Positions 1-44,075 of a stretch of DNA of 44,075 nt are shown here, piece after piece; position 1 is the stretch's first letter, and the number at the start of each line of letters is the position of its first letter. Source of the stretch: a virus; the IMG/VR virus record IMGVR_UViG_3300042554_000811, positions 1 through 44,075 of that record, one strand, 5' to 3'. Under the pieces are notes generated by a model. The model was not told the DNA's origin and made no database searches. It worked only from the letters and a program-made list of their open reading frames with translations. Both the position numbers and the translations under genes were made by a program.

Positions 1-127
1 CATTTGTTGCTGAGCCATGCTTTCCATGATCTGCATGTCTTGGGCAGATTGCTCAGCTTGTAAACGCATCTGCTGCTCTTCTTCAGCCGTCATGTCTGGC
101 GTACCAAACAAGATCCCTTGCGTAAGA
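1..127. repeat. Terminal direct repeat, left copy (assembly overlap)
   Basis: These 127 bases are identical to the last 127 bases of the window. The length equals a common maximum assembly k-mer, and the repeat lies inside a coding sequence that reads straight through it. I infer the closing overlap of a circular assembly graph, not the phage's own terminal redundancy. Unique length is then 43,948 bases. Confidence 0.9.
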
Positions 128-138
128 TCGTCTTCCAT
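1..138 (-). CDS. Start of the giant internal virion protein (5' part, continues at the other end)
   Basis: ATG at 138 begins the peptide MEDDLTQGILFGTPDM. It is in frame with the large ORF at the right end once the 127-base overlap is merged. The right-hand piece seen alone appears to start at a TTG at 44059. The true start is nine codons further upstream, so the full protein is about 1,301 residues. The start lies 16 bases after the stop of the lytic transglycosylase virion gene, as expected in a tight late operon. Confidence 0.85.
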   Translation of the reverse strand, partial: MEDDLTQGILFGTPDMTAEEEQQMRLQAEQSAQDMQIMESMAQQQM

Positions 139-154
139 GTTTTATGTTTTAAAT

Positions 155-3100
155 TTAGCGTTGAAGCTGTTGTACTAGATAACGGCGGAGAGGATCATAA
201 TTAGCGTAAGGAGTCATACTCTTACTACCTCTAGGGGCAGGAGCAAGGAAGTCAATAGAAGCAATAGTTCCATCAACTGATCGTACATTACCAGTACCAC
301 CTTGTGTACCAATAATATCACCAGCACTTAAACGTTGACCAGGTTTTACTTGAACACCATCTGCAAGGTGACCATATAGTACATCTACTTTCTGACCAGT
401 CATTGGATCAGTTGATTCAATAACCACGTAGTTACCATATCCAGATTCACGACTTACATCTTTAACTACACCGCCTAGTACGGCTGGGAATCGCTTACTT
501 TCAAAGTAAAGATCTACACCAGGCTGACCGCCAGAGGTTTCAAAGTTAACAGAAGATGGACGTTCAAAACTTGTAGCACCAAAACGTTGCATACTTTGAC
601 GCATTGTACCTCCACTCCTTAGAGCAGATACATCACCGTACTTAGCACGTGCCTTTTCAAACCGTTCATACAGGTTTTTAGCATAACCAGCTTGTGCAGT
701 ATTAGGTCTACCAGCAGCTACCCAGTTGGCATAGCCAGTTTCACCCATATTCCACACATAGACTGTATCTTTCCAGTTACCATACTTTTTGTAGATACCA
801 GACAGGATACCAGCACCAAGAGTTAGGTTAAGACGTGGATCCTTAAGTGCACGTTCACGTTCAGCACGAGTAGCACCAGGACCATGAAACTCTTGACTGA
901 GTTGCATAAGACCAACACCAGCTGCCGCACCACCCATTGACAAGGCGCTAGGGTTCCAATTACCGTTCTCAGCCTCAGCAAATGCAGCAACGAATGCAGG
1001 GTTAATACCAGCACTCTGTGCAGCTTCTACAACCAATGGACCATAACCTTTTGGAACAATGTTAGGGTCAAAGGTACGTGTAGACATCATTGCTCGTGAT
1101 GAAAGCTGCGGTGTACGGTAGGTATCCAGCATCCGCTTGAGTTGAGGATTAACCGTAGTACTGAAGCTTTGTGCAGCACCTGGAAGTTCCATGGGCTTCA
1201 GGCCAGCAGCAAGACGTTGGCGGTTAATCACAGTAAACGGATCAACACCCATCTGTGCACCAACGTATTCAGCCATGGGATCCATAGTGAATCTAGGCTT
1301 AGCCATGTCCTTTTCAAGTTCAACTAACTGAGTTTTAGAGAACACTGACCCAGGACTATCAAGAGCTTTAACGCCAAGCTTAGCAATGCTAGTTTGTACT
1401 GACTTCATACGAGCAGCAGCAACACCAGAAGGCTTAGCAGCTTGAGTAAATGCAGCATATCCACCAAGATTAGTGGCATCTTGAGAGAAGAACCTAGGAT
1501 TCTTAGCCTGAGCAGCAAACTCCTGTTGTACAAAAGACAACGCAGCATTCACTGCATTAGGGTCGCCAGCAGCCTTAAGTTCAGAGTACTTGGTTAGGAA
1601 CCTATTCTGAAGTTGTTGCGTCATTAGCGACACACTCCAGTGATAGGTACCATCAGGCTTAGCTTGAATGGTCGGAGGAGATTTGACTAGTGCAGCCAAA
1701 GCTTCCATCTGTGGTTTGAAGTTACCATTAGCAGCACGATCATCGCTGGTAGCTTTAGCCATACCACGCCACTTAGCAGCAATGGTACCAGGAATGCCCA
1801 TGTTGTTGAGACGCTCTTCAGTAAGAAGACCACGATCTGCTAGATCCTGAAGCTGAGTCTCTACCTTTTGTCTATAAAGAGCATTGGTAGACTCATTACG
1901 CCTCATGCTATCAAGACGCTGGCTATCAATACCAGGAGCTACTTCATCAAGACGTGCTTCTGCTGCATCAATATCAGCATCAGTGTAGCCATTTGGCAGT
2001 GATTCAAGAAGACCAATGATATCTTTCTCAGCCATACTACGCTGAGTCATCATCTCATTCTGCTCAAGGTTAAAGTCTTGAATAGCACGAGCCTTTGCTT
2101 GAACAAATGCACGAGTTACTTCAATAACCTGAGGATCATTCTGATTGAATTCACCGAAGGTAGTACCTTGCTCATCAATTGGTTGGTTAAGAAGATCTTG
2201 CCAAACTGCCTGAGCATCTTGCCAACCATCACCAGCAGATGCTGTTGCAAAATAACCAAGAAGATTAGCCTTTGCAGCACGACGTTGAGTACCAGAAGGT
2301 TGCGATGCAAGCCATTGAGCAGCACCTGCAGCACCTTCAGTGCTAATCTTTTGATGGATAGCACGTGTGATGTTGTTCTGTACTTCACCATCTGCAAGCT
2401 TCCTATACTCAGCATTGGATGCTTGTTGTAGCTGGTTCTCAAATGCACGCATCTGAGGATGAATATACGCTGAAGCTGCTTGCGGGCTAAGATTCAAAGC
2501 ACCTGATTCTTTCAGATACTGTGACTGAAGTTGAGATAGAATAGTTTGCTGTGCTTCCTGATCTCCAGTAGCACGTGCTTCTGCATAACTAATCTCTTGA
2601 CCTTCACGTACCTTAAATTTGGTCTCATAGTTTTGGTTAACAAAGTTACCATAACCAACACCAATGTTTTCAGCAAGTGACCGTGATTCAGACCAATACT
2701 TAGCATTGCTGTTCTTCATCAGGTAACGAATATCCTGAATGGACCCATTACCTTTATCAAGAAGACCTTTGATAAATTGGTTTTCAGCAAGTGCTTGGTC
2801 AGTAAGGTTTCGATCCAACTTGTGGATCTCCATCAAACTTTTGGTATCTAGATTACCAAGTTTAAGCATTGCCTGTTGTACACCAAGCTTAATACCTTCC
2901 TCTCGTTTCTGATTAAACTCACCAAGAGCTTTAAATGCAGTTTCAGAGAAGGAGGACAAAGCTTGAAGTGTCCTTACCTCATCTTGTCCTTGACGTTCAG
3001 CATCACGAATAGTTTGTGCATAGTTGTTCTGCACTTGCTGTTGTACAGCTTGCCGATTACGTTGATCTTGTTGGAAGATCATATCTCGGTTAGCCATCTC

Positions 3101-3280
3101 CATTTGCTGTGCATTTTGTGTAGCACGAGCATAACGGTCACGATTGCTTAGATCAAACTCCATAGCACGTTGCATAGAACGCAACGCTTGTTGACCTTGT
3201 TGGAGATACTTATTAGATTCGTCCGGCGCTTCAAGTGGCTTAAACCCGCTCGGACTTGCATAACTTTTGAATTTAGCCAT
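155..3280 (-). CDS. Internal virion protein with SLT lytic transglycosylase and degenerate M23-like domains
   Basis: The protein has 1,041 residues and occupies the position of the T7 gp15/gp16 core proteins, which leave the head at infection and help DNA cross the envelope. Residues 1-740 are helical and rich in Gln and Ala. An SLT-type fold lies at about 745-860, with the catalytic Glu in AEAENGNWNP and the GVGLMQL motif, so it can probably cut peptidoglycan glycan strands. At about 905-1020 there is an M23/LytM-like beta domain with YGHLADG and GDIIGTQGGTGN. The metal ligands HxxxD and HxH are replaced (QPGVD and SID), so this part is probably a non-catalytic wall-binding module. The ATG at 3280 is preferred to an upstream TTG. 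The gene follows the gp14-like gene at once. Confidence 0.85.
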   Translation of the reverse strand: MAKFKSYASPSGFKPLEAPDESNKYLQQGQQALRSMQRAMEFDLSNRDRYARATQNAQQMEMANRDMIFQQDQRNRQAVQQQVQNNYAQTIRDAERQGQDEVRTLQALSSFSETAFKALGEFNQKREEGIKLGVQQAMLKLGNLDTKSLMEIHKLDRNLTDQALAENQFIKGLLDKGNGSIQDIRYLMKNSNAKYWSESRSLAENIGVGYGNFVNQNYETKFKVREGQEISYAEARATGDQEAQQTILSQLQSQYLKESGALNLSPQAASAYIHPQMRAFENQLQQASNAEYRKLADGEVQNNITRAIHQKISTEGAAGAAQWLASQPSGTQRRAAKANLLGYFATASAGDGWQDAQAVWQDLLNQPIDEQGTTFGEFNQNDPQVIEVTRAFVQAKARAIQDFNLEQNEMMTQRSMAEKDIIGLLESLPNGYTDADIDAAEARLDEVAPGIDSQRLDSMRRNESTNALYRQKVETQLQDLADRGLLTEERLNNMGIPGTIAAKWRGMAKATSDDRAANGNFKPQMEALAALVKSPPTIQAKPDGTYHWSVSLMTQQLQNRFLTKYSELKAAGDPNAVNAALSFVQQEFAAQAKNPRFFSQDATNLGGYAAFTQAAKPSGVAAARMKSVQTSIAKLGVKALDSPGSVFSKTQLVELEKDMAKPRFTMDPMAEYVGAQMGVDPFTVINRQRLAAGLKPMELPGAAQSFSTTVNPQLKRMLDTYRTPQLSSRAMMSTRTFDPNIVPKGYGPLVVEAAQSAGINPAFVAAFAEAENGNWNPSALSMGGAAAGVGLMQLSQEFHGPGATRAERERALKDPRLNLTLGAGILSGIYKKYGNWKDTVYVWNMGETGYANWVAAGRPNTAQAGYAKNLYERFEKARAKYGDVSALRSGGTMRQSMQRFGATSFERPSSVNFETSGGQPGVDLYFESKRFPAVLGGVVKDVSRESGYGNYVVIESTDPMTGQKVDVLYGHLADGVQVKPGQRLSAGDIIGTQGGTGNVRSVDGTIASIDFLAPAPRGSKSMTPYANYDPLRRYLVQQLQR

Positions 3281-3282
3281 AA

Positions 3283-4386
3283 TCAAGTGAAGCTACGTGT
3301 AGCGGGATTGTAGGAATTAAGTGCAGCATTAAATGCACCTGAAGCAAATTGACCAATACCAGCTGCAACAGGACTCATACCACCAACATAACCCTTCTTA
3401 GGACGGATGCTATTCCAGAGCTTCTTATCAAACTCCATAGGATCTTGAAGTTCAGGGCGAGGCAGTGCCAACGGCTTGGGAAGACTCGGAGGAATCATTG
3501 GTTCAAGCATCATGCTAGCAATGGCATTCATATCAGCTTGTTGCTTACTGAGAGCAGCTTGATAACGCATTGCCTTACCTTGGTTAGCAAGGCTAACACG
3601 AGATGCAGCAAGTTGTGCTTTATCAAGATAGAAGCTATCGTTGATTTGTTCAAGCTTCATGTTAATGGCTTCACCAGTCAACGCATAGTTCTGCTGACCA
3701 TTCATCACATCTTGGATGATAGCAGCAGTGTTAGCACCTGCTTCAGCAATAGCAGCTTGTGCCATCTTCTCAGCAGACACACCAGCAGCACTTCTAGTTT
3801 GTGCTTGACCTAGGTTCTTCAACCCTTCAACATATGCTTTCTGTTGTTGGATCTGACCCATACCACGGGTCTGTTGTAGTACAGCTTCAGCTTGTTGCAT
3901 GTTAAGTGCTTCACCACGCTGAGCATAGCGGTACTCCATCATGGTAGACTTCTCTTCAAAGTCCATCATAATGTTCTGTTCTTGCTCCCACCGTGCAGTA
4001 TCCTGCAAGGCATAATCGTAAGCAAGGTTGTTATAGCTTAGCTGTTGTGATGCAGTCTGTTGTGACTTATTAAAGGCACGCATCTGATTGGCATAATCAA
4101 ATGCTTGGATCTGCATCTGATAACGCCAGCTTTGATCAGCACTTGCCTCTTCATAAGCCAGGTTGTTCTCAACGTTGTTACGTTGAATAGCAACCGTTTG
4201 TTTGTCGTACTTATATTGACGACGTGCTGATGTCTTGTTGAATTTCCAGTTAGCTAGATTAGCTTCATATTGAAGCTGTGCTTGACGTTCAGCAGCTTCA
4301 TTTTGTGCTGCCTGTTGAGCACCTCCAAAGATACCGCTAACAAGAGAACCACCAAGACCAATAGCTAATCCAATGGGAAATGCCAT
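3283..4386 (-). CDS. Internal virion protein (T7 gp14-like)
   Basis: The protein has 367 residues. The N-terminus has a short hydrophobic Gly-rich segment (AIGLGGSLVSGIFGG), followed by a long Gln/Ala-rich helical, probably coiled-coil body. Size, composition and place directly after tail tube B fit T7 gp14, the small internal core protein that forms the outer-membrane pore during ejection. Assignment is by position and composition, because no catalytic motif is expected. It overlaps the upstream tail gene by one base and ends three bases before the next virion gene. Confidence 0.8.
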   Translation of the reverse strand: MAFPIGLAIGLGGSLVSGIFGGAQQAAQNEAAERQAQLQYEANLANWKFNKTSARRQYKYDKQTVAIQRNNVENNLAYEEASADQSWRYQMQIQAFDYANQMRAFNKSQQTASQQLSYNNLAYDYALQDTARWEQEQNIMMDFEEKSTMMEYRYAQRGEALNMQQAEAVLQQTRGMGQIQQQKAYVEGLKNLGQAQTRSAAGVSAEKMAQAAIAEAGANTAAIIQDVMNGQQNYALTGEAINMKLEQINDSFYLDKAQLAASRVSLANQGKAMRYQAALSKQQADMNAIASMMLEPMIPPSLPKPLALPRPELQDPMEFDKKLWNSIRPKKGYVGGMSPVAAGIGQFASGAFNAALNSYNPATRSFT

Positions 4387-6962
4387 TATCCTGCCCTCCT
4401 ATAATAACGCGGTGCATAATGACCCTCCCAATACATGCTATTGACTGATACCGGGAAAGGTGATGTGCTGTTTAGTTTAAGTGTAAAGTTTGTATTCTTC
4501 TGATGAATAGGCACAGTAAGACTCGTACGATCAATAGTAGGTGTGGAGTTAGCTAGATAGTATCCAGCATTCTGTACGCCTGCTACATAGATCCATTGTG
4601 GAGCACCATAGCGGCTGATATAGAAGTTGATACCACCACTGAATCCAATGTCAAACTTCATCCGTGAGATAGTCAAAGATGCAGTCCAATCAACAGTATT
4701 CTGTGATCTAAAAAAATACTGTGGTAGTTCTACTTCAAAGTTAAACTCAAAGCCAGCTACAAGGTCATACTCTTTGCCAGTCCAGTTACCAGCAACCAAC
4801 CAATTACCACTACCATCTACTTCTACTTCAAGTATCACATCGTGAGTTACAGTAGTGTTTGGTGTAGCCGACAGTTTATACAACGTATCATAGTTAGTAC
4901 CCGTACCATCTTCCATGGTCTGTGCAGTAACAACAACAGGTGTCTTACCAGTGATATGTGCGTATGGTTTGGGAATAGTAGACTTACCAGTAGTACCATT
5001 GTATGTAATAGTACCACCAGCTTTAACAACAAAGGCTTGGTCAATACGCGATGTATTGATAGCAGGCGTTGCATCTACTTCTGATGGATCTAAGTTTTGA
5101 ATGACATCAATCAGGAAGACTTGGTATTGAGAACCCGTCTTCATGATACCAACAATATAGTTATTGATGACAGTCAGATGTTTGATGCCACCTTGTAGTT
5201 TCCATTTAAACCATGCCTGCATCAACTGTTCATTACCTGAAGCATAATACTTGTACAGGTAAATGGTGTCAGAATCAATGGTGTACAATGCAGCCAGTGA
5301 ATCCTGAACATTAACAATCAACTGTTGCAAATCAGCTGGAAGATAACCAGAAACAACCTTACTGACTTCTGCTACATCAGCAGCAGCTAGATTACCTCTG
5401 GATTGCATACCAAGAAACTTAGTTGATCCAGTTGACTTAGATACAAAGCCAATGAAGTCACCAGTATCTTGAGCCATCACACTACGATCTGATTCATACT
5501 GACTGATTGTCCGTACGATCACATCACTAGGTGAAATAATACCGCTTTCAGAATAAAGCAGGTATTGTTCATACTCACTGAATAGAACAAGACCTTGTGC
5601 TTGAGGTACAGCACAGTAAAGATTACTAACCTTAGAGCTAGAAGTTTCTACATCAACAGGATCAGATGCGATGACTGTTTGAGCACTAGTAAAGAAGAAG
5701 TTCTCAAGGTCTTTTGCCACACTCATAGCAATGGTATCCTGAGTTAAGAATACCATGCGGTTGCTGTAGATAAGACCAAATTGAATCTCACGACCAACAA
5801 AAGATGGTACAGGATTCCCAAGGTCATTACCTGTGAACCTAGATGCCCAGGTCTCAGTAGAGATAGTGAAGGTATTGGTACCAGTGTTGACTAGCTTATA
5901 AGGCATAGTCTGTGCGTTAAATCCACTGGATGCCAGCTGAGCAAGAAACTTACCAGCAGTAGCAATAGGATTACCATTAGCATCAACATTGATGTCCCAA
6001 CCACGGGATTCTTCCCAGAAGCCAGAACCTTCATTAACAGGTGATGTACCACCAGGTGCATTACCAGTTGAAGCAAACTTCACATAGTAGGAAGAGCGTT
6101 CATCAATAGCATTGGTAACTTTAACACGTCTACCTGGCTTAGTATAAGCAGCAAGTCGTGCAGAAGATACCACATCATCTTGGTAACAAGTTAAGGATAC
6201 ACCCTGAATACCACCAGCCACTTCAATAGTGAATGGAGTTTGACCATCCTTAATTTCAATCTCAAGGCTATTGGCGTACTTGGTTACATCAAATGTTGCA
6301 CTAAGTGAGGCATCAATATCAGCTTTAAGTCCAGTTAAAATTTCATCAGAAGTGACAGGATAACCACGTGTGGTAGCTGCAGTTTCATCTACCGTAGTAA
6401 AGTCATACTGAGTACCATTGATGAAGATCTTGTAGATGCTGTCATAATCAATGCTACCAATAACAACTGTAGCACGAGTACGAAGATAGTAGTTTGTCTT
6501 CGCAGTCATTGCAACAGTCTTATTCTTATTGATGATATAAGTTTGATCTAGATAAGAAAAGGTTTGGAAGTCATCAATACCGTTTGTGGTTACAGGTGGT
6601 GTTAAATAAGACACAACATCTGCAGCTGACTTACCAGTAATGGTAGCTTCAGTAAGACTAAGTACACCACTGGTTACTGTAGGTACAGTGTTCCAAATGC
6701 GGATGTTACCAGTCTTTGTGATGACACCGATGTAGCGTTCATCGTTGTCCCTAGAAATAGAGAACCAATGACCATCAGTGAAGCTATCAGGACTCTCAGT
6801 AAGTAATCCAAGAAACTGACTACCACTACGCTTTAGTAGACCATAGGTAGGATCAGGATATCCATTAAGGATCTCAGTAACTTGTCCAGGTTGTTTCTTG
6901 GTATCAGCTTGACGGCTAACACCACCTAGAAAAGTTGGAATAGTTTGTGTAACTGCTGCCAT
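4386..6962 (-). CDS. Tail tubular protein B (T7 gp12-like nozzle)
   Basis: The protein has 858 residues. The start, MAAVTQTIPTFLGGVSRQAD, is the typical opening of T7-like gp12 nozzle proteins (the I.xFlGGVSrQ pattern). Further marks are QPGQVTEILNGYPDP near residue 25 and a C-terminal MYWEGHYAPRYYRRAG. It forms the lower tail tube through which DNA passes. It overlaps the tail tube A stop and the gp14-like start by single bases, so translation is probably coupled. Confidence 0.92.
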   Translation of the reverse strand: MAAVTQTIPTFLGGVSRQADTKKQPGQVTEILNGYPDPTYGLLKRSGSQFLGLLTESPDSFTDGHWFSISRDNDERYIGVITKTGNIRIWNTVPTVTSGVLSLTEATITGKSAADVVSYLTPPVTTNGIDDFQTFSYLDQTYIINKNKTVAMTAKTNYYLRTRATVVIGSIDYDSIYKIFINGTQYDFTTVDETAATTRGYPVTSDEILTGLKADIDASLSATFDVTKYANSLEIEIKDGQTPFTIEVAGGIQGVSLTCYQDDVVSSARLAAYTKPGRRVKVTNAIDERSSYYVKFASTGNAPGGTSPVNEGSGFWEESRGWDINVDANGNPIATAGKFLAQLASSGFNAQTMPYKLVNTGTNTFTISTETWASRFTGNDLGNPVPSFVGREIQFGLIYSNRMVFLTQDTIAMSVAKDLENFFFTSAQTVIASDPVDVETSSSKVSNLYCAVPQAQGLVLFSEYEQYLLYSESGIISPSDVIVRTISQYESDRSVMAQDTGDFIGFVSKSTGSTKFLGMQSRGNLAAADVAEVSKVVSGYLPADLQQLIVNVQDSLAALYTIDSDTIYLYKYYASGNEQLMQAWFKWKLQGGIKHLTVINNYIVGIMKTGSQYQVFLIDVIQNLDPSEVDATPAINTSRIDQAFVVKAGGTITYNGTTGKSTIPKPYAHITGKTPVVVTAQTMEDGTGTNYDTLYKLSATPNTTVTHDVILEVEVDGSGNWLVAGNWTGKEYDLVAGFEFNFEVELPQYFFRSQNTVDWTASLTISRMKFDIGFSGGINFYISRYGAPQWIYVAGVQNAGYYLANSTPTIDRTSLTVPIHQKNTNFTLKLNSTSPFPVSVNSMYWEGHYAPRYYRRAG

Positions 6963-7633
6963 CAGTATCTCTGCAAAGTATTGTACGGTTGATAGCTTTG
7001 ATAGAAGGTACCTTCACGTGGGTAACCAAACATACTATAGTCTCCCTGATTGCACTCATACTCCATCGCTAAAGCCCGTGCATAGGCTTCTTTCTGTTGG
7101 AGGATCTGATACTGCGTAGAGTCTCCTACAAGCCTGCTAGAGGCAATTGCAGCAGCCCTACAGGTGATGTAATCTTGGATGGGTGACGGTAGATCTTCCC
7201 AAGTGAAGAACCATGTGACATCACAGTAGATTGATTCAGTCCACGTGAATGTATGGTTCCTACGATCATAAAGTTTACCATCTCGCTTAACAGTATCTTT
7301 TTCTTGATAGCTGGAAGCATACTTAGGGTTATCTGAAAGATCCATTTGTAGCACATTGTTTGGCCAGAGGATCTGATTGTTATTGTTTGGGGTGAACGGA
7401 TAATCAAATTCTTTATTAAACGTCCAACCCTCTCCTTGAACTTCTCGTGATACTTCTTCAAGAGTATCGTAAGCAATCGCAACGTCCGGGTTGGTTACTA
7501 CGGTAACCGAATTACCATTTTGATCGGTAATTGTTTCTGTATCAATCGAAGTGACTGGAGCCTGACCAACTGACGCCAGGATCTGATTGACAGCTTGCAG
7601 CTCAGTCTTAGAGCCAGTGGTTGAGAATGGCAT
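6962..7633 (-). CDS. Tail tubular protein A (T7 gp11-like gatekeeper)
   Basis: The protein has 223 residues. The start ELQAVNQILASVGQAPV is the hallmark of gp11-type gatekeeper proteins, and the W-rich middle (GEGWTFNKEFDYPF) and AYARALAMEYE near the C-terminus also fit. It connects the portal to the nozzle. This is the first gene after a strong terminator at 7660-7688, so its expression depends on readthrough or on a promoter in the 68-base gap. Confidence 0.93.
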   Translation of the reverse strand: MPFSTTGSKTELQAVNQILASVGQAPVTSIDTETITDQNGNSVTVVTNPDVAIAYDTLEEVSREVQGEGWTFNKEFDYPFTPNNNNQILWPNNVLQMDLSDNPKYASSYQEKDTVKRDGKLYDRRNHTFTWTESIYCDVTWFFTWEDLPSPIQDYITCRAAAIASSRLVGDSTQYQILQQKEAYARALAMEYECNQGDYSMFGYPREGTFYQSYQPYNTLQRY

Positions 7634-7659
7634 AATAACAATAGTGTTATATGTATGTT

Positions 7660-7688
7660 AAAAGAAAAGGGGCTACCGAAGTAACCCC
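7660..7688 (-). terminator. Intrinsic terminator with UUCG loop, after the capsid block
   Basis: Read on the minus strand, GGGGTTAC-TTCG-GTAGCCCC forms an eight-pair stem (one G-U) capped by a UUCG tetraloop and followed by TTTTCTTTT. Pairing is complete only in minus-strand RNA. The position, just after the capsid genes and before tail tube A, matches T-phi of T7, which lowers tail gene expression relative to capsid. Confidence 0.88.
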
Positions 7689-7700
7689 CGTATAAGCTAA

Positions 7701-7961
7701 TCAAGCACCAGTGCGGGTAGCATCAAGTGCCGGAGAATCAACTTCCACACCAGCATAAGCGGTGCGAAGACCAGAGGTGATAGAAAACACCTTGGAAATG
7801 GCAAAACCAGTTTGAGAAACAGAGCGGCGGACGGCATTAGAGCCAGCCACAGCCAGGTTACCGTTATCAGAATAGGTAGAGCCGTAAGCACCGGTCACAG
7901 CGCCAGGAGCGCCAGTACCGCTTACACCATTACCACCAGCGGGTTGAGAAATGTTTGCCAT
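7701..7961 (-). CDS. Small structural protein, unknown
   Basis: The protein has 86 residues, is rich in Gly, Ala, Ser and Thr, and starts MANISQPAGGNGVSG. I do not recognise a named family. Its place among three small genes directly behind the capsid gene suggests a minor virion or head-decoration protein; marine T7-like phages such as Syn5 carry extra capsid knob or horn proteins in comparable places. It starts two bases after the upstream stop and ends before the UUCG terminator, so it is the last gene of the capsid transcript. Confidence 0.7.
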   Translation of the reverse strand: MANISQPAGGNGVSGTGAPGAVTGAYGSTYSDNGNLAVAGSNAVRRSVSQTGFAISKVFSITSGLRTAYAGVEVDSPALDATRTGA

Positions 7962-7963
7962 GA

Positions 7964-8446
7964 TCAGAACCGACGATATTCGAGGAACGAACCAGCGTAC
8001 ACAGTGGTATCGCTAGCATTGGCAGTATCTTGTGCAAACTTGAACTGGATAGTACCAGCGTTAGCACCGTTCACCAGCACACCAGTGACACGCAGGAAAC
8101 CATTAGCATTGGCAGCACCCACAAGAGACACAGCAGCAGACGAAGTGGCAACAGCCAGATCATAAGCAGTGTCATCAGGAGCCAGACCTTCGGTCAGCTG
8201 ACGATAGACAGTAGGCGAACCAGGAATAGCAACCTGATATTTGAAGTCAGCAGCAGCTGCAGTGTTATAGAACAGGTTAACACGGAAGAGCACACGCTCA
8301 TACGCATCAACATTCAGCTTCAGCTGAGGCACATCCACAAGGGTTGCGCTGTTGTTGACAATTTGGTTAGCGTCAACAACGTTAGAGAGTTGCATCATAT
8401 CAGGCTGATACACAGCACCGATATTACCATTAAGAGTGATAGACAT
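7964..8446 (-). CDS. Putative virion decoration protein
   Basis: The protein has 160 residues, starts MSITLNGNIGAVYQPDMMQL, and is low in charge and rich in predicted beta-strand (VLFRVNLFYNTAAA, GTIQFKFAQDTA). No enzyme motif is seen. Gene order and composition suggest a structural protein attached to the capsid, possibly like the horn/knob proteins of Syn5; that name is inference. A Shine-Dalgarno-like TAGGAT lies about 8 bases before the ATG, which fits strong late translation. Confidence 0.7.
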   Translation of the reverse strand: MSITLNGNIGAVYQPDMMQLSNVVDANQIVNNSATLVDVPQLKLNVDAYERVLFRVNLFYNTAAAADFKYQVAIPGSPTVYRQLTEGLAPDDTAYDLAVATSSAAVSLVGAANANGFLRVTGVLVNGANAGTIQFKFAQDTANASDTTVYAGSFLEYRRF

Positions 8447-8464
8447 TGTTTATCCTAAAGTGAG

Positions 8465-8656
8465 TTACGTAGCGGTTGCTCCGGAAATAGAGGAGCCAGT
8501 GGTTGCACGATCCAGCACACCATTGCCCACAACCTGACGACCTGCCTCAAGAGGAGAGCAGGGATTCAGAGTGTAGGAGGCAATGGTACCGCTGGAGCTG
8601 AAGACCTGATTAGCAGGGATCTTCACAACTTTAGAAGTGCCAGGAGTAATAGCCAT
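8465..8656 (-). CDS. Small protein after the capsid gene, unknown
   Basis: The protein has 63 residues (MAITPGTSKVVKIPANQVFS and onward) and is Ser/Thr/Gly-rich with no recognised domain. A strong ribosome site, AAGGAGG, lies about 8 bases before the ATG, so it is probably made in quantity. It stands between the capsid gene and the 160-residue structural gene and probably belongs to the same transcript, which favours a small virion or assembly role. Confidence 0.68.
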   Translation of the reverse strand: MAITPGTSKVVKIPANQVFSSSGTIASYTLNPCSPLEAGRQVVGNGVLDRATTGSSISGATAT

Positions 8657-8678
8657 TTGTTTGCCTCCTTACTTATGA

Positions 8679-9680
8679 TCAGGAGCGAGCCGACTGCAGC
8701 TCAATAGCAGCAGCGGGGTTCAGCCAATCAGCACCCATGGCAAGGCGACCAACGATCACGTCACCTTGGTACATGGTACGAACATCAGAACCAGTGGTCT
8801 GCACTTGAGGACCGATAGCCTCCACAACACCAGCAGCATCACGACCGTAGATCAGACCACAGTGGGTGCTGAAGTCGCCGGAGTAATCGTTGTTCTCACC
8901 AGGAACAGAAGTCACATTACCAGCCAGGAAAGGCAGGTTGTTGGAACGCTTGATACTGATACCAGCGATCTCATAGAGACCTTCACCGCTGTTCAGGTTG
9001 CCTTGACCCGAACCATAGTCACGGTTCAGGATGTTAGTATCAACTTGGCTGATCAGAGCGTAGTACTGACGAGGAGACAGCACAGCATGACGACCTTGCT
9101 TGGGCACGTTCTTCTCATCAAGGATGGAAGCAGCTTCAAAGAAGGCATCCACCAGAGCTTGAGCATTGTACTCGTTGGTTGCACCCAGTTGGATCACAGA
9201 ACCGCCGGGCTCAGGACCAGGAGCAGCAGTGATGGGGTGAGCCTGACGAGCAGCCTTAGCGATGATACGGAAGATCTTCTTGTCATAAGCTTCGGCCAGA
9301 GCATGACCGATCTTAGCAGAGATTTCAGAACGCAGGCTGTAGTGAGCCAGGGTCTCATCCAGATCATACACGAAAGCAGAGCTGATCAGAAGGTCATCAC
9401 AAACGATGGTCTTCTCTGCCACCGGAGGATCACCACTACCAAGGATAGGGGTACCAGGGGTGTGATAACCAGCCTGCATACGGCCAGTATAAATGAACTG
9501 CAGAGACTTGCCGTTACGCAGGGTACGGGTCTGCACAGTATCCTTAGCGATCGTAGCCGATTCATAGGCTTTGATCATTTCACCCGAAAACAGTTTCAGG
9601 TAAGTTGCATATTTAGAATCGTAGGAGCCGTCATTAACTTTGTTAAGAGCACCTACCAGAGTTTGAGCAGTGTTAGCCAC
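8679..9680 (-). CDS. Major capsid protein (T7 gp10-like)
   Basis: The protein has 333 residues, close to T7 gp10A. Marks of the family are FSGEMIKAYESATIAKD near residue 31, LRNGKSLQFIYTGRM, and DLLISSAFVYDLDE with the long-helix region after it. The HK97-type fold is family knowledge. The C-terminal part reads GDVIVGRLAMGADWLNPAAA. No frameshift extension like gp10B is evident. A 223-base untranslated leader with a terminator, two further hairpins and a palindrome lies upstream. Confidence 0.95.
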   Translation of the reverse strand: MANTAQTLVGALNKVNDGSYDSKYATYLKLFSGEMIKAYESATIAKDTVQTRTLRNGKSLQFIYTGRMQAGYHTPGTPILGSGDPPVAEKTIVCDDLLISSAFVYDLDETLAHYSLRSEISAKIGHALAEAYDKKIFRIIAKAARQAHPITAAPGPEPGGSVIQLGATNEYNAQALVDAFFEAASILDEKNVPKQGRHAVLSPRQYYALISQVDTNILNRDYGSGQGNLNSGEGLYEIAGISIKRSNNLPFLAGNVTSVPGENNDYSGDFSTHCGLIYGRDAAGVVEAIGPQVQTTGSDVRTMYQGDVIVGRLAMGADWLNPAAAIELQSARS

Positions 9681-9713
9681 AATAGTAAAGAGAGAGTTGT
9701 TTGTGTAGTCCTC

Positions 9714-9727
9714 TCTAAGCGCTTAGA
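9714..9727. repeat. Perfect 14-base palindrome in the capsid leader
   Basis: TCTAAGCGCTTAGA equals its own reverse complement. It lies about 35 bases upstream of the capsid ATG, directly after an A/T run on the minus strand. It may be an operator, a short RNA stem or a processing site; the sequence does not decide between these. Confidence 0.6.
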
Positions 9728-9804
9728 ATTTTTTGTTGTTATCTTTGTTGTCTGTCTCTCCAGACCGTCATGGCGAAGGGTATCGGTCGTAACCGGCCTT
9801 AGCC

Positions 9805-9837
9805 AAAGAAAAGGAGGTCCTACTCTGAGGTGCCTCC
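9805..9837 (-). terminator. Probable intrinsic terminator between psbA unit and capsid gene
   Basis: On the minus strand GGAGG and CCTCC pair around an inner CCT/AGG stem with a small internal loop, followed by TTTTCTTT. It would end or reduce transcripts coming from psbA before the capsid gene. Confidence 0.7.
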
Positions 9838-9903
9838 AGTCCAATTAATTGACCACATTGCTGTGGATTTCAGCCCGAATTAGCGGGAACTATTCTTTAG
9901 CCA

Positions 9904-10080
9904 TCACGGCCAAGTATCAAGAGTATTAGCTTGAACTTTAACACCTTGCGGACACATCTCAGCAAGGGTTTGATTAGCTTCACCATAAGCGGTGATGAAT
10001 GCAGGAGCAGTAGCAGTAGGTGTTACATAGAGTACATCTACTGTAGAAGCTTCAGGATCAAAAGGAGTAGCAGCTGCCAT
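9904..10080 (-). CDS. Small protein directly after psbA, unknown
   Basis: The protein has 58 residues: MAAATPFDPEASTVDVLYVT, then an Ala/Thr-rich middle, ending ANTLDTWP. The ATG lies two bases after the psbA stop, so it is probably co-translated. No membrane segment or domain is recognised. It could be a phage structural or regulatory peptide. The codon pattern resembles neighbouring late genes rather than psbA. Confidence 0.6.
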   Translation of the reverse strand: MAAATPFDPEASTVDVLYVTPTATAPAFITAYGEANQTLAEMCPQGVKVQANTLDTWP

Positions 10081-10082
10081 GA

Positions 10083-11150
10083 TTAACCAATGATAGGTGT
10101 TTTTTGTGTAGCCAAGTCAAGTGGGAAGTTGTGAGCATTACGTTCGTGCATCACTTCAAAACCAAGACCAGCTCGGTTAAGAATGTCAGCCCAAGTGTTG
10201 ATCACTTTCCCTTCAGAGCTGATAAGGCTTTGGTTAAAGTTGAACCCATTAAGATTGAAAGCCATGGTCGAAACGCCCAGAGCAGCAAACCAGATACCAA
10301 CAACAGGCCAAGCAGCAAGGAAGAAGTGAAGGCTACGGCTATTATTGAAAGATGCATATTGGAAGATCAAACGTCCAAAATAGCCATGAGCGGCAACGAT
10401 GTTATACGTCTCCTCTTCTTGACCGAACTTGTATCCATAGTTCTGAGATACTTCTTCAGTCGTTTCACGAACAAGACTAGACGTAACCAAGCTGCCGTGC
10501 ATCGCGCTAAACAAAGACCCACCAAATACACCCGCGACTCCAAGCATATGGAAGGGGTGCATAAGGATGTTATGTTCAGCCTGGAAGACAAGCATGTAGT
10601 TGAAGGTTCCCGAGATACCCAAAGGCATAGCATCAGAGAAGCTTCCTTGGCCAAAGGGATAGACAAGGAATACAGCGGTAGCAGCCGCCACCGGGGCAGA
10701 GTATGCAACACAAATCCAAGGCCTCATTCCCAATCGGTACGATAGTTCCCATTCCCGGAGCATGTAGGCATACACACCGATAAGGAAGTGGAAGACGATG
10801 AGCTGGAACTCGCCGCCGTTATAAAGCCATTCGTCCAGCGAATTGGCAGCCCACACTGGGTACAAATGTAGCCCAATTGCGTTCGAGCTGGGTACCACTG
10901 CTCCGGAGATAATGTTGTTACCCCACATAAGGGAGCCTGATACTGGTTCACGGATACCATCTATGTCAACTGGTGGGGCGGCAATGAATGCCAAAATAAA
11001 GCAAATAGTTGCGGCCAAAAGACAGGGAATCATGATTACCCCGGCATGGCCAATATAAAGACGATTGTCGGTCGAAGTGACCCAATTTAAATAAGAGCCC
11101 CAAGTACCCCTAATTGGGTTAGTTGGGCGCTGTGCAATTGTAGCAGTCAT
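10083..11150 (-). CDS. psbA: Photosystem II reaction centre protein D1
   Basis: The protein has 355 residues from the ATG at 11150 (MTATIAQRP); a TTG at 11162 is less likely. It is a five-helix D1 with the Tyr-Z region ([10 protein letters not shown]), [20 protein letters not shown] (cluster and chlorophyll ligands), [12 protein letters not shown]-type core and the C-terminal [13 protein letters not shown] ligands. The residue aligned with position 130 is Glu ([10 protein letters not shown]), as in high-light D1 forms. The tail after the DLA processing site is only TQKTPIIG, eight residues against about sixteen in most cyanobacteria. The N-terminal half diverges from host D1. In infected cells it is known to replace damaged host D1. 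No intron is visible. A homing endonuclease gene overlaps the first 32 bases. Confidence 0.97.
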
Positions 11151-11448
11151 CGTAGTAATCAAGGACGTTTAGTGCATTATATGCTCGGCGCTCTCCAAGA
11201 AAAGGGAGGAACGCTAGTAGCAATCGTGTGACATTTTCTCTTTTTGCTGTGTACCAGATCCAGGCTGGCTTCCAATGAGAAGGGGCATTACGCTTTACCT
11301 CACTCATAGAACCACACCCAGCAAGTTTATGGACACGTTCGATAATGTCTTTGTCTGTACTGGTGATCCGCATTTGATAGCTAGATTTTCCAGCTTTACT
11401 AACGTTACCTTCACCCTCGAAGATACCTGCAAGCCAGGCGATGTTCAT
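11119..11448 (-). CDS. LAGLIDADG-family homing endonuclease, free-standing, overlapping psbA
   Basis: The protein has 109 residues with one LAGLIDADG-type motif at the start ([14 protein letters not shown]) and the typical following beta-hairpin and helix ([19 protein letters not shown]). Single-motif members work as homodimers. No intron surrounds it. Its last 32 bases overlap the psbA start in another frame, and it begins 5 bases after the RlpA-like gene. A free-standing nuclease beside psbA recalls F-CphI of phage S-PM2, which cuts psbA, though that enzyme belongs to another family. Spread of linked psbA by homing is inference. Confidence 0.85.
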
Positions 11449-11453
11449 TGAAG

Positions 11454-11750
11454 TTAGTTAAGACGAGTTACTTTGACTTGTCCAACTCCAGAACCAGTGA
11501 GACCGATTGCATCAGCCGCACCTTTACTGAGATCAAGACTCCTACCAGAAATGTAGGGACCACGATCTGTTACCCGAACAACGGCACACCGTCTGAAACA
11601 TACACGAAGGCGTGTTCCAAAGGGTAGTGTCTTGTGCGCTGTAGTAAGGGCGTTTTGATTATATCGTTCGCCACTAGCGGTAAGGTTGCCATTAAAGCCA
11701 GGACCATACCAACTAGCGATCACCGATAGAGTAGTTAGAACAGGAATCAT
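11454..11750 (-). CDS. RlpA-like double-psi beta-barrel protein
   Basis: The protein has 98 residues forming nearly the whole RlpA barrel: ASWYGPGFNGNLTASGERYN, LTTAHKTLPFGTRLRV, VRVTDRGPY and RSLDLSKGAADAIGL. Bacterial RlpA proteins of this fold are lytic transglycosylases active on denuded peptidoglycan. The Asp in VTDRGP and the His in TAHKTLP are kept. The start MIPVLTTLSVIA is weakly hydrophobic and too short for a clear signal peptide, and no SPOR domain is present. It could be a wall enzyme for release, a secreted factor or a virion part; the location beside psbA gives no decision. Confidence 0.88.
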   Translation of the reverse strand: MIPVLTTLSVIASWYGPGFNGNLTASGERYNQNALTTAHKTLPFGTRLRVCFRRCAVVRVTDRGPYISGRSLDLSKGAADAIGLTGSGVGQVKVTRLN

Positions 11751-11793
11751 AATAATAAAGCGAAGAACTTTAATATTGATTACCCCTACTAAT

Positions 11794-11820
11794 CCGCCAA
11801 TACACGCGCAGTATTGACGG
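11794..11820 (-). other. Ten-pair RNA hairpin before the RlpA-like gene
   Basis: On the minus strand CCGTCAATAC and GTATTGGCGG pair (one G-U) around a 7-base loop. No T run follows, so it is more likely a processing or attenuation structure than a terminator. It fills most of the 81-base gap between the 48-residue gene and the RlpA-like gene. Confidence 0.6.
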
Positions 11821-11831
11821 ATCTACCAATA

Positions 11832-11978
11832 CTACATCTTCTTCTTTTTCTTAGGCTTAGACTTTCCAGCACTACTAAGTGCAGCAGCCACAGCTTGTTT
11901 TTGAGGATAGCCTTCTGCTTTCATTTTACGGATATTAGCAGAGACAGTCTTATCAGAGGAACCTTTCTTAAGAGGCAT
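11832..11978 (-). CDS. Small basic phage protein
   Basis: The protein has 48 residues: [20 protein letters not shown], then [15 protein letters not shown] and a Lys-rich tail KPKKKKKM. This short pattern (GSS..TVS.NI..M..EG.P.KQAVA.AL) recurs in many tailed phages, but its role is unknown. The ATG overlaps the hli stop (TAATG), so the two are translated together. The strongly basic tail would fit DNA or RNA contact. Confidence 0.8.
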
Positions 11979-12151
11979 TAGAATACTCCAGGAATGAGTT
12001 GACCAGTTACAGCATAAGCACCGATTGCTGCAATCACACCAAGCATAGCAAGGCGACCATTCAACAATTCAGCACGTTCATTATGAGGCACAGTGTAGTC
12101 TTTGTCAGTATACATAGGTGGTTCCTTTGCCCAGATGTTAGTGTCGTTCAT
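11978..12151 (-). CDS. hli: High-light-inducible protein (Hli)
   Basis: The protein has 57 residues. The diagnostic helix, [19 protein letters not shown], carries the ExxNGRxAMxG chlorophyll-binding motif of the Hli/CAB family, followed by [15 protein letters not shown]. The N-terminal 24 residues are hydrophilic. Hli proteins bind chlorophyll and carotenoid in the thylakoid and protect photosystems from excess light. In the phage it should support psbA in keeping photosynthesis alive during infection. The ATG overlaps the scaffold stop (TGATG). Confidence 0.95.
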
Positions 12152-12921
12152 CAGTAGTTCAGATCAGATCGTTCAAGTTTAGCAAACACATCTTGACGAT
12201 ATGCGGGGTCTCGATCATAACGAGGATCAGACATAGCTGCAACTACCTCAGCTTGAGAGCGGAAGACATCCTTGCTGCTACCAGCAGGTTTGCCTTTAAA
12301 CAGTTGACCTTCAACGCCCATAGCTTCAGTGTACTTAGATTTGAGTGCTTCAACAGCAAATGAAATGGCATCGTAGTTTCCACTAGCAATGACATTATCA
12401 TAACGCTGGATATCTTGAGGTGAGAGGTTGTCTGATGCCCAAGCAATCATCTCTTGGTAACCTTCATCACCACCAGCAATACCACGAAGTTCAGAAACTT
12501 GTGAGTCACTGATGTCTTCAGCAGCAGGCTGGGTTTCTTCGATCTGTTTCCGGTACTTCAGATACTCTGCTGCAACTTCAGCAGGATTCATCTTAGCAAG
12601 TTGTTCTTTTGTCTCTTTAGATAGCTCACCATTTTGAGCATCTTCCCAAAGAGCATCAAGGATACTTGTAGATTCTTCTTCAGTATCCTCAGGTTCATCA
12701 TCATCGGTAGTTTCCTCATCTGAAGATTCTTCTTGACGAGAACCAAGTTTAGATTGGAGTTCGATGTAAGCTTTCTCTAGTGCTTCAGCATCTTTAAACT
12801 TACCAGCGAGAAGCTGTTGCTGTTCTTTAGCAGCAGCCTCTCCGATGGCAAGAGCTTCTTGCTCAGCTTCATTGAACTCAGGTTGATCCACAGGGTTGGG
12901 ATCATACGTCAGAGTTGCCAT
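12151..12921 (-). CDS. Capsid assembly scaffold protein (T7 gp9-like)
   Basis: The protein has 256 residues and is strongly acidic in the middle (DEETTDDDEPEDTEEE near residue 70), with helical, charged flanks and no globular enzyme motif. The final region (KGKPAGSSKDVFRSQAEVVA, then DPRYDRDPAYRQDV) matches the helix-turn-helix tail seen in gp9-type scaffolds. Position between portal and capsid is the T7 order, although here psbA and accessory genes separate it from the capsid gene. Confidence 0.9.
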   Translation of the reverse strand: MATLTYDPNPVDQPEFNEAEQEALAIGEAAAKEQQQLLAGKFKDAEALEKAYIELQSKLGSRQEESSDEETTDDDEPEDTEEESTSILDALWEDAQNGELSKETKEQLAKMNPAEVAAEYLKYRKQIEETQPAAEDISDSQVSELRGIAGGDEGYQEMIAWASDNLSPQDIQRYDNVIASGNYDAISFAVEALKSKYTEAMGVEGQLFKGKPAGSSKDVFRSQAEVVAAMSDPRYDRDPAYRQDVFAKLERSDLNY

Positions 12922-13152
12922 GTGCAGTAGTTACTTCAAGGTTTCCAAGACCAACTTTAGTTACATAGTTGGGTGAACGCCCAAGACTGGGAGCACCAAT
13001 CTTAGGCTTAGCTTCGTACTTATTTGGTTTAGGAGTCTCTACCTTAAGTACAGGTTTTTCAGTAGGTGGATGTTCTACTGTGCGGACATCCCTTTCAGGT
13101 TCAACTTGTGAGGGTTTACGCCGGGGGTTGCGGCTGGGTTGGTTGCTCATTA
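12902..13152 (-). CDS. Small Pro/Lys-rich protein between portal and scaffold
   Basis: The protein has 83 residues from the ATG at 13152 (MSNQPSRNPRRKPSQ). It is rich in Pro, Lys, Arg and Val and appears disordered; I recognise no domain. It overlaps the portal 3' end by 37 bases and the scaffold start by 20. The position suggests a head-assembly accessory role. Confidence 0.68.
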
Positions 13153-14681
13153 GGTTGTGGATATTTAGATGGATCATTAGCAGGTGCAGATGCTAGCTGA
13201 CCAGCTTGCTTAACCAGCTCCATTTGTTGTTGCTGTTGCATAGCCTGGGATTGCTCTGCTTGTACATCCTGCATAGACTTCACAAGGTTAAGAACATCAA
13301 TACCTTGAGAAGCAGCCAGTCGTTTGATAACCTCTTCAGGGTTAACAAATGTTTGAATGGCTTGTGGACCCATTGTTTGTGCAATAGTCATCAGGAATGC
13401 ACTAAGGCTTTCCCGATCTTGTCCTCGACCAAGTGCATTGATACCAGCCACAATAGTAGGCTTGACAATACCTTTGGGAATACGAGGAATCTCACCAGTC
13501 TTTTGGAAGACATTCAACTTACGATTCAGGTACGGAACAAGGAAGTCAACAGTAAGCATACTGAATAGACCACCAAGTTGTTGTTCCAGTTCAAGTTGAG
13601 TCATGCGTACTTCTTCAGCAGTAGTACGTTCTGACTGGCGAACATTGAGAATAAGGAAGGCATCAGACAAGCGTCGTTCAAGTTGGAGTGCCATCTCATA
13701 GGCAGTCCTGAAGTCAGCAGTCTTACCAACCTGGACAACACCGATATCTTCGGGTCGTCCTTGAACGATCGCACCGTTGCCTGCAGCGGCCAGCGTCTGG
13801 GGTTTAGTCGTGCTTGAGGGTGATACTACGAACACCACCTTAGCGGCTGCTGCAGAGCCTTCTACGAGTGCCTGAGAGAGCGCTTCAAGTGAGCGCAGAT
13901 CTCCCATGAATTCTTCGACACGGCCACGACCATACATCTCACCATCAACAGAGTTGAAGCGCAGAGCTAGCCAAGGGTTAGCGTCAAGTGGTGCCTTACC
14001 AAAGGACTTAGGAATAACGATATCATCAACCTCTTGATGCCATACATAACGATTGTTGTCACGGCGAACGTGTGTGTAGATATCTACTTCATCACGATCA
14101 CCACGCTTGTCTCTAGCAACATCGTTAGGTTTAGGTTCAGGAAGAATTCCTTCAAGAAGCTGCTTCGATACTCGTTCTTTGGTTACGATTTCAATGACGT
14201 TACCATCACCATCTCGGTCTACAACATAGCGGTTAAGAGGATACAACCGAAGACCTTCCTTGCCCATGTAAATCAGAGCATTACCAGCAACAACCAAATG
14301 CTTAAGTGCTTGGTGTACAACGACACGATCATCACTAGCAGCAATGGATTCCATGATGGTACGTTCGATCTTAGCAAACGCTAGATCAAGTTCTGATTTA
14401 ATACCAGGTCCGTATTCCTGACCAAGCATTGTCTCATCCACTTGTAGCTTAAAGAAGCTAGTCTGTGGAGGAAGCAATGCAAGCATCAGTTTAGATGAAA
14501 GAGTCACAACACCTTTAGCACCAACACTTTGCCAAGGAGAGGGCAGAGGTTTAGCTGTTTTGTATGACACCTCATCATCACGTACCAAGTAAGGCAGTGT
14601 AAGTTCAGATGCTCTTTGTGCTACGTTGAGGTATTGAGTGCGATCACCGAACAATAAATCATAACGTTCTTTAGCGGACAT
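13116..14681 (-). CDS. Portal (head-tail connector, T7 gp8-like)
   Basis: The protein has 521 residues. Family marks are LPYLVRDDEV followed by PSPWQSVGAKGVVTLSSKLM near residue 48, the LLPPQTSFFKL segment, GRGRVEEFMGDLRSLEALSQ, and SERTTAEEVRMTQLELEQQLG near residue 350. Twelve copies form the ring through which DNA enters and leaves the head. The C-terminal 80 residues are Gln/Pro-rich. The start overlaps the previous stop (TAATG). Confidence 0.94.
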   Translation of the reverse strand: MSAKERYDLLFGDRTQYLNVAQRASELTLPYLVRDDEVSYKTAKPLPSPWQSVGAKGVVTLSSKLMLALLPPQTSFFKLQVDETMLGQEYGPGIKSELDLAFAKIERTIMESIAASDDRVVVHQALKHLVVAGNALIYMGKEGLRLYPLNRYVVDRDGDGNVIEIVTKERVSKQLLEGILPEPKPNDVARDKRGDRDEVDIYTHVRRDNNRYVWHQEVDDIVIPKSFGKAPLDANPWLALRFNSVDGEMYGRGRVEEFMGDLRSLEALSQALVEGSAAAAKVVFVVSPSSTTKPQTLAAAGNGAIVQGRPEDIGVVQVGKTADFRTAYEMALQLERRLSDAFLILNVRQSERTTAEEVRMTQLELEQQLGGLFSMLTVDFLVPYLNRKLNVFQKTGEIPRIPKGIVKPTIVAGINALGRGQDRESLSAFLMTIAQTMGPQAIQTFVNPEEVIKRLAASQGIDVLNLVKSMQDVQAEQSQAMQQQQQMELVKQAGQLASAPANDPSKYPQPNEQPTQPQPPA

Positions 14682-15493
14682 TAGATTGTCATGCCTCCAC
14701 CGATAGCCATGTTAGCAAGTGCTTGGCCAAGAGCCATGCTAGGAATACCACGACGATAGTCTTGACGAGTCTTGCGGATGTTTTGACGTGCTCGGATAGC
14801 ATCACCACCGTAGGCACGACCAAGTTGTGCAAGACGCAGAGGATTCATTTGATCGAACTGTGAACTCAGTTGATCGAATTGTGTTTGGAACATACTTTCC
14901 AATCCAGACATATCAAATGCTGGCTGCTGCATTGCAGTCAGAGCATCAAGCATGGATTGAAAATCGAAGGCATCACCAGTAGCAGCAGTACCATCAGCAG
15001 CAGCGGTAGTACCACCAGCAGCGGTAGTTGCAGCTGTGGTATCACCAACAGCAGGAGCAGCACCTATAGGACGTACAGCAACGCGACCACCAGGACGGAT
15101 TTGTGTACCACCAATCATCATGCCAGTACCAGGCGTACCAGCAGTTGAACCACCATACGGTGCTCCACTTTGCGGGTTGCGAGGTGCAGTATAGCCAGGT
15201 GTACCAATCATACTTTGGAGTGTCTGGGCAATCCTACCACCACCAAAATCAGGTTGCTGGTAATTAAGCATTTGAGGAGTTGTTTTCTCCATCTGCTTGA
15301 TCAACATGTTAGCAGCACCAGAATTAAGCCGAACATCTTGTCCAGCTTTATTCATGATGTCCATTTTCTTCACAATATCCCGTGAAGATACACCTGTTTG
15401 TTTGGCTATTTGTTCAAATTCTGTTTTAGTGATGCCATCAGAAGCTAGCCCACGAATCGCAGCCTTAACTCCATTGCTTTTTTTCTTAGCCAT
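14681..15493 (-). CDS. Unknown protein before the portal, with a low-complexity linker
   Basis: The protein has 270 residues. It has a basic helical N-terminus (MAKKKSNGVKAAIRGLASDG, then TEFEQIAKQTGVSSRDIVKK), a long Gly/Ala/Thr/Pro linker at about 100-185, and a helical C-terminus with AYGGDAIRARQNIRKTRQDY. I do not recognise a family. The modular build and its place at the head of the morphogenesis block suggest a minor virion or assembly protein. Confidence 0.7.
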   Translation of the reverse strand: MAKKKSNGVKAAIRGLASDGITKTEFEQIAKQTGVSSRDIVKKMDIMNKAGQDVRLNSGAANMLIKQMEKTTPQMLNYQQPDFGGGRIAQTLQSMIGTPGYTAPRNPQSGAPYGGSTAGTPGTGMMIGGTQIRPGGRVAVRPIGAAPAVGDTTAATTAAGGTTAAADGTAATGDAFDFQSMLDALTAMQQPAFDMSGLESMFQTQFDQLSSQFDQMNPLRLAQLGRAYGGDAIRARQNIRKTRQDYRRGIPSMALGQALANMAIGGGMTI

Positions 15494-15683
15494 TGTTCTC
15501 TTCGTTGAGTTGGTGTTGAATCCACTCGACCACAGAACGTTGGCCAGAGCGGTACATTATTTGTGAAAGCGATTCACTAGGGTTGGGTGTGGTGGGTGGA
15601 AAGTTCTCTTCTAGTTTTTCTAGAAGTACATTAAGTTGAAGTCCGGAGACCTCAAGCATATTGAGGGAGATTGGGGTTTGCAT
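15486..15683 (-). CDS. Small protein between RNR beta and the head genes
   Basis: The protein has 65 residues from the ATG at 15683 (MQTPISLNMLEVSGLQLNVL), then a helical, acidic C-terminus ending HQLNEENNG. It overlaps the RNR beta end by 32 bases and the next gene by 8. There is no recognised domain. Confidence 0.6.
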   Translation of the reverse strand: MQTPISLNMLEVSGLQLNVLLEKLEENFPPTTPNPSESLSQIMYRSGQRSVVEWIQHQLNEENNG

Positions 15684-16368
15684 GTTCAAAGAACGCTGGC
15701 ATACGTGCCCGACGTGTGTCAGAAAGCTCAGGTGCTTTTCCTTGATACATCAGACTATCGCTGGAATCCAGCCAAAATTTTTTGTCTAGATATTTATTGG
15801 AGGTATTTCTACCTAGCGGTTCAATCACCCAATTAATGGTTGCCTTCCGGAGCTTATCGAGAGAAGGACTCCAATTGAGACCAAGCTCAGTACATACCAA
15901 GCTATTCGTTGCCACATGTACTTGTTCATCACGACTAATGTCAGCACTTACTGTTCGGAGACCAGCATCACCGTTAAATCTGAAGAACGGGAGGAGCACG
16001 AAGAAAATTGCACGCTCGGCAACAAGTGCTTTGAGGAGCGTGTGATCTGGATGAGCAATCCAGGCGTCACGTAGTTTCTTGGCTTCGGCTTCAGCTTTTT
16101 CATCAACGCCGATAGCATTGGCGATATAACCGAGAGCAAGGTCGTGGTTCTCTTCGTCCTTGATATTGGACAAAAGGAGACCCCTTGCCACTTCTGGAAC
16201 TTCATTTTTAAGAGCATCTTGAATAAAGTCGCCAACAGGAAGTTCCATATGACGAATAGCCAAGGCACGGTAGATTGTTTCTTCCGCACCTTCAGCAAGT
16301 TTACCAGCTGTGGTCTGTACTGGTGACCACTTACGTTTACGATCTAATAGTTTTTGATAGGGGTTCAT
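15652..16368 (-). CDS. nrdB: Class I ribonucleotide reductase beta subunit, ferritin-like, no radical tyrosine
   Basis: The protein has 238 residues, short for the family (320-400). Four helices carry a di-metal site: Glu in LAEGAEETIYRAL, EENH in SNIKDEENHDLALGY, Glu in ALVAERAIFF and EQVH in ISRDEQVHVATN. The position four after the first ligand His, where E. coli R2 has the radical Tyr122, is Leu, so a tyrosyl radical of the usual type cannot form there. It overlaps the large-subunit stop (ATGA), which supports a shared complex. A cyanophage RNR formerly called class II (P-SSP7) has been reinterpreted as class I with such a subunit. Other ferritin-like enzymes are less likely given this neighbour. 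Confidence 0.82.
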   Translation of the reverse strand: MNPYQKLLDRKRKWSPVQTTAGKLAEGAEETIYRALAIRHMELPVGDFIQDALKNEVPEVARGLLLSNIKDEENHDLALGYIANAIGVDEKAEAEAKKLRDAWIAHPDHTLLKALVAERAIFFVLLPFFRFNGDAGLRTVSADISRDEQVHVATNSLVCTELGLNWSPSLDKLRKATINWVIEPLGRNTSNKYLDKKFWLDSSDSLMYQGKAPELSDTRRARMPAFFEHANPNLPQYA

Positions 16369-17753
16369 TCGCCGCAATTACAATCAGGAGCAGGATCATT
16401 AAGAAGAGACTCCAGGTATGCGTCAACGTCACCTTCATCCAATGCGGCATAAGCATCAGACTTATCTTGAACGTCGCTCATAACCTGAAGCGAGTAGTAA
16501 AGAGAAGTCTGTGGACTTGCCAACCAATCTTCGATGAATTGCTCATCATAGGTAACCACATCTGACCAGCTGTTGAATGAGTAACCATGCAACAACCCAG
16601 TCTTATCTAGCAGGGTGACAATACCATCACACACTGCTTTGTAATCATCCCAGCCAACTTCAGACGCGATCTCAACAGGACCATAGTCAAAGCTCTGGAC
16701 GCCAAATGTACCGCTGTCACGGTCCACCTGACGGGCTATAGGAGGTGCAATCTCAGGGCAGGTGGTATAACCCTCAAGGTCCTTATAACGATAGCTGCAG
16801 GACGCTGTAGGGGCAATAGCGAAGGCTCTGTCCATATTGTTCACCCGTGCTACGTGAGCTGCAGCAATGATGCCTGCATTGATCTCAGCAGCAAGGATAT
16901 GAGCAGGTGTCTGTGCCATCCGATTAAGACGAATGTCAGCCAGTGCTTCACCAAACTGTTTGTAAGTTACTCCGGACTGCTTAAGCAAGTTTGCCAACCC
17001 AAGGAGTCCGAGACCGACTTGGCGATCAGTCTCTGAAGGGAGGTACTCTCCGCTTTCTCCAACGTTTGTTTTGCCGTGGAGTGAGCACAGCTCGGACATT
17101 CCGTTGACAAATGCACCCTGAATGTCATCAAGTTCACATCCGCCGAGGTTAACATGTTGCAATAGACAGGTTCCGCGTGAGGGCAAGTATACCTCCAAGC
17201 ATACGTTACCCCTGATTCGATTGCCATTTTTATCTACCTTTGTTTTGTTGAGCCAGATGTCACCACGCTTGATACCTTCAAGCAGTGCTTCCTTTACTTG
17301 TGGTGTTGCTGCTTCCCACCACGGTCGGTTAATGTTGACACAGCGTTTAACCCAAGGAAGCTCACTGCGACTAGCAGTAATGAAGTCAAGCACATCAGGA
17401 TGACTGAGATCAAGATGACATACAACAGCTCCATTCTTATAAACACCTCCACGCCTCAGGATTTCGTTGAGGGTAGAGTAGATTTTGGCGAAGGAGACTG
17501 GACCTGAAGCCACAAGTCCTTTGCCATTTTCAGCGCCTTTCGGTCGGAGCTTGGATAGATGGACAGCCACGCCAGCTCCGTAGCGGAGAGCGTGGGAAAC
17601 AAAACGCCACGATGCTTCGATTCCATTAGGTCCTTCCATTGTGTCTTCAACAACGAAGACAGTACACGATACAGGTAGACGAGAGGTGGGATCATCAATC
17701 CAAGATTGCACCCGACCAGTGCGAGCAATAAGTTCTTTCGGTGGTTTAGACAT
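16365..17753 (-). CDS. nrdA: Ribonucleotide reductase large subunit, compact class I type
   Basis: The protein has 462 residues, far shorter than E. coli NrdA (761), with no ATP-cone. Catalytic residues are present: Cys in LPVSCTVFVV (partner one), the NxCxE active site in GNVCLEVYLP, Cys in GTCLLQHVNLGG (partner two), the paired tyrosines of radical transfer in TSLYYSLQV, and a C-terminal CxC (DCNCGE) for re-reduction. The paired tyrosines and the adjacent beta gene point to class I. It makes deoxynucleotides from host ribonucleotides. Without an ATP-cone, overall activity control by dATP through that domain is absent. Confidence 0.9.
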   Translation of the reverse strand: MSKPPKELIARTGRVQSWIDDPTSRLPVSCTVFVVEDTMEGPNGIEASWRFVSHALRYGAGVAVHLSKLRPKGAENGKGLVASGPVSFAKIYSTLNEILRRGGVYKNGAVVCHLDLSHPDVLDFITASRSELPWVKRCVNINRPWWEAATPQVKEALLEGIKRGDIWLNKTKVDKNGNRIRGNVCLEVYLPSRGTCLLQHVNLGGCELDDIQGAFVNGMSELCSLHGKTNVGESGEYLPSETDRQVGLGLLGLANLLKQSGVTYKQFGEALADIRLNRMAQTPAHILAAEINAGIIAAAHVARVNNMDRAFAIAPTASCSYRYKDLEGYTTCPEIAPPIARQVDRDSGTFGVQSFDYGPVEIASEVGWDDYKAVCDGIVTLLDKTGLLHGYSFNSWSDVVTYDEQFIEDWLASPQTSLYYSLQVMSDVQDKSDAYAALDEGDVDAYLESLLNDPAPDCNCGE

Positions 17754-17755
17754 GA

Positions 17756-18136
17756 TTAAACAAGATCATTAAGGTTGGGGGGTTGGTAATTTGGTCCCTT
17801 CAAGACCTTGCCATCTTCACGGTAGATAGGTTTACCGTTATCTCCAAGCTTAGATAGGTTACTCTTGTGTACACGGTCTAGTGCCTCATCAAGATCCCAA
17901 CCAAGGTTAGCAGCATATTGATAGCAAACATAAACAAGATCAGCTAGTTCTTTCAGACAGTCTGCTGCATTAACAGTCAGACCCATGATCAGTTGATTCT
18001 CTGCGTCCAGAAACTCTTTGAATTCTTCAACGATCAAACGCCTCTGCATAGTCCGTGAAGCCGGCGTAGTACTGTTCTTCACCTGGAAAGCGCTCCGGAA
18101 TTCGACGGCTTGCTGGAGAAGGGTTGATGATGACAT
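17756..18136 (-). CDS. MazG-like nucleotide pyrophosphohydrolase
   Basis: The protein has 126 residues from ATG 18136 (MSSSTLLQQAVEFRSAFQV). All-alpha NTP pyrophosphatase motifs are visible: EEFKEFLDAE and CLKELADLVYVCYQYA (E..D), then a helix LDEALDRVHKSNLSKL and a DGKVLKGPNYQPP tail. Such enzymes hydrolyse (d)NTPs to monophosphates; phage versions have been proposed to act on pool balance or alarmone levels. The first 110 bases overlap the DUF3310-like gene, but the family pattern starts in this overlap, so it is real. The next gene is RNR. Confidence 0.85.
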   Translation of the reverse strand: MSSSTLLQQAVEFRSAFQVKNSTTPASRTMQRRLIVEEFKEFLDAENQLIMGLTVNAADCLKELADLVYVCYQYAANLGWDLDEALDRVHKSNLSKLGDNGKPIYREDGKVLKGPNYQPPNLNDLV

Positions 18137-18329
18137 TTTCGAGTTCGTTTTGCAAATAGTGGATAGCTTTACGGATGTCGTCACGCTTGCTGTCTTTATA
18201 TCCAGCGCGACAAATGTATTTGATTGCGTTACCGAGATGGAAGTTTAGTCCTTGGTCTCGAATAAAGTCCCAAACTTCGATACTACCTCGTCGATAGTAC
18301 TCTGGTCCGGATTGGTTGGTGTTGGCCAT
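18027..18329 (-). CDS. DUF3310-like phage protein (possibly related to T7 gp1.7)
   Basis: The protein has 100 residues. The core IEVWDFIRDQGLNFHLGNAI, followed by KYICRAGYK, is the DUF3310 pattern (I..iDfi....l.f..GN..KYi.RaG.K), then DDIRKAIHYLQNEL. T7 gp1.7, a nucleotide kinase, is thought to fall in this group; enzyme activity here is not shown by the sequence. It is nested among overlapping nucleotide metabolism genes: its start overlaps the 96-residue ORF and its end overlaps the MazG-like gene. Confidence 0.82.
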   Translation of the reverse strand: MANTNQSGPEYYRRGSIEVWDFIRDQGLNFHLGNAIKYICRAGYKDSKRDDIRKAIHYLQNELENVIINPSPASRRIPERFPGEEQYYAGFTDYAEAFDR

Positions 18330-18535
18330 TTAGAAACAAGATTGGATACGTTGTTGCTCAACACAAAACACTGTCGTTGAAGAGCAAGGAAGAGAGTAAT
18401 GATAGCATCAATCTCTCGTTTGGAGCTGTTCAAGGCGTCTTCAATCTGACGCAGCTTGAACTGCTGCTCCATTGTTAGTTCCAACACTGGCGGAGGTGGG
18501 AAGCCATGGTCGGATTTGTTGAGTTGAAAAGTCAT
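18245..18535 (-). CDS. Conserved-looking small protein between exonuclease and DUF3310 gene
   Basis: The protein has 96 residues: MTFQLNKSDHGFPPPPVLEL, then a helical middle (TMEQQFKLRQIEDAL, ITLFLALQRQCFVLS). No domain is recognised. It overlaps the exonuclease 3' end by 95 bases and the DUF3310 start by 85. The long overlaps could mean the exonuclease tail is elongated, but both frames lack stops and have sensible composition. Confidence 0.6.
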   Translation of the reverse strand: MTFQLNKSDHGFPPPPVLELTMEQQFKLRQIEDALNSSKREIDAIITLFLALQRQCFVLSNNVSNLVSKWPTPTNPDQSTIDEVVSKFGTLFETKD

Positions 18536-19211
18536 AGTCTTCTACTTGAAGGATCTTTGCCAATCGTGCATTCAATAATGCAACTGACTCATCGAGACCC
18601 TTCTCTGCAAAAGCATCTACGACAGTCTTCCAGTTATCACCATGTTCATCTAGAAGTGCAGCAGCTCGTTTGATGCCAATTCCAGGTACACCAGCATAAC
18701 CATCTGTCTGATCACCTGCCATTGTCTGTATCAGGTGCCAACGGTAACCCCCTTCTGGGGTGATAGTACTCACTTCCTGGGTGAAGTCATACAACTCACC
18801 AGGTATTTGCCTCATGTCCTTATCAGGACTGCAGATGATGTGTCCAGACTCTTTGGTGGCATAAATGCCCATTGCATCATCAGCTTCAAGGGTAGGCATC
18901 ACAACAACGTGGTAGTCTTCCTTGAGTTTGTTGATGACTCTTTTGTAGCCGCACGGTTTCTTTCGATTACGGTGTCCTTTATACGCTGGGTCAAGAGATT
19001 TGCGAAAGTTGACACTATCAGAAAAGAACAGAATAGAGTCATCAAAACATCCAAGGTCAGAAGCGATGTTGTAGAGTTCTCGTTCAACGTAGTCGTAAGC
19101 TTCTGAGAATCTGGAGGTAACGACGATAAGATCTTCTCCGAAGTCAATTTCGGTTTCAGTGGCGGCGCAGCATTTATAGACAATGTAATCACAGTCGATT
19201 AATAGACTCAC
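18441..19211 (-). CDS. 5'-3' exonuclease (T7 gp6-like, FEN family)
   Basis: The protein has 256 residues with a GTG start at 19211 that overlaps the previous stop (GTGA); AAGG lies just upstream. Metal-binding acids are seen in LLIDCDYIVY, TLEADDAMGIYA, and SPDKDMRQIPG. A helix-3-turn-helix follows in AGDQTDGYAGVPGIGIKRAA. The family degrades host DNA and removes RNA primers during phage replication. The Ser/Asn/Ala-rich last 20 residues are coded in the overlap with the next gene. Confidence 0.93.
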   Translation of the reverse strand: MSLLIDCDYIVYKCCAATETEIDFGEDLIVVTSRFSEAYDYVERELYNIASDLGCFDDSILFFSDSVNFRKSLDPAYKGHRNRKKPCGYKRVINKLKEDYHVVVMPTLEADDAMGIYATKESGHIICSPDKDMRQIPGELYDFTQEVSTITPEGGYRWHLIQTMAGDQTDGYAGVPGIGIKRAAALLDEHGDNWKTVVDAFAEKGLDESVALLNARLAKILQVEDYDFSTQQIRPWLPTSASVGTNNGAAVQAASD

Positions 19212-19345
19212 TTACCTTGTCCTCGCTTGAGCTTACGCCCATGCGAAGGAAGACTACGAGTGCCATTACCTTGACGGGTGTGTTTGTATTTTGCCTTGGA
19301 CTCGAATTGAACGCGACCAAGAGATGTTTTAGATTTTACTGCCAT
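19208..19345 (-). CDS. Small basic protein before the exonuclease gene
   Basis: The protein has 45 residues, MAVKSKTSLGRVQFESKAKY followed by a Lys/Arg/Gly-rich second half ending RKLKRGQGK. It is very basic and probably disordered, which would fit nucleic-acid binding. The stop overlaps the exonuclease GTG start. No family is known to me beyond similar small basic ORFs in cyanophages. Confidence 0.65.
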   Translation of the reverse strand: MAVKSKTSLGRVQFESKAKYKHTRQGNGTRSLPSHGRKLKRGQGK

Positions 19346-19384
19346 ATATTTGGTGGATAATTTAGTTGATCGGACTAGGAGGGC

Positions 19385-19543
19385 TTAGTTGCTTGAGTTA
19401 AAGCAGATGATCTTGGCAGGAAGGTTGTCGTACAGTTTCCCGCAGGCTTGCCATTTCTGTGGGATCCACCAAATAGCAAGAGCGATTACAAGCACAGGAA
19501 CAAGAAAGATCAGTGCATTAATGGCGCGTTGAGAAGAGTTCAT
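19385..19543 (-). CDS. Small single-pass membrane protein
   Basis: The protein has 52 residues: MNSSQRAINALIFLVPVLVI, then ALAIWWIPQKWQACGK. One clear membrane helix spans residues 9-27. It sits between the DNA polymerase and exonuclease genes, so a role in replication at the membrane or in host takeover is possible but not shown. A 39-base gap follows. Confidence 0.6.
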   Translation of the reverse strand: MNSSQRAINALIFLVPVLVIALAIWWIPQKWQACGKLYDNLPAKIICFNSSN

Positions 19544-19564
19544 TGAGGTGACTAGTGTGTAGAT

Positions 19565-20827
19565 CTAGTGTACATCTGCCCAGGTTTGACCTACCTTAGC
19601 TTCAGCTGCAATAGGAACCCTGAGGTCATAAGTTTCTCCTGCTGTTAGAGCGGATATCAATAACGCCGATGATAATGTATCAGTATAGTCTGGTGGACAC
19701 TCGAACTGCAATTCATCATGGACGAATGCTAGTTGATGTGCATTGATCTCACATTGTTTGATTACATTATGAGTGTGAATCATCCATTGCTTTGCTATAA
19801 TACCCGCGCTCCCTTGGAGTAGGTAGTTAAGGGCTTTGTGGCTACCATCAACAGCGCAGCGGCGACCGTCACACAAACTAATGTAACCAGATTCCGCCTT
19901 GGACTTAACCGCAGTAACCAGTTTCTCAAGTCCAGGAATTGCATCCATGTATGCTTGGCGTATCTCAGCACCCTTGGCTTTGGCATCCTTGGGAGATAGC
20001 TGTGCATCGTAAGATAGTCCGATCTTTTGGTCACCGGCTCCGTACAAAAAGGCATAGGTTACTGTCTTTACTAAACGACGTGAGATTCCAATCTTGTCTG
20101 CGTTCTCTTGGTGAATGTCACCGTTGAGAAGAACGTCTCCGTACCTGCCTCCATCATATCGAGCCAGATAGTGTGCGAGCATCCTAAGCTCAATCCCTGC
20201 GAGATCAGCACCAACCATGACATAGCCAGGGCTAGCACGGAATAGCTTTCTAAATTCAAGATCACTGGGTACCTGTGCAAGGTTTGGGTTACGGTGAGCA
20301 CATCGAAATGTGTTAGTACTAACTGAACAGTTGTGGTGTATTCGATTGTTACGCACAAGCTTGAGCCAGGCATTCTTGCCTTCAGATAACATGCCAAGCT
20401 GTTTAGTTAGTTCAAGGCAACGAAAGAACTGAAGCGATTCTTCAGTACCGATGTCCTTGAGAACAACTTCATCAATGGCAGTCTTGCCACTTGCTGTCTC
20501 TTTATCTGGCTTCCACTTGTGGTGGTTCTTCATCACCCAAGCAATGTGATCACGGCTTGTAGGGTTGAACTCTTTCAGTCTAGTGAAAGTAGCTCCGGTG
20601 ATGTATCCCTGTGTTTTGTTAGGTCGCTTAGGAGTAAACTCCGGTCCAGCAACGTAAGGGTACCGCTCCCGTAGTAGCTGATTAAGGCTATCAAGCTCGG
20701 AGTAGAGAGTTTGTGCAAGTTGCCGTGCAGCAGGCTCATCAAAGTACCATCCATATAGTTCTTGTTCCGTGAGGATCTGTGCGACATCATGCTCAAGTTT
20801 TACCCAGTCTGGAAACGTGGTTTTCAT
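19565..20827 (-). CDS. DNA polymerase, family A polymerase domain (separate gene)
   Basis: The protein has 420 residues from ATG 20827 (MKTTFPDWVKLEHDVAQILT); a GTG at 20854 is possible. Motif A is VGADLAGIELRMLAHYLAR near residue 203, motif B KTVTYAFLYGAGD near 251, and motif C FVHDELQFE near 367. The end TWADVH resembles T7 gp5 (NWAICH). The 3'-5' exonuclease domain is a separate gene upstream at 21109-21624, with a small HNH gene between that overlaps both. Its N-terminus matches T7 gp5 just after the exonuclease domain, so the split falls at the domain border. It presumably works as a two-subunit enzyme. Confidence 0.93.
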   Translation of the reverse strand: MKTTFPDWVKLEHDVAQILTEQELYGWYFDEPAARQLAQTLYSELDSLNQLLRERYPYVAGPEFTPKRPNKTQGYITGATFTRLKEFNPTSRDHIAWVMKNHHKWKPDKETASGKTAIDEVVLKDIGTEESLQFFRCLELTKQLGMLSEGKNAWLKLVRNNRIHHNCSVSTNTFRCAHRNPNLAQVPSDLEFRKLFRASPGYVMVGADLAGIELRMLAHYLARYDGGRYGDVLLNGDIHQENADKIGISRRLVKTVTYAFLYGAGDQKIGLSYDAQLSPKDAKAKGAEIRQAYMDAIPGLEKLVTAVKSKAESGYISLCDGRRCAVDGSHKALNYLLQGSAGIIAKQWMIHTHNVIKQCEINAHQLAFVHDELQFECPPDYTDTLSSALLISALTAGETYDLRVPIAAEAKVGQTWADVH

Positions 20828-21145
20828 AAGTATGAACTCTGTGGCAATTTGCACATAACACTTCGCATTTAGCTATTTCATTGAGAATTTTCTCCCTACC
20901 ATAGTTATGGCTGAAAGCTTCACCAACGTTGAATAATTTGGTGGTAGGGTCTATGTGATTGAAATCTAGTGCAGCTGGATGGGTATTATACCCACATTTC
21001 GAGCAACCTTTAGATGTCTTAAGGGCGTCTACCTCTTTTTTAGGTTGCGGCTCCACTTTGTACGGCGGCAATTGAATGAACAAGTCTTTTTATTCGACCT
21101 TCCCTCCATTACCTTACCGCAAATTTCGCAATAAAATGATCCCAT
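20793..21145 (-). CDS. HNH endonuclease in two frames joined at a -1 slippery site
   Basis: The N-terminal frame (ATG 21145, stop 21029) gives 38 residues with a zinc-ribbon-like CEICGK and CSFNCRR. The -1 frame carries GCSKCGYNTHPAALDFNHID and CEVLCANCHRVHTYE, the HNH core with its Cys pairs. Slipping at 21035-21041 joins them into one 117-residue protein of ordinary family layout. The zero-frame product alone lacks the catalytic part. The gene overlaps the exonuclease gene by 37 bases and the polymerase gene by 35. No room exists for a group I intron. Alternatives are a real frameshift mutation in a decaying nuclease or a homopolymer sequencing error. Confidence 0.75.
21035..21041 (-). other. 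A_AAA_AAG slippery heptamer, candidate programmed -1 frameshift
   Basis: Minus-strand codons are CTA AAA AAG AGG TAG. The heptamer lies in the right phase for -1 slippage. A GGAG sits 9 bases upstream, and the zero-frame TAG follows two codons later. The E. coli dnaX site has the same heptamer, an upstream Shine-Dalgarno-like element and an early stop. The only downstream stem I see (CCTT/AAGG) is weak. Confidence 0.55.
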
Positions 21146-21624
21146 AATTTGACTGTGACATGTACATCTTGTAAGCAGTAGTCTTGCATCTCCTGACTCC
21201 ACTCCTTCCAATCAGCTGTCTTACCGAAAGCGCCTTTGTATTCACCCAATCGGTAACCATACGCTTCAAGGGAGTGGCGACCATAGAGCTGCAGTGGCAT
21301 CTGTTTCCACTTGCGTCTTTGATCAGTCTTCAAGATGTCAGCATGACAAATGCGACTGAGCACCAAAGTATCAAGAACCCTACCTCTGGGCTCAAACCAA
21401 GCATAGAGCTTACGAATAACGGGAAGATCATAATTGACAATATTATGGCCGACAATTTGATCTGCGTCTTCAAGTCTTTGTAAGCCCCGCGTGAGCGGTT
21501 CCGTGTCACCTTGGTCATTGTAGACAAGTGTTTGATTGGTCTCTGTATCATAAATGCCAAGGCAGTGGATGTTGGTAACATCATACAAAAGACCGTTTGT
21601 TTCTAAGTCAAAGATAAGCGTCAT
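21109..21624 (-). CDS. DNA polymerase 3'-5' proofreading exonuclease domain (separate gene)
   Basis: The protein has 171 residues. Exo I is FDLETNGLL at the start, Exo II GHNIVNYDLPVI near residue 60, and Exo III MQDYCLQDVHVTVKLWDHF near 150. LDTLVLSRICHADILK and HSLEAYGYRLGEYKGAF match the T7 gp5 exonuclease domain. The frame ends FAVR-stop exactly where T7 gp5 continues into the polymerase part. The polymerase domain lies beyond the HNH gene. The metal-binding acids are complete, so proofreading should work if the two chains associate. Confidence 0.92.
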   Translation of the reverse strand: MTLIFDLETNGLLYDVTNIHCLGIYDTETNQTLVYNDQGDTEPLTRGLQRLEDADQIVGHNIVNYDLPVIRKLYAWFEPRGRVLDTLVLSRICHADILKTDQRRKWKQMPLQLYGRHSLEAYGYRLGEYKGAFGKTADWKEWSQEMQDYCLQDVHVTVKLWDHFIAKFAVR

Positions 21625-21721
21625 TCCAGTGACGTATTACTCCAGCAACAATAAATAGGTTTGTGATGAAGATCATCAACTCAAGTAGGTTGAGCCTTCG
21701 GAGCAGCCCCTTTCCAGACAT
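21608..21721 (-). CDS. Small membrane peptide overlapping the exonuclease start
   Basis: The protein has 37 residues: MSGKGLLRRLNLLELMIFIT followed by NLFIVAGVIRHWNDAYL. There is a positive N-terminus and one membrane helix. It overlaps the 43-residue gene upstream by 41 bases and the exonuclease gene by 17, with no clear ribosome site. It is plausible but not certain. Confidence 0.4.
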   Translation of the reverse strand: MSGKGLLRRLNLLELMIFITNLFIVAGVIRHWNDAYL

Positions 21722-21812
21722 ATGTTTTGTCTACAAATTGTGCTTTGGCTATTGCTTCAGGGGTGGGAGGCTTGGGACGCTTAAAAGTCGGTGCTTGGGT
21801 CGAAGTCGTCAT
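21681..21812 (-). CDS. Small Pro/Lys-rich protein after primase-helicase
   Basis: The protein has 43 residues: MTTSTQAPTFKRPKPPTPEA, then IAKAQFVDKTYVWKGAAPKA. It begins inside the last codons of the primase-helicase (32-base overlap). Similar short Pro-rich peptides with a conserved WKG-like end occur in phages, but I know no function. Confidence 0.55.
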   Translation of the reverse strand: MTTSTQAPTFKRPKPPTPEAIAKAQFVDKTYVWKGAAPKAQPT

Positions 21813-23376
21813 CGGGTTGGGTTTCATTGAATTTACAGGTATTCAGATCATAGGTTAGTTGACATGCGACGCCAACTTCGCCTGAATAGCGATTTTTGAG
21901 GATTCGCACAGTTGTATCACCTCCTCCAGATGCGCTCTGCTGGTTTCTTTCGAGTGCAATAACTCCGTCAGAGAGTTGTGCAATCGCTGCAGATCCTCGC
22001 AACTGTCCCAAAGTGACGCGGGCACCCTCTTCATGGTTTTGATCACTAGATGTTCTCCGTAGATGTGAGACAAGGAACATTGCGACACCTGTCCGTTCTA
22101 CAAGAGAACGAAGCTTTGTCATGGTGGTGTCAATCATTCGACGCTCATCACCATCCAAACCAGAGAGAAGGATGCTGAGGTGATCTAGAAAGATTACCCT
22201 TGTATCAAGACCCGTTGCCAGGTACTCAATTCGGTTGTAGATGAGATCAGGATCAAAAGAACCGAAGCCGTCGAAAAGAAAAAGATTCCAGTTAGCAAGA
22301 GTGTCTTGATAAGCTTGGGTGAGAGTAGCTCGGTCATGTTCTCCAATGTGTAGTGATTTTCCAACTGCTGCGGACATCAATCCGAGAGCTGTACGACGGT
22401 TGGATTCCTCAAGAGCCAAGTAACCGACCCGCTCGCCGTTACGTAGCAAGTGAGTTGCGAGTTCACGACAGAAGCTGGATTTCCCGATACCAGATCCAGC
22501 AGTGATTGTAACAAGTTCTCCAAACCGGATCCCGTGTAGTTTGCTTTGGATTCCTTGAAATGGATAGTCATGATCAGCAGCTAGGGTGGGTGTTGTAACT
22601 AGATCGAGCAGAGACTTTCCGTCGATGATGCCATCTGGACGGTAAGGTTTAGCGTCCCAAATAGCTCGACGAATCGCTTCAGAGTCATTGTTTTGAAGTG
22701 CGTCTGACGCATCCTTGTAGTTCTCAAGTCTTGCGATCTTTGTCTTGCCAGGTGGTAAGATCCCTGCCGCCTCCTCCGCTGCCTTACGGCCTGCCTCGTC
22801 ATTGTCGAAGAACAGGACAACCTCCTCATAACCCTGGAGCCATGGGATAGACCGTTGAATCGACTTTTTGGCCGCTGCGGCACCGCTAGGTAAAGATACC
22901 ATCTGCCACCCCGGCATAGCCTCACTACATGAAGCCGCATCGAGTTCGCCTTCTGTAATGACAACTCGTTTTCCAGTGGCGGGAAACAAATGTTGTCCAA
23001 AGAGACAGGTAGGTGGTTGTCCTTCATAGTAGAAGTCTTTGTCTTTGGTCTTGGTTTTACATCCGATCAGTATACCAGACTCATCATAATAGTGAAACCT
23101 TAGCAGGTCACCATCACGATAGATCTTATATTGTTGGCATACCTTCTCAGAAATGTTGCGCTTACTTAAGCGTGTAGCTGAACCTCTTACGGCGATAGAC
23201 ATTTTGTTGTGAGTGTGAACAACATCCTCTTCAGTGTGCCCATAACTGTTACAAGAGAAGCAAAAAGTATGCCCATCTGTATACAAAGAATTCGCATCAG
23301 ATGAGCCACAGTTGTCACACGGTAAGTGCCTCACGAACTCGCTTTCGGATGTCTGCGTATGCTCGTGCTTGTGCAT
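21781..23376 (-). CDS. Primase-helicase (T7 gp4-like)
   Basis: The protein has 531 residues from ATG 23376 (MHKHEHTQTSESEF). A zinc-binding domain with CDNCGSS and FCFSCNS lies near residues 19-42, a TOPRIM segment with VITEGELDAA near 137, the DnaB-type Walker A GSGIGKSSFC near 290, and Walker B RVIFLDHLSIL near 390. The acidic tail PDDDFDPSTDF resembles the T7 gp4 tail that touches polymerase. It unwinds the fork and lays primers. It overlaps the 69-residue gene by 62 bases. Confidence 0.95.
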   Translation of the reverse strand: MHKHEHTQTSESEFVRHLPCDNCGSSDANSLYTDGHTFCFSCNSYGHTEEDVVHTHNKMSIAVRGSATRLSKRNISEKVCQQYKIYRDGDLLRFHYYDESGILIGCKTKTKDKDFYYEGQPPTCLFGQHLFPATGKRVVITEGELDAASCSEAMPGWQMVSLPSGAAAAKKSIQRSIPWLQGYEEVVLFFDNDEAGRKAAEEAAGILPPGKTKIARLENYKDASDALQNNDSEAIRRAIWDAKPYRPDGIIDGKSLLDLVTTPTLAADHDYPFQGIQSKLHGIRFGELVTITAGSGIGKSSFCRELATHLLRNGERVGYLALEESNRRTALGLMSAAVGKSLHIGEHDRATLTQAYQDTLANWNLFLFDGFGSFDPDLIYNRIEYLATGLDTRVIFLDHLSILLSGLDGDERRMIDTTMTKLRSLVERTGVAMFLVSHLRRTSSDQNHEEGARVTLGQLRGSAAIAQLSDGVIALERNQQSASGGGDTTVRILKNRYSGEVGVACQLTYDLNTCKFNETQPDDDFDPSTDF

Positions 23377-23524
23377 CGTGATATTCGAACCAAGAATCAA
23401 GTGCTTGATAGAAACCTTTAATCAGGTTCTCTGTTGTTTTCGGATCGTTCGCATCAACATCAGCGAGGTAATCACTGAAGCCCTCTGCGTAGTATTCAGC
23501 CGTGCCGTAGGTCAGGTTAGCCAT
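23315..23524 (-). CDS. Small protein between endonuclease I and primase-helicase
   Basis: The protein has 69 residues from ATG 23524 (MANLTYGTAEYYAEGFSDYL), ending RKRVREALTV. It is helical, with an acidic first half and basic end. The start lies within the endonuclease I 3' end and its own end within the primase start, so three genes are chained by overlaps. No family is recognised. Confidence 0.65.
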   Translation of the reverse strand: MANLTYGTAEYYAEGFSDYLADVDANDPKTTENLIKGFYQALDSWFEYHDAQARAYADIRKRVREALTV

Positions 23525-23868
23525 TCGATTGGGATGGAGTGAAATGAACAGTATTGGAAGCCGTGCTTCTCGCACCACTTCGCATAAGTAGTCTTAGACC
23601 CTTTGTAGATCTTGTTATAGGGTGCTTGAAAGACGAACCGAATATCTAAGTCGGGATTCGCTTTCTTCACTGCGATCATCTTCCTTCGGTCTTCCTCCGT
23701 CAGGTGTCCCTTTGTTTCTAAGTAGACACCATTCGGTAAAAGAAAGTCGGGTGTGTAGTTGCATTGAAGAATGTAAGGAACTTTAGTTGACTCGTACTCA
23801 AACTCTACCTTCAAGCTTGAGAGAAGATCAGCAACCTTCTCTTCAAGACCTGAACGGTACCTAGGCAT
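23512..23868 (-). CDS. Endonuclease I, Holliday junction resolvase (T7 gp3-like)
   Basis: The protein has 118 residues. The PD-(D/E)XK core is clear: YRSGLEEKVADLL (catalytic Glu), YTPDFLLPNGVYLETKGHLT (Asp, then Glu-x-Lys), and DLDIRFVFQAPYNKI. T7 gp3 resolves branched DNA and breaks host DNA. This version is slightly shorter than the 149-residue T7 enzyme but keeps all catalytic residues. It overlaps the SSB stop by one base. Confidence 0.94.
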   Translation of the reverse strand: MPRYRSGLEEKVADLLSSLKVEFEYESTKVPYILQCNYTPDFLLPNGVYLETKGHLTEEDRRKMIAVKKANPDLDIRFVFQAPYNKIYKGSKTTYAKWCEKHGFQYCSFHSIPIEWLT

Positions 23869-24434
23869 CAGAAATCGTCTTCCTCTACTTCAGGTGCGGC
23901 TGTGATGTTAGGTTCAGAAGTTTTGTAGCCCTTTGTTTGACCAAAGAGAGCCGCCACTTCAGTTTCACCAAGGTCGCCTGTATCAACACCTGCAGAGGAG
24001 CCGACAGTAACCACTTGGATGCCGACAAGCTTAAGACTTGTACCGTAGGTGACACCATCCCGGAGGATGTATGGCTTCTGACGGAAGGCAAGCTTGACCG
24101 TAGATCCGCTGTAGATAGGTGTGTTGGGGTCAGTAACAGGAGTTCCTTCTGTGTCAACAACAGGCGGGCGTGTCTCCTCATTCCAACTGAACTTAACTTT
24201 ATACTTCCCATCAGACACCTCCTCCCAAGGTTCAGGCTTCAGGGTAGAACGCTTAGGGTTCTTCAGCTTAGACTCTGCCCACTTGACAGACTCAGCTCGA
24301 TCTTCTTCAAGCTTATCAACAAGCGTTTGATCAACAATAGCAGACAGTGAATACCCAAACTTGCTGGGTTTCAGTACAGCCTGATAACCTTCAAGGACAA
24401 CAGGCTGTTGGGTAACGTGGATGGTTTGTGCCAT
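23868..24434 (-). CDS. Single-stranded DNA-binding protein (T7 gp2.5-like)
   Basis: The protein has 188 residues. An OB-fold-like region carries VKFSWNEETRPPVVD, SGSTVKLAFRQKPYIL and GTSLKLVGIQVV. The acidic C-terminus EVEEDDF ends in Phe, the feature by which gp2.5 contacts DNA polymerase and primase-helicase. Gene order RNA polymerase, SSB, endonuclease I matches T7. It overlaps the RNA polymerase stop by one base. Confidence 0.92.
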   Translation of the reverse strand: MAQTIHVTQQPVVLEGYQAVLKPSKFGYSLSAIVDQTLVDKLEEDRAESVKWAESKLKNPKRSTLKPEPWEEVSDGKYKVKFSWNEETRPPVVDTEGTPVTDPNTPIYSGSTVKLAFRQKPYILRDGVTYGTSLKLVGIQVVTVGSSAGVDTGDLGETEVAALFGQTKGYKTSEPNITAAPEVEEDDF

Positions 24435-26773
24435 TAACAGAAAAAGTAGGTGGATTGGATTACGGATTCCGGTTCAAGGTCTCCAACAATCGGTGGATCA
24501 GTCTCTGCTCCAATGTGTGAAGCAAAGTCTTTTAGGTAATCATGCTCGGCAAAGAGGTGCATGTAGGTTTCTCGTACAATGGAGGACAAGGTAGACATGT
24601 CCGTTGCACGACAAAGCACAGAATCGTGAATGAGAGCAATAGGTGCGTCAAAGTTTAAGACACTCAAGTGTAGCAAGCTTGCATCTAAGCTGTGGATCAG
24701 GTTAGGTGCTGTTGCATTCTTGTGATGGTTCAGATCAACCTCATCAGAATCATCAACTGCTACCTTCAACTGACAACGACCCAGAAGCTGTAGCTCAATA
24801 GACACAACAAGCTTCTTGTTTAGTTTCTGATGTACAACAAACCCTGATGGTGTTGTCCACTCAAGAAACTCTTTACCAGCTTTGATTGCATTAGCTACCT
24901 CATCTTCGATCCACTTCATAACAGCCATAGGACCGGGTACGACAACATCCATTGCATTGCGTACTGCCTTAACTGTCTTAGTTAGATCCTCTTTACTGAT
25001 CTCTACACCCTTCTCTTTGAGTGCGTCTCTGATGTACCCACGATTTGAGAAAGGTTTTGCATTGTAAGGGACAGTCATTACGACACGCTTAACTGTCTTC
25101 CTATCCATGTAAGGCTGGATAGATTCAGGACAGTAAGGTGTAGCAGCCTCAGCAACCACCTTGTAAGCATCTTGTGGCTTATCACCAGGTAAGACGTTAA
25201 CAAGACGTGCTGTAGACTTATCTCTAGCTAATCCTGCAAGGATCTGAAGACCACTGCAGGTTGCATCTGTAGCAACCATAAGACGTGTGAACTGCCTATC
25301 GGCAACTACGACACAATGGTAATACTCTTCTGCTGCTGCTAGGAACTGCCAAGGCTCCTCTACATTCTCCCAAAGATGTAAGTTACCAATGGGATCTTGC
25401 GATATGAGTGTGAACAACTCATGGTTATTTCTTGCCCATTCTAGTCGCTCCGTCATTGGTGCTTTATCAAGACCAAATGTAGTAGCTACTTGAAAGGCTA
25501 ACCAGTCCTCTGCTTCAGGAGTCATAAAAGATCCATCAGCAAAGACTAAAAGACTTTTTCCAAAGTCTGTATCTTGAGGAGTAAGAAAGGCAGGAATAGG
25601 ATAAGCTCTTCCTCTATAGTCAAAGCTCCAAGGTATGTAGAACTTAGCTACGTCCTTGAACCTCTTCACTGCCTCCATAGTCATACGAGTTCGACATGAC
25701 TTCTTGAACTCTTGTGCGTTCAAGTTCATTGTCTCTGCCGCTGCTCTTCGATATGCTTTACGAGACTCCTTGTTCTCTGCAATATCATAAGGCTTTGGTG
25801 GCAACTCATGATTCACAATAGGGAGGAACTTACCAACTGCTCGTTCCAATCTATCTAGTTCTTCCGCAACCCCTACAATAAAAGGATTTAGAGTAAAGGC
25901 AACCTTCTGAATCTTGTTCAGAAAGTTGATCGGTGTTTCTCCCTGTATACATAAGGGATCGCCCCTACGTACCAGATCATGCCCTCGCATCACCTCATTC
26001 AGCAGGTACCCACCAGCACGTTCATTGGTCCAGTCGTTAGGCTCAATCAACATAGGCCAAGCAAGCGGAGCAAATAGCTCAGCATCTTGCATTACCTTGT
26101 CTTTGATGGCGACGAACTCAGGCGTAGGTACGACATAGTTAACACGCTTGCGTCCTTCCTGACGCATGTCCTTGGTGAACCATTGTGATGTCTCAATGAT
26201 ACAATCGAGTAACCAACCACCTAGCTTGATGCGGTTAGCTCTGCCCCATGATTGCCATTGTTGGATATCACTACGGTTCATCAATGTTTGAATGACCGTT
26301 AGCTTCTGATCAGTACCACATGACTTGTGCCAATAGTTCTTCTTCAAGGTGTTGAGAAGACCAGGTGCACATCGTTCATAGTGACGCATCTGACATTCAG
26401 CTTCAACAGCTGAACCGATACCATCACATACGGATTGCACCTGATCACTGCCTTCCTTGTAACTGAAGACCTTATCAAAGGTAAGCTTCAACGCAATAGC
26501 AGCAGCAGCTAATGGTTCAAGTTCACTGATGTACTGTGCAATCTCTTTGAATGCAACACCAGTCTTACCTTCATGGATGCGGTTGTTAGTATCCTCCAAA
26601 CGCTTTACCAGTACAGGTAGAAGCGCATCAATAGAGGCTACACCATACACCGTAGCAGACGCATAGCTGCGTTGCTGGAGTGCGTCAGTGTTATCCCGTA
26701 ATCGCTTGAGACCTTGGCGTATTTGGTCACGCTCAAGCTGCACCTGTTCATCAATCTGAGCAGGTGTGGGCAT
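24434..26773 (-). CDS. Single-subunit phage RNA polymerase (T7 gp1-like)
   Basis: The protein has 779 residues, about 100 fewer than T7 gp1. Motif A is VATDATCSGLQILAGLARD near residue 500, motif B DRKTVKRVVMTVPYNAKP near 555, and motif C ALIHDSVLCRAT near 710 with the second catalytic Asp. The N-terminal promoter-binding half is present. The C-terminus TYFFC is aromatic, as in the T7 FAFA foot. It transcribes the middle and late genes from phage promoters. It starts at an ATG overlapping the previous stop (TGATG). Confidence 0.96.
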   Translation of the reverse strand: MPTPAQIDEQVQLERDQIRQGLKRLRDNTDALQQRSYASATVYGVASIDALLPVLVKRLEDTNNRIHEGKTGVAFKEIAQYISELEPLAAAAIALKLTFDKVFSYKEGSDQVQSVCDGIGSAVEAECQMRHYERCAPGLLNTLKKNYWHKSCGTDQKLTVIQTLMNRSDIQQWQSWGRANRIKLGGWLLDCIIETSQWFTKDMRQEGRKRVNYVVPTPEFVAIKDKVMQDAELFAPLAWPMLIEPNDWTNERAGGYLLNEVMRGHDLVRRGDPLCIQGETPINFLNKIQKVAFTLNPFIVGVAEELDRLERAVGKFLPIVNHELPPKPYDIAENKESRKAYRRAAAETMNLNAQEFKKSCRTRMTMEAVKRFKDVAKFYIPWSFDYRGRAYPIPAFLTPQDTDFGKSLLVFADGSFMTPEAEDWLAFQVATTFGLDKAPMTERLEWARNNHELFTLISQDPIGNLHLWENVEEPWQFLAAAEEYYHCVVVADRQFTRLMVATDATCSGLQILAGLARDKSTARLVNVLPGDKPQDAYKVVAEAATPYCPESIQPYMDRKTVKRVVMTVPYNAKPFSNRGYIRDALKEKGVEISKEDLTKTVKAVRNAMDVVVPGPMAVMKWIEDEVANAIKAGKEFLEWTTPSGFVVHQKLNKKLVVSIELQLLGRCQLKVAVDDSDEVDLNHHKNATAPNLIHSLDASLLHLSVLNFDAPIALIHDSVLCRATDMSTLSSIVRETYMHLFAEHDYLKDFASHIGAETDPPIVGDLEPESVIQSTYFFC

Positions 26774-26883
26774 CAGTTATCCTCCACATTGAGTGGATAC
26801 TCAACCTCATCAAGACATACAAGTTGAGCAAGCTCAGGATACTGCTCAGCAAACTCTTGGAACTCTTCAGTCGTCAGAATCAT
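26773..26883 (-). CDS. Small acidic protein before RNA polymerase
   Basis: The protein has 36 residues: MILTTEEFQEFAEQYPELAQ, then LVCLDEVEYPLNVEDN. It is acidic and helical. It overlaps the upstream gene by 17 bases and the RNA polymerase ATG by TGATG, so it may be a leader coupling polymerase translation. No domain is recognised. Confidence 0.55.
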   Translation of the reverse strand: MILTTEEFQEFAEQYPELAQLVCLDEVEYPLNVEDN

Positions 26884-27211
26884 AATCAGAAATGTCAGCA
26901 GGTGAAAGGAAATGAATAGACTCGTGATCAGCAACCACAAACTCACAGTTGCGTTTGTTGATCAGCTCGTTAACTTTGTTCTGTGCTGCAGAATGTTTGC
27001 GATACACAAACTCAGTAACCTTGTGTGTATCAAGATCAGTGGCACGAATAACACAGCATACACTACTGGGTAACTCCCAACCACCAACCTTCCAATGCAT
27101 TACCTCCTCAAAGGTGTGTGGTACAAAGAAGTCATCAGGTGCGTCCTTGTACTCTTGCCAGTTGTTATCATAGTAAGGCTTACGTTTACCACTCATCTGT
27201 TTGCTTGACAT
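26867..27211 (-). CDS. Conserved-type phage early protein, unknown
   Basis: The protein has 114 residues. MSSKQMSGKRKPYYDNNWQE is followed by PHTFEEVMHWKVGGWELPSS, VCCVIRATD and an acidic end SDYDSDD. This layout (basic N-terminus, W-rich centre, VCCVIR strand) appears in other T7-like marine phages as a hypothetical protein. The role is unknown; a host-takeover job is suggested only by early position. Confidence 0.72.
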   Translation of the reverse strand: MSSKQMSGKRKPYYDNNWQEYKDAPDDFFVPHTFEEVMHWKVGGWELPSSVCCVIRATDLDTHKVTEFVYRKHSAAQNKVNELINKRNCEFVVADHESIHFLSPADISDYDSDD

Positions 27212-27350
27212 TTAGTAGTTGATCATTACGTTCACGGGACAACTCAAGAGCCTTCCATGCGGCTTGCTCAGAGTCGGGTGCTAGGAGATACCAAACACCT
27301 GAACGAAGGGTGATCTCATATTCACGAAGACCCTTAACAGTCGTGTACAT
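27186..27350 (-). CDS. Small early protein, unknown
   Basis: The protein has 54 residues from ATG 27350: MYTTVKGLREYEITLRSGVW, then YLLAPDSEQAAWKALELSRE and an end NVKQTDEW. It is a compact beta-beta-alpha pattern (AAWKALELS helix). It overlaps both neighbours: 70 bases with the membrane protein upstream and 26 with the next gene. Confidence 0.65.
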   Translation of the reverse strand: MYTTVKGLREYEITLRSGVWYLLAPDSEQAAWKALELSRERNDQLLNVKQTDEW

Positions 27351-27487
27351 TTGTCGTTTAGTGAATGAACAAAGAGACCAAATGTGTAGCCACAAGTATA
27401 CACAAAGGCGATACTTGCAGCCACTATGAGTGTGAAATACTGTAGGTATTGTCCTACAAGTACGTCACTGGGAATCGTGTACTTCAT
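27281..27487 (-). CDS. Small early membrane protein
   Basis: The protein has 68 residues: MKYTIPSDVLVGQYLQYFTL, then the helix IVAASIAFVYTCGYTFGLFV at about 21-40 and a basic tail. The ATG overlaps the upstream stop (ATGA), which supports translation. Part of its 3' half overlaps the 54-residue gene. Bases 27425-27436 inside it carry one copy of the recurring TTCACACTCATA motif. Confidence 0.55.
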   Translation of the reverse strand: MKYTIPSDVLVGQYLQYFTLIVAASIAFVYTCGYTFGLFVHSLNDKCTRLLRVFVNMRSPFVQVFGIS

Positions 27488-27675
27488 ACAGCCTCGTTAA
27501 GTGCAATGTCAGTGAAATCATCAAGCCACGCATTAAGCGTAGCCCACTCTACCTCAGTGAGTATGCTGCGTGAATCATCACACAGTAGTGCATACTTAAC
27601 TGCCTTCATGATAGGCTTGAACTCATCAGGGTACACATCAACCTTGATGGCAACATCGTGGATTGCATTGGTCAT
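27484..27675 (-). CDS. Small acidic early protein
   Basis: The protein has 63 residues: MTNAIHDVAIKVDVYPDEFK, helical centre IMKAVKYALLCDD, end ATLNAWLDDFTDIALNEAV. It is acidic, with no domain recognised. The start overlaps the upstream stop (TAATG) and the stop overlaps the next start (ATGA), so it is part of a translationally coupled chain. Confidence 0.65.
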   Translation of the reverse strand: MTNAIHDVAIKVDVYPDEFKPIMKAVKYALLCDDSRSILTEVEWATLNAWLDDFTDIALNEAV

Positions 27676-27830
27676 TACTTAATCTCCTTGATTTGATCAA
27701 TGGTGAACTCATGTGAGAACTCAGTGCGTATCTGATTAACGCAATCCTCAAGATCAATACTATCCTCAACAGTTATAAACGTAAACTTGCCAGGATTGTT
27801 GACCGACTCAAGAATGATTTTAAATGTCAT
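27675..27830 (-). CDS. Small early protein, unknown
   Basis: The protein has 51 residues: MTFKIILESVNNPGKFTFIT, then VEDSIDLEDCVNQIRTEFSH and DQIKEIK. It is a simple strand-strand-helix pattern. It is linked by TGATG to the ArdA-like gene before it and by TAATG to the next gene. Confidence 0.6.
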   Translation of the reverse strand: MTFKIILESVNNPGKFTFITVEDSIDLEDCVNQIRTEFSHEFTIDQIKEIK

Positions 27831-28384
27831 CAGCGATTAAAGAAAAAGAACACAGTACCATCGAACTCAATGGTGTTGAAATCATACCTGAGGTTGTGAT
27901 CCCATACAGCCTGCCAATCTACAGCAGCTGCAATCACATCAGCAGGTGCCTCACACATGATCTCACATACCCAGTACTCAGCAAACTCACGCTCAGCAGT
28001 AGACACCCAATCATCATGTGTGTACACATAAGCATCTTCTAATTGAGAGACATTCTCAATACCGAGATCATCAAGTTCTTCAATGAACTCCATAATCTGT
28101 TCATGATCCCACTTCTCACCGAAGCGATCATGCACCTCATCATACAATGCACGCTTGTCATCATTAAGCGCATCGTACTCAGCATCATCTGCTGCGTCTT
28201 TGTTCTTGTCTGACACAATAGGTGTAGCGTTCATGATTTCCGTGTAGAAGTCTACATAAGCAGGCTTACCTTTGTCGGTAATGTAACCTGCAGTCAAGCA
28301 TTGTTCGGTCTTAGATGCTTCCTTAAATCGCTCAATATGAGCAAGCAAAGCATCACCAGTAAGGCGTTGAATAGCGACAGTCAT
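27830..28384 (-). CDS. ArdA-like antirestriction protein (tentative)
   Basis: The protein has 184 residues from ATG 28384 (MTVAIQRLTGDALLAHIERF). It is highly acidic. The C-terminal half (FIEELDDLGIENVSQLEDAY, EREFAEYW, VDWQAVWDHNLRYDF, TVFFFFNR) recalls the C-terminal domain of ArdA DNA-mimic proteins, which block type I restriction enzymes. T7 has its unrelated DNA mimic Ocr at the same early place. The N-terminal half does not show a clear ArdA pattern, so the name stays tentative. Confidence 0.5.
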   Translation of the reverse strand: MTVAIQRLTGDALLAHIERFKEASKTEQCLTAGYITDKGKPAYVDFYTEIMNATPIVSDKNKDAADDAEYDALNDDKRALYDEVHDRFGEKWDHEQIMEFIEELDDLGIENVSQLEDAYVYTHDDWVSTAEREFAEYWVCEIMCEAPADVIAAAVDWQAVWDHNLRYDFNTIEFDGTVFFFFNR

Positions 28385-28416
28385 TGTCAAATAACAAAGG
28401 AAAACGTAGCGTAATT

Positions 28417-28456
28417 GCTACAGAAAACCCACACAAAGTGAAGGGCTAAGTGTAAC
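28417..28456 (-). repeat. Early-region intergenic repeat element, copy 1
   Basis: On the minus strand it reads GTTACACTTAGCCC, a short stem-loop, then GGGTTTTCTGTAGC. The flanks match copies at 28669-28710 and 29060-29097, while the loop differs. The stem followed by a T run suggests a weak terminator or processing site between early genes. Confidence 0.65.
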
Positions 28457-28464
28457 AATCAGGT

Positions 28465-28476
28465 TATGAGTGTGAA
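28465..28476 (-). promoter_or_regulatory. Recurring motif TTCACACTCATA (one of five copies)
   Basis: This minus-strand 12-mer also occurs at 27425-27436, 25403-25414 and 19768-19779, and with one change (TTCACACTCACA) at 23208-23219. All five are on the transcribed strand and confined to the early/replication half, in or between genes. The CACACT.ATA part faintly recalls single-subunit polymerase promoters (SP6, K11). Promoter function is inference. Confidence 0.3.
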
Positions 28477-28485
28477 CGCTAATTG

Positions 28486-28653
28486 TTAACTACGTGGGTC
28501 ATTGATGATCGGGAAGACATTACATACCTGCTCAGGATACTGAGCCATGCAGTCACCGTTTACCCATGCCTCATCATATGAGTCAGCATGTGTGTATTCA
28601 GTGGCACAAATAGGTGTGTTGTAACCACGGTTGTAGTTGATTTGATATTGCAT
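28486..28653 (-). CDS. Small early protein, unknown
   Basis: The protein has 55 residues from ATG 28653: MQYQINYNRGYNTPICATEY, then THADSYDEAWVNGDCMAQYP and an end IINDPRS. It is a compact, Tyr-rich, acidic protein. Intergenic repeat elements lie on both sides of the gene, so it stands as a separate unit. Confidence 0.65.
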   Translation of the reverse strand: MQYQINYNRGYNTPICATEYTHADSYDEAWVNGDCMAQYPEQVCNVFPIINDPRS

Positions 28654-28668
28654 AAGTTGTGAAGTGAA

Positions 28669-28710
28669 GACTACAGAAAAGGAGACACAATGTGTATCCC
28701 TAAGTGTAAT
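28669..28710 (-). repeat. Early-region intergenic repeat element, copy 2
   Basis: On the minus strand it reads ATTACACTTAGGGATACACA, loop, then TGTGTCTCCTTTTCTGTAGTC. It shares the TTACACTTAG opening and the TTTTCTGTAG end with the other two copies; the stem sequence is different but again able to pair. Confidence 0.62.
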
Positions 28711-28712
28711 CA

Positions 28713-29030
28713 TCAGGCAGCAAGTGCCTCACGCTCAAGCTCGTTGGCTGTGTACTGTGCTTGACACCACAGCTCAACAACAAACCACACCATGTCATTC
28801 TTGAGTGAACGAATGGTTGAACCAGAGTGTACGAAATCTTCCATCGAATACTCGCAGTCGTTGAGGTAATTATAGATCTCATCTTCATGCTCATCAAAGA
28901 ACTTCTCATTCTCTGAATAGTAGATGAAGCCAGAGACACCACCTTGGCAGCCGTGATTAGCTACGTCGCGGATCTCATCCGCATCATCAAAGCGAGCAAC
29001 AAGTGCATCATGAAGAGTGGACATGTACAT
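28713..29030 (-). CDS. Early protein with HGCQGGVSGFIYY core
   Basis: The protein has 105 residues: MYMSTLHDALVARFDDADEI, then IRDVANHGCQGGVSGFIYYS, FFDEHEDEIYNYLND and a helical end. The motif NHGC..GVSGFIYY with a following FFDEHEDEI is a pattern I associate with small hypothetical proteins in many tailed phages. It is strongly acidic. The leader TTCACTTGCTTTT upstream is shared with the next gene up, in place of a Shine-Dalgarno site. Confidence 0.72.
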   Translation of the reverse strand: MYMSTLHDALVARFDDADEIRDVANHGCQGGVSGFIYYSENEKFFDEHEDEIYNYLNDCEYSMEDFVHSGSTIRSLKNDMVWFVVELWCQAQYTANELEREALAA

Positions 29031-29059
29031 AAAAGCAAGTGAACAATCGTAGCAAGTGA

Positions 29060-29097
29060 GCTACAGAAACCCATCGTAAGTGATGGGAGAGTGTAAC
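29060..29097 (-). repeat. Early-region intergenic repeat element, copy 3
   Basis: On the minus strand it reads AGTTACACTCT, the perfect stem CCCATC-ACTTAC-GATGGG, then TTTCTGTAGC. This is the cleanest hairpin of the three copies and looks like a short intrinsic terminator. Confidence 0.68.
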
Positions 29098-29111
29098 TAA
29101 CTGTGTGTTAC

Positions 29112-29354
29112 TCAGCCAATAACCTGGAGAGGATTCTCATACACTCGGGTTGCATTCACAAGGTTCTGGTTAACCCAGAATCCAAGCGACATGTTAGGCT
29201 GTGCAAGCAGGTTAAGGATAGCACGACGAGACACATTGATGTAGCTGTATGCATACCCATTCTGAAAGTCGACACAAGCAGTGCCACGAATGGGATCAAC
29301 AAGCAGACAACGAATAGCGCTAGAAGAACGATCAGTAACGTTGAAGCTGAACAT
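29112..29354 (-). CDS. First early protein, KTSC-like
   Basis: The protein has 80 residues. VDFQNGYAYSYINVSRRAIL and SLGFWVNQNLVNATRV resemble the small KTSC domain (strand, Y.Y..V helix, S.G...N). The KTSC domain has been linked to nucleic-acid proteins, without a fixed function. It is the first confident gene after the early promoter. The leader TTCACTTGCTTTTTAATT contains no Shine-Dalgarno sequence. Confidence 0.65.
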   Translation of the reverse strand: MFSFNVTDRSSSAIRCLLVDPIRGTACVDFQNGYAYSYINVSRRAILNLLAQPNMSLGFWVNQNLVNATRVYENPLQVIG

Positions 29355-29376
29355 AATTAAAAAGCAAGTGAATTGG

Positions 29377-29416
29377 TGCGTCTTAGCGTATCGCTTTCAC
29401 CGCTGCAACAGACGCA
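29377..29416 (-). other. Stem-loop in the leader of the first early gene
   Basis: TGCGTCT at 29377 pairs with AGACGCA at 29410, enclosing a small AGCG/CGCT stem. It lies about 25 bases before the first early start codon on the minus strand and could protect or process the early mRNA end. Confidence 0.5.
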
Positions 29417-30176
29417 TGAAGCCATGATCATATTTGTATGCCGCCTGTGGCTCGGCGGTTGATGTGCTCACCCTTCTCGGCGTGGCACGGCTGGCACCTA
29501 AGGAGTGTACCCTAACCCAACCCCTGGAATCCCGCTCGGCAGGTGGTTGGCGGCAGTGACCCGTGGTCCTACTCAGCCTATCAATCTTCGATTGTCCAGG
29601 TGCTTTGCCATCCTAGAGCCAGGGTGGCTGGTTTGAGGGAGGGAGTGGTCGGCTTGTCAGGTGGCACAGTGCCAAGGGCTGCTTGCCGTATTCAGTTGGC
29701 TTGGTCTCTCATCTCTTCTGGTTGAAGTTTCGAGACTCTCCTCACCCTTAACAGGGAGAGTCGAGTAACTCAACATTCAAAGAAGAGTATGGGTTCACGA
29801 TAGCAGCGATGGTTGGTGGACAGTTGGAGCAAGTGGCACATAGTACAGCCTGATCCATTGCGGTGCAGCGGTTATCAGGGTTGCTTATGGTACAGTCAAT
29901 CACTGAGATCCATTGGTATGACTGGGTTCTCAATAATGTTCTCAATAAGGGTCGACAGATGTGTGAGATGTGGTTATGCGTGGTGCCGCATAGTTGCTGC
30001 TGCCTCGTGTGCGTGTGTGCCTGCCCATGCGCCTATGTCCTGCGTACCTGTGCCTGATGCAGATGCGCTGGACACAGCCATGCGCGTGCCTGGGTGCGTA
30101 CATGCGGGTGCCTGCGGGTGTGTGCACGTGTGATCCGGGGGTACCCCTATGGGGGGCTGCGGCGCTGGTTCAGCGT

Positions 30177-30204
30177 AGTATAAGACTTGAGAAATTTCTG
30201 TCAA
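30177..30204 (-). promoter_or_regulatory. Sigma70-type early promoter
   Basis: The minus strand has a perfect -35 TTGACA (30204-30199), a 16-base spacer and -10 TATACT (30182-30177), one change from consensus. It faces the early genes, and no other comparable site was noticed. It should let host RNA polymerase start infection. Its -35 box lies within the T run of the preceding terminator. Confidence 0.8.
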
Positions 30205-30240
30205 AAAACTAAAGCCCCTCCAGAATGACCTACAAGGGCT
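30202..30240 (-). terminator. Terminator at the end of the late transcript
   Basis: On the minus strand AGCCCTT pairs with GAGGGGCT (seven pairs, one G-U) around a 13-base loop, followed by TTTAGTTTTTTG. It begins directly after the TAG stop of the last late gene. Confidence 0.72.
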
Positions 30241-30540
30241 CTATTCCTTATCAACAGTGTCAATATACCAAGGAGCAGTCAAACGCATCTCAGGGAGCCT
30301 TGTAGACGTCTCTGACGGCTTTTCTGTATAAACAGGAGTCACCATATCAGGCATAGAGACCTCATGAAGCGTTTCATACTCCCTAATCGCTTCATCGACC
30401 GTCGTTTTAACACGATAATCAATGAGTTTCCGTTCTAACCAGATTAAAAGACCCAGAATCAAGTGATCCAACCAAGGAATACCTCTCCTCCAAGTCTTAT
30501 ACAGGACTTTGAACTCATTCAATCTAAGTTCTTGTTCCAC
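30241..30540 (-). CDS. Last late gene, unknown, with one hydrophobic helix
   Basis: The protein has 99 residues: MEQELRLNEFKVLYKTWRRG, then the helix IPWLDHLILGLLIWLERKLI at 21-40, a charged middle and a Pro/Thr-rich end. It may be a membrane-associated or amphipathic protein. It overlaps the ThyX end by 22 bases and stops right before the terminator. No family is recognised. Confidence 0.65.
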   Translation of the reverse strand: MEQELRLNEFKVLYKTWRRGIPWLDHLILGLLIWLERKLIDYRVKTTVDEAIREYETLHEVSMPDMVTPVYTEKPSETSTRLPEMRLTAPWYIDTVDKE

Positions 30541-31163
30541 ATTGCCTCACAAACATTTGGTATTTGCGAATAGAGAATATCCTGCACTTGTGCTGCTATC
30601 TGTGCGTGTTCTTTCTGCGTACCATGAGCTGTACGTAGGTCACAATAGTGCAACCAAGACCTAATCGTACCATTCATGTACAACCGAGTAGGTGTAGCGA
30701 GGGGTAGTACTTCTCTTGCACACTCCTTAGCTACCCCATCTTCCAACATTCTCTGATACAAGTCATAACACTGGTTGTATAGCTTGACTGTCTCTTCAGT
30801 GTACTGATACCTCAACGTTAGACTTAGATCATCAGTGCTATTCTGTCGGTTCTTAGTATCTTGTTTACGGAACTGTGGAGGAGCTGCTACTTCTGCTACC
30901 TCTGCATAACGTTGACTGAACTCCTGAAAGCTAAAGGACCTATGACGTAGGATCTGAGCAGCAATAGACCTAGTAGTGTTAATCTCTACACACATGTTCA
31001 CCATCTCAAACGGTGACCAATGTTGATGATCAATGAGGTACTTAATTAGTTTAGCACTGGTCTCAGTGTTGTTTTGATTAGCTGGGTTAGATACCCTAGC
31101 CATGTAGGAGATAAGTTCTTCAGTGTGAGGAGTGATGTGTACCAGGGTGGCGGTATGAGTCAT
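30519..31163 (-). CDS. thyX: Flavin-dependent thymidylate synthase ThyX
   Basis: The protein has 214 residues. The signature RHRSFSFQEFSQRY (RHRxxSxxxxSxR) near residue 73 binds FAD and substrate, and helices ARVSNPANQNN and WSPFEMVNMCVEI are typical. It converts dUMP to dTMP with methylene-tetrahydrofolate and NADPH. With the RNR and MazG-like genes it completes a phage-encoded nucleotide supply, although it lies at the far late end. It overlaps the upstream stop (ATGA). Confidence 0.95.
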   Translation of the reverse strand: MTHTATLVHITPHTEELISYMARVSNPANQNNTETSAKLIKYLIDHQHWSPFEMVNMCVEINTTRSIAAQILRHRSFSFQEFSQRYAEVAEVAAPPQFRKQDTKNRQNSTDDLSLTLRYQYTEETVKLYNQCYDLYQRMLEDGVAKECAREVLPLATPTRLYMNGTIRSWLHYCDLRTAHGTQKEHAQIAAQVQDILYSQIPNVCEAMWNKNLD

Positions 31164-31348
31164 CGATGATCGTTTTGGTAGATGGAGGTGGCAGTAATGT
31201 CGTCGTAGGCAGTAGGAATATCGCGATTACGAGTACTTACAGTATATTCAGAATCTCGATAATCATCACCATTAGCTCTACGTTCATTCTGTGTCTTAGG
31301 GTGACGGAATTGATGACGTAATGGTTGCTTACGATATGTTCTACTCAT
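31160..31348 (-). CDS. Small basic protein before thyX
   Basis: The protein has 62 residues, MSRTYRKQPLRHQFRHPKTQ with many Arg, Asp and Tyr, ending SIYQNDHR. It is probably disordered and binds nucleic acid or another partner; no domain is recognised. It overlaps thyX by ATGA and is the first gene after a 228-base gap. Confidence 0.62.
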   Translation of the reverse strand: MSRTYRKQPLRHQFRHPKTQNERRANGDDYRDSEYTVSTRNRDIPTAYDDITATSIYQNDHR

Positions 31349-31364
31349 AACGCATACAGTAGTA

Positions 31365-31384
31365 TCAGTAGTGACAGGATTCAG
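31365..31384. repeat. 20-base direct repeat, copy A
   Basis: TCAGTAGTGACAGGATTCAG differs in two positions from the copy at 31399-31418, 34 bases away. The pair lies just upstream of the small basic gene before thyX. It could be a promoter pair or operator; no function is shown. Confidence 0.6.
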
Positions 31385-31398
31385 AAGGATTGGGAGAA

Positions 31399-31418
31399 TC
31401 AGTACTCACAGGATTCAG
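31399..31418. repeat. 20-base direct repeat, copy B
   Basis: TCAGTACTCACAGGATTCAG is the second copy, matching 18 of 20 positions. The spacing of 34 bases puts both copies at roughly the same helix face. Confidence 0.6.
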
Positions 31419-31490
31419 TCAGTAGAGTAGATGAATGAACTAAGAGGGAGATGTTTGTCTTTTGTTCCCTCACTGTTCATTAAAGAAAGA

Positions 31491-31526
31491 GAGGAAGATG
31501 TGTCTTGATAAAGACATGTCTTCCTC
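31491..31526 (-). terminator. Long hairpin after the terminase gene
   Basis: Two 16-base arms pair around a GATA/TATC loop: 8 plus 6 pairs with a 2-base internal position that is G-U on the plus strand and mismatched on the minus strand. On the minus strand TCTTTCTTTA follows. It may be a terminator or an RNase III-type processing site. Apart from this and the 31365/31418 repeats, the gap 31349-31576 holds no gene. Confidence 0.6.
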
Positions 31527-31576
31527 CTTCAGGAGTCGGGTCCACCCTTCCCTTCTCCTGTATACATCAGGGACCG

Positions 31577-33310
31577 CTAAGAAACCCAGGTAGGGACTAC
31601 CTTTTTACCAGCTAGTTGTCTTGCTTGTCTACGTTGGTCTAAATTAAAACCAAATGCCATATGAGAGGCAGCTGCTTGGGGGTCATCTAACCAAGATTCT
31701 TGCATATCAAGCCAGTCTTCTTGTTTACGTGTCTTAATAGCTTCATAAGCAGAAATAGCGAGTACATCTGTGAAGTATTTAACACCTTGTGCTAGTGAGT
31801 CCAGTCTATCATCGTGTCTTACTGCACCTTTTTCCCGACACATCCTTGACATCTGATAGAATAGCATGTAGAGGAGTCTAGTTTCGGGTGCGGCTTCCTT
31901 ATTCGAGTTGAAGTCCCATTCCACCACAGACCGATTAACAATAAGCTTATGTTGATTAAGAACAGGCTCAAGGGTATCAATGATTCGGTCTTCTTTACGA
32001 ACATTAGCACGTACCTCTTCGATGTCGATTGCTTGTTTGGTTTGTTGAAGGTGTTTCTTAAAGAGTTCACCGACAATACCATCACCAAAGTTTGTCTCAA
32101 TTAGAAGTTTAGTAACACCGTACTTCTTACAACCTCTAAGGATGTCTAGTAAGGTAGCGTCGCTATAACCATCTTGATAAGCACGTATTTCATGAAGGTA
32201 GATGAAACCATTACGTTGGCTAAGGAAGGAAGCTGCTGTTTCATCGGTTCCTCGTCCAGAAGGGTCTACGGAGCAGATAGTTTCTGTGTACGGTAGCCAC
32301 TCACCTTGCATAACCATTGGTGAATAGAAATAGTCTCCAGGTAGACCAACAGTTGGTAGGTCTTTAATAACATTACTGGGATCTGAACACCACACTACAG
32401 CATCAGGACATTCCTTAGGATTAACTGCTGTAACGATAAGGTCTGCCATCTTAAGTGGGAACTTCTCAGCATCACTAAGACTGGTGTCTAGCATGAACTG
32501 TAGCATAAAGTTGCTACGACCCATAGATGCTTCACGTTCTACTAGGTCTTCAGAAGAGAAACGATCGGGGTCTGTTACATCCCAAGGTTCAATACCACCT
32601 TCAATGTCTTCTTGTACTTGAGGTGCAAGGAGTCCTTCGTAGTTAGATAGTTTACGAGGGTAACGTGCTGGCCAAACGAATGGTTTATAGTTACGTTCTG
32701 CTAGCTTACGGTAGATAGTAAAGGTAGTCTGTGGTGTACCTAGGTACATGATACGACTATCTTTCTTTGGTGTTAAGATAGACTCAGCTTCCGTACACAA
32801 CTGTAGAAGCTTTTCACGCATCATCTCGGTCATGCTGTTGCCAGGAACCTCAATGTCGTCTAGAATCATGAGGTCTGCACGGCTACCAGTAAGTTGACCT
32901 GTGATACCCACACTCTTAACGGATGGTGCTTGGTGAGGGCTACATAAAACATCAAAGCTAATCCGTGACCACCGGGCATCATCACTCTTTGGTCTCAAAT
33001 GTGATAGCCAGGGTGTCTCAATGATTAGCTTCTGAAGGAAGATCGACATGTTATCTGCCCGCTCTTTGGAAGCGGAGATGATCATGATCTTCTTTTCGGG
33101 GTTGTTGAACAATGTCCACAACACGAAAGCACCGGTAATCCAGCTCTTACCGACTCCTCGGAAGGCTTGGATCTGTAGACGTTTAGGACCGTGTTGTAGG
33201 TAGTCAGCAATGGCGTATTGTGCACGTGTTGGTGATGGTAGGTCTAGTTGAGACCACAGCGCTTGAAGAAAGAGTTTAAAATCACCCTTGAGGGCTGTTA
33301 AAGTATCCAT
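31577..33310 (-). CDS. terL: Terminase large subunit (T7 gp19-like DNA maturase B)
   Basis: The protein has 577 residues. The ATPase has Walker A QAFRGVGKSW near residue 50 and Walker B ADLMILDDIEVPG near 145. The nuclease has ICSVDPSGRGTDETA near 345 and RHDDRLDSLAQG near 497. It packages concatemeric DNA through the portal and cuts it. Size and motif order match gp19. It is preceded by a strong hairpin at 33335-33371. Confidence 0.95.
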   Translation of the reverse strand: MDTLTALKGDFKLFLQALWSQLDLPSPTRAQYAIADYLQHGPKRLQIQAFRGVGKSWITGAFVLWTLFNNPEKKIMIISASKERADNMSIFLQKLIIETPWLSHLRPKSDDARWSRISFDVLCSPHQAPSVKSVGITGQLTGSRADLMILDDIEVPGNSMTEMMREKLLQLCTEAESILTPKKDSRIMYLGTPQTTFTIYRKLAERNYKPFVWPARYPRKLSNYEGLLAPQVQEDIEGGIEPWDVTDPDRFSSEDLVEREASMGRSNFMLQFMLDTSLSDAEKFPLKMADLIVTAVNPKECPDAVVWCSDPSNVIKDLPTVGLPGDYFYSPMVMQGEWLPYTETICSVDPSGRGTDETAASFLSQRNGFIYLHEIRAYQDGYSDATLLDILRGCKKYGVTKLLIETNFGDGIVGELFKKHLQQTKQAIDIEEVRANVRKEDRIIDTLEPVLNQHKLIVNRSVVEWDFNSNKEAAPETRLLYMLFYQMSRMCREKGAVRHDDRLDSLAQGVKYFTDVLAISAYEAIKTRKQEDWLDMQESWLDDPQAAASHMAFGFNLDQRRQARQLAGKKVVPTWVS

Positions 33311-33334
33311 ATGGTAGAATATACCTAAGTAAAG

Positions 33335-33371
33335 GGAGAGGCACCTTGTAGGGGCTTGTAGGCACCTCTCC
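33335..33371 (-). other. RNA hairpin just before the large terminase gene
   Basis: Minus-strand GGAGAGGTGCCT and AGGTGCCTCTCC pair over 12 positions with two G-U pairs; on the plus strand these become A-C mismatches, so the structure belongs to the minus RNA. No strong T run follows (CTTTACTTAG). It suggests processing or partial termination ahead of the terminase. Confidence 0.65.
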
Positions 33372-33378
33372 GTGTGTT

Positions 33379-34293
33379 CTAATTAATTCCCATCAGTTCA
33401 GATAGACCAAACTCAGGAAGTTTAAACCTAACACCACCAACACCAAAGGATAATTTACCTCCACGTTGACGTGCTTCAGCTGCTCGTTGTTGAAGTTCTT
33501 TAGCACGTAGTCCTTCAGCAGTTCTACGTTCTACATCTTCAAAAGTACCACCAGCCACAGCTTCTGGTTGAACAACATCACCGGCAATAGGTACTTCACC
33601 TGCACCTGTTTCTAGTAATCTAGCAACAGCCTCACGTGGGTCTCCTGCAGCAAAGGCTTCACCAGCACCGATAACACCAGCAGCTACACCAACAAGTGGT
33701 AAGGCTGAAGCAGCAGCTTTAAACCGTACCGTACCACCTTCATTGATAAGGTTTAGGATCTCAGCTCGCTTTCTAGATGTTGGTTGTGGACCTTGTAGTT
33801 GGATCTGTGTAAGAGGATCATCAGACAACAGAAGTGCTGCCCGTTGCTCAGGTGTTGGAGGTTTAGCACCCTTACCACGATTAGCAGAAGCTTCTCTAAG
33901 CATAAGGTTACGTGGTGTTTCTTGACCACCTGCAGCTAGCGGGTAGATGTGGTCAATATCAAAACCAGCTTTACCACGTGTACCCCAAATACGCTTAAGT
34001 TCAGCTTTATCTTCTAGATAACGTTGTTTACCAAGTTCTTCACCAAAGGCTTCAATGTAAAGATCCTCAGATGCTACAGCACCACGCATTTTAGCACGAC
34101 GCTTAGAGCCTTGAGCTGAATGACTAGCCCTATTCCTAAGTCTCCAGCCACCCCATTTCTCACCTTTATTATCGGCAAAATAGGATACACCGTCATATAC
34201 AAGATCAGGAATTGATTTACCTTCAGCTTTTAAAGATAGGACATTTTCTAAATATGCTTTCCTGATGTCGTCAGGTACTAGAGACTGAGGCAT
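33379..34293 (-). CDS. HNH-domain protein with hydrophobic C-terminal segment
   Basis: The protein has 304 residues. The N-terminal half carries an HNH-like core: RIWGTRGKAGFDIDHIYPLA near residue 115, then GGQETPRNLMLREASANRGK. The second half has a hydrophobic Gly/Ala stretch AAASALPLVGVAAGVIGAGE at about 200 and a charged helical tail ending LPEFGLSELMGIN. The joining of a nuclease core to a membrane-like segment is unusual. It could be a packaging nuclease, a virion protein or an exclusion factor. It lies directly before the terminase. Confidence 0.7.
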   Translation of the reverse strand: MPQSLVPDDIRKAYLENVLSLKAEGKSIPDLVYDGVSYFADNKGEKWGGWRLRNRASHSAQGSKRRAKMRGAVASEDLYIEAFGEELGKQRYLEDKAELKRIWGTRGKAGFDIDHIYPLAAGGQETPRNLMLREASANRGKGAKPPTPEQRAALLLSDDPLTQIQLQGPQPTSRKRAEILNLINEGGTVRFKAAASALPLVGVAAGVIGAGEAFAAGDPREAVARLLETGAGEVPIAGDVVQPEAVAGGTFEDVERRTAEGLRAKELQQRAAEARQRGGKLSFGVGGVRFKLPEFGLSELMGIN

Positions 34294-34295
34294 AG

Positions 34296-34622
34296 CTATT
34301 GTATATGTTGTAAAATAAGATGTTCTCTAGGTGTTATCCCAAAGGTATTACGCATCCACGTAAGCCAGTTGCTACTACCTTTTGCCTGATTACATTCCCA
34401 ACATGAGGGTACAAGATTTGATGTAAGGTCTTGCCCTCCAAGACAACGAGGGCGAACGTGATCAAGAGTAAGTTCATGTAATTCATAGTGATTCCCACAG
34501 TAGACACATTGACAGTTGAAGTGTTCCTTAATGGCACGCCTCCAAAGGCGTTTTGCTTCGGGACTTGTCATCGTTATTAGGTTGTGGAGGTAATGATCAG
34601 GCGAGGGCAGTAAAAGTGTCAT
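34296..34622 (-). CDS. HNH endonuclease
   Basis: The protein has 108 residues from an ATG that overlaps the upstream stop (ATGA); a second ATG is 17 codons in. The HNH core is complete: CQCVYCGNHYELHELTLDHV with Cys pair and His, then NLVPSCWECNQAKGS with Asn and the second Cys pair. Free-standing HNH enzymes beside terminase genes often help packaging cuts in other phages. A homing role is also possible. Confidence 0.87.
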   Translation of the reverse strand: MTLLLPSPDHYLHNLITMTSPEAKRLWRRAIKEHFNCQCVYCGNHYELHELTLDHVRPRCLGGQDLTSNLVPSCWECNQAKGSSNWLTWMRNTFGITPREHLILQHIQ

Positions 34623-34864
34623 TTCCTAGACCGATTACGTGCTCGATTAGTGGATGCTTTTTCAAGGACTGTTGAACCATCTTTCTTGTGGGATACGTCT
34701 TTACCGTCACCATTACCATAGGTGCCGCGTTTGTGATTCTCACGATTAAGTTCAACACGTTTCTCGATTTGCAGGGATTGTCGATTGTAACGGGCTTGTT
34801 GTTTTAGACGCTTAGCGCGTGCTTTGGGATTCTTTTTGTAGTAGTCAGACGTACGACTTGCCAT
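34619..34864 (-). CDS. Small basic protein between the terminase subunit genes
   Basis: The protein has 81 residues from ATG 34864 (MASRTSDYYKKNPKARAKRL). It is very rich in Lys and Arg and probably disordered, with a tail ASTNRARNRSRK. It overlaps the terminase small subunit by 20 bases. It may bind DNA or RNA; no domain is recognised. Confidence 0.65.
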   Translation of the reverse strand: MASRTSDYYKKNPKARAKRLKQQARYNRQSLQIEKRVELNRENHKRGTYGNGDGKDVSHKKDGSTVLEKASTNRARNRSRK

Positions 34865-35099
34865 ACAGTCTCCGTTGTACAAGTTCGGGGTCTATTTGGG
34901 GCAGTACACTCGCTAATTTATCCAGTGGTGAGCCTTCAATAGCTACACCACTAATATCATTCTTGGCTAGCCAATCTGTGCAGGCTTTTAAGTCTGCGGT
35001 AGTAGCTTCACCACTTTTAATTCGACGAAGAAATTCTTCAGTAACAAGGTTGTGTAGTTGGTTGAAAGCGTCTTCATTCGCTTTTTGATGTTTTGCCAC
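34845..35099 (-). CDS. terS: Terminase small subunit (T7 gp18-like)
   Basis: The protein has 84 residues with a GTG start at 35099. LHNLVTEEFLRRIKSGEATT followed by ADLKACTDWLAKNDISGVAI is the compact gp18-type pattern, and VQRRLYGKSYV closes it. It recognises phage DNA for packaging with the large subunit, from which it is separated here by three genes, two of them nuclease-like. It overlaps the endonuclease VII-like gene by 26 bases. Confidence 0.85.
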   Translation of the reverse strand: MAKHQKANEDAFNQLHNLVTEEFLRRIKSGEATTADLKACTDWLAKNDISGVAIEGSPLDKLASVLPQIDPELVQRRLYGKSYV

Positions 35100-35484
35100 G
35101 GCTTAAATAATGAATAAGGTTTGCAAGGGTTCCGATGTTATCATCCACAAGACCTAGGGCAGCATTGCATCTGCCACATAAAAGTCCACGAACTTGACCA
35201 GTTTCGTGACAATGGTCTATGTGGAACCGAGAGCCCTCATTGCTACGCTGACACCCAAGACATAACCCATTCTGTTCCCTATACATCGCGTCATAATCAT
35301 CTACTGTAATGCCATAGTTGCGTTTAATTTGACGCTCGTATGCTCTTTGTTTTTGTTCAGCAGTAGGTGGATACTTAGTCTTTTTGCAGGGTTTACAAAT
35401 AGCAGCGTGCCCGTCTCGATGACCTCTATGTTTGGGAAACTCAGTTAATGGTTTAGATTGGTGACAGTACTTACATTGTTTCAT
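35074..35484 (-). CDS. Endonuclease VII-like (His-Me/HNH) nuclease
   Basis: The protein has 136 residues. An N-terminal zinc ribbon (CKYCHQSKPLTEFPKH, CKPCKK) and GITVDDYDAMYREQNGLCLG lead to the core RFHIDHCHETGQVRGLLCGR, the signature of recombination endonuclease VII. The T4 enzyme clears branched DNA before packaging. A position right before the terminase fits that use, although endonuclease I is also present. Many such genes are mobile, so homing is an alternative. Confidence 0.92.
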   Translation of the reverse strand: MKQCKYCHQSKPLTEFPKHRGHRDGHAAICKPCKKTKYPPTAEQKQRAYERQIKRNYGITVDDYDAMYREQNGLCLGCQRSNEGSRFHIDHCHETGQVRGLLCGRCNAALGLVDDNIGTLANLIHYLSRGKTSKSE

Positions 35485-35708
35485 TTAAAGATCAACTTAT
35501 CAAGCTTTTCCTCAATTCGCACCATATGGTCCTCCATTTTCTTAAGAGCCATAGACAATTCTTGTTTTTGGACGTAGTTTTCAGCCACACGTAGCTCTAC
35601 TTTGTCTACACGGCTATCCACTTCGTTAATTTTGGTATAAAGGCGGTTATGTACTGAAATAATAGCGGTAAAGAGTGCAATACCCACTGCTACACCTGCT
35701 TCAATCAT
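35481..35708 (-). CDS. Membrane-anchored coiled-coil protein, possible lysis accessory
   Basis: The protein has 75 residues from ATG 35708. A membrane helix IEAGVAVGIALFTAIISV at the start is followed by a long heptad-like coil (INEVDSRVDKVELRVAENY, KMEDHMVRIEEKLDKLIFK). The layout resembles small holin-linked proteins such as XhlA-type or i-spanin-like proteins. The place near the endolysin supports a lysis role. It is not proven. Confidence 0.7.
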   Translation of the reverse strand: MIEAGVAVGIALFTAIISVHNRLYTKINEVDSRVDKVELRVAENYVQKQELSMALKKMEDHMVRIEEKLDKLIFK

Positions 35709-36115
35709 CACATGTACCCAATGTAGACCTGTACACCGTCTGCAGATACAGCAGTAGCATCCAATAGTGAATCACCAGCTGTTAGTGCATAAGCAATACC
35801 GTTGGTAAAGGTAATACCACTAGTAAAGTTAATCTCTTTAGAGGTATTAGATCCTACATGGATGATGATCATAGGCACATCAGTACCAACAGTAGGTGCT
35901 GTAGCCTTATCGTACAGTCGAAGGGTAATAGCAGACCCACCACCACCACCACCACTGTGGGTGTTATGAATGATCATATTAAAAATAGCACCAGGACTAC
36001 CCTTTATAGAAGTAGCATTGGTGCTATTAGCTGAGCTTTTAAAGTGAACTTTGGTTGCTACAGGTAGTTGACGCTCATACCTGCCAGGTGTTATGTTGTA
36101 AGTAGTACTACTCAT
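35708..36115 (-). CDS. Beta-rich protein beside endolysin, unknown
   Basis: The protein has 135 residues: MSSTTYNITPGRYERQLPVA and beta-rich blocks, with a Gly-only run in HSGGGGGGSAITLRLYDKAT near residue 55. The pattern (ATSIKGSPGAIFNMIIHNTH) looks like a small head- or tail-associated structural protein. It overlaps the endolysin by 8 bases. No family is named. Confidence 0.65.
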   Translation of the reverse strand: MSSTTYNITPGRYERQLPVATKVHFKSSANSTNATSIKGSPGAIFNMIIHNTHSGGGGGGSAITLRLYDKATAPTVGTDVPMIIIHVGSNTSKEINFTSGITFTNGIAYALTAGDSLLDATAVSADGVQVYIGYM

Positions 36116-36674
36116 TTTGCTCCATCAATCGAATCAACTTTTGTGAGTAGACAGGGTCAGTAGCATAGCCTTCCTTCTTGAGGAGGTATGCACAATCTTC
36201 ACGAGAGGTGGCTCGATTGACGCCTTTGTAACCTTTGTAGTCTTTGTACCACTGTGTTACGAGGTGGTTTACGCAGTCATAAGGTGTAGCGAAGTCTTTG
36301 AAGGAAGCTTGAATAGTAACGGGTCCGTTACCGTAGTCTTCCCAGGTAGTCTTAACAGTTCCAGGCGTACCTTTGATACCAAAGTAGTTATTCTTACCAC
36401 TCAAGGCAGTACCATAAGCAGACTCTAGTGCCCACTGAGCAGCAACGACTTCTGGGAACTTAGCACCAGCTGCTTTAGCTGCAGCTTCAATACCATCCCA
36501 GGTATTGGTGAACTGTTGAGGAAGGGGTTCGGTGGGTGTCCGCCAAAGCTTTACCCACTCTGCATCATCAGACAAGCCAAAAGCCCCCAGAAGACGCTCC
36601 AGGGACTCAATGGCTTTAACTTGATGAGGCAACCCCTTATAGTTTTCAATAACGTTAAGGAGTTTAATGCTCAT
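36108..36674 (-). CDS. Endolysin, glucosaminidase (GH73/FlgJ-like)
   Basis: The protein has 188 residues. The catalytic region FPEVVAAQWALESAYGTALS, followed by GKNNYFGIKG and FATPYDCVNHLVTQWYKDY, is the GH73/FlgJ pattern with Glu in ALESAYG. It should cut glycan strands in the wall at lysis. There is no signal peptide, so a holin is needed; the 65-residue membrane protein directly before it (ATGA overlap) is the candidate. Confidence 0.92.
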   Translation of the reverse strand: MSIKLLNVIENYKGLPHQVKAIESLERLLGAFGLSDDAEWVKLWRTPTEPLPQQFTNTWDGIEAAAKAAGAKFPEVVAAQWALESAYGTALSGKNNYFGIKGTPGTVKTTWEDYGNGPVTIQASFKDFATPYDCVNHLVTQWYKDYKGYKGVNRATSREDCAYLLKKEGYATDPVYSQKLIRLMEQNE

Positions 36675-36868
36675 TTGAAGGTGTCTTTAATACGTTGGAT
36701 CTTGTCATCCTCAGTGCGGTGAGGCTTAAGCGCCTCAATAGCACGAAGAACGACTTGTACAATGCTGTTTTCACGCAGCTTAGAGGCACCGACAATCTCG
36801 GAGCCGATAAAAAGTGCAAAGAATGCGAGTGCCTCATAGGACACTTTGATGCCGAGGATAGTGATCAT
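36671..36868 (-). CDS. Putative holin
   Basis: The protein has 65 residues: MITILGIKVSYEALAFFALF, then IGSEIVGASKLRENSIVQVV and a charged tail HRTEDDKIQRIKDTFK. One or two short hydrophobic segments followed by a charged end, and position just before the endolysin, fit a small holin. The type cannot be fixed by eye. Confidence 0.72.
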   Translation of the reverse strand: MITILGIKVSYEALAFFALFIGSEIVGASKLRENSIVQVVLRAIEALKPHRTEDDKIQRIKDTFK

Positions 36869-36956
36869 GATTAAGCGTATTTTATTAATTTAAAGAGGTG
36901 AATTTTACGTCTATACCTTATTACATTGTCATGAGCGGCAACTGCAGTTTTCAACT

Positions 36957-37106
36957 TTAAGAATCGGCCGAGCCGATAGCTTTTACCTCCTCTTCGGACA
37001 ACGTTAAATACTCCTGAAGCCTGTAATCAGTCAAATCGTTAAAAGGTACAACTGAATTATCTGGAACGTAGATCAAGAGATGACGTTCGGTGCGGAAATT
37101 AGACAC
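36957..37106 (-). CDS. Small protein between fibre module and holin, GTG start
   Basis: The protein has 49 residues, read as MSNFRTERHLLIYVPDNSVV, then PFNDLTDYRLQEYLTLSEEE and an end SADS. The GTG at 37106 has AAGGAG about 10 bases upstream. It may be a fibre-assembly or lysis helper, but no family is recognised. Nothing else is seen in the gap to 36869. Confidence 0.58.
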   Translation of the reverse strand: MSNFRTERHLLIYVPDNSVVPFNDLTDYRLQEYLTLSEEEVKAIGSADS

Positions 37107-37120
37107 GATGGGAGTGCTCC

Positions 37121-37417
37121 TTAGTAGATGGCGCCGCCAGAAACACCTGCGGCATCAATAGCAGCTTGGATATAAGAGCTACAATCGGTAGCAGCTGTAT
37201 CTGTTCCAGCAGGGATAAAATCTTTAACACTCACCACATCCTGCAGCTTTGATTCAACGGTGCGCTGCACAGCACCAGTACCAGATTGTGTAAACGCAAG
37301 TTTAGATGAAGCAACCGCTGCACTAGAGTTAATATCAGCATTAGTCACTGCGCCATCAACAATGTTTGCTGATGTAATACCATTAGCCAGGTCGGCTAAG
37401 TCACGTGTTTTTGTCAT
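37121..37417 (-). CDS. Truncated tailspike N-terminal duplicate
   Basis: The protein has 98 residues. Its start MTKTRDLADLANGITSANIV and the later block VQRTVESKLQDVVSVKDF copy the first 50 residues of the tailspike next to it (MTNSRDLANL, VQRSVESKLQDVVSVKDF). It then begins a pectate-lyase-like fold (SSYIQAAIDAAGVSGGAIY) and stops. It is either a remnant of an earlier spike or a deliberate short adaptor. It overlaps the tailspike stop by ATGA. Confidence 0.65.
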   Translation of the reverse strand: MTKTRDLADLANGITSANIVDGAVTNADINSSAAVASSKLAFTQSGTGAVQRTVESKLQDVVSVKDFIPAGTDTAATDCSSYIQAAIDAAGVSGGAIY

Positions 37418-39186
37418 AGTGCTGCAATAATAAATGCAAGTAGTTCTTCGTATCGGATGCCATAGCGGTCATCTGCTGGTTCGTCGTCGGTAGCGTCCCA
37501 TTGGTCGTAACAGACAATCCCATAGCGCATTGGGTCAAGACCTTCAGCCTGGAATGCTGCGATAACTTCTTGGGCAATAACGCCAACATGGATGCGAGCG
37601 TCGTCACCTTTCGCCTGTACAGCATCTCTAAAGCGGAACTTTTTGACAAGACTCTTGAGGGATGTGGCTACACGAAGCTCAGCGTCAGACAGGTCTTCGA
37701 TGTCTTGCTTCTGACACTCATCAGACGTGTTGATGGTGCCAGTGCCGGCGTAGACAACTGACCATCTATTAGACGCCAAACCGCACGATTTAGAATTATC
37801 TACACTAGGGTAAATGGTTCCTCCAAATTTGACGGCTGCACCACTGTAGGTGTTCAGCTCAAGCTCATTTCCGTCTATTTTGTAGGTTACATAAGCACTT
37901 CCGGAGTCGTTTAATACGTAAGTTGCAGCGCCGCCGCCCAGTAGTTTGCGGAAGACATTTATATCCGTACCAAGACGGTGAATTTGCTCTCCGTTTGTAA
38001 AGTTCACAACAACCTTGGGAGCACTTACATCGGTGGCGGCTTGTTTTCCAATTAGTCCTGCTGAAGTCAACTGAAAACAATAATCCACTGCGCTTGCACC
38101 CTTACCAAAGGGCGTCGTGCTGGCGTCAAAAACTCGGATTACAGGGTTTGTACTGCTACCAGCGTTTTGCAAGTTAATAACGGATTCCGTGCCGGACAAC
38201 ACCGACCCTCTAGAGTTCCAAATTCCAGAATATACAACAACGCCCGTTGTAACGATATCAATGCTAGAAACCTGGTATCCACCGATAAACTGGTTTTCAA
38301 ACGTCACGGTGCTGGACGAATGTCCAACCATCAGTACATCGTTATTGCCTTCAAAGCGCGGATTGTAGAAACAGTTGAAAGCTCCAGCAATTTCCACCGC
38401 ATACGTCGGTCCTTGCTCCTCGATTGAGGGTTTTGTAAACACGTTGTTGTTGGGCCACGAAGTCCCGGCATTTGTCACATCAAAGGGCGCCAGCTTGATA
38501 TACCTACCCGACGTGACAATGCCTTCGGAGCTATCCATGACATAACGACCGTTATAGAACAGGTTTTCATTTACCCACCCTGCAGCGGCTTTGGGTTTCA
38601 GTTGAACCCCAATTTCATTGTTGTAAACGCGCCCAACTCGAACTTCGTTGTAAGCAAATCCGTAATCGTACCCTCCACAATCCAGTCCAACCTTAAACCC
38701 TTCAACCCACGGTACTTCGATACGCGATTCGTAGACATGGGCTAGCTCAATGCCGCTACCCCATCCGGCGTCCCACCCCGTTGTGGTTTTTGCGGTGTTC
38801 CTGACCTTGGGAAGTTTAATGTTCTTAGCTATTACAAGATCAGTGCTACTACCGCCACCTGAAATCGGGCCGACACGAATTACAGGCTTAACGCTAAGTG
38901 CGTTTGCTACACATGTCATCATTGACAGGTCGCAATTACATAACAACACGATTGTACTGGTGATTTTGTACGTCCCACCAGCGCCGATCAGCACGCCGTT
39001 GTTAGCTTTTGCATAGTTTGCTGCCGCCTGAATAGCAGCCGTATCATCCGCTACCCCATCACCGACAGCACCAAAATCCTTAACACTTACAACATCTTGC
39101 AGTTTCGACTCAACACTACGTTGAACACCTCCACCAGCTTGGATGAAACCTCCACCCAAATTGGCTAAATCTCTTGAATTAGTCAT
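37414..39186 (-). CDS. Tailspike: beta-helix with C-terminal S74 chaperone
   Basis: The protein has 590 residues. The adaptor VQRSVESKLQDVVSVKDF is followed by DGVADDTAAIQAAANYAKAN, the pectate-lyase-type beta-helix opening, then a helix of repeats to about 440. The C-terminus has the S74 intramolecular chaperone: INTSDECQKQDIEDLSDAEL with Ser and Lys for self-cleavage, and HVGVIAQEVIAAF. It probably binds or degrades host surface polysaccharide. Its codon use is more mixed and richer in G+C than the neighbours, which points to recent exchange. Confidence 0.88.
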   Translation of the reverse strand: MTNSRDLANLGGGFIQAGGGVQRSVESKLQDVVSVKDFGAVGDGVADDTAAIQAAANYAKANNGVLIGAGGTYKITSTIVLLCNCDLSMMTCVANALSVKPVIRVGPISGGGSSTDLVIAKNIKLPKVRNTAKTTTGWDAGWGSGIELAHVYESRIEVPWVEGFKVGLDCGGYDYGFAYNEVRVGRVYNNEIGVQLKPKAAAGWVNENLFYNGRYVMDSSEGIVTSGRYIKLAPFDVTNAGTSWPNNNVFTKPSIEEQGPTYAVEIAGAFNCFYNPRFEGNNDVLMVGHSSSTVTFENQFIGGYQVSSIDIVTTGVVVYSGIWNSRGSVLSGTESVINLQNAGSSTNPVIRVFDASTTPFGKGASAVDYCFQLTSAGLIGKQAATDVSAPKVVVNFTNGEQIHRLGTDINVFRKLLGGGAATYVLNDSGSAYVTYKIDGNELELNTYSGAAVKFGGTIYPSVDNSKSCGLASNRWSVVYAGTGTINTSDECQKQDIEDLSDAELRVATSLKSLVKKFRFRDAVQAKGDDARIHVGVIAQEVIAAFQAEGLDPMRYGIVCYDQWDATDDEPADDRYGIRYEELLAFIIAAL

Positions 39187-39191
39187 AATAA

Positions 39192-40163
39192 TTAGATAGA
39201 GTTATTTGAGTGGACTTCAACCATATCACCTTGAAGTAGGAGTGGTCCAAGGATAGTAATAGTTGTACCGTTTGTTGCTGTATAATCTAGACCACGTTGA
39301 AGTAGCGCACCATTAACAAACAACTGCTCACGTCCTACGGTATAAGACAAAATAGCAAACCCATCACCAAGTTGTGCAGGTAGAGTACCACCAAGACTAG
39401 ATGCACCGGCAACACCAATTGTCTTGGTCCAACGAGTGAAACTATAAGATGCGTTTGGATCCGCTGCAAGGTAGTTGACGCAGCGAACCATTACAATATC
39501 ACCAGCAGTTAGTGGGACATAGAATGTGACTGTCCTACCATCATTAGCTAGGTAATCGTGAAGAACCGTAGATCCAGTATTACGTTTCTGCAGTGCACCG
39601 TTAAGGTACACCTGTTCTTTACCTACTTGATACTCAAGCAAAGAACCAAATGTACCAACAACTGTTTCACCACCAGTAGCAGTATAAGACCAGTTGGTGT
39701 AACCTGGAGGACCAGATGCACCAACCTTACTATCTACATAACCTTTAGTTGCAGCGTTAGTATCAGCTGCAGGTGTCTGAAGATTGATGATCTTATAGCC
39801 ACCCATATTGAGATCACCAACCATTGTGTTGGAACCATCAATGTTGACAACATCGTTAGTGTTCTCTTGGGTGACGTATAGGTTTTGAGTGAAGTTATCA
39901 TTCAGATCCTTTGCACGGATAGCAGAACCTGAATAGAAAGTAGCAGCTAACGAATCATAGTTAGTATCACGGTAGATACGGATAGTAACACCAATAGCAG
40001 GTGCTGTAGTAAACTGAATCGTTGTAGCGTTGGCAAATGTATATGCAGTTGTCAGAACACCATTGAGCGTTACTTTAACGTCAGCGGTCTCAAGATATGG
40101 GAAAGTAAATGAATAGAGAACGGTTGACCCGTTCCCTGTATAAATATTCTGAGTAATAGCCAT
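39192..40163 (-). CDS. Tail fibre protein (T7 gp17 N-terminal-like)
   Basis: The protein has 323 residues. MAITQNIYTGNGSTVLYSFT, then FPYLETADVKVTLNG and YRDTNYDSLAATFYSGSAIR, is the gp17 tail-attachment domain. LNDNFTQNLYVTQENTN and MGGYKIINLQTPAADTNAAT follow. Two similar repeats follow with EYQVGKEQVYLNGALQKR near residue 175 and SYTVGREQLFVNGALLQRGL near 275. It has no receptor tip like T7, so it probably serves as adaptor for the separate tailspike. Confidence 0.92.
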   Translation of the reverse strand: MAITQNIYTGNGSTVLYSFTFPYLETADVKVTLNGVLTTAYTFANATTIQFTTAPAIGVTIRIYRDTNYDSLAATFYSGSAIRAKDLNDNFTQNLYVTQENTNDVVNIDGSNTMVGDLNMGGYKIINLQTPAADTNAATKGYVDSKVGASGPPGYTNWSYTATGGETVVGTFGSLLEYQVGKEQVYLNGALQKRNTGSTVLHDYLANDGRTVTFYVPLTAGDIVMVRCVNYLAADPNASYSFTRWTKTIGVAGASSLGGTLPAQLGDGFAILSYTVGREQLFVNGALLQRGLDYTATNGTTITILGPLLLQGDMVEVHSNNSI

Positions 40164-40180
40164 CGCTTATGTCAGTAGAG

Positions 40181-43100
40181 TTAGTAAGACATCGTTTGCT
40201 TCATGTCATCAAGAAACTTCTTAGCTCCGTCGATATCACCGACTTGAAGGAAGTTCTCAACGGTTTGGTTCTGGTATACTTTATTACGGATACCATCACG
40301 GGTAGATACTTGAGCTTCTGCAAAACGCATAGAAGAGCGTAGTGCAGCATCAAGATACAGGTGGATGTTCTTGAACTTTTCTACATCAGGTGCTAGACCA
40401 AGATCTCTTGCTTTCTTAAACTCATTACGGAATTCCTTACCTTCTTGTGTCTGCATGATGCGTTGGATCTCACGCTTGAAGATCTGCTGCTTACCCATTG
40501 TACTGGTAACTTCAGAGCGTTCTTCATTGCTGTACTCCACACCACGACCATTGGTCTTAAGTGTAGGACGTGCATCATACTCAATGTCCATCAGGAATTG
40601 CTTCTCAGGAGACACCTCTCCGCTTACCTTCCAAGGAAGATAATTGTTCCAAACACGTGCAAAGAAGTTCGGAGGTTCACCAACCTTTCCGCCATCAATC
40701 CAGTCATGAGCATCAGGAAGTGCTTGCTTAAGGATTGGGTTACGGTTAGCTACAAGATCAAAGAAGTTGTTCTCTAGTTCTTTCTTATTGGGTGTAATAA
40801 GACGACCAAACTCAGCCATCAAGCTAGAACCAGGCATTGAAGCAGAGCTAGCAAAAGAAGAAGTCCAACGGTTGATAGCACCAACATCACCACGTACAAC
40901 GTCGTTAAGAGGCTCCAAAGCAGCCAACATAGACTTGTCAGTAATAGTAGCACTAATGACAAAACCAGCAGCACGAAGGTTCTCAGCAAGCTCAGCAGCG
41001 TTCAGTGAGTCAAAGTTATCCATGATGTTAGCAGTCAGGGCTACCCAATCACTTACACCAGGAATACCGTCATAGCTCACCCACTTACCACCAGGTACGC
41101 GGATAGACCGTGGTTGCCAGTTAGCATCACGACGTAGGCGTTGCTTCTCTTTGTCGTAAAGACCATCACCTGTAAGGTTGTCAGACATAAAGAGACCAAC
41201 AGCACTCATCACAGCAAGAGTACCAATAGCTTTACGACCTTTCAATTCAGCACGAGTAGTGGTATAGACACTTTCAATGTTCTCCATGGTATAATCAATA
41301 CCACGAGAAGAAAGCAGCTGCTCTACTTCCTGACCACTCATCTCGAAGAACTCTTTATCAAAAGCGTTGATCTTATCAATAAACATACCAACCGGGTTAT
41401 GACTACCAAAGTAAGTAGCCATATTAAGTGGTGTCTTAGTGAAAAGAAGGAACGGCTTAAGGATAGGAGCAGTACGAATTAGGTTAGACAGTGCATCGTT
41501 GGCTGGGTTATCCAACGCCATTGAGATCTCACCAGAAGCATACCGTACAGCATTATCTGTAATGTTATCGTTGTCATCAAACATTGCAGAATACACTTCT
41601 TTAGAAAGCTTATCAGAAGCCTTCTTATCAAGAGGAATAAGACCACCTTGAGTCACAGTATCCCATGCCTTACCACGTGCTTCCCAGTTAGCAATAACAG
41701 CTTGTGTAAAGCCATCAAATGCTTGCATACCACGTTGGCCAAAGCGTAGCCAAGGGTGTTGTGCAAGGTCATTCTGCGCTTCAACAATGGATATCATTAC
41801 TTGAGGACCATATTCACCAGTTGCTGCCTTAGCATCAGCAAATTGCTTAAGAAGTTCGATCTGTTGTTGATCAGCAACACCAGAGTCCTCACGCAATGCC
41901 AGCACATAAGGATCAGAAGCAGACCTACGGAAGACCTGATTCATGTAACCAAGTGAATTAGTCAGTGTATCCCAAGCTGCGGAGTACTGATACCAACCCC
42001 TACGAACTACCTTACCGTCACCATTGATAACAGCACCGGCTGCTTGTGCAATAGGACGCTCAGCAAGGAGAGCAATGTTAGATACACCAGCTTTGATTGG
42101 AGTACCGATGGCAGACAACGTAGAGTTATAGACGTTAGACCAGAAGCCACGCATCACAGCAGAAGGAATCTCAGGCTCACCATCAAAGAAAGCCTTAGAC
42201 ATCACACCAAGGGAGTTACGAACGTAGTTATTTAGCTTGCTAATCGTGTCTACCTTACCATCAGTAAACTCATACGCCATCATCAAAGGTGCAAGCATCT
42301 CAGGACGCTCTGCTTTGATCTCACGAAGAGTATTGATTGTTTGCTTAGAATCAGCTTTAATGCGTTCAATAGCCTGAAGAGTAGCGTTCTCTTCATTCTT
42401 GATAGCATTGTTGATTTTAGTAGCATAACCAGCGTCTGCAGCCTCGCTACCTTTAGTAGTAAGACGATTCCACAGGTTAAGCATATTCAAAGCACGACCA
42501 CGTGAATACGAAGTCATACCTTTTTGTGCCATCAGAAACTCAAGACGATCAAGGATCTGTTCTTCTGCACGTTCAATAGCTGCAGTGCCATCCATAAGAC
42601 GAACACCTTGAGCCATATCAGAGACTTGACCAGCAAAGGATGTACCAACATATGCTTGTGCACGCATAACATCCATGTTAGCAAAGTCATCCATCAGCTT
42701 ATTGATGGTCTTAAAGACAGCAGCATAAGCTTCAGACTTAAGAACAGGAGCACCTGTGTCTACATCAATACCTTGCCACTTCTTAATAGCCTGTTGAAGT
42801 TCAGGTGTATCCATGCGATAGAAATCAAAAGCCAGATCTTCACCAGCTTGCATGATTTCTTTATGACTTAGATACTTACCAGAGGCAGTACGATAGCCGT
42901 ATTCACCAGCATCTTGCAGTTGTTGTGCAAGACCACGGATGATAGCATCTTGCCCTTCAGGTACTTCAAGACCAAACTTAAGTGCAGACTCAGAGATAAC
43001 ACTACCAACACGACCATAGACACTATCAGCATTGTTAACAATACGTGCTACATCAACAGCAGCACCAACAATACCAAGGTTATCTACAGAACGAACACCT

Positions 43101-44075
43101 GATTCTTCATAACCATAAAGGTCATGAACACCAAGCATTGGTTGATCAAGATCAGCATTCTTTGAGAAGTTGTATTCACCAAGCTCATCTAAAGCGTCTG
43201 AGCGGCGTGCAGCAGACTCTGCAATAGCCTCCTCAATGTCATCTGATACTTCGGTACCTAAGTTCTTCGAGAACCACTGTGTAGCCTTTTCTGACTCGGG
43301 TACCCATTGAGTAGCACGATTAACACCACGGATGCCTTTAACAATCTTACCAACACCTTCAGCAAAGTCTACAAAAAGACCAAGACCAGCACCTTCAGTA
43401 ACGTTCTTAGCACGTTTAATGTCAGGACTGTCACTATCAAGTGTTGCAATGTTGTCAGGAATCCAACCAAATTGTGCAGGAAATGCTTTCTTTAGTGTAC
43501 CGCTAAGGTTGTCATCTGTCTGGTTAAACTCAACAGCATAATCAACACCAGCACCTACACCAGCACCAAGCATCTTAGGTGCTACCCATTTGAGGAATGG
43601 ATCATTAAACATCTTAACACGACTAGCACTAGCAGCAGTTTGAAGACCGCTACCAATACCTTTGGTAAGGAAGATAGTAGGAAGTACAACACTACTAAAT
43701 TCACGAAGACCTTGTGTTACATCATTTTCAAACTTAGGTGCTTTCCTAAGTTCAACACCAGGAAGCATATTGATGGTATCAACAAACCAGTCATTGATAC
43801 CACGACCAGGAGCAGAAAGAACATCAAACGTTTGTTGAAGAATGTTCTTATCACCTTTCGGTTGTTGTTGTTGTTGCCCTTGACCCGTAGGTTGAGCAGG
43901 TTGTTGCTGAGATCTCTGAGGCTGTTGAGCAGCAGCTTCTTGTTGAAACATTTGTTGCTGAGCCATGCTTTCCATGATCTGCATGTCTTGGGCAGATTGC
44001 TCAGCTTGTAAACGCATCTGCTGCTCTTCTTCAGCCGTCATGTCTGGCGTACCAAACAAGATCCCTTGCGTAAGA
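40181..44075 (-). CDS. Giant internal virion protein (T7 gp16-position), continues at base 138
   Basis: This piece is the main part of a protein of about 1,301 residues whose first codons lie at bases 138-128. The N-terminal 80 residues are Gln-rich (QQEAAAQQPQRSQQQPAQPT). A hydrophobic Gly/Ala segment (VLPTIFLTKGIGSGLQTAAS) lies near residue 115, and long helical regions follow with AIERAEEQILDRLEFLMAQK and a charged end FLDDMKQTMSY. No lytic domain is visible; that activity lies in the preceding virion gene. Place and size fit the ejected T7 gp16 core protein. The division of domains between the two proteins differs from T7. Confidence 0.85.
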   Translation of the reverse strand, partial: LTQGILFGTPDMTAEEEQQMRLQAEQSAQDMQIMESMAQQQMFQQEAAAQQPQRSQQQPAQPTGQGQQQQQPKGDKNILQQTFDVLSAPGRGINDWFVDTINMLPGVELRKAPKFENDVTQGLREFSSVVLPTIFLTKGIGSGLQTAASASRVKMFNDPFLKWVAPKMLGAGVGAGVDYAVEFNQTDDNLSGTLKKAFPAQFGWIPDNIATLDSDSPDIKRAKNVTEGAGLGLFVDFAEGVGKIVKGIRGVNRATQWVPESEKATQWFSKNLGTEVSDDIEEAIAESAARRSDALDELGEYNFSKNADLDQPMLGVHDLYGYEESGVRSVDNLGIVGAAVDVARIVNNADSVYGRVGSVISESALKFGLEVPEGQDAIIRGLAQQLQDAGEYGYRTASGKYLSHKEIMQAGEDLAFDFYRMDTPELQQAIKKWQGIDVDTGAPVLKSEAYAAVFKTINKLMDDFANMDVMRAQAYVGTSFAGQVSDMAQGVRLMDGTAAIERAEEQILDRLEFLMAQKGMTSYSRGRALNMLNLWNRLTTKGSEAADAGYATKINNAIKNEENATLQAIERIKADSKQTINTLREIKAERPEMLAPLMMAYEFTDGKVDTISKLNNYVRNSLGVMSKAFFDGEPEIPSAVMRGFWSNVYNSTLSAIGTPIKAGVSNIALLAERPIAQAAGAVINGDGKVVRRGWYQYSAAWDTLTNSLGYMNQVFRRSASDPYVLALREDSGVADQQQIELLKQFADAKAATGEYGPQVMISIVEAQNDLAQHPWLRFGQRGMQAFDGFTQAVIANWEARGKAWDTVTQGGLIPLDKKASDKLSKEVYSAMFDDNDNITDNAVRYASGEISMALDNPANDALSNLIRTAPILKPFLLFTKTPLNMATYFGSHNPVGMFIDKINAFDKEFFEMSGQEVEQLLSSRGIDYTMENIESVYTTTRAELKGRKAIGTLAVMSAVGLFMSDNLTGDGLYDKEKQRLRRDANWQPRSIRVPGGKWVSYDGIPGVSDWVALTANIMDNFDSLNAAELAENLRAAGFVISATITDKSMLAALEPLNDVVRGDVGAINRWTSSFASSASMPGSSLMAEFGRLITPNKKELENNFFDLVANRNPILKQALPDAHDWIDGGKVGEPPNFFARVWNNYLPWKVSGEVSPEKQFLMDIEYDARPTLKTNGRGVEYSNEERSEVTSTMGKQQIFKREIQRIMQTQEGKEFRNEFKKARDLGLAPDVEKFKNIHLYLDAALRSSMRFAEAQVSTRDGIRNKVYQNQTVENFLQVGDIDGAKKFLDDMKQTMSY
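43949..44075. repeat. Terminal direct repeat, right copy (assembly overlap)
   Basis: This is the second copy of the 127-base sequence that opens the window. Joining the copies restores one open reading frame, whose start codon lies at base 138 and whose stop lies at 40181. Confidence 0.9.

Follow-up and report, generated by a model that had tools for sequence, protein, structure and literature searches.

A small HNH gene between two DNA polymerase halves

The window, by which we mean the whole 44,075-base virus contig analysed here, carries on its minus strand a family A DNA polymerase in two halves with a small HNH endonuclease gene between them. The exonuclease half (exo; 21109..21624, 171 amino acids) matches PHROG 403 ('DNA polymerase exonuclease subunit', 7.5e-25) and PHROG 17 (DNA polymerase, 1.7e-33), and its residues 1–164 are 81% identical to those of Synechococcus phage S-CBP4. 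The polymerase half (pol; 19565..20827) has 420 amino acids when read from the ATG at 20827-20825; it matches Pfam DNA_pol_A at 6.3e-41 (as a 429-amino acid ORF) and PHROG 15971 at 2.1e-132, and from residue 3 onward it is 82% identical to S-CBP4. The intervening HNH gene lies in two adjacent frames: its N-terminal part is in ORF A (21145-21029, 38 amino acids) and its nuclease core in ORF B, which runs from a first possible start, TTG at 21083, to a stop at 20793 (20793..21083) and matches PHROG 3106 at 2.7e-28. The original prediction, which concerned the frames of this gene, had missed its position between the polymerase halves.

In the replication region the DNA of the window is about 80% identical to that of S-CBP4 and 75–76% identical to S-CBP3, S-CBP1 and DSL-LC07, all of which are Autographiviridae; the window is a Synechococcus-type podovirus. 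Its first and last 127 bases (1-127 and 43949-44075) form an exact direct repeat. The record is classed as linear, and the repeat is probably the assembly overlap of a circular contig; an exact 127-base end repeat is typical of short-read graph assembly at k=127, and the window would be a circularly assembled contig from such a graph. Judged against the proteins of S-CBP4 and DSL-LC07, its conserved genes are nearly all whole, so the record is not generally full of frame errors. For the large terminase of S-CBP4, the C-terminal end matches a different frame of the window (31417-31587), and the DSL-LC07 terminase ends at the same place as that of the window. A second HNH endonuclease gene (34296-34622), intact and in one frame, is common to S-CBP4 and DSL-LC07. 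An endonuclease VII-like gene (35074-35484, PHROG 2633) has kin elsewhere in both phages, and since its position differs among them it is likely a mobile gene.

The polymerase is bipartite in relatives that lack the HNH gene

Related loci gave 121 distinct junction sequences, and in 118 of these exo and pol abut without an HNH gene; the remaining three have an HNH gene at the identical point, each in one frame. At the junctions of relatives pol invariably lies in the -1 frame of exo, as an overlapping ORF, and a search with a simple pattern found an out-of-frame ATG (76) or TTG (45) within the conserved exo codons Lys-Leu-Trp/Cys at all 121. Since exo and pol are already two ORFs where no HNH gene is present, the split is older than the HNH gene and was not caused by it. 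Nor is the split itself new, as exo and pol have separate gene annotations in the GenBank records of DSL-LC07 and 7B11-B and the PHROGs include a 'DNA polymerase exonuclease subunit' family; in the papers on S-CBP-type phages that we examined, a split polymerase is not mentioned. Programmed frameshifting from exo into pol in the relatives was considered and rejected: exo contains a start for pol at each junction that we looked at and heptamers there are not conserved, which makes separate initiation the preferred reading. Three loci (L323, L072 and L321) do have A_AAA_AAG or A_AAA_AAA in phase immediately ahead of the pol start, where a -1 slip would fuse exo to pol; these heptamers are not conserved in the clade and appear to be there by chance.

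The insertion and its site

The stretch that separates residue 164 of exo from residue 5 of pol measures 317 bases in the window and 5 in most relatives, and comparison with uninterrupted junctions places about 312 bases of inserted DNA at 20821..21132 on the minus strand, with ends uncertain by some bases. The exo stop and last few codons fall within it. The ATG of the HNH gene (21145-21143) is homologous to the pol start codon of insert-free relatives, the contexts being TTATGG in the window, TTATGC in 7B11-B and CTTTGG in S-CBP4, and the new pol ATG sits inside the HNH codons T-Y-E-N at the 3' end of that gene. One locus (L023) has no insert at the junction although its pol is 93% identical to that of the window.

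The relatives with an HNH gene at this site (L069, whose junction recurs unchanged in L104, L292 and L378) all have it starting at the same ATG and running in one frame, free of the heptamer described below, to a stop of its own within pol. The cores of these genes are 53–63% identical to that of the window; their N-termini have no zinc ribbon, and because of this difference none is an exact orthologue of the HNH gene in the window. An intact one-frame orthologue with a zinc ribbon was not found at the exo/pol site.

The last 60 nucleotides of exo are 67–68% identical to the closest kin, against 82–85% just upstream; they are nearest to the HNH-bearing L069 (83%), yet several empty junctions reach 82%. 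This pattern is compatible with import of the HNH gene along with its flank, of which it is only suggestive. Among the window, L069 and L292 the HNH DNA is 65–72% identical and the flanks 67–77%. Since the HNH DNA is no more alike than its surroundings, no recent spread of the gene is shown, and the idea of a recent transfer was dropped. The search for RNA elements at the junction, group I introns included, gave none: there is no Rfam match in 20500-21700, and the exo, HNH and pol ORFs overlap, which leaves no room for an intron. The stop in frame A and the separate ORFs of exo and pol led us to reject an intein.

Anatomy of the frame break

ORF A translates as MGSFYCEICGKVMEGRSNKKTCSFNCRRTKWSRNLKKR and ends in a TAG stop at 21031-21029. 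Frame B is open from 21089, its preceding stop being at 21092-21090, so that ORF A and frame B overlap by about 19 codons. The two frames part, in the -1 direction, at the A6 run of an A_AAA_AAG heptamer (21041-21035, minus strand) that is in phase for ORF A (CTA AAA AAG AGG TAG), and a GGAG of Shine-Dalgarno type lies 9 nucleotides upstream (21054-21051, minus strand); as a 4-mer, the latter is by itself a weak stimulator element. Homology of ORF B to other HNH proteins starts at the heptamer codons, the profile match beginning KKEVDALK, and the core has lost none of the conserved Cys, His and Asn residues (the invariant alignment columns, including the zinc-binding Cys pairs and the catalytic His and Asn). 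The point of transition between frames is not pinned by the profile score, which is flat at 99–103 bits over all places. No sequence relative was found in the PDB.

The N-terminal part contains a C-x2-C-x12-C-x3-C motif found at no other place in the window when all six frames are translated, and a Cys motif of this type arises in 0.13% of composition shuffles of ORF A. ORF A scores 5.9 bits against a profile of nine zinc-ribbon HNH relatives, less than the 7.6 bits reached by the best among 300 shuffles; because the profile does not separate ORF A from its shuffles, the assignment is carried by the Cys motif, on which we regard ORF A as a genuine zinc-ribbon N-terminus. The first half of the original prediction is thereby borne out: translation, the Cys motif and the PHROG 3106 match confirm that a zinc ribbon and an HNH core lie in adjacent frames, and the join at A_AAA_AAG, its phase and -1 direction, the GGAG 9 nucleotides upstream and the stop soon after are all present in the sequence.

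Is the frame break programmed?

The original prediction went on to propose that ribosomes slip at A_AAA_AAG, stimulated by the GGAG, and so make a dose-limited 117-residue nuclease together with a 38-residue zinc peptide. The heptamer, its phase, the direction of the join and the spacing of the GGAG all fit this proposal, as do the intact HNH core and the genuine zinc-ribbon N-terminus of ORF A. Among bacterial -1 slip sites, A_AAA_AAG is the strongest. Across 12,233 codons of the other genes in the window no in-phase A_AAA_AAG was found, and any in-phase X_XXY_YYZ heptamer would fall within the 19-codon overlap by chance with a probability of about 0.023. The fitter background for such a chance, however, is the lysine-rich linkers of HNH homologues rather than the other genes of the window. 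The comparison covered 108 distinct HNH homologues, drawn from IMG/VR and from GTDB genomes. These intact one-frame homologues hold nine in-phase A_AAA_AAR heptamers within the 45 codons before the core, so that A_AAA_AAG belongs to the background of a lysine-rich linker.

Other comparisons also weigh against a programmed site. In none of the 108 homologues is a zinc ribbon in a frame other than that of the core; where a ribbon is present, it is in the core frame. No stable hairpin lies downstream of the heptamer, the 65-nucleotide fold having a z of -0.25 against shuffles. Conservation of the heptamer and of both frames in homologues, to which the original prediction had looked for support, was not seen. 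It had also held that relatives with the same gene in one frame and no heptamer would point to error or decay; the comparisons largely point that way, though only in part, because the same-site genes of L069, L292 and L378, in one frame and free of the heptamer, have a different N-terminus that lacks the zinc ribbon. One further locus (L224, near 3001-3312) holds an HNH homologue with an in-frame stop just ahead of the core, and in another (L288) the homologue is split in mid-core.

Bacterial genes such as dnaX are known to use A-rich heptamers for programmed -1 frameshifting. To tell such a site from an indel, the published criteria require that clustered homologues conserve it; a frame break that stands alone is regarded as most probably an indel or error, and replication, too, tends to produce indels in poly-A stretches (PMC3711429). 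The frame-broken HNH copy in the window is a singleton; with the length of the A run left free, a search of those IMG/VR records open to it found neither a second copy of this version nor a near-identical one with another run length. Given the one-frame HNH genes at the same site, the lack of any homologue split in this way, the missing hairpin and the commonness of the heptamer in linkers, programmed frameshifting is unsupported and we consider it unlikely. We think it slightly less probable still that a homing-type HNH gene between the polymerase halves keeps its nuclease dose low through a dnaX-like -1 slip site.

A further reading, to which we give the same low probability as to programmed frameshifting, needs no frameshift: the HNH core alone would be a functional nuclease, translated from an internal start (TTG 21083 or GTG 21056) coupled to ORF A. 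Both codons are present in frame B ahead of the core, the same-site relatives manage without a zinc ribbon, and this locus is generally one of overlapping ORFs that start out of frame, with pol beginning at TTG in many relatives. The GTG, on the other hand, has no Shine-Dalgarno sequence at the usual spacing, the TTG is preceded by a G-rich stretch only at about 14–19 nucleotides, and the resulting N-terminal peptide, FIQLPPYKVEPQP, matches no homologue. Least probable, and very doubtful, is that the gene is truly in one frame and its A run was misread in sequencing or assembly: the break does fall at one of only nine A6/T6 runs in the record and one-frame relatives do exist, but the 127-base end repeat points to a short-read assembly, six-A runs are rarely miscounted by short reads, and the other conserved genes are nearly all unbroken.

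Discussion

The explanation that we favor, and hold to be probable, is that the exo/pol junction holds a homing-type HNH gene which has suffered a private, non-programmed -1 break at its A6 run. What we observe directly is that the gene is inserted and precisely where, that its start codon is the one pol uses in relatives, that relatives carry one-frame HNH genes at this site and that its own frame is broken. We infer that a non-essential mobile gene has here acquired a commonplace indel-type lesion, as opposed to a recoding signal under selection. Against this stand the strong in-phase slip site, unique in phase within the window, the -1 direction of the join, the GGAG and an HNH core that keeps every conserved residue; nor did we find an exact orthologue with an intact one-frame zinc-ribbon gene at the site.

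By the favored account, a free-standing homing-type HNH gene has inserted between the exo and pol genes of an already bipartite cyanophage polymerase, with the empty exo/pol junction as its probable target. It has taken over the start codon of pol and supplies pol with a new ATG in its own 3' end. The -1 break between zinc ribbon and HNH core is private to this phage, and the phage tolerates the broken gene because exo and pol each keep a start of their own. Since the core keeps all its conserved residues, any decay would be recent. Leaky slippage would be expected at A_AAA_AAG, which is intrinsically slippery, and a small share of full-length nuclease may therefore still arise, without selection for it and without the phage depending on it.

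The gene is a further free-standing HNH endonuclease, ordinary in kind. The free-standing phage HNH homing endonucleases (PHROG 3106 / 2255) share with it the HNH core and an optional zinc ribbon and occur in many phages, and like them it is an insertion missing from relatives (118 of the 121 junctions are empty); it is unlike them in lying exactly between exo and pol, in sharing the pol start codon and in being frame-broken. In cyanophage Pf-WMP3 the HNH endonuclease I-PfoP3I is encoded in a group I intron of the DNA polymerase gene (PMC3428280). Both are HNH endonucleases at a cyanophage DNA polymerase gene; unlike I-PfoP3I, that of the window has no intron by Rfam, and the flanking ORFs overlap it. 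The T4 topoisomerase genes 39/60, which owe their split to a homing endonuclease and are decoded with a ribosomal bypass of 50 nucleotides (PMC5009743), offer another instance of a homing endonuclease gene between the halves of a replication protein and beside unusual decoding, whereas here exo and pol are two ORFs even in relatives that have no HNH gene. With E. coli dnaX the window shares A_AAA_AAG, an upstream Shine-Dalgarno-like element and an early stop, but its site has neither a notable downstream hairpin nor conservation.

A_AAA_AAG is ordinary in lysine-rich HNH linkers, so one located where a frame breaks lends programmed frameshifting little weight; were such frameshifting demonstrated at this site, homing genes would gain a new form of dose control. 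As the locus illustrates, an essential pair of replication genes can take in a small endonuclease gene harmlessly when the newcomer borrows the downstream start codon and supplies a new one.
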